A stretch of 41,100 nt of DNA. It comes from an uncultured SAR86 cluster bacterium. Lineage in GTDB: Bacteria; Pseudomonadota; Gammaproteobacteria; Magnimaribacterales; D2472. A program made the translations under genes and the position numbers. The notes beneath the pieces were generated by a model. The model did no database searches. It saw only the letters and a list, made by a program, of their open reading frames with translations, and had not been told where the DNA came from. Below, piece after piece: positions 1 to 41,100 of this stretch. The number at the start of each line of letters is the position of its first letter. Position 1 is the first letter of the stretch. Location: the NCBI GenBank assembly GCA_902558095.1, contig CACECP010000009.1:1-41100 (forward strand), written 5' to 3'.

Positions 1-1
1 T

Positions 2-1357
2 TTCAAACAAGCTGAATTTCTTCTAAAAAATTATAAACTTGCTGAAAAACTTGGGTTTAAAAAAGATTTTTTAAACTCCAAAGAATGTCTAAATATATTT
101 TCAGGCAATAGTTTACTCAAAAACTCTCAACCAATAGCTCAAGGATATTCTGGTCATCAATTTGGTCATTTCAATCCTCAACTTGGAGATGGTAGAGCAA
201 TTTTATTAGGTGAAATTAATGAAATGGATATTCAATTGAAAGGTATTGGACAAACTCCCTATTCAAGAAGAGGAGATGGGAAATCAGCATTAAGTCCAGT
301 ATTAAGAGAATATGTTATAAGCGAGTTCATGCATGCAGCAAAAGTTCCTACTACACGATCTCTATTTGCTCTTAAAACAAACGAAAATGTAATTAGAGAA
401 ACAGAACTCCCAGGCGGAGTGTTAACCAGAATTGCTAAAAGTCATATAAGAATTGGGACATTTGAATATGCGAGGACAAAAAATAATGAAACCTTGAAAA
501 CATTAGCTGATTATTCAATCAATAGGCATTATCCAGAATTAAATAAAACTGATAATAAGTATTTAAGTTTTTTTGCTGCTGTATGCGATAAACAAGCTTC
601 CCTAGTTGCGAAATGGATGGGTCTTGGTTTTATTCATGGAGTTATGAATACTGACAATATGACAATTTCTGGCGAAACTATAGATTATGGGCCATGTGCT
701 TTTATGGATAGTTATAATCCAAATACTGTATTTAGTTCGATTGATACTAATGGTAGATACGCATATCAAAATCAACCAGCGATCCTAGTATGGAATCTAG
801 CAAAACTAGCAGAAGCCCTTATACCTCTCATTGATGAAAATGAGAAAAAGTCAATTAAACAGCTCAATGAGGTTCTTCAACTTGTATTACCCTCTTATCA
901 AGAATATTTCTATAAAGAATTTTGCCAAAAATTAGGTCTTAATAACGTAAACAATAAAAATATAAAATTAATAGAAGATTATCTAAAAATATTAGATTCT
1001 GGTTCAATTGATTTTACATTATCCTTTAGAGATCTTTCAAAAATTGTTAACGCAACTCTTACAGCAAAAGACTCAGTCTTTGGAGAAAATATAAAATTTA
1101 ATAACTGGTATTTAAAATGGAAAAAAGAAATCAATCAAAAAGAAATATTAGGTGAAATGGATTTGATTAATCCCTGCTACATACCTAGAAACCAATTAAT
1201 TGAAAATGCTCTGATCAAAGCAAATGAGGGTGAGATATCAGAAATCAATTTTATGATCAATCTTTTTGAAAATCCTTACTTAGAAAAAAATATACCCAAA
1301 ATGTATTTGATGCCCTCAAGCTCTGAAGAACAATACGTTACTTTTTGTGGTACATAA
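2..1357 (+). CDS. selO: Protein adenylyltransferase SelO (YdiU), 5' end outside window
   Basis: SelO is a pseudokinase-fold enzyme that transfers AMP from ATP to Ser/Thr/Tyr of target proteins and is linked to oxidative-stress responses. The reading frame is open from base 2, so the gene begins upstream and 451 residues are visible; the E. coli protein is 478, so only a short N-terminus is missing. The family block GHQFGHFNPQLGDGRA lies upstream of the first internal ATG at 224, which shows that ATG is not the start. Further family features are RRGDGKSAL, the metal-binding MNTDNM segment and IDYGPCAFMD. The C-terminus is TFCGT, a cysteine-bearing tail typical of bacterial SelO. It converges on prmC with a 24-bp gap and no clear terminator. 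Confidence 0.93.
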   Translation, partial: FKQAEFLLKNYKLAEKLGFKKDFLNSKECLNIFSGNSLLKNSQPIAQGYSGHQFGHFNPQLGDGRAILLGEINEMDIQLKGIGQTPYSRRGDGKSALSPVLREYVISEFMHAAKVPTTRSLFALKTNENVIRETELPGGVLTRIAKSHIRIGTFEYARTKNNETLKTLADYSINRHYPELNKTDNKYLSFFAAVCDKQASLVAKWMGLGFIHGVMNTDNMTISGETIDYGPCAFMDSYNPNTVFSSIDTNGRYAYQNQPAILVWNLAKLAEALIPLIDENEKKSIKQLNEVLQLVLPSYQEYFYKEFCQKLGLNNVNNKNIKLIEDYLKILDSGSIDFTLSFRDLSKIVNATLTAKDSVFGENIKFNNWYLKWKKEINQKEILGEMDLINPCYIPRNQLIENALIKANEGEISEINFMINLFENPYLEKNIPKMYLMPSSSEEQYVTFCGT

Positions 1358-1381
1358 TAAAATTGATATTAATTAGTTAAT

Positions 1382-2197
1382 CTATTTATTTAAAATTCCA
1401 TAAGTAACTCTTGGATGAGCTTGATAGTCCTCAATGGTGCAAATATCTGAAAAATAATTATCTTTAAAAATACTTTTTACTACCTTTTCTTGATTGTAGC
1501 CGTGCTCAATCATCAAGATACCTCTTCTTTTTAAAATTTTACTTGATTGTTGAGTAATTTTTTTAATATCGCTATAACCTGATTCATTTGATGCTAAAGC
1601 TATTTTAGGCTCATGAGTTAAATCTTTTAAATGTAAGTCATTTTGTGAAATATATGGAGGATTACTTAGGATTAAATCAAAAGAATCATTTTTAAAGCAT
1701 GATAGCCAATCTGCATTGATAAGAAAAAAATTTTGTGTATTTAGATTGATTTTATTTATGGATGCAACATCTAAAGCATCTTTAGAAAAATCTGATCCAT
1801 ATACTTTAAAATTTGTTTTTTTAAGCGCTATTGAGATTCCAATACATCCAGAACCAGTGCCAGCATCCAAAACTTTTATAGGATCATTAAAGTGATTATT
1901 TACATAATCAACTAAAATTTCAGTCTCTGATCTTGGAATTAGAACTCTTGAATCAACAAAGAAATCACTTTCATAAAATTTTGTAGAATTTAATATATAA
2001 TCTAAAGGAATGCCCTCTTTTTTTTGTTCAAAGAATTCTTCAATCAAGCTCTTTTCGCCTTTTGTAAGAACTCTGTCACTATCAATAAAAATATCTTTAT
2101 CACTAAAATGAAGCTTTTCCTTCAAATAAAAGACAAACTCTTCTTTAATAGTCTTACTATCAAAGTTTTCTTTATAGAAATTTAATTTATTACTCAA
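1382..2197 (-). CDS. prmC: Release factor glutamine methyltransferase PrmC
   Basis: PrmC uses S-adenosylmethionine to methylate the glutamine of the GGQ motif in release factors RF1 and RF2, which speeds peptide release. The 271-residue protein has an N-terminal helical domain, then the SAM-binding loop VLDAGTGSG at residues 109-117 and the catalytic NPPY at 179-182, which is diagnostic for N5-glutamine methyltransferases. The start codon is TTG, placed directly after the prfA stop TAA with no spacer, so translation is probably coupled to prfA. The substrate RF1 is made from the gene immediately upstream, the usual gammaproteobacterial arrangement hemA-prfA-prmC. Confidence 0.95.
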   Translation of the reverse strand: MSNKLNFYKENFDSKTIKEEFVFYLKEKLHFSDKDIFIDSDRVLTKGEKSLIEEFFEQKKEGIPLDYILNSTKFYESDFFVDSRVLIPRSETEILVDYVNNHFNDPIKVLDAGTGSGCIGISIALKKTNFKVYGSDFSKDALDVASINKINLNTQNFFLINADWLSCFKNDSFDLILSNPPYISQNDLHLKDLTHEPKIALASNESGYSDIKKITQQSSKILKRRGILMIEHGYNQEKVVKSIFKDNYFSDICTIEDYQAHPRVTYGILNK

Positions 2198-3283
2198 TTA
2201 TTCTGATTCAAGTTGTGAGAGCATGGCAAGTTGATTTTCTGCTAATAATGCATCGCATATGCTCTTAATATCACCATCCATAATTTGATCAAGATTATGC
2301 TGTGTTAGTTTAATTCTATGATCGGTCATTCTACCTTGAGGAAAATTATAAGTTCTTATTTTTTCACTTCTATCACCAGTACCAACTAAAATTTTTCTTT
2401 CGCTTGCAATTGTCTCCTGTTGATTATCTATCTCTCGTTGCTTTAATTTTGCAGCTAGGAGAGATAAAGCTTTTTCTTTATTTTTATGTTGTGATCTTCC
2501 GTCTTGGCATTCAACAACTATTCCGGAAGGTATATGTGTTAGGCGAACTGCAGAATCTGTTTTATTTACATGCTGTCCACCAGCACCAGATGCTCTAAAA
2601 GTGTCTACCCTAAGATCGTTTTTATCAATATTAATATCTTGTACTTCTTCAACTTCTGGCAAAATTGCTACTGTACAAGTTGATGTATGGATTCTCCCTT
2701 GGGACTCTGTTTCAGGTACTCTTTGAACCCTGTGAACACCAGATTCAAATTTTAGAACCTTAAAAACACTTTTTCCATTAAGTTTTGCAACTACTTCTTT
2801 TATACCACCCTGCTCAGACTGTTTAATGTCAATAACTTCCATATTCCAACCTTCTCTTTCAGATAGTCTTGAATACATCCTAAAAAGATCGCCAGCAAAA
2901 ATGCTTGCCTCATCCCCTCCCGCACCAGCTCTTATTTCTAGATATGCAGAACCATCATCTGCTGAATCTTTTGGTAGTAACATTAATTTTAATTCTTTCT
3001 CAAATTTCTCAGGCTTATCTTCAGCTTTTTTTATTTCCTCCTCAGCTAAAGGTTTCAAATCATTATCGCCAGATTCAATAATTTCATTAGCATCTGAAAT
3101 GCTCTTTATTACCTGATTATATTCTTCAAACTTTTCAACAATTGGTTTTAATTCAGCAAATTCTTTATTTAAAAGTGTATATTTATCAATATCTTTCACA
3201 GTTTCCGAATCTACTAACAGAGATTCTATTTCTTCAATTCTCTTTTTAAGCTGATCAAGCTTATTAAGCATAGAATTATGCAT
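2198..3283 (-). CDS. prfA: Peptide chain release factor 1 (RF1)
   Basis: RF1 reads the stop codons UAA and UAG in the ribosomal A site and triggers hydrolysis of peptidyl-tRNA. With the chosen ATG at 3283 it has 361 residues, close to the 360 of E. coli RF1. The peptide anticodon is PET at 190-192, in the context RVPETESQGRIHTS, and the GGQ loop is at 235-237 in GAGGQHVNKTDSAVR. The start is uncertain: TTG at 3289, ATG at 3283 and ATG at 3271 are all in frame and none has a good Shine-Dalgarno. I chose 3283 because it aligns with the E. coli N-terminus; it overlaps the hemA stop by 8 bases. Confidence 0.95.
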   Translation of the reverse strand: MHNSMLNKLDQLKKRIEEIESLLVDSETVKDIDKYTLLNKEFAELKPIVEKFEEYNQVIKSISDANEIIESGDNDLKPLAEEEIKKAEDKPEKFEKELKLMLLPKDSADDGSAYLEIRAGAGGDEASIFAGDLFRMYSRLSEREGWNMEVIDIKQSEQGGIKEVVAKLNGKSVFKVLKFESGVHRVQRVPETESQGRIHTSTCTVAILPEVEEVQDINIDKNDLRVDTFRASGAGGQHVNKTDSAVRLTHIPSGIVVECQDGRSQHKNKEKALSLLAAKLKQREIDNQQETIASERKILVGTGDRSEKIRTYNFPQGRMTDHRIKLTQHNLDQIMDGDIKSICDALLAENQLAMLSQLESE

Positions 3284-4508
3284 TTTCAATAAATCTTTTA
3301 ATCATAGACTCAACAATATGATCATCAAGTTTTTTGATATCTTCAAAATTATTATATTTTGGATTTTGAATATTAATGGTCTTAATGGAACTTATCAAAC
3401 CAGAGAAATCTTTAGAATCTTTGAATTGAATAATTTCTTGTGGAGATAAACCTTTTAAAAATTCTTCCAGCTGAATGCTAATTCTATCTTTTGTATGTTT
3501 TAAAGAGAATGAATCCAAAGCGTTACGAGCTTCCAAAGCAATTATGTTCATTGCCTTTTCAGCTTCAATTGATCTTTGACCATAATTTTCCTGTGTTATC
3601 TTTTCAATATCGTCAATTGAAAACAAATACACCTGTTCGATTTTTCTTGTTTCATCTTCTATATTTCTAGGGACTCCTAAATCAATAAGTAACATTGGCT
3701 TATATTTTCTTTTCTTCAATGCATTTTCAACTGCTCCTTTACCGATTAGAGGTAATTCAGTAGCAGATGAAGCAATTACTATGTCTGCAAATTCTAGCTC
3801 GTCGTGAAGAGATTCTAATGAAGATGATATCAGCTCGTAGTCATTATCTAATTTAATTTTTTTAACACTTCTATTTACAGATTTGATTTTATTAATGCCA
3901 TTCTTAAAAAGATTTTCCATTACGCTATGAGCTAAAGATCCAGCTCCAACTATTAAAATATTTTGATCTTTAGGTTCCTCAAAAATATTTTTAACCAACT
4001 TATATGCTAATCCACTTACTGACAAAGAATTAAGCCCTATATCAGTTTTAGTTCTAGCTTTCTTAGATATCTCTAGTACTTTATTTGAAAGAGTTAAAAG
4101 TTTACCGTTAACTATTTTTAATTCTTGAGCTATCTTTAATGCTTTTTTAAACTGTCCTAGTATTTCTTGTTCACCAAGAACTTGAGAATCAATACCAGAA
4201 GCTACTTTGCACATATGAACGAGCGCATCATGCCTGTCTAAGAAATAAAAATTATCTTTATTAATATCATCCTTCCCAAGGATATTCATAACTTCATCAA
4301 AAATATTAGATGATATGCTTAATTCACCAAAATAATAAAATTCAGTCCTGTTGCAAGTAGAAATACCAAAAAATGACTCTAATTTATCATTAAATATATT
4401 TTTTAAATGATTATCTAATAAAATCTGGTTAGACTCATTTATAATAAATTTTTCTCTTTCAGAGACATCAGAGGTCTTATGATTTATGCCAAATAACTGT
4501 AATTCCAT
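3276..4508 (-). CDS. hemA: Glutamyl-tRNA reductase HemA
   Basis: HemA reduces glutamyl-tRNA(Glu) with NADPH to glutamate-1-semialdehyde, the first committed step of C5-pathway tetrapyrrole (heme) synthesis. The 410-residue protein (E. coli 418) starts with the family N-terminus FGINHKTSDVSERE. The catalytic cysteine is Cys52 in STCNRTE, followed by the GEQEILGQ block at about 112 and a Rossmann motif GAGSLA at about 188. It heads the minus-strand operon hemA-prfA-prmC. Its ATG at 4508 lies inside the opposite-strand lolB reading frame, so the two divergent genes overlap by 23 bases. Confidence 0.96.
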   Translation of the reverse strand: MELQLFGINHKTSDVSEREKFIINESNQILLDNHLKNIFNDKLESFFGISTCNRTEFYYFGELSISSNIFDEVMNILGKDDINKDNFYFLDRHDALVHMCKVASGIDSQVLGEQEILGQFKKALKIAQELKIVNGKLLTLSNKVLEISKKARTKTDIGLNSLSVSGLAYKLVKNIFEEPKDQNILIVGAGSLAHSVMENLFKNGINKIKSVNRSVKKIKLDNDYELISSSLESLHDELEFADIVIASSATELPLIGKGAVENALKKRKYKPMLLIDLGVPRNIEDETRKIEQVYLFSIDDIEKITQENYGQRSIEAEKAMNIIALEARNALDSFSLKHTKDRISIQLEEFLKGLSPQEIIQFKDSKDFSGLISSIKTINIQNPKYNNFEDIKKLDDHIVESMIKRFIENA

Positions 4509-4968
4509 AATAAAAACTTTTTTTTATACCCTGGTAATAGCTCTAGTTAGTTCATGCGCCTCCATGGGTAATGAAACTAATTCAAATGAGTACTTTGGAA
4601 AATTGTTAATAAGCCAAGATGGTGGCGATAAATTTTCTTTCAATACAAACATTAACCTAGCTAAAAAAGATTCTATTATACAGATTAAGAAGCCTTTTTA
4701 TGGAAATGTTCTAAAGATTAAAGTAAGTGAAGGAAAAAATTTAGTTTTCCTTCCAACAAAATACAGCCCTCCATTCTATGTTCCTGAGGAAATTAATAGA
4801 AATTTTAAATACTGGTTGAGGCAATGCCTTTTATCAAAAAATTTTTATGTTAATGATACTTTTGAAGAATTGATTTTTAATTTTAGATGTGAAAATAAAA
4901 AAGATAAGAAGAATTTTTATATTAATTATGGAAATGTCTCTATAAATGGATTTGTTTTAAGAAAATGA
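4486..4968 (+). CDS. lolB: Outer-membrane lipoprotein receptor LolB, short and divergent
   Basis: LolB accepts lipoproteins from the periplasmic carrier LolA and inserts them into the inner leaflet of the outer membrane. The assignment rests mainly on position: lolB sits divergently beside hemA and directly before ispE across Gammaproteobacteria. In the sequence I see a lipoprotein signal peptide with a hydrophobic core (residues about 10-22) and lipobox VSSC with the modified cysteine at residue 24, then about 135 residues of beta-strand-like composition. At 160 residues it is clearly shorter than E. coli LolB (207), and overall similarity is weak by eye. The ATG at 4486 is the only good start before the signal peptide and places the 5' end over the hemA start. 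The stop overlaps the ispE start (ATGA). Confidence 0.7.
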   Translation: MPNNCNSIIKTFFYTLVIALVSSCASMGNETNSNEYFGKLLISQDGGDKFSFNTNINLAKKDSIIQIKKPFYGNVLKIKVSEGKNLVFLPTKYSPPFYVPEEINRNFKYWLRQCLLSKNFYVNDTFEELIFNFRCENKKDKKNFYINYGNVSINGFVLRK

Positions 4969-5780
4969 AAAAAATAGAAATAAATTCTCCAGCAAAATTA
5001 AATTTATTTTTAAAAGTAAAGGAAAAAAATCAAGATGGGTATCATAATATTGATACATCTTTTCAACTAATTGATTTATTTGATTATATGAGTTTTGAGA
5101 TATCTAATAAAAATATTGTAATAAAATCAAATGAATCATTTTTAGAAAATGAAAATAACACCATTTATCAATCTGCTAAATTACTTCTTAATTTCATGGA
5201 TCGTCAAATGGGGGTAAACATTAAAATTGAAAAAAAAATCCCAACTGGATCTGGTCTGGGTGGAGGAAGTTCAAACGCTGCATCAACATTAATTGCCTTG
5301 AATAAATTATGGAATTTAAATTTATCAAAAGAGGAGCTAATGAATATTGCTATAAAGATTGGAGCTGATGTGCCTTTTTTTGTGCATGGAGAAAATGCCT
5401 ATGGATCTGGCATTGGTGATAAGCTTAAATCAAAAGATGCAATTAAAGATAAAGTGCTTTTAATATGTCCAAAAATAAATAATGCATCTGGAGAAATGTA
5501 TAAGTTGCTAGATATTTATAGAAAAAATGGGGGAAACAACTCTAATCATTTACAAAATGACTTTTGGGATATTTTTTTAAATAAGAATAATGAAATTAAA
5601 GAATTTTATGAGGCAACTTGTGATAGCAATAGTTTAAACCTCAGCGGAAGTGGTTCCTCTATGTATGTTTTGTATAAAACAAAAAATGATATAAAAGAAA
5701 TTCTTAAAAAAATTCCAAGTAATTGGAGATTCTTTTTCTGTAAACCATTACAATATTCGCCGATATGTTATATCAAATAA
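4965..5780 (+). CDS. ispE: 4-diphosphocytidyl-2-C-methyl-D-erythritol kinase IspE
   Basis: IspE phosphorylates CDP-methylerythritol at the 2-hydroxyl in the MEP isoprenoid pathway. The 271-residue protein has the GHMP-kinase layout: the substrate-binding N-terminus with SPAKLNLFL (Lys11), the glycine-rich ATP loop PTGSGLGGGSSNAAS at about 93-107, GADVPFF with the catalytic Asp135, and the C-terminal LSGSGSS motif. It begins inside the lolB stop codon (ATGA) and ends three bases before tRNA-Gln, so lolB, ispE, the tRNA and probably prs lie in one transcription unit. Confidence 0.95.
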   Translation: MKKIEINSPAKLNLFLKVKEKNQDGYHNIDTSFQLIDLFDYMSFEISNKNIVIKSNESFLENENNTIYQSAKLLLNFMDRQMGVNIKIEKKIPTGSGLGGGSSNAASTLIALNKLWNLNLSKEELMNIAIKIGADVPFFVHGENAYGSGIGDKLKSKDAIKDKVLLICPKINNASGEMYKLLDIYRKNGGNNSNHLQNDFWDIFLNKNNEIKEFYEATCDSNSLNLSGSGSSMYVLYKTKNDIKEILKKIPSNWRFFFCKPLQYSPICYIK

Positions 5781-5783
5781 AAA

Positions 5784-5858
5784 TGGGGTGTAGCCAAGCG
5801 GTAAGGCAACGGGTTTTGATCCCGTCATGCGTAGGTTCGAATCCTACCACCCCAGCCA
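5784..5858 (+). tRNA. tRNA-Gln (anticodon TTG)
   Basis: A complete cloverleaf of 75 bases including encoded CCA. The acceptor arm TGGGGTG pairs with CACCCCA, the anticodon stem ACGGG/CCCGT holds the loop TTTTGAT with anticodon TTG at 5816-5818, and the T arm is GTAGG-TTCGAAT-CCTAC. The discriminator base is G, as expected for tRNA-Gln. It lies three bases after ispE and 30 bases before prs, the same position as in Pseudomonas, so it is probably processed from the ispE-prs transcript. Confidence 0.97.
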
Positions 5859-5888
5859 TGCTTTATAATATTTATAGGGGAAATTTAT

Positions 5889-6842
5889 ATGAGCAAAGAT
5901 AAATTTGATCTTTTTACAGGAACTGCAAATCCTGAGCTCGCTAATGAAGTATCAAAAATACTTGGAATACCTCTTTCAGCTGCAGATGTTGGCTATTTTT
6001 CAGATGGCGAAATCAAGGTACAAATTGAAGATAATGTAAGAGGTCATGATACCTTTATAATCCAGTCAACTTGTACTCCTCAAAATAAAAATTTAATGGA
6101 GCTAATGTTGCTAGCAGATGCATTAAAAAGATCATCTGCTTCTAGGATTACTGCAGTTGTGCCTTACTATGGTTACGCTAGACAAGATAGAAGAATTCGG
6201 TCTGCGAGAGTACCTATAAGTGCAAAAGTTGTTGCTGACATGTTCTCATCCGTAGGAATAGATAGAGTTTTAACTATTGATCTTCATTCTGAAAGCATTC
6301 AAGGTTTTTTTGATATGCCAGCTGATAATGTTTATGCATCAAAGCTTATGGTGGATGATATTAAAGATAATAACGAAAGAAAAGATATTGTTTTGGTTTC
6401 TCCAGATGTTGGGGGTGTGGTTAGAACTAGAGCAATAGCAAAATTATTAGATGACTCAGATTTAGCAATAATTGACAAAAGAAGAGCTGCTGCCAATCAG
6501 TCTGAAGTTATGAATATAATCGGTGATATTGAAGGTAAGGTATGCATAGTGCCTGACGATATAATTGATACAGCAGGTACTTTATGCAATGCAGCTAATG
6601 CATTAAAAGAAAAAGGTGCTAAAGCAGTAAAAGCTTATATTACGCATCCAGTTCTTTCTGGTCCCGCTATAGAGAGGTTAGAAAAATCAGATATCGATGA
6701 ATTAGTGGTAACAAATTCAATTCCATTGTCACAAGAAGCTCAAAAATGCAGTAAAATACGCGTCATTTCGCTAGGATCAACAATTGCTGAATGTATAAAG
6801 CGTTTAAGCAGTGAAAAATCACTAAGTGAAATGTTTTTATAG
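5889..6842 (+). CDS. prs: Ribose-phosphate pyrophosphokinase (PRPP synthetase)
   Basis: Prs makes 5-phosphoribosyl 1-pyrophosphate from ribose 5-phosphate and ATP, the precursor for purine, pyrimidine, histidine, tryptophan and NAD synthesis. At 317 residues it matches the usual length (E. coli 315). Visible motifs are the ATP/flexible loop [10 protein letters not shown] at about 93-102, the PRPP-synthetase signature beginning [12 protein letters not shown] at 131, and the ribose-5-phosphate loop DDIIDTAGT at about 223-231. A Shine-Dalgarno AGGGGAA precedes the ATG. It is followed by rplY after 8 bases. Confidence 0.97.
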
Positions 6843-6850
6843 AGGAAATT

Positions 6851-7570
6851 ATGTCAGATCAAATAATACTAAATGCAGATGTGAGAGAGAGAACAGGTTC
6901 TAATAAGGCAAGAGTAATTAGAAAAATTGATGGAATGGTTCCAGCAATTGTTTATGGAGACGAAAAGGAAACTATAAATATAAAACTTAAATTAAACGAA
7001 CTTACAAAAGCTTCAGAAAATGAGCTCTTTTATACTCAGGTTTTACTTATCAAGACTGGTGATAACGAAGAAAAGGTTGTACTAAAGGAATTACAGAAAG
7101 ATCCAGCAAAAGGTAAATTCCTTCATGCTGATTTTCAAAGAGTATCAAGAAAAACAAAATTGAAGGTTGTTATACCAGTTAGCTTTGTAAATGAAGATGA
7201 ATGTCTAGGGGTCAAAGAAGATGGTGGAGTCGTTGCAAAAGCTATAAGAGAAATAGAAATAATGTGTCTTGCTGGGAATATACCTGAATCAATAGATATA
7301 GATATTAAAAATTTGCATCTTGGTGAGTCTATTAGACTTACTGAGATTGATCTTCCTGAAGGTTCTGAAGTTCCTGGACTTTCAGAGGAGACAGACCAGA
7401 TGGTTGTCTCTGTAAATGCACCTAAGGCTGTAGAAGAAGAGCCTGTCCTTGAAGAAGGATTAGAAGATGGAGAGACTCCAGAAGGTGAGGAAGGCTCTGA
7501 AGAAGCTGGTGGAGATGATTCAGCCCCAACAGAGTCGGAAGAAGATAAAGAAGATAACTCTGAAAGCTAA
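6851..7570 (+). CDS. rplY: 50S ribosomal protein bL25, long CTC type
   Basis: bL25 binds 5S rRNA in the large ribosomal subunit. The first about 95 residues are the 5S-binding domain, with ADVRERTGSNKARVIRK and VPAIVYGD. Residues about 96-189 form the second beta domain of the long CTC/TL5-type proteins, including KEDGGVV. The last 50 residues are an acidic low-complexity tail with about 22 Asp/Glu and only two Lys. At 239 residues it is much longer than the 94-residue E. coli form. A Shine-Dalgarno AGAGGAAA precedes the ATG. The neighbours prs and pth are the usual partners of this gene. Confidence 0.95.
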   Translation: MSDQIILNADVRERTGSNKARVIRKIDGMVPAIVYGDEKETINIKLKLNELTKASENELFYTQVLLIKTGDNEEKVVLKELQKDPAKGKFLHADFQRVSRKTKLKVVIPVSFVNEDECLGVKEDGGVVAKAIREIEIMCLAGNIPESIDIDIKNLHLGESIRLTEIDLPEGSEVPGLSEETDQMVVSVNAPKAVEEEPVLEEGLEDGETPEGEEGSEEAGGDDSAPTESEEDKEDNSES

Positions 7571-7573
7571 CAA

Positions 7574-8140
7574 GTGTATAAATTATGTATCGTTGGTTTA
7601 GGCAATCCTGGCACTAAATACAATAATACTCGTCACAATATTGGTAAGGATTGGTTAAAAGACTTATCGTATAATTTATGTGATAAGTTTATAGAGAAAT
7701 CTAAATATGAGGCTAAGATTACTGAATCTCATTCTGGTGAAGTATTGTGGTTAATTCCAACTAATTACATGAATGAATCTGGTAGAACAATTTCTAAACT
7801 TATTAAATCCACTAATTTGAAATCAAATAAAATTATAATTTTTCATGATGATTTAGACTTAAAAATCGGGGACATTCGAATAAAAGAAGGTGGAGGTCAT
7901 GGAGGTCACAATGGCCTACGGGACATACTAAGCAAAACAGGAAAGAATAATTATATTAGGATCAGGATTGGTATTGGGCATCCTGGTCTTAAGGAAGATG
8001 TGACTAATTGGGTTTTAACAAAATTTTCTCCAAATGAGAAAAAATCTCTTGCTCAAGCATATGAAAAATTCAATGAGGTATTCGATATGATTTGTAATAA
8101 TCAAATTGATCAAGCTCAGAAAATATTACACACTAAATAA
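7574..8140 (+). CDS. pth: Peptidyl-tRNA hydrolase
   Basis: Pth releases peptides from prematurely dissociated peptidyl-tRNA so the tRNA can be reused; it is essential in most bacteria. The 188-residue protein shows the expected catalytic set: Asn11 in GLGNPG, His21 in NTRHNIG, Asn67 in TNYMNESG, Asp93 in FHDDLDL and Asn113 in the GGHGGHNG loop. The start codon is GTG, three bases after the rplY stop, with no separate Shine-Dalgarno, so it is probably translated by coupling. The ychF ATG begins four bases after its stop. Confidence 0.96.
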   Translation: MYKLCIVGLGNPGTKYNNTRHNIGKDWLKDLSYNLCDKFIEKSKYEAKITESHSGEVLWLIPTNYMNESGRTISKLIKSTNLKSNKIIIFHDDLDLKIGDIRIKEGGGHGGHNGLRDILSKTGKNNYIRIRIGIGHPGLKEDVTNWVLTKFSPNEKKSLAQAYEKFNEVFDMICNNQIDQAQKILHTK

Positions 8141-8144
8141 TAAA

Positions 8145-9233
8145 ATGGGTTTTAAATGTGGAATAGTTGGTCTTCCAAATGTTGGGAAATCGACACTTTT
8201 TAATGCCCTAACTAAATCTGAAATTCCTGCTGAAAATTTCCCTTTTTGTACTATAGATCCAAACGTTGGCATAGTGCCCCTTCCAGATAAAAGGCTTGAT
8301 GAGTTAAATAAAATAGTGAATTCTGAAAAAATTATTCCTGCTGTTTTAGATTTAGTTGATATAGCTGGTTTAGTTAAAGGTGCTTCTGATGGTGAAGGTC
8401 TCGGAAATTCATTTCTTTCAAATATAAGAGAAATGTCTGCCTTGGCTCATGTTGTAAGATGCTTTGAAGATGAGAATATCACTCATGTGGATGGCTCTGT
8501 TGATCCTAGAAGAGACGTTGAAGTCATTAATTTAGAGCTTATTCTTGCTGATCTTGAATCTGTTACAAAACGAATTGCTAGGTGTGAAAAATTATTAAAG
8601 ACAAATGATAAAGAGAATAAGATTCATTTTGATTTATTAAATAAAATAAAACATGAGCTTGAATCAGGAAAATTAATAAATCTTCAGGAATATGAAGTTT
8701 CTGAACAAAAAATTATAAAGCAATTTCAACTTCTTTCCTCTAAACCAACTTTTTATATTGCAAATATTGATGACTCAGAACAATCTGCTAAAAACTTAAT
8801 AGAGCTTGAAAGTATTGCTAATGAATTAGGATCATCGGTTATAGCAGCATCAATAAAGATCGAACAAGAAATATCATTACTTAAAGAGGATGAAAAATTA
8901 GAGTATCTTGAATTATTGGATATGGATGAACCTGTTCTAAATAAAATAATTTTTGAGGGATATAAACTACTAGGTTTAAAGACCTATTTTACGGCAGGGC
9001 CCAAAGAAATTAGAGCTTGGACAATAAAAGATGGCTTCACAGCCCCTAATGCAGCAGGCGTGATACATACAGACTTTGAAAGAGGTTTTATCAAGGCAGA
9101 GGTGATTGATTTTAAAGACTTTATAGAATGCAATGGCGAGTCTGGTGCAAAAGAAAAAGGAAAGTTAAGGTTAGAAGGAAAGGAATATTTGGTTAAAGAT
9201 GGAGATGTTATACACTTTAAATTCAATGTTTAA
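8145..9233 (+). CDS. ychF: Ribosome-binding ATPase YchF (OLA1 family)
   Basis: YchF is an Obg-like P-loop NTPase that prefers ATP, binds ribosomes and is tied to oxidative-stress control. I chose ATG at 8145 (362 residues; E. coli 363) over the upstream TTG at 8106, which would overlap pth by 35 bases and add a non-family N-terminus. The P-loop is GLPNVGKS at 9-16, followed by the PNVGIVPLPD switch and DIAGLVKGASDGEGLGN. The C-terminal TGS domain is visible in GPKEIRAWTI and DGDVIHFKFNV. The pth-ychF pair is a standard gammaproteobacterial arrangement. Confidence 0.96.
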   Translation: MGFKCGIVGLPNVGKSTLFNALTKSEIPAENFPFCTIDPNVGIVPLPDKRLDELNKIVNSEKIIPAVLDLVDIAGLVKGASDGEGLGNSFLSNIREMSALAHVVRCFEDENITHVDGSVDPRRDVEVINLELILADLESVTKRIARCEKLLKTNDKENKIHFDLLNKIKHELESGKLINLQEYEVSEQKIIKQFQLLSSKPTFYIANIDDSEQSAKNLIELESIANELGSSVIAASIKIEQEISLLKEDEKLEYLELLDMDEPVLNKIIFEGYKLLGLKTYFTAGPKEIRAWTIKDGFTAPNAAGVIHTDFERGFIKAEVIDFKDFIECNGESGAKEKGKLRLEGKEYLVKDGDVIHFKFNV

Positions 9234-9271
9234 ATTAAGAGTTTACAAATTAAATGAGAATTAAAAAATAA

Positions 9272-9299
9272 TTGACTCTTTGGCATTAAACATTATCAT
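9272..9299 (+). promoter_or_regulatory. Sigma-70-type promoter for tRNA-Met
   Basis: A -35 box TTGACT (9272-9277) and a -10 box TATCAT (9294-9299) are separated by 16 bases. Both boxes match the consensus at five of six positions. The predicted start, 7 bases after the -10 box, falls one to three bases before the tRNA at 9309, a normal tRNA leader length. Confidence 0.65.
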
Positions 9300-9308
9300 T
9301 CAACGATT

Positions 9309-9385
9309 GGCTATGTAGCTCAGATGGTTAGAGCACAGCACTCATAACGCTGGGGTCGGTGGTTCAATTCCACCCATAGCCACCA
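9309..9385 (+). tRNA. tRNA-Met, elongator (anticodon CAT)
   Basis: A 77-base cloverleaf with encoded CCA. The acceptor GGCTATG/CATAGCC, the D arm GCTC/GAGC, anticodon loop CTCATAA and T stem GGTGG/CCACC are all present, with discriminator A. The body resembles E. coli elongator metT, and the fully paired acceptor end separates it from the initiator at 18010-18086. One oddity is the anticodon stem CAGCA/CGCTG, where position 31 A faces position 39 C. It follows ychF as in Pseudomonas. Confidence 0.96.
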
Positions 9386-9400
9386 CTAAGTTTTGATTAC

Positions 9401-9424
9401 TAAAAAGTTGGTTTAATCTTTTTT
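9401..9424. terminator. Possible bidirectional terminator between tRNA-Met and a small membrane gene
   Basis: The arms AAAAAG (9402-9407) and CTTTTT (9418-9423) face each other around a 10-base loop, and a further TT/AA pairing is possible past a one-base bulge. An A-run on one side and a T-run on the other would give a U-tract in both directions. It lies between the convergent tRNA-Met (plus) and the small CDS ending at 9413 (minus). The stem is AT-rich, so this is tentative. Confidence 0.35.
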
Positions 9425-9646
9425 AAGATATGCGAATATTATGACCAATGCCACTAGAGCTAATAAAGCATCCTCTCCTAGCATATTTAAGACATCAGTA
9501 ACATTTTTATAAACGTCGCCAACAAAAGGCGTATCAACGCCAAATAAAATACCAAACAGCAAAGATGCAACTACTAGAGGTATTAGTAATTTAGTAATTT
9601 TGTTTAGAAAAGCTGTTAGGTTTGTTAGTGTTATCTTAAATTTCAT
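9413..9646 (-). CDS. Small two-helix membrane protein, unknown function (copy A)
   Basis: I do not recognise this 77-residue protein. It has a basic start (MKFK), a hydrophobic segment at about 22-37 (LIPLVVASLLFGILFG), a polar loop with DTPFVGDVYKNVTDV, and a second hydrophobic segment at about 57-74, ending in the charged tail KKD. This is the pattern of a two-helix inner-membrane protein. It resembles the neighbour at 9702-9920: both share NLTA before helix 1, FG before a TP-containing loop, DV..N.T after it, and a Leu/Val/Ala-rich second helix. Tandem duplication of an old gene is the simplest reading. There is no Shine-Dalgarno directly before the ATG; a strong hairpin (9659-9680) lies 13 bases upstream, so it is probably expressed less than copy B. 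Confidence 0.75.
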   Translation of the reverse strand: MKFKITLTNLTAFLNKITKLLIPLVVASLLFGILFGVDTPFVGDVYKNVTDVLNMLGEDALLALVALVIIFAYLKKD

Positions 9647-9658
9647 AATTTTTAAACT

Positions 9659-9710
9659 AGGAAGGGTTTTACCCCTTCCTATTAACGATCGTTAAGTTAA
9701 ATTACTTAAC
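9659..9710 (-). other. Structured intergenic RNA between the paired small membrane genes
   Basis: Three inverted repeats are packed here. AGGAAGGG (9659-9666) and CCCTTCCT (9673-9680) form a perfect 8-bp GC-rich stem with a 6-base loop. TTAACGATCGTTAA (9682-9695) is a perfect 14-base palindrome. GTTAAGT (9691-9697) pairs with ACTTAAC (9704-9710) across the stop codon of copy B. On the minus strand the strong hairpin is not followed by a T-run, so it does not look like a classic terminator. It may protect the 3' end of the copy B message or partly separate expression of the two genes; that is inference. Confidence 0.55.
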
Positions 9711-9920
9711 AAGACTCATTAAGACTGCTAAGACTAATAGTCCTACAACTCCACCGCTAGCTAAGTCGCTAACTAATGATGTTATGTTACCTATCACGTC
9801 AAGTCCAAGAGGTGTGCCGCCAAAAGCTAAGGCTGCAACAATTCCAAGACCAAGCACTCCGATAAGAACAGCTGTTAGATTACTAACGATGTCCTTAATC
9901 ATTTTCCATGCATTATCCAT
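9702..9920 (-). CDS. Small two-helix membrane protein, unknown function (copy B)
   Basis: This 72-residue protein is not one I can name. It has a short amphipathic start (MDNAWKMIKDIVSNL), a hydrophobic helix at about 15-34 rich in Gly, Val and Leu, a loop with TPLGLDVIGNITSLVSD, and a second helix at about 54-71 ending in Lys. It aligns along its length with copy A downstream. A run of six G lies 7 bases before the ATG (plus-strand C-run at 9928-9933), one of the strongest Shine-Dalgarno sequences in the window, and a promoter candidate lies upstream, so high expression is likely. The small size, the Gly-rich helices and the pairing would fit an oligomeric membrane component or holin-like peptide, but nothing proves a role. 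Confidence 0.8.
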   Translation of the reverse strand: MDNAWKMIKDIVSNLTAVLIGVLGLGIVAALAFGGTPLGLDVIGNITSLVSDLASGGVVGLLVLAVLMSLVK

Positions 9921-9974
9921 AATAATTCCCCCCTATTAGGTTTTTTATATGATTTGCAGGTCTAATGAGAACAC

Positions 9975-10003
9975 AAAATACGAAATGAATCAAATTCTGT
10001 TAA
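9975..10003 (-). promoter_or_regulatory. Promoter candidate for the small membrane gene pair
   Basis: Read on the minus strand, TTAACA (10003-9998) is followed after exactly 17 bases by TATTTT (9980-9975). It lies in the 156-bp gap between the pnp stop and copy B and would give a 5' leader of about 45-50 bases that includes the six-G Shine-Dalgarno. I see no convincing terminator after pnp in the same gap, so read-through from pnp is also possible. Confidence 0.45.
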
Positions 10004-10076
10004 CAAAATTTAGTCACAATATTTGACTTTTTGAAATATATGGAATATTGATAAATATTAGGTATATTTTTTATAC

Positions 10077-12173
10077 TTATTCTGTATTTTCTTGTAAGGC
10101 TTTCATTGAAAGCTTCATTTTTCCCTTATCAAATCCAATTAGTTTTACTTCTATTTCTTGATCTTCTTCTAGAACATCTGCAACATTCTCAGTTCTTTCA
10201 TTTGAAATCTCTGAAATATGCAATAAACCATCTTTTCCTGGAAGAATATTCACAAATGCACCAAATTCTACAATTTTGACAACTTTGCCTTTATATACTT
10301 TATTTAATTCTGGTTCTTCAAGTATTTCTTCAATAATAGCTAAGCATTCTTTCATTGACGACTGATTTTGACCAAAAACCGAAACAACACCATCGTCATT
10401 AACATCAACAGTAGCGCCGGTCTTTTCTTGCATTCCTTTAATAACAGCTCCGCCCTTTCCAATGATTTCCTTAATCTTATCCTTGTCTACCATAAATGTT
10501 TTCATTGCAGGAGCATTTTCAGATACTTCTTTTGCTGATGAGATTTCACTATTCATAATGCTTAATATATGATTTCTTGCATTTTTAGCTTTAGCTAAAG
10601 CTGTCTCCATAATAGATTCATCAATACCTTTAATCTTAATATCCATTTGAAGTGCAGTAATCCCGGATTCTGTTCCAGCAACTTTAAAATCCATATCGCC
10701 CAAATGATCTTCATCACCCAAAATATCAGTAAGTACTGCAAAATCATCGCCCTCTTTTATTAAGCCCATCGCAATTCCTGCAACTGGACTAGAGAGTGGT
10801 ACACCAGCATCCATCAATGATAAAGATGTTCCACATACTGAAGCCATAGAACTTGAACCATTTGATTCTGTGATTTCAGAAACAACTCTCATGGTATATC
10901 CAAAATCATCAACATCTGGTAGAACAGCCTTAATTGCTCTTTTTGCTAAATTGCCGTGTCCTATTTCACGTCTCTTTGGTCCCATTGGCATACCTATTTC
11001 ACCTACGCTATATGCAGGAAAATTATAATGAAGCATAAAATTGTCAGATCCCTCGCCCTCTATTGCCTCAATCCTTTGAGCATCTCTAGAAGAACCAAGA
11101 GTAGCAACAACAATAGCTTGTGTTTCACCTCTAGTAAATAAAGAAGATCCATGGGCACTAGGAAGAACACCTGTTTCTACAAATATAGGTCTTACAGTAT
11201 CTAGATCTCTTCCATCAATTCTAGGCATATTATTTAAAATATTTCCTCTAACAATATTTTTCTCAAGATCTTTAAATGAGCCTAAAACTTTTCCAAGTTC
11301 AAATTCATCTAAATCTGAATGCTCTTCAACAATCTGTTTTTTTATTTCACCGAGGGCTTCATTTCTATCAGACTTGTTCGAAATTTTAAAAGCATCTGTA
11401 ATCTGATCTTTATATTTAGTTTCTATGTTTGAATAATGATTGGATTCATCCTCATCTTCTTTGATGACCCAATCTTCATTACCAACCAGTTCTTTTAATT
11501 CATTACATGCTTTAATAACGGCTTTCATTTCCTGATGACCAAAAAGAACAGCGCCAAGCATAAGATCTTCGTTTAACTCTTTAGCCTCTGATTCAACCAT
11601 AAGAACTGCATCGTCAGTTCCAGCTACAACCATATCAAGATATGAGTCATCTAATTCTTCAAATGATGGATTTAGAATGTACTCACCATCAATAAACCCT
11701 ACTCTTGCAGCACCCATTGGCCCATCAAATGGAACCCCTGATATAGTAAGGGCTGCGGATGCACCTATCATTGCAGCGATATCAGGATTCTGTTTTTTAT
11801 CTGAGGACATAACAGTAGAAAATATTTGAACTTCATTCTTAAAGTTTTCTGGAAACATTGGTCTGATTGGTCTATCAATTAATCTTGAAGTTAATGTCTC
11901 TCTTTCTGTAGGCCTTGCTTCTCTTTTAAAAAAACCACCTGGTATTCTTCCGGTTGCATAAAATTTTTCTTGATAAAAAACTGCTAATGGGAAAAAGTCT
12001 TTTGCAGGATCTGCTTCTTTCTTTGCTACTACTGTTGTTAATACTACTAAATCACCAATTGTAACAACCACTGCTGCTGTAGCTTGCCGAGCGATTTTAT
12101 TTGTTTCAATTTTGACTTGTTGTTTTCCATACTGAAATTCTACCGATGTAGACTCTAATTTATTATTTTCCAC
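10077..12173 (-). CDS. pnp: Polyribonucleotide nucleotidyltransferase (PNPase)
   Basis: PNPase degrades RNA 3' to 5' by phosphorolysis and is a degradosome component. The 698-residue protein has the full architecture: a first RNase PH domain with [31 protein letters not shown], an alpha-helical linker, a second RNase PH domain with the active-site region [10 protein letters not shown]...FTRGETQA and [19 protein letters not shown], a KH domain (about 555-597, with [11 protein letters not shown]) and a C-terminal S1 domain (about 622-690, [20 protein letters not shown]). The start is GTG, with Shine-Dalgarno AAGGAAA a few bases upstream. It follows rpsO by 24 bases, the standard rpsO-pnp pair. 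Confidence 0.97.
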
Positions 12174-12197
12174 GATTTTCCTTTTTAATATATAGAA

Positions 12198-12467
12198 TTA
12201 TCCCCTTAGATTAAGCTTTTTAATAAGCTCAGAATGAGTATTAGCATCTTTTTTCTTAAGATACGCTAAAAGTTTTCTTCTAAGATTGACCATTCTTATT
12301 AGACCATTTCTGGAATGATGATCTTTTTTGTGACTTTTAAAATGATTTTGAAGTTTATTAATATTTTCTGTTAAAAGTGCTATTTGCACCTCAGGCGATC
12401 CAGTATCCCCCTCATTTCTCTTATATTTATTGACTATATTTGCTTTTTCTTCCGTTAATAATGCCAT
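12198..12467 (-). CDS. rpsO: 30S ribosomal protein uS15
   Basis: uS15 binds 16S rRNA early in small-subunit assembly and in E. coli represses its own translation. The 89-residue protein has the standard length and the family motifs [46 protein letters not shown] and LRG at the end. A Shine-Dalgarno AAGGA sits before the ATG. It has its own promoter candidate in the 86-bp gap behind truB, as in E. coli. Whether the leader folds into the autoregulatory pseudoknot cannot be judged by eye. Confidence 0.97.
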
Positions 12468-12534
12468 TTTTAATATCCTTGTAATGTTTTTATGAACAAT
12501 GCTAACCTCACATTACTAAAGTAAGCGTGCGAAT

Positions 12535-12561
12535 ATTATAACTTATTACGCTTTTAAACAA
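12535..12561 (-). promoter_or_regulatory. Internal promoter for rpsO-pnp
   Basis: On the minus strand a consensus -10 box TATAAT (12540-12535) follows TTGTTT (12561-12556) by 15 bases, slightly short for a sigma-70 spacer. The -35 box overlaps the truB stop codon. The arms AAGCGT and ACGCTT also flank the -10 region as an imperfect hairpin. The position matches the known rpsO promoter location in E. coli. Confidence 0.5.
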
Positions 12562-13393
12562 GCTGTTTATGATTTAAGAAACTGTCTTTAATTTCTCCAA
12601 TACCAATGAAAGTATTATCTTTGCTAAAAACTCTGTAAATATTATCTTTGTGTATCAGCTCAGGAATTGTTACGCCATTAATAAATTTCTTTTCATGCTC
12701 CGATGTGATGGTAATACTTTCTAGATCTTCAAAAGCTCTTTCTATACTGATTATATCTTCTTTTGATAAATGACTTATTTCTTTAGACTTTGATATACAA
12801 AATTTACCTTGAGATATTCTTATAAGTGATTTCATATGAGCACCACAACCCAGCCTCTCACCTAGATCTCTTGCAATCGATCTGATATATGTGCCTTTCG
12901 AACATTGAATTCTAAAAGAACATATCTTATTTTTATATTTGAAGTCTTCTATATTTATAACTTTGATTTTCCTTGCAGGTTTTGAAATGAACTCTCCTTT
13001 TCTTGCATAATAGTACAAAGGCTTTCCTTTATGTTTGAGTGCAGAAAAAAATGGTGGAACTTGAAACGATTCACCTTTAAACCGATATAATTCTTTCATT
13101 ATTAGTTCTTCATCGGGACAATCATTAGATTCAGATATTATATTTCCGGTTGAATCATCAGTATCTGTAGAAATACCTAGAGCAACTTCAACATCATAAG
13201 ATTTTTCAGACTCTAGGAAATAACTTGAAAACTTTGTTGCTCTATTAATTGCCAAAACTAATAAACCAGAAGCAAGTGGATCCAATGTTCCCATGTGGCC
13301 AACTTTTTTAGCTTTTATTTTTTTTTTAATTTCTTGAACAACAAAATTTGAGCTAACGTCTTTTTGTTTGTTAACTAAAATAAATCCATTCAT
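12554..13393 (-). CDS. truB: tRNA pseudouridine-55 synthase TruB
   Basis: TruB isomerises U55 to pseudouridine in the T loop of nearly all tRNAs. The 279-residue protein begins with the family N-terminus GFILVNKQKDVSS and carries the catalytic motif GHMGTLDPLASGLL with the nucleophilic aspartate near residue 38. Later motifs are ALKHKGKPLYYYARKG and CSKGTYIRSIARDLGERLGCGAHM. The C-terminal PUA-like part is shorter than in E. coli (314 residues). Its ATG shares one base with the rbfA stop (TAATG), so translation is probably coupled. Confidence 0.95.
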   Translation of the reverse strand: MNGFILVNKQKDVSSNFVVQEIKKKIKAKKVGHMGTLDPLASGLLVLAINRATKFSSYFLESEKSYDVEVALGISTDTDDSTGNIISESNDCPDEELIMKELYRFKGESFQVPPFFSALKHKGKPLYYYARKGEFISKPARKIKVINIEDFKYKNKICSFRIQCSKGTYIRSIARDLGERLGCGAHMKSLIRISQGKFCISKSKEISHLSKEDIISIERAFEDLESITITSEHEKKFINGVTIPELIHKDNIYRVFSKDNTFIGIGEIKDSFLNHKQLV

Positions 13394-13740
13394 TATTTTA
13401 AGTTTCTTAATAATCTTTCAATGTTTTCTGAATATTCAATACTCTCATCAAATCTAAAATTAATTTTTGGTACTCTTCTAATCTTTATATTTTTAGCTAG
13501 ATTTGATCTAATCATGCCCGAGAGCTTATCAAGAATTCTTTTATCAATATTACTTTCAGATTTATTAATAGATTTACCAATAACTGTAAAAAAAACGGTG
13601 GCTATGCCAATATCATCAGAGACTTTGACCGCGGTAATATTGATATTTTTTAGTCTTGGGTCTTTGACATAATTGGTAATGATTGTTGAAATTTCTTTTT
13701 TTAATAAATCACTTACTTTATCTGACCTATTTGATGTCAT
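13393..13740 (-). CDS. rbfA: Ribosome-binding factor A
   Basis: RbfA is a KH-type factor that helps late maturation of the 30S subunit and 16S rRNA 5' end processing, and is important in the cold. The 115-residue protein shows the family pattern: RSDKVSDLLKKEISTII near the N-terminus, DPRLKNINITAVKVSDD in the middle, and a C-terminal segment with VPKINFRFDESIEYSENIERLL. It lies five bases after infB and overlaps truB by one base, the conserved infB-rbfA-truB order. Confidence 0.96.
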   Translation of the reverse strand: MTSNRSDKVSDLLKKEISTIITNYVKDPRLKNINITAVKVSDDIGIATVFFTVIGKSINKSESNIDKRILDKLSGMIRSNLAKNIKIRRVPKINFRFDESIEYSENIERLLRNLK

Positions 13741-13745
13741 AAATT

Positions 13746-16010
13746 TTATATTGTTTGGGCTTCTTCTTTCCTGTCAAATACCTCGATTTTATCTCCAGGT
13801 TTTATATCCTTGTAATTTTTAATGCCCATTCCACACTCATTTCCATTTTTAACTTCGTTTACATCCTCTTTAAAACGTCTTAACGAATTTAATTCGCCCT
13901 CAAAAATTACAATATCATCTCTAAGAACTCTTACAGGCTTATTTCTAAGAACATTTCCTTCAATAACATTACAACCAGCCACTTGACCAAATTTTGGAGA
14001 GTTAAATACTTCTAGAACCTCTGCGGTACCGACTATTTCTTCCTTAATAATTGGATCTAGCAATCCACTCATTCTTGCTTTTACATCATCTAGCAATTCG
14101 TAAATAATGCTATGGTAGCTTAATGGTATGGCCTCATCTTCAATTATTTTTTTAGCAGAATTATCTGCTCTTACATTAAATCCTAGTATTATGGACTCAA
14201 CAGCAACAGCTAAATTCGCATCAGATTCACTTATTCCTCCTACTCCACTTGATACAATCTTTACCTTTGCTTTATCAGTTCCCAGGTCACCAAGTGCAGC
14301 AAGAATTGCTTCACAAGTTCCGCCAACATCTGTTTTAACTATAACGTTTAGAACTTTTTTTGAATCCTGACCAAGACTTTCAAATAAATCTCCAACTGAT
14401 TCATCTTTTTGTTTTAATAATTTTTTTTCTTTTTCTTTTGAAGTTCTATATTCAGAAATTTCTCTTGCCTGTTTATCATTTTTTACAACTTGAAACTTGT
14501 CTCCAGCTGCAGGAACTGAATTTAAACCAAGAACTTCAACTGCTGCAGATGGTCCTGCTTGCTTAATTTTATTACCATCACTATCAACAATGCTTTTAAT
14601 CTTACCAATCGCATTACCTGAAACAACCAAATCGCCAACTTTAAGGGTTCCGTTTTGAATTAAAAATGTAGAGACTGAGCCTCTAAACTTATCTAATTCA
14701 GATTCAATAACCACTCCTTGTGCAGCTCCTTCATAATGAGCTTTTAATTCTAAAATTTCTGCCTCAAGAGCAATTCTTTCTAAAAGTTCGTCTACTCCAT
14801 CACCTTTGAGTGCTGAAACGGGAACCATTTGAATGTTACCTCCCCAGTCATCCGGAGTTAAGTCTTTTGCAGCAAGATCACCTTTAACTTTCTCAGGATC
14901 AGCACCATCCAAGTCTATTTTGTTAATCGCTACTACTATTGAGACTCCTGCAGCCTTAGCATGATTTATAGCTTCTTCGGTTTGAGGTTTAATCCCATCA
15001 TTAGCAGCAACCACTAATACAACAATATCAGTTGTATTGGCTCCCCTAGCTCTCATAGAAGAGAATGCTGCATGCCCTGGTGTATCTATGAAAGTTAGCT
15101 TACCTTTTGAAGTATCAACTTCATATGCACCAATATGCTGTGTTATACCTCCTGCCTCTCCATCAACAACTTTAGTTTTTCTAATGAAATCTAACAAAGT
15201 TGTTTTTCCATGATCTACATGACCCATAACAGTTATGACAGCAGGCCTAGTTTTAGGCTCATCCTTGTACTGTATTAAATTTGCAAGATCTTCTTCAAGA
15301 TTTTCTTCTTGAACAGCAATGCCATTATGTCCAATTTCTTCAACAACTAAAATCGCTGTTTCTTGATCGATAAAATCATTTAAAGTTGCTATAACACCTA
15401 AACTCATTAGGTTCTTAACAACTTCACCACCTTTTACAGCCATTAATTTAGCAAGCTCTCCAACCTGAATAGTGCTGGGAACCTCAATATCTTTTTTTAT
15501 AAATTCTTTTGGTGCTTCGAATTGATGCTTGGAATCTTCAAAATCACTGCCCTCTTTTCTTTTATATGCATTAACAGCGCTTGATAATTGATCTTTGACA
15601 TCGATGGGCTTCTGGTTTTGCTTTACTTCATTTTTCTTAGAAAATTTATTTCTTTGTTCTTGCTTTTGCTTTGAAGCAGCCTTTAATTGTTCTTCTCTTT
15701 TAGTTTGTTGTTCCTTTAACTGCTCAGATGCAGCAGCTCTTTTTGCTTCAATATTGTCCGAATAACTTTTTTTAGTTGTTGTTGATGATGAAGATTTCCC
15801 TTTAGAAGTGACTGTAACACCGGATTCAGATTTAATAGATTTCGATTGAGTTTTTGCGCCCTTAAGGAATTTTAAAAGAGCTTGTTTATCGGATGCTGTT
15901 ACTTCATCAGATCCTCTTGAATGACTCAAGCCTGCTTTCTGCATCCTTTCTATAAGGGCTTTATCAGAAATCTTTAATGTTTTTGCGAAATCCTTTACTG
16001 TTATTGTCAA
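13746..16010 (-). CDS. infB: Translation initiation factor IF-2
   Basis: IF2 is the GTPase that brings fMet-tRNA to the 30S subunit and promotes subunit joining. The 754-residue protein has an N-terminal IF2_N domain (about 1-50), a charged Lys/Glu/Gln-rich linker (about 60-170), a second IF2_N-like domain (about 178-240), the G domain with GHVDHGKT (263-270), DTPGH (309-313) and NKID (363-366), then the C-terminal initiator-tRNA-binding domains. It is shorter than E. coli IF2 (890) because the linker is short. The start is TTG at 16010, supported by AGGAAA 6 bases upstream and by the N-terminal domain beginning at once. It follows nusA by 13 bases. Confidence 0.96.
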   Translation of the reverse strand: MTITVKDFAKTLKISDKALIERMQKAGLSHSRGSDEVTASDKQALLKFLKGAKTQSKSIKSESGVTVTSKGKSSSSTTTKKSYSDNIEAKRAAASEQLKEQQTKREEQLKAASKQKQEQRNKFSKKNEVKQNQKPIDVKDQLSSAVNAYKRKEGSDFEDSKHQFEAPKEFIKKDIEVPSTIQVGELAKLMAVKGGEVVKNLMSLGVIATLNDFIDQETAILVVEEIGHNGIAVQEENLEEDLANLIQYKDEPKTRPAVITVMGHVDHGKTTLLDFIRKTKVVDGEAGGITQHIGAYEVDTSKGKLTFIDTPGHAAFSSMRARGANTTDIVVLVVAANDGIKPQTEEAINHAKAAGVSIVVAINKIDLDGADPEKVKGDLAAKDLTPDDWGGNIQMVPVSALKGDGVDELLERIALEAEILELKAHYEGAAQGVVIESELDKFRGSVSTFLIQNGTLKVGDLVVSGNAIGKIKSIVDSDGNKIKQAGPSAAVEVLGLNSVPAAGDKFQVVKNDKQAREISEYRTSKEKEKKLLKQKDESVGDLFESLGQDSKKVLNVIVKTDVGGTCEAILAALGDLGTDKAKVKIVSSGVGGISESDANLAVAVESIILGFNVRADNSAKKIIEDEAIPLSYHSIIYELLDDVKARMSGLLDPIIKEEIVGTAEVLEVFNSPKFGQVAGCNVIEGNVLRNKPVRVLRDDIVIFEGELNSLRRFKEDVNEVKNGNECGMGIKNYKDIKPGDKIEVFDRKEEAQTI

Positions 16011-16023
16011 AATATTTCCTATA

Positions 16024-17484
16024 TTAATTAAACCAATGTTCTCTTGCTTTCATTATCATCTTAGATGCATCTTCTTCTGTGATATCAATAATTTCTTTAA
16101 GTTCATCTATTGAAAGTTCTGCGAGGTCATCTTTGTTTTTTATACCTTTATTAGATAATTTTTGAATATTTTCTTCGTCTAAACTTAGATCTGATAGAGA
16201 CTCAACATTATCTTCTTCTTCTGTTACAGCTCCCATTGCCTCTAATAGAGCAGCATCTTCAGCAGCAGATTTAATTCTATTTATCTCTTCTTCTGAATCA
16301 ATATATTGATCAAATAATGCATTATCTGCATATGCAATATCGTCAAAGCTAGAAAGACCACTTGCAATAATCTTTTCAGCAATATCTTCATTTATATTTA
16401 AATTATCTACGATTTTCGCCAAGAATTCAGTTTCATCGACTTTAACTTTAGCCTCTGCTTCTTCATTGCTAATAATATTTAAATTCCACCCCACAAGCTT
16501 AGATGCCAATCGGATATTTTGCCCCCTTGATCCTATAGCAAGAGCTAAATTATCTTCATTGACTGCAATATCCATCGACCTTGAGTCTTCATCCATTACT
16601 ATAGACTCAACTTTTGCAGGAGATAAAGCATTTATAACCAATTGAGCAGGATTATCATCATAGATAATTATGTCTATTCTTTCATTGCCAAGTTCTGAAG
16701 AAACAGCTTGAACTCTTGAGCCTCTCATACCCACACATGCACCTACTGGATCAATTCTTCCATCATTAGTCTTTACAGCAATTTTTGATCTTGAGCCAGC
16801 ATCTCTAGCAATACCTCTGATTTCAATAATATCTTCATTAATTTCTGGTACTTCTATGTTGAATAGTTCAGTTACCATCTCAGGACATGATCGATTGAGC
16901 ATCAGCTGAGGCCCTCTACCTTCAACCTCAACAATTTGCAAAACAGCTCTAATTCTATCGTTGATTTTATATATTTCTCCCGGCATCAACTTATCTCTGG
17001 GAAGCAAAGCCTCTGCTTCATGAGTAATATCTACAATAATATTATCCCTTGTAACTCTTTTTACTGATCCAGAAACTAATTTATTGTTTTGTGATCTAAA
17101 TTGTTCAACAATTTTTTCTCTTTCAGCTTCTCTTACCTTCTGAAGCATAACTTGTCTAGCGGCCTGAGTCTCAATTCTTCCAAAGACTATGTTTTCTTGC
17201 TGAAGAGTATAAGTATCGCCAATATTCATATTTGAATCCTCTCTGGATACATGAGTTTCATGATGAAATTCATCATCGTTCTGATCAAATACTAACCAAT
17301 TTCTATGAGTTGTATATTCCCCAGTTTCTCTATCAATTTGGACGAACAAATCAGCATCTTCGTGGAAATGCCTATGTGATGCTGATGCTATAGCAACTTC
17401 AATTGCTTTAAAAATAATATCTTTCTCTAAGCCTTTTTCTGTTGATACTGAATCAACAACTTCTAAAATTTCATTACTTTGCAT
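16024..17484 (-). CDS. nusA: Transcription termination/antitermination factor NusA
   Basis: NusA binds RNA polymerase and nascent RNA and modulates pausing, termination and antitermination. The 486-residue protein contains the N-terminal polymerase-binding domain (SNEILEVVDSVSTEKGL, IFKAIEVAIASAS), an S1 domain (about 130-200, GSVKRVTRDNIIVDI), two KH domains (VGACVGMRGSRVQAVSSELG; LAIGSRGQNIRLASKL) and C-terminal acidic repeats (about 360-486) rich in Asp/Glu with helix-hairpin-helix character. The acidic repeats match the gammaproteobacterial form. The start overlaps the rimP stop by 11 bases. In E. coli NusA controls its own operon through leader termination; see the terminator at 17971-17990. 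Confidence 0.96.
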   Translation of the reverse strand: MQSNEILEVVDSVSTEKGLEKDIIFKAIEVAIASASHRHFHEDADLFVQIDRETGEYTTHRNWLVFDQNDDEFHHETHVSREDSNMNIGDTYTLQQENIVFGRIETQAARQVMLQKVREAEREKIVEQFRSQNNKLVSGSVKRVTRDNIIVDITHEAEALLPRDKLMPGEIYKINDRIRAVLQIVEVEGRGPQLMLNRSCPEMVTELFNIEVPEINEDIIEIRGIARDAGSRSKIAVKTNDGRIDPVGACVGMRGSRVQAVSSELGNERIDIIIYDDNPAQLVINALSPAKVESIVMDEDSRSMDIAVNEDNLALAIGSRGQNIRLASKLVGWNLNIISNEEAEAKVKVDETEFLAKIVDNLNINEDIAEKIIASGLSSFDDIAYADNALFDQYIDSEEEINRIKSAAEDAALLEAMGAVTEEEDNVESLSDLSLDEENIQKLSNKGIKNKDDLAELSIDELKEIIDITEEDASKMIMKAREHWFN

Positions 17485-17962
17485 AAGAGTGTTCCTTTAT
17501 TAATTTATTATAGTTTGGTTTTAATTTACACATATCTAATTCTGTAAATTTAAATTTAATTAAATTAGTATTATTGAGATCCTTAAGATAAAAATATTTT
17601 TCTTCGCATTTACTTAATATACCTGAAAATCTTCTTTTCCCATCAATTAGCTCTTTAGATCTCAGTTCTAACTCCTCTCCAAGAAAATTATCAAGTTGAT
17701 CAATATTAAAAAATTTTCTATCAACACCAGGACTTGAAACCTCTAAAATATAGTCATCACCAAGACTGATATCTAACATCGGTTCATAGCTGAGATCTTT
17801 TGAAATATTTTCACAATCATTGATATCTACGGTATTATTTGAATCAATATATACTCGTAAAGTATTCCTTTTTTTACCTCTTAAAATTTCTATACCCCAT
17901 AAAATACACTTATTCCTGTTTACAACAGGCTCGATAATATTTTTAAATTCATCCTTATTCAT
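17474..17962 (-). CDS. rimP: Ribosome maturation factor RimP
   Basis: RimP assists early 30S subunit assembly. With ATG at 17962 the protein has 162 residues; in-frame GTG at 17992 and ATG at 17983 would add 10 or 7 residues, but both starts fall in the GGGCATATGCCC hairpin and the added residues do not fit the family. Supporting motifs are IEPVVNRNKCILWGIEILRG, LRVYIDSNNTVDINDCENISKDLS and YILEVSSPGVDRKF, the last being the strongest family signature. No Shine-Dalgarno is visible. It opens the rimP-nusA-infB-rbfA-truB-rpsO-pnp operon downstream of tRNA-fMet. Confidence 0.93.
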   Translation of the reverse strand: MNKDEFKNIIEPVVNRNKCILWGIEILRGKKRNTLRVYIDSNNTVDINDCENISKDLSYEPMLDISLGDDYILEVSSPGVDRKFFNIDQLDNFLGEELELRSKELIDGKRRFSGILSKCEEKYFYLKDLNNTNLIKFKFTELDMCKLKPNYNKLIKEHSYAK

Positions 17963-17970
17963 TTTTATAT

Positions 17971-17990
17971 AAAAAAAGGGCATATGCCCC
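17971..17990 (-). terminator. Leader terminator between tRNA-fMet and rimP
   Basis: On the minus strand GGGC-ATAT-GCCC (17989-17978), extendable by one G-T pair, is directly followed by seven T (17977-17971). This is a compact intrinsic terminator shape, 20 bases after the tRNA-fMet 3' end and 8 bases before the rimP ATG. It would end the tRNA transcript and let only part of the polymerases enter rimP-nusA. The stem is short, so efficiency is uncertain. Confidence 0.55.
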
Positions 17991-18009
17991 ACAAAACTTT
18001 ATTTAACTG

Positions 18010-18086
<77 letters not shown>

Positions 18087-18101
18087 ACGCAGCGAACATG
18101 A

Positions 18102-18130
18102 AGTTTATGAAAGTAAGATTGATTGGTCAA
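18102..18130 (-). promoter_or_regulatory. Promoter for tRNA-fMet and the rimP-nusA operon
   Basis: On the minus strand TTGACC (18130-18125) and TAAACT (18107-18102) are separated by 17 bases. The sequence after the -10 box is followed by a GC-rich stretch (CGCTGCG) before the tRNA, resembling the discriminator of growth-controlled stable-RNA promoters. The predicted start lies about 8 bases before the mature tRNA. Confidence 0.6.
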
Positions 18131-18160
18131 GTAAATTTTATATTAGATCGAATATAATGT

Positions 18161-18169
18161 TGCTATAAT
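18161..18169 (+). promoter_or_regulatory. Extended -10 promoter for tRNA-Leu
   Basis: TGCTATAAT is a perfect extended -10 element; no good -35 box is visible at 17 bases upstream. The predicted start is near 18176, a few bases before the tRNA at 18180. It is divergent from, and about 30 bases from, the -35 box of the tRNA-fMet promoter. Confidence 0.6.
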
Positions 18170-18179
18170 CCCGTTTTTT

Positions 18180-18266
18180 GCCGAAGTGGTGGAATTGGTA
18201 GACACGCTAGCTTGAGGGGCTAGTGAGTGAAAACTCGTGCGGGTTCAAGTCCCGCCTTCGGCACCA
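18180..18266 (+). tRNA. tRNA-Leu (anticodon GAG)
   Basis: An 87-base class II tRNA with a long variable arm and encoded CCA. The acceptor GCCGAAG pairs with CTTCGGC, the anticodon stem CTAGC/GCTAG carries loop TTGAGGG with anticodon GAG at 18214-18216, and the T loop is TTCAAGT. The discriminator is A, required for leucine. It is the counterpart of E. coli leuU, which also sits between secG and the initiator tRNA, but here it is on the opposite strand to secG. Confidence 0.97.
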
Positions 18267-18281
18267 ATCTAATTATTGAAT

Positions 18282-18590
18282 TTAAATATTTTTTACAGGA
18301 TTTTCTTTTTCTTCAATAGCTTCTTTTTGTATTTCTTGATCAATGATTTCCTCTGGAACATCATTTTTAACTAAATAAGCTAATGCCATTGTCAATACAA
18401 GCCATATTGCAACTAGTATATAGGTCAGCTTGCCTAGAAAGCCTGAAGGACCAAGAGCTCCAAACATAGAATTTGATGAGCCTCCACCAAATGCTGACCC
18501 CAAATCAGAACCCTTTCCTTGTTGCAACAAAACCATAGCAATTATGACTGTGGCCAAAATAATACATATAACTGTAATAAAAATTATCAT
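18282..18590 (-). CDS. secG: Protein-export membrane protein SecG
   Basis: SecG is the small subunit of the SecYEG translocon in the inner membrane. The 102-residue protein has two hydrophobic helices (about 2-22 and 52-74) joined by the family loop VLLQQGKGSDLGSAFGGGSSNSMFG, followed by a charged tail rich in Glu and Lys. Its ATG overlaps the tpiA stop (ATGA), so it is co-translated at the end of the long carA-to-secG strand run. It ends 15 bases from the convergent tRNA-Leu. Confidence 0.96.
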   Translation of the reverse strand: MIIFITVICIILATVIIAMVLLQQGKGSDLGSAFGGGSSNSMFGALGPSGFLGKLTYILVAIWLVLTMALAYLVKNDVPEEIIDQEIQKEAIEEKENPVKNI

Positions 18591-19324
18591 TTGTTTTTAG
18601 TTCCATTATAAATGTTTACTATCTCTGCAAAGATTGAGCCATCTAAAGAAGCTCCGCCTATCAATGCGCCATCTACAAAATCTTGATTAAAAAAGCTGCT
18701 AGCGTTTTTATGTGTAACGCTACCACCATACAAAACATCTGGTACAAGATCATTTGTAGAAATGGATTGTACAACATCTTTAATAAATTTATGAATTTCA
18801 TTTATTTCTTCAGCATGAGGAGTTTTACCGCTTCCAATAGCCCAAACAGGCTCATATGCAACTGTAAACAAATCATGCAATTCATAATCTTTAATTATTT
18901 CCAGTTGATTTTGAATTACTTGTTTGGTCTTACCTGCAATATTTTCTTTCTCTGTCTCTCCTACACATAGTATAGGTATTATCTTATTATCAAGATTTAT
19001 AATTTTTTCTTTAATTTGATTATTGCTTTCTTTATACAATTCTCTTCTTTCTGAATGACCAATTATTGAGAAACAACATTCTAAATCTAAAGCCATATCG
19101 GCTGAAATGGCTCCAGTTCTTGCTCCAGAAAAGGGTTCAATGTCCTGTAATCCTGTATTGATATTAGATTTTTTTAAAATATTGATTTGCTCTATATATA
19201 CAAATGGAGGGGCAATACCAATAAAAGTTTCCTCGTTTTTAAAGTTATATTTTTCAAAAAATTTATTGAACCAATTTTTTGCCATTGCTTTGCTGCCATT
19301 AGATTTCCAGTTTGCAATTAACAT
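18587..19324 (-). CDS. tpiA: Triosephosphate isomerase
   Basis: TpiA interconverts dihydroxyacetone phosphate and glyceraldehyde 3-phosphate in glycolysis and gluconeogenesis. The 245-residue protein has the catalytic set: Asn and Lys in IANWKSNG at the N-terminus, His in IIGHSERRE (about 92-100), the catalytic Glu in AYEPVWAIGSGK (about 161-172) and the phosphate-binding VLYGGSV and GALIGGASL motifs. The ATG directly follows the glmM stop. Its place between glmM and secG is the Pseudomonas order; in E. coli tpiA is elsewhere. Confidence 0.97.
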   Translation of the reverse strand: MLIANWKSNGSKAMAKNWFNKFFEKYNFKNEETFIGIAPPFVYIEQINILKKSNINTGLQDIEPFSGARTGAISADMALDLECCFSIIGHSERRELYKESNNQIKEKIINLDNKIIPILCVGETEKENIAGKTKQVIQNQLEIIKDYELHDLFTVAYEPVWAIGSGKTPHAEEINEIHKFIKDVVQSISTNDLVPDVLYGGSVTHKNASSFFNQDFVDGALIGGASLDGSIFAEIVNIYNGTKNK

Positions 19325-20647
19325 TTATAATTTAGATTTTATAAGTTTTTCAATATCAGCTACAAACTTTTCAGCTACTCTCTTTTCAGGTGCTTCAACC
19401 ATGATTCTGATTTTTGATTCGGTACCAGATGGTCTTACCAGCAATCTTCCAACGGTCATATCAGACTCAATCTCTTTAATAAGATTTTTTAAATCTTTGT
19501 CATTAATAATGTCCTTATTGAATACTGGAACTGCCTTATTGACTTGGGGAATTTTATTGTAATTGGATAATATTTCTGATGGTTTTTTTTCTAAAAGAAG
19601 TAATGAAGAAATAACCTTTAAGGCTGCAATAGTTCCATCACCGGTGCTGACTAGATCTTTGCATATTATGTGACCTGAAGTCTCACCACCTAACATCCAT
19701 CCTTTATCTGCCAACATTTTACTCACATATTTATCGCCAACATCTGCTCTCTTAAACTTATATCCAAGTTTTTTTATTCCATCTTCTAGTCCTAGGTTGC
19801 TCATTAGAGTTCCTACAACACCAGACCATGGGCCTGTCCTATTTGGATTAGAAAAAGCAAGTATATATAGCAAGTCATCTCCATCTAAAATACTACCCTT
19901 TTCATCAACCAATATAACTCTATCACCATCACCATCTAAAGATATTCCATAGTCAGCCCTATGCTTTATGACCTCTTTTTTGATTAGTTCTGGATGGGTA
20001 GAACCACAACCTTGATTAATATTGTATCCATCAGGATTGTCACCAAGAGCTATAACTTCAGCTCCTAATTCTTCAAAAATTTCTGGACTAACTTTATAAC
20101 ATGCTCCATTTGCACAATCTAAAACTATTCTAAGAGATGAAAATGATATATCTGACGGAACTGTTGACTTACAAAACTCAATATATCTTGGGCCTGATTC
20201 ATCAAACCTATATGCTTTTCCTATTTTTGATGTTTCAACTGGAATTAAGTCTGATGCAATATATTTTTCAATTCTTTTTTCAATGTCTCTAGAAATCTTT
20301 TCACCATCATCATTGAATATTTTAATACCATTGTCTAAAAAGTCATTGTGAGAAGCGCTTATAACAACACCAAACTTATTCCTTAATGTTTTCGTTAGAT
20401 ATGCAATGCCTGGAGTTGGAAGAGGTCCAGCAAGTTGAACATTAACTCCAGCAGCAATAAAACCAGCTTGTAAAGCAGATTCAAGCATATAGCCTGAAAT
20501 TCTTGTATCTTTTCCAATAACTACTGTATTCCATCCTAGTTCTTTCATAACAAAACCAGTAGCATGGCCTATCTTTAAACAGGCTTCGGGTGTTATTAAG
20601 CTTTCGACAGGTCCCCTTATCCCATCGGTGCCAAATTTAAGATTCAT
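19325..20647 (-). CDS. glmM: Phosphoglucosamine mutase
   Basis: GlmM converts glucosamine 6-phosphate to glucosamine 1-phosphate, feeding UDP-GlcNAc for peptidoglycan and LPS. At 440 residues it matches the family. Motifs in order are KFGTDGIRG at the N-terminus, the phosphoserine loop VISASHND (about 97-104), the Mg-binding DGDGDR (about 240-245), the sugar-binding GGETSGHI (about 322-329) and the phosphate-binding RPSGTESKIRIM near the C-terminus. It follows ftsH by nine bases; folP, which normally lies between them, is absent. Confidence 0.97.
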   Translation of the reverse strand: MNLKFGTDGIRGPVESLITPEACLKIGHATGFVMKELGWNTVVIGKDTRISGYMLESALQAGFIAAGVNVQLAGPLPTPGIAYLTKTLRNKFGVVISASHNDFLDNGIKIFNDDGEKISRDIEKRIEKYIASDLIPVETSKIGKAYRFDESGPRYIEFCKSTVPSDISFSSLRIVLDCANGACYKVSPEIFEELGAEVIALGDNPDGYNINQGCGSTHPELIKKEVIKHRADYGISLDGDGDRVILVDEKGSILDGDDLLYILAFSNPNRTGPWSGVVGTLMSNLGLEDGIKKLGYKFKRADVGDKYVSKMLADKGWMLGGETSGHIICKDLVSTGDGTIAALKVISSLLLLEKKPSEILSNYNKIPQVNKAVPVFNKDIINDKDLKNLIKEIESDMTVGRLLVRPSGTESKIRIMVEAPEKRVAEKFVADIEKLIKSKL

Positions 20648-20656
20648 TGAAAAAAA

Positions 20657-22564
20657 TTATAACTCTTCTGCGGTTCCTTTTATTGAACTTTTTTTAGTAG
20701 ATTTGCCTGAAGGGGTGTCATCAGACCAGCCCTTTGGCTCTCTTGGAGTTGCTCCGGCCATTATGTCATCAATTTGGTTTGCATCTATGGTCTCATATTT
20801 AAGCAATGCATCAGCCATCACATTCAACTTGTCTAAGTTTTCTTTTAATATATTTTCAGCTCTTGAATAACAAAGATCTATTATAGATTTAACTTCTTTG
20901 TCTATCATTTTTGCAGTCTCATTACTCATATTTTGCGCTGGAGTTGCCGCAGATCTTCCTAAAAACGGACTCCCTTCATCTTCGCCATACTTTAAAGGAC
21001 CTATATTTTTTGAAAGCCCCCATTTAGTAACCATATTTGTAGCAATATTAGTAGCTACCTCAATATCGTTTGAAGCTCCTGTTGTGATACCCTTATCACC
21101 ATTAATAATGCTCTCTGCTATCCTTCCACCAAATAATGCTGCAATTCTCCCCTCTAAATACTCTTTGCTTTGCATATAGGTATCTTCTTCAGGTAAGAAC
21201 ATAGTTACTCCCAAAGCTCTTCCTCTAGGGATTATCGTAACCTTATAGACCGGATCATGTTTTGGTGAAAGCCTTCCAACAATTGCATGTCCTGCTTCAT
21301 GATACGCAGTAATCCTCTTTTGCTCTTCACTGAGAATCATTGACTTGCGTTCAGCTCCCATCATAATTTTATCTTTAGCTAGGTCTAAATGAGATTGATC
21401 AATTTTTTTATCTGAATATCTTGCTGCAAAAAGAGCTGCCTCATTTATTAAATTTGCGAGATCCGCACCAGAAAACCCTGGAGTGCCTCTAGCAATTACT
21501 AGGGGATCAACATCTGCATCTAATGGCACTTTTCGCATATGAACTTTTAGAATTGCCTCTCTACCTCGAATATCAGGCAGATCAACAACTACTTGTCTAT
21601 CGAACCTGCCAGGTCTTAATAGTGCAGGATCAAGAACATCTGGCCTATTAGTTGCAGCGATTACAATTACACCATCATTACCTTCAAATCCGTCCATCTC
21701 GACAAGCAATTGATTTAGTGTTTGCTCTCTTTCATCATGTCCACCGCCAAGCCCGGCACCTCTGTGTCTACCAACAGCATCAATTTCATCTATAAATACA
21801 ATGCAAGGTGATTGTTTTTTTGCTTGCTCAAACATATCTCTAACTCTTGATGCACCCACACCAACAAACATTTCAACAAAATCAGAGCCAGAAATTGTAA
21901 AAAATGGAACCTTTGCCTCTCCAGCAACTGCTCTTGCAATAAGAGTTTTTCCAGTACCCGGAGGACCAACCATTAAAACACCTCTTGGAATTTTTCCACC
22001 TAATTTTTGAAATTTAGTAGGGTCCTTTAAAAAATCAACTAATTCTTGAACATCTTGTTTTGCTTCTTCACAACCTGCAACATCTTTAAAAGTTGTTTTT
22101 ACTTTTCCGCCTTCCATCAACTTAGCCTTGCTCCTTCCAAAGGACATCGGACCACCTTTTCCAGACATCCCTCCCTGCATTTGTCTCATAAAGAAGAAAA
22201 AGATTGCAAGTAATAAAAGTATTGGAAATGCTCCTACCAATAATTGCGAGAAGATTGAAGGCTGTTCCGGTTTTTCATTGACTACATTTACCTTGTTTTC
22301 TTGAATAGCCTTATTTACTGCTTCATCTGATTTATATAATGATTGAATTGTTTCAAATGTTGTACCGTCAAGCCTTGTACCAATAATTGTTTGCTGATCA
22401 CCTTTATAAGTAAGTCTTTGAACATTATCTGAAAATACTTCTCTTTGGAATTCGCTATAACTAATTTGATCTCTTGATGATGAACTATTTAAATTATTAA
22501 AAACATAAATCAAAACTGAGCCAAGAATAACCCAAACTACTAAATTTCTGAAAGTACTACTCAT
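20657..22564 (-). CDS. ftsH: ATP-dependent zinc metalloprotease FtsH
   Basis: FtsH is the membrane-anchored AAA+ protease that degrades misassembled membrane proteins and regulators such as LpxC and sigma-32 in enteric bacteria. The 635-residue protein has a first transmembrane helix (about 8-24), a periplasmic domain, a second helix (about 107-126), Walker A GPPGTGKT (200-207), Walker B IVFIDEID (255-262), the second region of homology [13 protein letters not shown] (311-323) and the zinc site HEAGH (422-426). It follows rlmE by four bases, the classic rlmE-ftsH pair. Confidence 0.98.
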
Positions 22565-22568
22565 AAAA

Positions 22569-23132
22569 TTACTTCACTCCGTATAAATATATTTCACCTG
22601 ATTGTTTTTTTGATGCAGCAGGTTTATAAGTCTGAACTAATTTGAAAAATAATTCCATTTCTTTTCTTAATTTTTTTAACATATTATTCTGAAAAGTTTT
22701 CATTACTAAAGTTCCATCATTTGATAAATATTCATTCGCAATCTTAATAGTTAAGCTATTAAGTTCAAAAATATTTGCTTCATCAATTACTCTTATACCG
22801 CTTAAGTTTGGGGCTATATCAGAAATTACAAGATTAAATATACCTTTTAGTTTTTTTATTTCGCTGATGTTATCAATATTCTCAATACTTTCTTTGTAAA
22901 AGTGTACACCATCTATTGGCTCCATATCTAACATATCTACTGCATACACGTTCACATTGTCATATTTTTTGATGATATATTGCGACCAACCTCCAGGAGA
23001 GGATCCTATATCTAAGACATTTTGATATCTTTTCTTCGAATCTATCTTTTTAAGAATTTCTTCTAATTTAAATACAGCCCTTGAACGGAAACCCATATTT
23101 TTAGCTTTAATAGCCCAATTATCAGCGTGCAT
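22569..23132 (-). CDS. rlmE: 23S rRNA 2'-O-ribose U2552 methyltransferase RlmE
   Basis: RlmE (FtsJ/RrmJ) methylates the ribose of U2552 in the 23S rRNA A-loop, a late step of 50S assembly. The 187-residue protein carries the catalytic K-D-K-E set in [21 protein letters not shown] and SGEIYLYG, and the SAM-binding [14 protein letters not shown]. It is about 20 residues shorter than E. coli RlmE at the N-terminus; an in-frame TAA six bases before the ATG confirms this start. It lies between greA and ftsH; yhbY, often found here, is missing. Confidence 0.95.
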
Positions 23133-23138
23133 CTTGTC

Positions 23139-23615
23139 TTATATATGCTTAACTTCTAAGATTTCAAAATTTAAACTTCCAGATGGAGTTTCTATTTTAA
23201 TTTCATCTTCAACAAACTTCCCTACCAGCCCTTGAGCAATTGGAGTGTCAATTGATATTTCACCTTTTTCAGGATCAGATTCTAAATTTCCAACAATCTT
23301 AAATGTAAGCTCTTTTTCATTATCAATATCATATATTTTGATAGTAGATCCGAAAACAACTCTTCCGGTCTCAGGTATTTCTTTAACATCAATTACTTGT
23401 GCATTTGCTAAAGCACTCTCCATCTCACTAATTTTTGCCTCAATCAAGCCCTGCAACTCTTTTGCGGCATGATATTCAGCATTTTCTTTTAAATCACCGT
23501 GCGCTCTGGCTTCAGCAATTGCTTCAGAGATTTTTGGTCTTTCAATAAACTTTAAATTTGAAAGCTTTTCTTTAATTAACATTTCACCTTTTTTTGTGAG
23601 TGGTATTCTGCTCAT
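23139..23615 (-). CDS. greA: Transcript cleavage factor GreA
   Basis: GreA rescues backtracked RNA polymerase by stimulating cleavage of the RNA 3' end. The 158-residue protein has the standard length: an N-terminal coiled coil with SRIPLTKKGEMLIKEKL and EARAHGDLKENAEYHAAKE, whose acidic tip (DLKENAEY) reaches the active site, and a C-terminal FKBP-like domain (GSTIKIYD, ISIDTPIAQGLVGK). There is no Shine-Dalgarno; a perfect extended -10 box ends six bases before the ATG, predicting a leaderless message. It lies 25 bases after carB. Confidence 0.96.
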   Translation of the reverse strand: MSRIPLTKKGEMLIKEKLSNLKFIERPKISEAIAEARAHGDLKENAEYHAAKELQGLIEAKISEMESALANAQVIDVKEIPETGRVVFGSTIKIYDIDNEKELTFKIVGNLESDPEKGEISIDTPIAQGLVGKFVEDEIKIETPSGSLNFEILEVKHI

Positions 23616-23621
23616 AGAAGC

Positions 23622-23630
23622 ATTATAGCA
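23622..23630 (-). promoter_or_regulatory. Extended -10 promoter giving a leaderless greA transcript
   Basis: On the minus strand TGCTATAAT (23630-23622) is a perfect extended -10 element in the 25-bp carB-greA gap. Exactly six bases separate it from the greA ATG at 23615, so the expected +1 is the A of the start codon. No -35 box is seen at the proper distance, which an extended -10 promoter does not need. Confidence 0.6.
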
Positions 23631-23640
23631 ATTAGATTGA

Positions 23641-26600
23641 CTATTTATTTATTTCTTGAAGTGTATTGTATGTCCAATTATCTTCAGCACTATGTAATGC
23701 ATCTATTACTGCCGATGCTCCGAACATTGTTGTTGTGCAGAAAATTTTATTTCTTAAAGCGCTCTGTCTTATAGATGCTGAGTCTTTTATGGATTGAGTA
23801 CCCTCTGTTGTATTGATAACAAGATCGATTTCATTATTTAAAATACTATCAACTATATGAGGCCTGCCTTCATTTACTTTGTTAATTCTTTTTACTTCAT
23901 AATCAAGACTCTCGATATAATCAGCGCTTCCACTTGTTGCGACTATCTCGAAACCACATTCAATAATAGATGGTACAAATTCATCCAAGTATTTTTTATC
24001 AGATTCTTTAACACTAATAAAAACAACTCCAGATCTTCTTAAAATTTTATTTGCTCCCTTTTGTGCTTTGGCATAGGCTTCACCAAAATTAGGACCAATT
24101 CCCATAACCTCGCCAGTTGATTTCATTTCTGGCCCTAGAATTGGATCGACATGAGGAAACTTATCAAAAGGCATAACAGCCTCTTTAACAAAAGATAAGC
24201 CTTTAGGGAGCTTTGAAGAAAAATTTTGCTCTTTTAAAGTTTTTCCAATCATTGTTTTTGATGCAACTTTAGCCAATGAAATGCCAATTGCTTTTGATAT
24301 GAATGGAACTGTTCTTGATGCTCTAGGATTAACTTCAATTATGTATATCTCATTATCTTTAATAGCAAATTGTATGTTCATCAAACCAATTACACTAAGT
24401 TCTTTAGAAATACTTTTTGCCTGATCTTTCATTTTATCTTGAATCTCTCTCGACAGACTGTATGGAGGCAATGAGCATGCAGAGTCACCTGAATGAATTC
24501 CTGCTTGTTCTATATGTTGCAATATTCCACCTATTTCTATATTTTTACCATCTGATACAACATCGACATCCACTTCAATTGCATCAGTTAAATAACTATC
24601 TAAAAGAATAGGCTTGCTATTAGATACTTCGACAGCCTCATTCAAATACTTCTCAAGTTCCTTTATATTATTAACTAATTGCATTGCTCGACCTCCCAGA
24701 ACGTATGAGGGTCTCACAACAATTGGAAAACCAATATCTTTTGCTTTATTTAGAGCTTCTGGTAAATTTTTTGCAGTTGCGTTAGAGGGTTGTTTTAGGC
24801 TTAATTTATTTACTAATTCCTGAAATCTTTCCCTGTCTTCAGATCTATCAATTGCATCAACGTTAGTGCCCATTATATTTACCCCCTTCTCAGATAAAAT
24901 ATCTGCTAACTTTAATGGGGTTTGGCCACCAAATTGAATTATTACTCCTTCAGGATTTTCAATATCTATAATATCTAAGATTTTTTCTGACGTTATTGGC
25001 TCAAAATATAATCTATTTGAAACATCATAATCTGTTGAGACTGTCTCAGGGTTACAATTAACCATTATCGATTCATATCCTTCTTCTTGCATAGCTAAAG
25101 ACGCATGAACACAGCAATAATCAAACTCTATACCTTGTCCTATTCTATTAGGCCCACTGCCTAAAACTAATACTTTCTTTTTAGTAGTTGGATTACTTTC
25201 ACACTTTCCTCTATAAGAGGAGTACATATAACATGTTGAAGTCGCAAATTCTGCAGCACACGTATCCACTCTTCTAAATATAGGAAATACTCCACTGGTC
25301 TTTCGAAGTTTTCTAATTGTGTCTTCATCTGAATCAACTAACTCTGCTATTCTGCTATCAGAGAATCCTTTTTGTTTTATCTTCCATAAATAGTCTTCAT
25401 TGATATCATTTTCTTTAATATTTGTTAAATCTTTTTCAATTTCTATTATTTCGTTTATTTGATCTAAAAACCAATAATCAATTTTGGTTAAAGAATGAAT
25501 TTTATCTAGATTCCAACCATTACGTATTGCATCTGCAACATAGAATATTCTTTTAGGTCCAGGTATAGTAAGTTCATTAAGGATTTCTTCTTTTGAAAGT
25601 TCAGATAAATTGGTTTCTAAAGAATTCAAGCCATTCAAGCCCTCCTCCATACTACATAAAGCTTTTTGAAAAGACTCTTGAAAATTTGAACCAATAGACA
25701 TTACTTCACCAACAGATTTCATTTGGGTTGTTAGTTTTGGACTAGCCTGAGGAAATTTTTCAAATGCAAACTTAGGTATCTTTGTAACTATATAATCGAT
25801 ACTTGGTTCAAATGATGCGGGAGTCAGGCCTCCAGTAATATCATTTTTTAATTCGTCTAATGTGAATCCAACAGATAAAAGCGCAGCAACTTTTGCTATT
25901 GGAAAACCTGTGGCTTTGGATGCCAAGGCTGAAGATCTGCTAACTCTTGGGTTCATTTCAATTACAACCATTTTTCCATTCTCAGGATTAACTGCAAACT
26001 GAACATTAGATCCGCCAGTATCTACTCCGATCTCTCTTAATATTTTAAAAGAAGCATTTCGCATAATTTGAAATTCTTTATCTGTAAGTGTTTGAGCAGG
26101 TGCAATAGTTATTGAGTCTCCAGTATGAATGCCCATTGGGTCCAGATTTTCTATGGAACAAATTATTATGCAGTTATCCTCACAATCTCTAACTACTTCC
26201 ATTTCATACTCTTTCCATCCAATTAAGGATTCATCTATTAAAAGTTCGTTTGTTGGAGATAATTCGAGCCCTTTTTCACATATATTTTTAAATTCGGAAA
26301 TGTTATAGGCAATTCCTCCGCCAGTTCCACCCATTGTAAAAGAAGGTCTTATAATGCAAGGAAACCCTATTTCCTTTTGGACTTCTAGAGCGTCGCTCAT
26401 CGAATGCGCAATACCAGAAGCGGGAGTCTCAAGATTAATTGTTTTCATGGTTTCATCAAAAAGCTGTCTATCTTCGGCTTTGTCAATTGCAGTTCTGTTA
26501 GCACCAATAAGAATTACGTTATGTTTCTTTAAGATGCCCTTTTTATCTAATGTTAATGCTGTGTTTAGAGCGGTTTGACCACCCATTGTTGGGAGGATAG

Positions 26601-26853
26601 CGTCAGGGTTTTCTTTTTCTATAATCTTTTCAACAGATTTCCAATGAATTGGTTCTATATATGTAGCATCAGCAAGTAAAGGATCCGTCATGATAGTAGC
26701 TGGATTAGAATTGACTAATATAACCCTAAAGCCTTCCTCTTTTAGAGCTTTACAAGCTTGTGCGCCAGAGTAATCAAACTCGCATGCCTGACCAATGATA
26801 ATTGGACCAGCTCCAATGATTAAAATGGATGAAATATCTTTACGTCTTGGCAT
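23641..26853 (-). CDS. carB: Carbamoyl-phosphate synthase large subunit
   Basis: CarB makes carbamoyl phosphate from bicarbonate, ammonia delivered by CarA, and two ATP, for pyrimidine and arginine synthesis. The 1070-residue protein (E. coli 1073) has the duplicated plan: a first ATP-grasp half opening with [21 protein letters not shown] and containing [10 protein letters not shown], an oligomerisation region (about 400-550), a second half opening with [21 protein letters not shown] and containing [10 protein letters not shown], and a C-terminal methylglyoxal-synthase-like allosteric domain (about 935-1070). The start overlaps the carA 3' end by 14 bases, so translation is probably coupled to keep subunits equal. 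Confidence 0.98.
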
Positions 26854-27961
26854 ATTCTTTAACCATCAAACTAAATTTTTTAAACAGATTTTGAATTTCC
26901 TGAGGGCCAGGGCTTGCCTCAGGATGTCCTTGGAAGCTAAATGCAGGAGAATCTATAAATTCAATGCCTTGAAGAGATTTATCAAAAAGAGAAATATGTG
27001 TAATTTTTATATTTTTTGGTAGAGTATCTGCATCTACTGCAAATCCATGATTTTGACTTGTTATATAAACTTCTTTTGATTCAATATCTTGTACTGGATG
27101 ATTTGCACCATGGTGTCCAAATTTCATTTTATAAGTATTCGCACCTCCAGCCAATGAAAGAAGCTGGTGACCAAGACAAATACCAAAAATAGGAATTTTA
27201 TCTTTTAAAAATTTTTTAATACTTTTTATTGCATAATCACATGGCTCAGGGTCTCCTGGCCCATTTGATAGAAATATTCCATTTGGTGATAGTTTAATAA
27301 TTTCTTCATATGGAGTTTCAGCATTAATAACTTTTACCTCTCCGAGATGCTCATTGAGAAGTCTTAGTATATTTTCTTTAATGCCAAAATCATAAGCAAC
27401 AACGTTATGAGATTCTTTAGAAGAATTATTTTGAGGCCAAGTACCCTTATTCCAAATATAATCTGACTTTGTAGATACAACTTTTGCAAGATCCATTCCC
27501 TCTAATCCAGAAAATTCTTTTGCAGCAAATATTGCATCATCTTCTGAAATCATTGATAGGGAACCTATACAACAATTCATTGCACCCTTTTCTCTTAAAA
27601 TTGAAGTTATTTCTCTTGTATCAACGTTTGATATAGCTATCGTCTCATTTTTAATTAAAAACTCATCTAGTGTGCTAGATGACCTCCAATTACTTGGTTT
27701 CTCACAAAAATTTTTAACAACAATTCCAGACGCATGAATAATATTTGACTCATTATCTTCATGATTAATTCCAGTATTTCCAATATGAGGGTGAGTGAAT
27801 GTAATAATTTGTTTTTTATATGATGGGTCGGTTATTATTTCCTGATAACCTGTCATTGAGGTATTAAAGACTAGTTCTCCTACATCAAATTTTTCTTTCC
27901 CAAAACCCTCACCATAGAATACACTACCATCTTCAAAAGCTAATATTGCTTTGAAAGACAT
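26840..27961 (-). CDS. carA: Carbamoyl-phosphate synthase small subunit
   Basis: CarA is the glutaminase that supplies ammonia to CarB. The 373-residue protein has the N-terminal CPSase domain ([30 protein letters not shown]) and a class I glutamine amidotransferase domain with oxyanion-loop SNGPGDP, nucleophile Cys262 in GICLGHQ, and His346/Glu348 in GHPEASPG. The Shine-Dalgarno AGGAAGG (27977-27971) lies nine bases before the ATG. It heads the carA-carB-greA-rlmE-ftsH-glmM-tpiA-secG run. dapB and dnaJ, which often precede carA in this group, are replaced by the divergent map. Confidence 0.98.
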
Positions 27962-28066
27962 TAGGTTAAACCTTCCTGATTAATTAGAAAATTTGGGAAA
28001 TTTTTAGGTAAACTATTTAAAGAATTTTTGGATTTTAATGAGCTAAAATTACATGCTGGCATTAAA

Positions 28067-28094
28067 ATTGTACTTTATAGATTAAGTTGTCCAA
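28067..28094 (-). promoter_or_regulatory. Promoter candidate for carAB in the carA-map divergent region
   Basis: On the minus strand TTGGAC (28094-28089) and TACAAT (28072-28067) are 16 bases apart, within the 157-bp gap between carA and map. The -10 matches well and the -35 poorly. The resulting carA leader would be about 100 bases. I saw no arginine-operator pair or pyrimidine-sensing attenuator that I could support. No clear promoter or Shine-Dalgarno is visible for map in the same gap. Confidence 0.35.
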
Positions 28095-28118
28095 TGTCTA
28101 GATGTAAATTAAAAAAAT

Positions 28119-28889
28119 ATGAGAATTTCGATAAAATCAAACAAAGAAATAGAAAAAATGAGAATTGCTGGCAGTTTAGCTGCAGAAGTTCTTGAAATGA
28201 TTTCACCTTTTGTTGTACCAGGAATATCTACTGGTGAGTTAGATAAGATTTGTTATGAACATATTGTAAATAAGCAAAATGCTATTCCAGCAAATGTTGG
28301 CTATAAAGGTTATGAAAAGACTATATGTTCCAGCATCAATCAAGTAATCTGTCACGGCATCCCGAATAATGAAAAATTTTTAAAAGAAGGTGATATATTA
28401 AATATTGATGTAACTGTCATTAAGGATGGTTGGCATGGCGATACTTCTAAAATGTTCTTAGTTGGAAAATGTGCACCTCATAATGAAAGATTGGTAAAGA
28501 TTACTCAAGAGTGTCTTTATAAGGGAATTAATGAGGTTAAGCCTGGAGCATTCCTTGGTGATATTGGATACGCAATACAAAAACATGCTGAAGAAAATTA
28601 CTACAGTGTTGTTGAGGACTATTGCGGTCATGGTATTGGATCTGTTTACCACGAAGAACCTCAGGTTCTTCACTATGGCAAAAGAGGAACTGGTATTCAG
28701 CTTAAAGAGGGAATGTGCTTCACAATTGAGCCTATGATTAATCAGGGAACAAAATACTCCAAGATATTAAAGGATGGCTGGACCGTTGAAACAAAAGATG
28801 GAAGAAATTCCGCGCAATGGGAACACACCATTGTTGTTACAGAACAAGGCTCTGAAATCCTAACAAAAAGAGATGAAGAATTTATTTAA
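28119..28889 (+). CDS. map: Methionine aminopeptidase, type I
   Basis: Map removes the initiator methionine from nascent proteins when the second residue is small. The 256-residue protein has the two-metal ligand set at Asp97, Asp108, His171, Glu204 and Glu235, the same numbering as in E. coli, plus the conserved HGIPN and GYCGHGIG-like (DYCGHGIG) segments. There is no recognisable Shine-Dalgarno before the ATG. It begins the map-glnD-dapD cluster found in E. coli and pseudomonads and is divergent from carA rather than from rpsB. Confidence 0.97.
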   Translation: MRISIKSNKEIEKMRIAGSLAAEVLEMISPFVVPGISTGELDKICYEHIVNKQNAIPANVGYKGYEKTICSSINQVICHGIPNNEKFLKEGDILNIDVTVIKDGWHGDTSKMFLVGKCAPHNERLVKITQECLYKGINEVKPGAFLGDIGYAIQKHAEENYYSVVEDYCGHGIGSVYHEEPQVLHYGKRGTGIQLKEGMCFTIEPMINQGTKYSKILKDGWTVETKDGRNSAQWEHTIVVTEQGSEILTKRDEEFI

Positions 28890-31394
28890 ATGAAAGGAAA
28901 AATAATTTCAATTAAGGAAGACTTCCTAAATGAATTTCCACAAATCTACCAAAAACCTTCAAAAATAAATAAATATCTAAAGAAGTATTCAAATAAAATT
29001 GAGATAGATATCAAAAATAAGTTCAAGAAACTTGAGCTTGATAAAAATTTTGCAATATATGCAAATGGTGGTTTTGGAAGAAAAGAGATGTTTCCATCAT
29101 CTGATATTGATTTATCTATAGTTGAATTAAATAAAATTCAAGACCACGGTAATTTAGAAAAGTTTATATCATTTATGTGGGATAGAGGATACAAGGTTGG
29201 GCATTCGGTGAGATCAATCAATGATATAAAGAAAATATCCAAGAATGACCTAAAAGAATTTACATCATATCTTACAAGAAGAGCTATTATCTCTAATCAA
29301 AATATTGATAACAAAATTACAAAAGCACTAAACGGGTTGTGGACTAGAAATAATTTTTATAATCAGAAATTTATAGAACAACAAAGGCGTCACAGTGAAT
29401 TCCATTCTTCTGCATATAATCTAGAGCCTGATCTGAAAGAATCTCCTGGCACACTGAGAGATTTTCAATCAGCACTATGGATTCTGCAACATTGTTATGG
29501 CTTGGATTCTCAAGACGCTATCAATAAATCTGGTGTGATAGATGGGGAGTTTAAAAAAGCAATTGAAGCCTATAATTTTATTAAATCGCTTAGATTTGCA
29601 ACTAACATTGCTACTCAAAAAAATAGACTTAACTTTGAAGCTCAAATTGAAGTTTCAAAATATGCAAAATTGAATAAAAAAAGTTCTAAAGCATCCGTTG
29701 AGAAAATGATGAAAAATTATTATGAAAATGCTTCTATTCTGTCTTATTTTAATGAGATTATTTTTGAGAAATATAATGAAAAAAAAGTAAACATATTTTC
29801 AAAAAAGATAAGTGGTATATATAAGAATAAAAATAAAATTGGTATCCGAAATATTGATATAAAAAAGAATAAGGATCTTATATTTCAAATATTTATAGAA
29901 ATTGGTAAGAACAAAAATATAAATCTTATTGATACGCCAACCAAATCTTTGATAAAAAAGAATATCAATCTTATTGATGAAAAATTTATAAAACAAAAGA
30001 TTTATTCTAAACAGTTTCTTGAGATATTAAGATCAAAATATAATCTTTCATCTATCCTTAAAACAATGAAAAATTTAGGTGTTCTTCAGGCATACATTCC
30101 TGAATTTGCAAATGTTGTTGGACAAATGCAATTTGATTTATTTCACATATATACAGTTGATGAACATACGTTCAAAGTTGTTAGAAATATGAGGCAAATG
30201 AAGTTATTTAAACAGAAAGGATTTGAACTTGAATATGAATTAATTAATAAAATTCCTAAGATTGAGATTTTATATTTAGCAGGAATATTTCATGATCTTG
30301 GCAAGGGTAAAGGCGGAGATCACTCAGATATTGGTGCAAAAATAAGTTATGACTTCGCAATAAGAATAGGCATGTCAGAAACAGATGCTGGTTTGATCTC
30401 ATGGCTGGTAAAGGAACACTTGATCATGTCATCAATTTCTCAAAAAAAAGATATTGGAGAGGCAGAAACCATAATTGAGTTTGCTAAACAAGTAGAACAA
30501 AGTGAAAAATTAGATTATCTATATTTATTAACAATAAATGATATCAGAGCAACTAATCCTGCTTTATGGAATGGATGGAAACATCAACTACTAAAAGATT
30601 TATATATCTTAACAAGATCAAAAATAAATAAAGAGCCTTTAATAGCTTCATCAAGTATAGCTCTAGAAAGAAAGAAAAATACCTTGCTTGCCTTTTCGGT
30701 TAATGATGGTGAAGTTTTAGAGAGTTACTTATCTAATCTTGGTAATAGTTATTTTAATAAGAATCTTAGTGAATCACTTAAATGGCAAGCAGCACTTATT
30801 GTTAAAAATAAAGATAAGGACTTAATAGTGGGATGTAAAAATATATTTGAAAACTTAATTGAAATTTTTATTAAAGTAAAAAACTCTAAGGGGCTTTTTT
30901 ATAAATTTACAAAAATATTAGAGCATTCGGGACTTGAAGTGATTGATGCAAACATTTTTTCATCAACTGATAACACTTTTGCAGCAAATACTTTTATTAC
31001 AAAATTTTCTCATCATGATAGAAAATTGCTAAATTCAGACCTTATTGAATTAAAAAAAAGAATTGAGAAGAATTTTACTGAATTCAATAAAATTAAAGAC
31101 TTTCAAAAAAAATCCATTAAGAAGAATAGGTTTGAAAAAGTTATAAATATTTCAAATTCAATTAATAAAGATAAAGGTAGAAATCTCATTACAATTGAAA
31201 CTTCAGATAGCCAAGGACTGCTTGCCAATATTGCTAAAGTATTTTTTGATAATAATGTATCTATATTTTCTGCAAGAATTAATACCTTAGGAGATAGAGT
31301 TGAAGACACTTTTGAAATTGAAAATCATAACAAAACATTGCTTGGAAGTAACAAAATAGAAAAAATTGTAGCTGATTTAGAAAAAGTGGTATAA
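28890..31394 (+). CDS. glnD: Bifunctional uridylyltransferase/uridylyl-removing enzyme GlnD
   Basis: GlnD senses glutamine and adds UMP to, or removes it from, PII proteins, thereby controlling glutamine synthetase and nitrogen genes. The 834-residue protein (E. coli 890) shows the nucleotidyltransferase signature GGFGRKEMFPSSDIDL at about 60-75 with Asp72 and Asp74, an HD domain with FHDLGKGKGGDHSDIG at about 467-482 and LVKEHLIMS, and two C-terminal ACT domains (about 660-710 and 765-825, the second with ITIETSDSQGLLANIAKVF). The ATG abuts the map stop without spacing. Because both catalytic motifs are intact I expect both activities. Confidence 0.96.
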   Translation: MKGKIISIKEDFLNEFPQIYQKPSKINKYLKKYSNKIEIDIKNKFKKLELDKNFAIYANGGFGRKEMFPSSDIDLSIVELNKIQDHGNLEKFISFMWDRGYKVGHSVRSINDIKKISKNDLKEFTSYLTRRAIISNQNIDNKITKALNGLWTRNNFYNQKFIEQQRRHSEFHSSAYNLEPDLKESPGTLRDFQSALWILQHCYGLDSQDAINKSGVIDGEFKKAIEAYNFIKSLRFATNIATQKNRLNFEAQIEVSKYAKLNKKSSKASVEKMMKNYYENASILSYFNEIIFEKYNEKKVNIFSKKISGIYKNKNKIGIRNIDIKKNKDLIFQIFIEIGKNKNINLIDTPTKSLIKKNINLIDEKFIKQKIYSKQFLEILRSKYNLSSILKTMKNLGVLQAYIPEFANVVGQMQFDLFHIYTVDEHTFKVVRNMRQMKLFKQKGFELEYELINKIPKIEILYLAGIFHDLGKGKGGDHSDIGAKISYDFAIRIGMSETDAGLISWLVKEHLIMSSISQKKDIGEAETIIEFAKQVEQSEKLDYLYLLTINDIRATNPALWNGWKHQLLKDLYILTRSKINKEPLIASSSIALERKKNTLLAFSVNDGEVLESYLSNLGNSYFNKNLSESLKWQAALIVKNKDKDLIVGCKNIFENLIEIFIKVKNSKGLFYKFTKILEHSGLEVIDANIFSSTDNTFAANTFITKFSHHDRKLLNSDLIELKKRIEKNFTEFNKIKDFQKKSIKKNRFEKVINISNSINKDKGRNLITIETSDSQGLLANIAKVFFDNNVSIFSARINTLGDRVEDTFEIENHNKTLLGSNKIEKIVADLEKVV

Positions 31395-31420
31395 ATCAGA
31401 CTTATTAAAATTATAATTCA

Positions 31421-32332
31421 ATGATGAAAATTCAATCTAAAGGAATTGCTAATAAATCAGCTAAGGGAGAAATGCTTGATGTTTTCTTTTCTTATATAGA
31501 GTTTGAAGATAAACAAATTATTAATAATATCCCTGATTTAAAAAACAGCTATCAAGAAATAATTGAGATAAATTGGAGCCACAAAGACTTAGATAGAGAA
31601 ATAGAAAGTGTCTCAGATGCATATTTAAAATTGCATTTATTATCACATAAGCTTGTTTTACCTAATTCTATTAACTTAGATGGGTTATTTTCAAATCTAC
31701 CAAATATTGTATGGACTAATCAAGGATCAATATCAATAGAAGAAATAGAAAACAAACTTAATGAATCGAAAATAAATAAAAATGATTTATATATTCGATC
31801 CATTGATAAATTTCCATGCCTTACAGATTATATTATTCCAAAGAATGTCAGAATTGCTGATGCGAGAAGAGTTAGGCTTGGAGCATATCTTAGTGAAGGT
31901 ACTACAATCATGCATGAGGGTTTTGTTAATTTTAATGCTGGAACCCTTGGGCCTGCAATGATAGAAGGAAGGATATCGGCTGGAGTTACAGTTGGTAAAA
32001 ATTCAGATATTGGAGGAGGTGCAAGCACTATGGGGACATTATCAGGTGGAAATAATACAAAAATATCTATTGGAGAAAACTGTCTTTTGGGAGCAAATTC
32101 TGGGATAGGAATCTCTCTTGGAGACAACTGTATTGTTGAGGCTGGTCTTTATATTACAGCTGGTACAAAAATAACATTACTCAATGATGATGAATCCAAA
32201 CTAGTCAAAGCATCTGAAATATCTGGCATCAAAGATATGCTATTTCTTAGAGAATCAACGACAGGCAAAGTTATTGCAAAACCAAATAAAAAAACATCAG
32301 CTCTAAATAAAGAATTACATAATAATGATTGA
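31421..32332 (+). CDS. dapD: Tetrahydrodipicolinate N-succinyltransferase, gammaproteobacterial-type DapD
   Basis: DapD transfers a succinyl group from succinyl-CoA to tetrahydrodipicolinate in lysine/diaminopimelate synthesis. The 303-residue protein is of the family found in Pseudomonas and actinobacteria rather than the 274-residue E. coli form. The C-terminal half is a left-handed beta helix of hexapeptide repeats (about 145-265), with [29 protein letters not shown] and [21 protein letters not shown]. Two adjacent ATG codons (31421, 31424) could start it and no Shine-Dalgarno is visible. The 3' end overlaps dapE by 8 bases. Confidence 0.94.
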
Positions 32333-33452
32333 GCTTCTTCAAAATTTACTAAAAATAAAATCTATCTCGCCAAATGATATGGGTTGTTTTGATGTAATTG
32401 AAAAAGAATTAAGAGAATTGGGTTTTAATTGTGAAAGAATTAATTATCTTAATGTAGAAAATCTATATGCAACTTTTGGAAATTCAGGAAAATTGTTCTG
32501 TTTTTTAGGCCATACCGATGTTGTTCCAACTGGACCAGAAGAAAAATGGAAGTATCCACCCTTCTCTGCAACAATTGAGGGCGATATTTTGTATGGAAGA
32601 GGTGCTGCAGATATGAAAGCTTCAGTTGCAGCATTTATTGAATCAGCAAAAGAATTTATCAATTCATCTTCAAAAATCAATTTTAGACTAGGATTCTTGC
32701 TTACTTCAAATGAAGAAGGTACCGCAAAAGATGGCTTTATTGATCAAATTATAAAAAAAATGATAAATGATAATGAAATTATAGATTTCTGTTTAGTTGG
32801 CGAGCCAACTTCTAGCAAAAAAGTTGCTGATTGCGCAAGAATAGGAAGAAGAGGATCTCTAGGTGGACATTTAAAGATATACGGCAAACAAGGACATATA
32901 GCCTATCCAGAAAAAGTTATAAATCCAATACTCTTATCAGGTGATTTAATTTCTAATTTAAAAAATAAAATTTGGGACAACGGAAATGATGCTTTTGATC
33001 CTACAAGTTTCCAAATTTCTAATATTAGCTCTGGGACAGGAGCGCATAATGTTGTCCCTGGAGAACTTGAACTAACCTTCAACTTTAGATTTTCGCCTGA
33101 ATCAAGTGAAGAAAGTCTTAAATCTGAATTTGAGTCTATGCTCAATGAGCAGGGTTTAAATTATGATCTAGAATGGGAATTAAATGGACTGCCCTACTAC
33201 ACAAAAGATAATTTTTTCATAAATATAGTTTCAAATTCTGTTAAAGAGGTTACCAATTACATACCAGAGCTTAATGCTAAAGGCGGGACTTCTGACGGGC
33301 GCTTTGTTGCCTTAATGAACTCAGAAATTGTTGAATTAGGGCCAGTAAATAAATCAATTCATCAAGTAGATGAACATGTAAAAATAAGTGAGTTGTGGAC
33401 TCTTAAAGATATATATAAACAAATATTAATTAATCTTAATCAGGACTCTTAG
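32325..33452 (+). CDS. dapE: Succinyl-diaminopimelate desuccinylase
   Basis: DapE is the zinc enzyme that removes succinate from N-succinyl-LL-diaminopimelate, two steps after DapD. The 375-residue protein has the M20 peptidase plan: metal ligands His63 and Asp65 in LGHTDVV, the bridging Asp96 in [10 protein letters not shown], catalytic Glu130 and Glu131 in SNEEG, a dimerisation domain with [22 protein letters not shown], and the C-terminal ligand His in HQVDEHV. Its start overlaps dapD, so the two pathway enzymes are coupled. Its last 17 bases overlap the minus-strand basic ORF at 33436. Confidence 0.96.
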
Positions 33453-33558
33453 ACTTATCTTTTCTGTTATATTTTGTTTTGTCACGATGTGTCTTTGGCT
33501 TATGGAATTTATCCATATTCTTTTTTACAGGATCTTTTTTTCCTTTAACTGGCACCAT
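33436..33558 (-). CDS. Small strongly basic protein, 40 residues, unknown
   Basis: This ORF runs from ATG at 33558 to TAA at 33436. It encodes 40 residues with 15 Lys/Arg; its centre reads DKFHKPKTHRDKTKYNRK. It has no hydrophobic segment. The ATG overlaps the transporter 3' end by 14 bases, which suggests translational coupling, and its 3' end overlaps dapE on the other strand. The composition resembles small ribosome- or RNA-associated peptides, but I cannot assign a family. Support for coding is the fit into an otherwise empty 92-bp gap, the sensible composition with mixed codons, and the overlap with its upstream gene. A chance ORF of this length remains possible. Confidence 0.55.
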   Translation of the reverse strand: MVPVKGKKDPVKKNMDKFHKPKTHRDKTKYNRKDKSKSPD

Positions 33559-35056
33559 GCATCAATTTTCTAAGTAGTGGTGTTATTATGGCCAAAAATA
33601 TTCCACACCCAATTGCAATAAGTCCTACATCCGTGTAGACATCCATAAATCCATTTTTCTGATTAACTGTAAATGTATCTTCAGGAAGGTTCATGACTTG
33701 AAAATAGATTCTTTCTGCAATTTTCAAAACAGGATCTCCAGCAGTACCTTTAGCAATTAAACTAGCAACATAGTTTCCAGCTGCAGATGCAAAAAACCAC
33801 ATACCCATCATAAATCCAACAATTCTCTGTGGTGAGAGCTTTGTAACAGAAGACAAGCCTACGGGTGATAGACAAAGCTCGCCAAGTGTGTGTAATAAAT
33901 AAATTAATACGATCCAAATGACTCCTGTTTGAAGACCCTCAGATGAGTTCATTCCATAAACAAGAGCTAAAAATCCAAGCCCTACGAGCACTATTCCAAT
34001 AGAAAATTTTATTGGTGTAGATGGTTCCATATTTCTTTTTGCTAAAGCTATCCATAAAAGAGCAAAGAGAGGTGCTATTGTAAATATAAATCCAGCATTA
34101 AGTGATTGGAACATAGATGCTGGAACTTCCCATCCGAATATCACTCTATCAACACCCCTGTCAGTCAGAATGTTTAATGACGATCCTGCTTGTTCAAATA
34201 AAGCCCAAAACATAAGAGAAAACAGTATTAAAATTCCGACAACTATCAACCTATCTCTTTCTTCAGGTGCACATTTCAATAATGCATACAACAACCAAGC
34301 TCCGATAAAAATAACTCCAAAGCCGCCTAATAGTTGACCTACTAACTGTGAATTTTGAACTAAAAACCACGTTACAAGAACCATTACAACGCCAGAAATA
34401 TATGCCCAATATTCATATGAAATACCATTAATCTTGGTCATATATTTATTTGATGGCGGCTCTGCCAAACCTTCAAGATATTTTTGGCCCCATAAAAATA
34501 TAATTAAACCTAATAACATTCCTATTCCAGCTGCTCCAAATCCGTATGCCCACCCAACAGTCTCTCCTAGATATCCACACAATAGTGTTGCTGTAAATGC
34601 ACCAATATTTATGCCCATGTAAAAAATAGTAAAACCTGAATCTCTTCTTGGATCCCCCTCCTCATACAATGCGCCAACCATAGTTGATATATTTGGCTTT
34701 AAGAAACCAACTCCAGAAACTATTAGAGCTAAAGATAAATAAAAAATCTGCTGATTACTCTCAACGGTCATTCCTAGATGGCCTATAACTAAGAGAATCG
34801 CACCGTAAGTCACAGCCTTCTTAGATCCTAAAATTTGATCAGCTAACATACCTCCAAAAACTGGCATTATATAAACTAGAGATGTATAGGCACCGTAAAT
34901 TAAATAGCTTGTTGCATCTGAAAATTCCCAATGTTTTGTTAAATAAAGTATTAGAAGTGCTCTCATACCATAATATGAGAATCTTTCCCACATCTCTGTA
35001 GCAAAACAAACAAATAAGCCTTTTGGGTGTCCTAGAAAATCAGATGTTGTATTCAT
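33545..35056 (-). CDS. Proton-dependent oligopeptide transporter (POT/PTR family)
   Basis: POT proteins are major-facilitator symporters that import di- and tripeptides with protons across the inner membrane. The 503-residue protein has the diagnostic first-helix motif EMWERFSYYGMRALL at about 21-35, whose Glu/Arg pair couples proton and peptide, followed by PVFGGMLADQILGSKKAV and the family signature FYMGINIGAFTATLLCGYLGE. About 12-14 hydrophobic helices are spread over the chain. It is related to E. coli DtpA/DtpB; substrate preference cannot be read from the sequence. It is transcribed away from the RDD gene and towards dapE. Confidence 0.93.
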   Translation of the reverse strand: MNTTSDFLGHPKGLFVCFATEMWERFSYYGMRALLILYLTKHWEFSDATSYLIYGAYTSLVYIMPVFGGMLADQILGSKKAVTYGAILLVIGHLGMTVESNQQIFYLSLALIVSGVGFLKPNISTMVGALYEEGDPRRDSGFTIFYMGINIGAFTATLLCGYLGETVGWAYGFGAAGIGMLLGLIIFLWGQKYLEGLAEPPSNKYMTKINGISYEYWAYISGVVMVLVTWFLVQNSQLVGQLLGGFGVIFIGAWLLYALLKCAPEERDRLIVVGILILFSLMFWALFEQAGSSLNILTDRGVDRVIFGWEVPASMFQSLNAGFIFTIAPLFALLWIALAKRNMEPSTPIKFSIGIVLVGLGFLALVYGMNSSEGLQTGVIWIVLIYLLHTLGELCLSPVGLSSVTKLSPQRIVGFMMGMWFFASAAGNYVASLIAKGTAGDPVLKIAERIYFQVMNLPEDTFTVNQKNGFMDVYTDVGLIAIGCGIFLAIITPLLRKLMHGAS

Positions 35057-35083
35057 AATGATTTATTTTTTTAAATAATTTAG

Positions 35084-35089
35084 TACTAT
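35084..35089 (+). promoter_or_regulatory. Possible -10 box giving a leaderless RDD-gene transcript
   Basis: TACTAT (five of six consensus bases) ends exactly six bases before the ATG at 35096, inside a 39-bp divergent gap, and there is no Shine-Dalgarno. The geometry equals that at greA. No good -35 or extended -10 supports it, so confidence is low. Confidence 0.3.
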
Positions 35090-35095
35090 ACCAAA

Positions 35096-35563
35096 ATGAA
35101 TGATAAATCATATATCGTATTTCCGCTAAGAAGAATTGTTGCTTCAATTTATGATTTCTTCCTCTTGATTGGAGTTTGGTTCGCAGTTGGGTTTATTTCT
35201 GTTTGGATTAATGGAGGTCCCTTTGTTGGTGTAGAGAAAATTTCTGGCAGAGGATATTCGGAAACGATCGTAGGATTTATTGAATCAGACTTTATTGGTC
35301 CTTTTTTAGTATTAATTAGTACTTGGATTTTTTATGGCTATTTTTGGACACATGGGGGAAAAACTCTTGGTATGGCAGTTTGGAAATTTGAGATATACAG
35401 CCTTGATAATAATAAAATAAATTTACGGCAAATATCTATAAGATTCTTTTTTAATCTCATTACTTTTTTCTTAGCTGGATTGCCCTTGATAGCAATGTAT
35501 TTTTCTGAAAAAAATCTTTCTCTAAGTGATAAGCTTTCTAGAACATCTTATAAAAAGATTTAA
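35096..35563 (+). CDS. RDD-family membrane protein
   Basis: RDD proteins are small inner-membrane proteins; some members act in ion transport, most have no known role. The 155-residue protein has the family start FPLRRIVASIYDFFLL, giving the Arg and Asp of the name, then hydrophobic segments at about 18-39, 68-88 and 117-138, with a conserved HGGKTLGMAVWKFEI segment between. It faces lptG and overlaps it by four bases at the stop codons. An RDD gene beside lptG also occurs in Pseudomonas, which suggests but does not prove a link to the envelope. The C-terminal residues are encoded by a palindrome shared with lptG. Confidence 0.88.
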   Translation: MNDKSYIVFPLRRIVASIYDFFLLIGVWFAVGFISVWINGGPFVGVEKISGRGYSETIVGFIESDFIGPFLVLISTWIFYGYFWTHGGKTLGMAVWKFEIYSLDNNKINLRQISIRFFFNLITFFLAGLPLIAMYFSEKNLSLSDKLSRTSYKKI

Positions 35564-35574
35564 ATCTTTTTATA
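35549..35574. terminator. 26-bp perfect palindrome over two convergent stop codons, probable bidirectional terminator
   Basis: The arm TATAAAAAGATTT (35549-35561) is followed directly by its exact reverse complement (35562-35574). In RNA it can fold into a stem of about 11 bp with a small loop at TTAA, with a U-rich 3' arm (CUUUUU) in both directions. It contains the stop codons of the RDD gene (35561-35563) and of lptG (35562-35560). The stem is AT-rich, so termination strength is uncertain. Confidence 0.6.
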
Positions 35575-36612
35575 GGATCTAATACTTAAAAGTACCAATA
35601 ATATTGAAGGAATAATAACTCCAATAAGCACTGGGAGTCCGTAAGAAATAAATATACCGATAGATAGGTCTTGACAAATTTTATATATAAAAGCTCCTAC
35701 TACAGCGACTAACACTCTTCCACCAACTGTGGAATCTCTCAATGATGTAAAAATTAGAGAGCCAAAAAATATTATTAAAACTAAAATCGAAATCAATTTA
35801 AATATTATTTTATAAAAAACCTTGTCCAGGTGTGATTTAAATAAAATATCTTTTTTTAGCGTGCTATCTGTAAATAACTTTCGATAGGAGATAATTTCCA
35901 TTAAGTTTAGATTATCAATATTACTTAGTGAAATCATAGATTGAATAGGAATAATAAATTCTTCTGTTTTGTTTTTGGGAAATTCATTTGTAAAAGATTT
36001 ATGTGTAATATCATCATTAAAGATAATGTTCTCTCCATCAATTAATGCTTTATCTGAGGTAACTGAATAAGCAACTTTATTATTTTGTGTCTTTATAAAC
36101 CTAACATTAAAAATTTTATTATCTACAATATTTTCAAAGCTTAAGTAAGAATCATCAGATTTAATCCAGTTAAGATTCATTTCCTCAGAAATATTCCTCT
36201 CAGATAAGATGTTCTTATTAGCTTCAGCTTGTAAATGGATCTTCTTAAAGCTTATTTCATCAAAAATAATCAAAGATGAAGCCAATATTATAGAACCAAG
36301 TGAACTCAGAATAACTATCTTTAATGGCGCAACTCCTGCAGTTCTTAATACATTCAAATTGCCTTCTTGATGAGACAAGCCTAAGGAAAGCATTACTCCA
36401 AGCAGACAAGCGCCTTCAATAAAATCAATTAAATTGTGCGGTAGCGACGATATTACATATATTAGAATCTGGGCTATATTGAAATCTGGAGTAAGATTTT
36501 CTAATTCTGAAATAAAATTAAAAATTGAATCAAGCAATCCAAAGAACATTAAAATAGCAAAAGAAAAATACAGAGATCTTTTAATCAAATATATATAAAA
36601 TATTTTTATCAT
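35560..36612 (-). CDS. lptG: LPS export ABC transporter permease LptG
   Basis: LptG is one of two permeases of the LptB2FG ABC transporter that extracts lipopolysaccharide from the inner membrane and hands it to LptC. With ATG at 36612 it has 350 residues (E. coli 360); a TTG at 36624 is also in frame but less likely because the ATG forms ATGA with the lptF stop. The plan is three N-terminal helices with the conserved coupling segment GLSHQEGNLNVLRTAGVAPLKI, a periplasmic beta-jellyroll (about 125-245), and three C-terminal helices. It ends in the palindrome shared with the RDD gene. Confidence 0.93.
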   Translation of the reverse strand: MIKIFYIYLIKRSLYFSFAILMFFGLLDSIFNFISELENLTPDFNIAQILIYVISSLPHNLIDFIEGACLLGVMLSLGLSHQEGNLNVLRTAGVAPLKIVILSSLGSIILASSLIIFDEISFKKIHLQAEANKNILSERNISEEMNLNWIKSDDSYLSFENIVDNKIFNVRFIKTQNNKVAYSVTSDKALIDGENIIFNDDITHKSFTNEFPKNKTEEFIIPIQSMISLSNIDNLNLMEIISYRKLFTDSTLKKDILFKSHLDKVFYKIIFKLISILVLIIFFGSLIFTSLRDSTVGGRVLVAVVGAFIYKICQDLSIGIFISYGLPVLIGVIIPSILLVLLSIRSYKKI

Positions 36613-37769
36613 CTTAAAATCCAAAGAAATATTAAACAGATTGCTACAAGCAAAACTGCTTTTAGTGAGTTGCTTTTTTTAATTGAATCAATAAATTGAG
36701 GTTTCTTATAAAAATTTAATTTTAAAACACTAAAAAGGCCTAGAGATAAGAACAAGGTATGTACAAACCAAATATAGTTGTGAGTATTTTTAGAGCTTTC
36801 AACAAACGACTCCCTGGCTAAAATTAATAAACTTAAATACAGAATATAAATAAATATCGCTGGCAACATAACAGACAATCTTCCCTGCCTAGGCTCAACT
36901 TTTGCAATATGAACTCCCAAGACTAAAAGAATAAATATTGTTAGTGGTATTGAAATATTCCACTGCATCTGTGATTTTGACGATTCTGATGAATAATCAA
37001 ATAATTTAGAAAGAGAGAGTCCGGATATTTTACTTTCATTATTTTCTAGAGGTATCTTTAATTCACCAAATTCAGAAATAATTGATGGATTTTTATTAAA
37101 GATATTTTGATATGCTGATCCATCTTTAAATTCCAGTTCAATTGAAGAGTTTAATTTATTGTATTTGAACGTATCAGCAAGAATAAGAGTTTCAGAATTA
37201 TTTTCTGATAAAAAGAGAATAGATTTCTCTAAAGTATCTTTGTTTTTATTTTCTACATATATAAAGCCGTCGTTTTCCTTTAGAGCTAGAATATTTTTAG
37301 GTTTTATTGATTCAATTTGCTCCTCAATGGTATCAATAGAAATTATCTCTTTTGAAAGTTCTTTTGTATAAGGCGCTATATAAATACTTAATGCAATGGT
37401 AATAAAGAAAAAAACAAAAGCTTGAGGTATTAAATATCTAATAATACTATTCTGAGACAAGCCTCCTGAAATATATCCATAGATTTCTCTATCAGAATAA
37501 AGTCTGCTGATTGTTATAATAACGCCTAAAAAAAAAGATAAAGGCATTAAAAGTGTTATAAAGTCCGGAAATCTTAAAATAATAATTTTATAGATTAAAT
37601 TAGGCTCTAATAGGCCTTCTGAGGCTTGTTCAAAATATCCAACAAATCTTGAACCTACAACCAAAAAAAAGAAAATTAACAGGATTCCAAGCGTCGATTT
37701 AAAAACTTCAACATTCAAGCTTTTTGAAAGAATATTCTTTTTATATATGCCTTGTGAACTATGATGCAT
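36609..37769 (-). CDS. lptF: LPS export ABC transporter permease LptF
   Basis: LptF pairs with LptG in the LPS exporter. I chose ATG at 37769 (386 residues); ATG at 37799 would add ten residues and leave only 15 bases to the divergent pepA. The N-terminal region has SKSLNVEVFKSTLGILLIFF and VGYFEQASEGLL, and the coupling segment is SRLYSDREIYGYISGGLSQ. A periplasmic jellyroll follows (about 145-245), then three helices with the conserved VEPRQGRLSVMLPAIFIYILY. The last 18 residues, LKAVLLVAICLIFLWILR, form an extra hydrophobic segment not expected in the six-helix family. E. coli LptF is 366 residues. Confidence 0.92.
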   Translation of the reverse strand: MHHSSQGIYKKNILSKSLNVEVFKSTLGILLIFFFLVVGSRFVGYFEQASEGLLEPNLIYKIIILRFPDFITLLMPLSFFLGVIITISRLYSDREIYGYISGGLSQNSIIRYLIPQAFVFFFITIALSIYIAPYTKELSKEIISIDTIEEQIESIKPKNILALKENDGFIYVENKNKDTLEKSILFLSENNSETLILADTFKYNKLNSSIELEFKDGSAYQNIFNKNPSIISEFGELKIPLENNESKISGLSLSKLFDYSSESSKSQMQWNISIPLTIFILLVLGVHIAKVEPRQGRLSVMLPAIFIYILYLSLLILARESFVESSKNTHNYIWFVHTLFLSLGLFSVLKLNFYKKPQFIDSIKKSNSLKAVLLVAICLIFLWILR

Positions 37770-37814
37770 TACAATAATTATCTTATCAGTAAATACCATA
37801 ACAGGAGAACTTAA

Positions 37815-39332
37815 ATGGCATATAAAGTTTTAAATAATATTTTATTAAAAGATGTATCAGCATCAGGTTTAGCATCTTTGAAAACAGACTTATTAGTGCT
37901 TGTTATTAATAAAGAAACAAAAACTAATGCTTCTTTTAAAGACCTAAATAAGATTTCAAAAAATTACATATCAAAAACTATTTCATCCCACCTAAAAGAA
38001 TCAGGCAGTTCTGTGCTTCTTCCTAATATTGATGGAATTCATGCTAAAAATTTATTATTAGTAAAAGGTTTGGATAAAAAAGATCCTATTCATAAATGGC
38101 TAAGCATGTATCAATCTGTTGCTCATAAAGGAAATCATATTGGATCAAAAGATATATCTGTAATGCCCGGATCAGTGACGCCAAATGGAAAAGATGAATT
38201 TTGGTTAATAGAGATGGTATCTAAAACCATTGAATCAAATGTTTATATTTTTTCTGAAACAAAAAATAAAACAATAAAAAAACCATCTGTTAAAAAGTTA
38301 ACAGTTTTAACGTCAGGTCTTTCTGGATCAAATTTAAATAAGGCAAAGAAGGCAGTTAAAAAAGGATATGCTGTTGGAGAAGGTGTTAACACGGCAAAAT
38401 ACTTAGGAGATCTTCCAGCAAATCATTGCACACCAAGGATTATTGAAAGAAAGGTAAAAGCAATGACGAAAGACTTTCCAAAGCTAAAAGTTAAATCTTT
38501 CAATGAGAAAGAAATGCAGAAAATGGGCATGGGATCATTTCTAAGTGTTTCTAGAGGTAGTGAAGAACCAGCAAGAATGATGGTGATCGAATATAAAGGT
38601 GGCAAAGCTTCTGAAAAACCTATTGCCTTGGTTGGTAAAGGAGTGACCTTTGATACTGGAGGGGTTTCTATTAAACCAAGTCCTGCGATGGATGAAATGA
38701 AGTGGGATATGTGTGGTGCTGCTACTGTATTTGGAGTTATGTCAACTCTAGCTAGATTAAACGCAGATGTTAATGTTGTTGGGGTTATGGGTTGTGCTGA
38801 GAACATGTGCTCATCAAAAGCTACTAAACCAGGCGATGTTGTCACTTCAATGTCTGGACAAACTATTGAAATTCTTAATACCGATGCGGAAGGAAGGTTG
38901 ATACTTGCTGACTGTTTAACATATGTTGAAAAATACAAACCTTCATACGTAATTGATATGGCAACACTAACCGGAGCTGTTGTAATTGCTCTTGGAAGGC
39001 ACGCCAGTGGAGTTATGGCAAATGACCAATATCTTGCAGATAAAATAATTGAGTCTGGTGAAGAGTCGGGTGATAGGGCATGGCAACTTCCATTATGGGA
39101 TGAACATCAGTCATGTACAAAAACTAAATATGCTGATTTAGCTAATATTGGTGGAGGAAGAGAAGCTGGCACTATACATGCTGCTGCTTTCTTGTCTAAA
39201 TTCACAAAAAATTATAAGTGGGCGCATATCGATATTGCTGCTACTGCATCATATAGCACTCCAGTTAAAGCAGGAACTGGCAGACCTGTTCCATTAATTA
39301 GTGAATTAATATTAAGTAAGAAATTAAAATAA
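37815..39332 (+). CDS. pepA: Leucyl aminopeptidase PepA
   Basis: PepA is a hexameric two-metal (M17) aminopeptidase; in E. coli it also acts as a DNA-binding factor in Xer recombination and at the carAB promoter. The 505-residue protein has the C-terminal catalytic domain with the metal and catalytic residues in VGKGVTFDTGGVSIKP (about 273-288) and the family signature NTDAEGRLILAD at about 355-366. The Shine-Dalgarno AGGAG lies before the ATG. It is divergent from lptF, the usual lptFG/pepA arrangement. It is followed by valS after 15 bases; holC, normally between them, is absent. Confidence 0.97.
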   Translation: MAYKVLNNILLKDVSASGLASLKTDLLVLVINKETKTNASFKDLNKISKNYISKTISSHLKESGSSVLLPNIDGIHAKNLLLVKGLDKKDPIHKWLSMYQSVAHKGNHIGSKDISVMPGSVTPNGKDEFWLIEMVSKTIESNVYIFSETKNKTIKKPSVKKLTVLTSGLSGSNLNKAKKAVKKGYAVGEGVNTAKYLGDLPANHCTPRIIERKVKAMTKDFPKLKVKSFNEKEMQKMGMGSFLSVSRGSEEPARMMVIEYKGGKASEKPIALVGKGVTFDTGGVSIKPSPAMDEMKWDMCGAATVFGVMSTLARLNADVNVVGVMGCAENMCSSKATKPGDVVTSMSGQTIEILNTDAEGRLILADCLTYVEKYKPSYVIDMATLTGAVVIALGRHASGVMANDQYLADKIIESGEESGDRAWQLPLWDEHQSCTKTKYADLANIGGGREAGTIHAAAFLSKFTKNYKWAHIDIAATASYSTPVKAGTGRPVPLISELILSKKLK

Positions 39333-39347
39333 ATTAAACGATTCTAT

Positions 39348-41100
39348 ATGGATAAGCAGTATCACCCTGTAGAAATTGAAGAAAAATGGTCTAAGGTATG
39401 GTCAGAAAGAGTTATTTCAAATAAAGACTCTGATACTCCTTTTTCACAGGTAATACCGCCACCCAATGTTACTGGTACCCTTCATATGGGTCATAGTTTC
39501 CAATATGCAATTATGGATTTCTATACCAGATATCATCATATGTCTGGAAAAGATGCTCACTGGCAAGTTGGAGCTGATCATGCAGGCATAGCGACCCAAA
39601 TGGTTGTAGAAAATAATCTTGCAAAAAAAGATATGACAAGGCTAGAGCTTGGTAGAGAGAAATTTCTTGATGAAGTTTGGTCTTGGAAAGATTATTCAGA
39701 AGAAAAAATAACATCACAAATTAAAAGACTTGGATGCTCGGTTGATTGGAATAAATATAGATTTACTCTAGATGATGGATGTAATGAAGCAGTTATAAAA
39801 GCATTTGTTGAATTACATAGAAAAAATAAAATATATAGAGGGTATAGGCTTGTCAATTGGGATCCATCACTAAAAACTGCTGTTTCAGATCTTGAGGTTA
39901 TAAGACAAGAAAAAGATGGCCTACTCTGGCATATAAAATATCCAATTGAAGATTCAAAAAACTTTGTCATAGTAGCTACAACAAGGCCTGAAACTATGTT
40001 TGGTGACATGGCAATTGCTGTAAATCCAGATGATGATAGGTATAAAAATCTTATTGGTAAGAACGTTGTTCTGCCATTTGTAGGCAGAAAAATTCCTATT
40101 TTAGCTGATGAATATGTTGACATGGAATTTGGAACAGGTTGCCTGAAAATTACTCCAGGTCATGACTTTAATGATTATGAGATAGGCAAAAAATACTCAC
40201 TGCATGAAGTAGATGGTCAAGTAAAAACTTCTGATGCAGCAAGTGATTTTGAACCTATAAATATATTTAATGAGGATGCATGGTCTAATGAGAATGTACC
40301 TGAACCATTTTCAAATCTAGATCGTTTCAAGGTAAGAAAGGCCGTATTAGAGAAACTCAAAGAATTGAATCTTCTAGAAAAAGAAGAAAAATACCATGTA
40401 AGCGTGCCTAGAGGTGAGAGATCTAATATTGTTATCGAGCCCAGATTAAGTCATCAGTGGTATGTTAAAACTGAGGAAATGGCAGCAAGAGCTAACGAAG
40501 CTGTTAACAAAGGAGATATAAGATTCCATCCTGGAAATTGGGTTAAAACATATTTTAATTGGATGAATAATATTGAGGACTGGTGCATCAGTAGACAAAT
40601 ATGGTGGGGTCATAGAATACCCGCATGGTATGACTCAGACAATAATGTTTACGTTGGTTATAGTGAGAAAGAAGTTAGACAATTCTATAAGCTTGATGAT
40701 AGAAAACTTTCTCAAGATGAAGATGTTCTTGACACTTGGTTTTCATCAAGTTTGTGGCCTTTTACATCTTTGGGATGGCCAGAAAAAACAGAGGATTTTA
40801 AAAAGTATTTTCCAACCTCTCTTTTAGTTACTGGTTTTGATATTATTTTTTTCTGGGTTGCAAGAATGATGATGATGAGTTTAGAGTTTACTGATCAAAT
40901 CCCTTTTAAAGACGTCTATGTGACTGGTTTAATTAGAGACGAAAATGGTCAAAAAATGTCAAAATCTAAAGGTAATGTAATTGATCCATTAGATTTAATT
41001 TATGGTATTTCCCAAGATGATTTAGTTGAAAAGAGAACCTCAAATCTTATGCAAGAAGGCATAGCTCAAAAAATTGAAAGAAAAACAAGAAACCAATTCC
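39348..41100 (+). CDS. valS: Valyl-tRNA synthetase, 3' end outside window
   Basis: ValS charges tRNA-Val and edits misactivated threonine. The frame is open from ATG at 39348 to the window end, giving about 584 of an expected 900 or more residues. The N-terminus YHPVEIEEKWSKVW is typical, the HIGH-class motif appears as PPPNVTGTLHMGHS at about 37-50, the editing (CP1) domain covers about 190-340 with TTRPETMFGDMAIAVNP, and the KMSKS loop is at about 536-540 in GQKMSKSKGNVIDP. It lies 15 bases downstream of pepA and is probably co-transcribed. No Shine-Dalgarno is seen. Confidence 0.96.
   Translation, partial: MDKQYHPVEIEEKWSKVWSERVISNKDSDTPFSQVIPPPNVTGTLHMGHSFQYAIMDFYTRYHHMSGKDAHWQVGADHAGIATQMVVENNLAKKDMTRLELGREKFLDEVWSWKDYSEEKITSQIKRLGCSVDWNKYRFTLDDGCNEAVIKAFVELHRKNKIYRGYRLVNWDPSLKTAVSDLEVIRQEKDGLLWHIKYPIEDSKNFVIVATTRPETMFGDMAIAVNPDDDRYKNLIGKNVVLPFVGRKIPILADEYVDMEFGTGCLKITPGHDFNDYEIGKKYSLHEVDGQVKTSDAASDFEPINIFNEDAWSNENVPEPFSNLDRFKVRKAVLEKLKELNLLEKEEKYHVSVPRGERSNIVIEPRLSHQWYVKTEEMAARANEAVNKGDIRFHPGNWVKTYFNWMNNIEDWCISRQIWWGHRIPAWYDSDNNVYVGYSEKEVRQFYKLDDRKLSQDEDVLDTWFSSSLWPFTSLGWPEKTEDFKKYFPTSLLVTGFDIIFFWVARMMMMSLEFTDQIPFKDVYVTGLIRDENGQKMSKSKGNVIDPLDLIYGISQDDLVEKRTSNLMQEGIAQKIERKTRNQF

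What the first reader, a model, noticed from the sequence alone, without database searches (positions are those of the whole stretch)
9413..9920. Tandem pair of paralogous small two-helix membrane proteins at a block junction
Seen: two adjacent ORFs (77 and 72 residues) on the minus strand with the same layout: NLTA, hydrophobic helix, FG, TP-containing loop with DV..N.T, second hydrophobic helix, terminal Lys. The upstream copy has a six-G Shine-Dalgarno. They are the only genes here I cannot place in a housekeeping family, and they sit between the ychF/tRNA-Met block and the pnp block. Inference: an old tandem duplication producing two subunits of a small membrane assembly (holin-like pore, envelope-stress peptide or structural proteolipid). 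This is the best candidate for an undescribed system in the window.
Basis: partly seen in the sequence, partly recalled or inferred. Interest (0 to 1): 0.72.

Follow-up and report, generated by a model that had tools for sequence, protein, structure and literature searches.

The report
Paired small membrane proteins, marine bacteria
Two neighbouring genes for tiny related membrane proteins, matching no family in the databases searched, are kept as a pair with an RNA hairpin between them in the oceanic SAR86 bacteria and again in distant small-genome bacteria, and the first one looks very strongly expressed, so it may be an abundant membrane building block that standard protein surveys would miss.

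Summary
In detail: two intact 72- and 77-codon minus-strand genes, A (upstream) and B, are diverged paralogues in a SAR86 genome. The pair is found in 49 of 60 SAR86-order genomes (window's own included), in two members of another gammaproteobacterial family, and A in 46 of 148 Flavobacteriales (genomes of about 2.0 Mb or less); all 30 Flavobacteriales loci read have the partner. Neighbours differ, so the pair is autonomous. No family, PDB or fold match was found. New here: a covarying hairpin lies between A and B in nearly all of 99 distinct pairs, and A carries marks of very high expression (strong ribosome site, low synonymous divergence, and in Flavobacteriales a promoter/leader shared with porin, lipoproteins, acyl carrier protein and proteorhodopsin) that B mostly lacks. 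Both are predicted inner-membrane hairpins. Best reading: an abundant structural proteolipid (A) with a scarcer paralogous partner (B). The function is inferred, not shown; holin, toxin and stress-peptide readings are disfavoured. One or several duplications: unresolved (AU p 0.05). The pair seems dispensable: a 97%-complete one-contig SAR86-order genome shows neither gene.

The parts
9702..9920 (-). gene A: 72-aa hairpin membrane protein, predicted abundant (major) subunit
   Evidence: strong SD, low synonymous divergence; predicted helices 2-32, 37-55, 58-71 at low confidence
9413..9646 (-). gene B: 77-aa paralogue of A, predicted minor subunit; no Shine-Dalgarno seen before it here
   Evidence: predicted helices 2-35 and 40-75
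9658..9681 (-). intercistronic GC-rich hairpin (terminator/attenuator-like or 3'-stabilising); weak U tract in the window itself, U-rich in many relatives
9682..9695 (-). small AT-rich hairpin just before the main one, in the folds of the window and its nearest relatives (L001-L004)
9928..9933 (-). six-G core of the Shine-Dalgarno sequence of A
   Evidence: anti-SD pairing energy compared
9990..10026 (-). upstream region with inverted repeat TCAAAT (10021-10026) / ATTTGA (9990-9995), similar in many of the 19 aligned relatives; pnp 3' end or A promoter region, role not determined

Best explanation
A and B are paralogous inner-membrane helical-hairpin proteins with both ends in the cytoplasm. 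Amphipathic helices lie on the membrane before the two transmembrane helices (clear for A, weaker for the N-terminus of B). A is made in large amounts and is the major subunit. A hairpin after A cuts down read-through or protects the A message, so that B, the partner, is made in smaller amounts. Together they form a structural proteolipid assembly that shapes or fills the inner membrane of small, streamlined cells. Shown: pairing, paralogy, selection, the conserved covarying hairpin, sequence signals of expression on A. Inferred: topology, membrane location, A:B stoichiometry, assembly, structural role.
For: Pair kept: A in 49 of 60 SAR86-order genomes, all 49 with B on the same contig and strand right behind A (coordinates compared by eye); 30 of 30 Flavobacteriales loci read; also two genomes of family f105. 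Neighbours differ, so it needs no fixed operon partner. Hairpin: best stem beats all 60 shuffles in 90 of 99 distinct pairs; score >= 24 in 89 of 95 A-B gaps against 2 of 71 control gaps; 40 cells with both-side changes against 11.7 shuffled, 0 of 500 (23 chosen sequences). Expression: SD stronger on A than B in 52/53, 5/5 and 6/6 pairs of three SAR86 groups; synonymous divergence of A below B in 30 of 32, below ychF in 31 of 31, near rpsO; Bacteroidota -7 box 34-39 nt before A in 29 of 29, with a leader shared with porin, lipoproteins, ACP and proteorhodopsin. Topology and amphipathic helices. A strong constitutive signal plus no dedicated partner and no conserved charge in the membrane helices fits a structural role (inference).
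Against: No expression, proteome or biochemical data were available. In SAR86 family f2 the SD strengths are reversed (A stronger in 0 of 5). Low synonymous divergence of A could also come from RNA-level constraint, and against truB it is lower in only 18 of 28. Some Flavobacteriales may give B its own promoter (full motif in 4, -7 box in 11 of 29 A-B gaps, 3 of the 11 lying before the hairpin), so 'B is scarce' is not shown there. The window's own hairpin has a weak U tract and is only moderately unusual (z -3.2; 2 of 200 shuffles as good). Structure models are of low to moderate confidence (pLDDT 68 and 75). No match to either gene was found in 10 of 60 SAR86-order genomes, two of them 93-97% complete (A profile again). 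A paper listing strongly expressed SAR86 genes names others, but its annotations came only from KEGG-annotated proteins (passages of PMC4410273).
Confidence: 0.45

Rival explanations
1. Accessory subunits of a large, abundant inner-membrane complex (proteorhodopsin, respiratory oxidase or ATP synthase) in these bacteria.
For: The A leader in Flavobacteriales also precedes proteorhodopsin in two of 18 genomes searched. Proteorhodopsin is commoner with A: 17 of 46 against 15 of 102, Fisher p 0.004.
Against: The same leader precedes porin, ACP and lipoproteins, so it marks strong expression rather than a complex. No such complex lies among the two nearest genes on each side listed (by eye).
Confidence: 0.2
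2. A gated channel or solute/ion pathway formed by oligomers of A with B as modifying subunit (mechanosensitive-like or osmotic).
For: Glycine-rich helices with an amphipathic N-terminal helix before the first membrane helix, a layout recalled from MscL; conserved G..GL in helix 2 of A.
Against: No match to MscL, MscS or any channel family at a meaningful level in the Pfam scans; the three potassium-channel hits in PDB sequences have E about 1; no PDB fold match. A very abundant inner-membrane pore would threaten the proton gradient (reasoning).
Confidence: 0.15
3. Holin or holin/antiholin pair, or toxin-antitoxin like membrane peptides.
For: Size and two-helix N-in/C-in layout are holin-like; one of 11 Flavobacteriales B rows touches Holin_SPP1 at E 0.013, not significant in a 24736-model scan.
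Against: Signals of high steady expression on A; no tblastn match in 50,697 phage records for A, B or a Flavobacteriales A nor a confirmed one in IMG/VR by pattern scans, which reach close relatives only; no PHROGs or PADLOC family (PADLOC and the wider PHROGs scan on A rows only); kept across an order.
Confidence: 0.04
4. Exported pilin-like subunits (VirB2/TrbC-like hairpins) of a secretion or appendage system.
For: Hairpin size and predicted abundance; one of 19 A rows touches a conjugal pilin-like model at E 0.087.
Against: No signal sequence seen by eye, no secretion genes among the neighbours listed, no Pfam pilin match. Genome-wide absence of a type IV secretion system was not tested.
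Confidence: 0.05

Closest known systems
F-type ATP synthase subunit c (PF00137), recalled as a yardstick
   Same: Hairpin of two helices, about 75 residues; predicted high copy number.
   Different: No conserved carboxylate in the second helix, no Pfam match; predicted orientation has the loop outside, opposite to subunit c (orientation of c recalled).
Phage holins of the two-helix kind (for example Holin_SPP1)
   Same: Length and number of helices.
   Different: No family-level match, no phage match, expression signals unlike a lysis gene.
Operons with unequal expression by an intercistronic hairpin (for example puf of purple bacteria, recalled)
   Same: A strongly expressed small membrane protein gene (predicted here), then a conserved hairpin, then a second membrane protein gene.
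   Different: Proteins not similar as far as searched; here the two genes are paralogues and no cofactor-binding residue is evident.
DUF5989 (PF19451) and ECF transporter component (PF12822)
   Same: Sub-threshold local resemblance of B (E about 0.08 and 0.003).
   Different: Scores far below the curated cut-offs (13.5 of 27; 18.3 of 30.7 bits); treated as hydrophobic chance matches.

Membership tests
F-type ATP synthase subunit c | Conserved Asp/Glu in the second membrane helix | tested here: not met
   No acidic residue conserved in helix 2 of A or B alignments (19 rows each)
F-type ATP synthase subunit c | Match to its Pfam model | tested here: not met
   No match among 19 A rows and 19 B rows at E <= 0.1
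Phage holin | Match to a holin family above cut-off | tested here: not met
   One of 11 Flavobacteriales B rows touches Holin_SPP1, E 0.013; PHROGs nothing better than E 0.078
Phage holin | Lysis on expression | not testable with these tools
   Needs experiment
Phage holin | Homologues in phages | tested here: not met
   No tblastn match in phage records, no confirmed relative in IMG/VR
MscL mechanosensitive channel | Match to the MscL family model | tested here: not met
   Pfam scans of A and B rows
VirB2/TrbC type pilin | Secretion genes nearby | tested here: not met
   Neighbours of the loci listed, by eye; whole-genome test not done
VirB2/TrbC type pilin | Cleaved signal sequence | tested here: inconclusive
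   None seen by eye in the protein starts; no signal-peptide predictor was run
Two-gene major/minor operon with intercistronic hairpin (works like) | Conserved hairpin between the two genes | tested here: met
Two-gene major/minor operon with intercistronic hairpin (works like) | Measured excess of first product over second | not testable with these tools
   Only indirect signs

The most novel reading that the evidence does not exclude
A is one of the most abundant inner-membrane proteins of genome-streamlined, mostly pelagic bacteria in two phyla: a membrane-shaping or lipid-sparing proteolipid that tryptic metaproteomics would largely miss because 63 of A's 72 residues lie in a single tryptic peptide. 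The A-hairpin-B arrangement arose more than once, which would mean that these cells repeatedly need a scarce, diverged partner to control the abundant one.
Probability: 0.25. Interest if true: 0.87.

Novelty: categorically new. Interest (0 to 1): 0.62.

Why it matters
SAR86 is among the commonest uncultured bacteria of the surface ocean (general knowledge). A pair of proteins that is conserved there and again in small-genome Flavobacteriales, has expression signals like those of porin and acyl carrier protein, and is absent from the family libraries searched would point to an unknown basic part of streamlined cells. The claim is directly testable with existing metatranscriptomes. 'Categorically new' is meant for the protein family; the mechanism is unproven.

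Tried and rejected
Considered and rejected: spurious ORFs (purifying selection and order-wide conservation); unrelated neighbours; holin, toxin and stress-peptide readings (see rivals); obligate link to proteorhodopsin (29 of 46 A-bearing Flavobacteriales show none); known RNA element in the gap (Rfam on 8900-10600 at E <= 5 gave the tRNA and four sub-threshold matches); known fold (PDB: no match for A, nothing with E below 8 for B; BFVD, searched with B only, nothing with E below 4). A DNA search of 8200-11000 against phages gave 119 records; the 20 listed match the pnp, tRNA or ychF parts of the query, not A or B.

Led nowhere or unresolved: number of duplications. On 64 short sequences (32 chosen loci) the tree needs three changes of label and puts Flavobacteriales B nearer Flavobacteriales A, SAR86 B nearer SAR86 A; holding all A together costs 12.5 log-likelihood units, AU p 0.0535, with the two f105 rows dropped. 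One class-level hit, G076/L080, is a false positive: a 225-aa frame with prepilin-like starts among secretion-like genes, judged by eye. Paper searches (search listings only) showed nothing that by title or abstract start describes the pair; only passages of PMC4410273 were read. Most subscription papers are not held, so 'not in print' is not claimed.

Rows dropped before counts: in the pair table the frameshifted L057, and L079, L107, L144 (three copies of one f105 locus, no start of the set length), and L138 (partner too full of N for the profile; seen by eye). Copies of one locus fetched twice were counted once.

Full report
What is there. On the minus strand the window holds two intact genes, A (9702-9920, 72 aa) and B (9413-9646, 77 aa), A first. 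pnp lies upstream of A; a tRNA-Met gene and ychF follow on the other strand. Of the 33 named non-Flavobacteriales relatives, 30 are titled SAR86 and 3 only Gammaproteobacteria or Proteobacteria, so the window is taken as SAR86.

Paralogy. Direct comparison gives 32% identity over 73 columns, E 4e-6 for this one comparison. Profiles from A-type rows only find B in the whole genome (E 1.9e-6; 8.1e-10). Profile against profile: 98.8% probability, E 8.8e-17. The Flavobacteriales partner is related to A (E 1.7e-17) and, more weakly, to an alignment of SAR86 B (E 1.2e-10).

Distribution. A was found in 49 and B in 50 of 60 SAR86-order genomes, the window's own included, and in all 49 the B match lies on the same contig and strand directly behind A (coordinates compared by eye). 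Fifteen genomes without an A match (11 of the SAR86 order, 4 of family f105) were searched again with a better A profile: 1 of 15 matched, G023, at the place of the B fragment at a contig end already seen. Thus 10 of 60 show neither gene, among them G037 (97% complete, one contig) and G052 (93%), so the pair seems dispensable; the other eight are 60-89% complete. In the class sample 5 of 274 matched: the window's own genome, one SAR86-order genome, two of family f105, and one false positive. In the phylum samples only the window's own genome matched (1 of 299; 1 of 398). In family f105's order 2 of 6 matched. In Flavobacteriales 46 of 148 matched (the three query bins included), all with genomes of 2.0 Mb or less as rounded there; of the 20 negatives whose size was listed (of 102), 14 are larger. 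An even sample of that phylum gave 1 of 247, the centre itself. Of the 46, the 30 best loci were fetched and all 30 have the partner behind A (for 29; L138 by eye). Of the other 16, 13 show a second adjacent match by coordinates and 3 (G742, G690, G708) one match only. G687 has two adjacent pairs.

Autonomy. Most SAR86 family 1 and 2 loci read have pnp upstream; most family 1 loci have ychF downstream. In all 5 family 2 loci an alpha/beta-hydrolase-like gene follows the pair, with ychF behind it in 3. In families 3 and 4 the upstream neighbours are different genes (neighbours named by eye). In the three named Flavobacteriales bins the pair sits between a short-chain dehydrogenase and polA; in f105 it follows a 5-formyltetrahydrofolate cyclo-ligase-like gene. 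The pair keeps together while its neighbours change.

Hairpin. Between A and B there is a GC-rich hairpin with quite different letters in different clades. In 99 distinct pairs the best stem beats all 60 dinucleotide shuffles in 90; seven of the other nine, the window's among them, are matched by 1 shuffle, and two (L087, L096, whose hairpins contain a bulge) fail. Stem score is >= 24 in 89 of 95 A-B gaps, in 2 of 71 other same-strand gaps from the same loci, in 7 of 96 stretches after B and 10 of 101 before A. On 23 chosen sequences of the SAR86 family 1 group (of 53 distinct pairs; L045 is placed there by default), 94% of cells pair, 9 of 11 pairs show changes on both sides, and 40 such cells stand against 11.7 in shuffles (0 of 500 as high); slid versions score far lower. 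Related sequences inflate such numbers, but the change of letters between clades with the hairpin kept is hard to explain without selection for the stem. In the window it scores z -3.2, 2 of 200 shuffles as good, and the U tract is weak; the eight bases after the stem hold a median of 2 to 5 T by clade. A simple terminator scan did not flag it. Terminator, attenuator or 3'-end protector cannot be told apart here.

Expression marks. Anti-SD pairing is stronger before A than before B in 52 of 53, 5 of 5 and 6 of 6 pairs of SAR86 families 1, 3 and 4 and in the one f105 pair; in family 2 it is the reverse in all 5; Flavobacteriales, which hardly use SD sequences (recalled), give 7 of 29. Synonymous differences from the window are lower in A than in B in 30 of 32 loci, than in ychF in 31 of 31, pth 29 of 32, pnp 25 of 28, truB 18 of 28, and similar to rpsO (18 of 29); all comparisons share the window, so they are not independent, and RNA-level constraint is another possible cause. 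In Flavobacteriales a TAnnTTTG box (the Bacteroidota -7 element, recalled) lies 34-39 nt before the A start in 29 of 29 distinct loci, and the full TTG-N17-21-TAnnTTTG in 14; the A-B gap holds the box in 11 and the full motif in 4. The box is followed by a leader close to TATTAACCAAA in most. Searching TTTG-N3..8-TATTAAYCAAA in 18 genomes chosen for carrying A gave 50 sites (in 16 genomes) against 6 for the reversed control. Of the 50, 15 precede A (6 of these by coordinates only), 8 a porin-like gene, 10 small lipoproteins, 2 proteorhodopsin, 1 acyl carrier protein, 5 other genes, and 9 no suitable gene, one of these nine judged to lie inside a longer reading frame. Pfam confirmed one example each of porin, carrier protein and rhodopsin; the one lipoprotein scanned has no Pfam match, and the lipoproteins were recognised by eye from the lipobox. 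The A count is by construction; the other genes are not. They are the kind that is abundant in cells (general knowledge), so the leader marks strong expression (inference).

Protein architecture. Two hydrophobic segments; Lys and Arg of the ends outnumber those of the loop in 71 of 71 A and 96 of 96 B sequences, which predicts both ends inside. The stretches before each membrane helix of A are amphipathic (mean z 2.8 and 2.5 against permutations; membrane helix 1 as control -0.9); for B the values are 1.6 for the N-terminal stretch and 2.6 for the loop, the latter on 54 of 96 sequences. AlphaFold2 with shallow alignments (13 and 15 rows) gives helices 2-32, 37-55, 58-71 for A (pLDDT 68, pTM 0.35) and 2-35, 40-75 for B (75, 0.46); no fold match. 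Trypsin would leave 63 of A's 72 residues in one peptide, a reason why proteomics may miss it.

Known families. No match above cut-off in Pfam (A and B rows), none of note in NCBIfam or PHROGs (window A and B, then A rows only) or PADLOC (A rows only); PDB sequences gave nothing better than E about 1; no match in phage records and none confirmed in viral contigs.

Interpretation. The pairing, the selection and the hairpin are shown. That A is abundant and B less so is inferred from three kinds of sequence evidence, with an exception in SAR86 family 2 and with possible B promoters in some Flavobacteriales. That the two form one assembly in the inner membrane with a structural role is the most economical reading of an abundant, partnerless hairpin protein with interfacial helices and no conserved charge in its membrane helices; I give it 0.45. 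An accessory role in a large membrane complex (0.2) and a gated channel (0.15) remain open.

Noticed in passing
18 Flavobacteriales genomes (L147-L188): A shared strong-promoter/leader signature, TTTG-N3..8-TATTAAYCAAA with the ATG 9-14 nt later, before proteorhodopsin, a porin-like gene, acyl carrier protein, lipoproteins and the A gene: 50 sites against 6 control.
   Followed up: partly
window 9990-10026 and the same place in SAR86 family 1 relatives: Inverted repeat TCAAAT...ATTTGA between pnp and A, similar in many of the 19 relatives aligned; may be the pnp 3' end or a regulator site.
   Followed up: no
L171, L172, L182, L184, L187: Small lipoproteins with Cys-rich and His-rich (HDHSGDDHDH-like) tails, sometimes two in tandem (L172, L184), under the strong leader; possible metal binding.
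   Followed up: no
L057 6247-6500: B is split by a frameshift in this SAR86 bin while A is intact; sequencing error or loss.
   Followed up: no
L046 between pnp and A: One SAR86 genome has an extra 242-aa ORF between pnp and A.
   Followed up: no
G687 C1 and C6: One Flavobacteriales genome carries two separate adjacent pairs of matches to the family.
   Followed up: no
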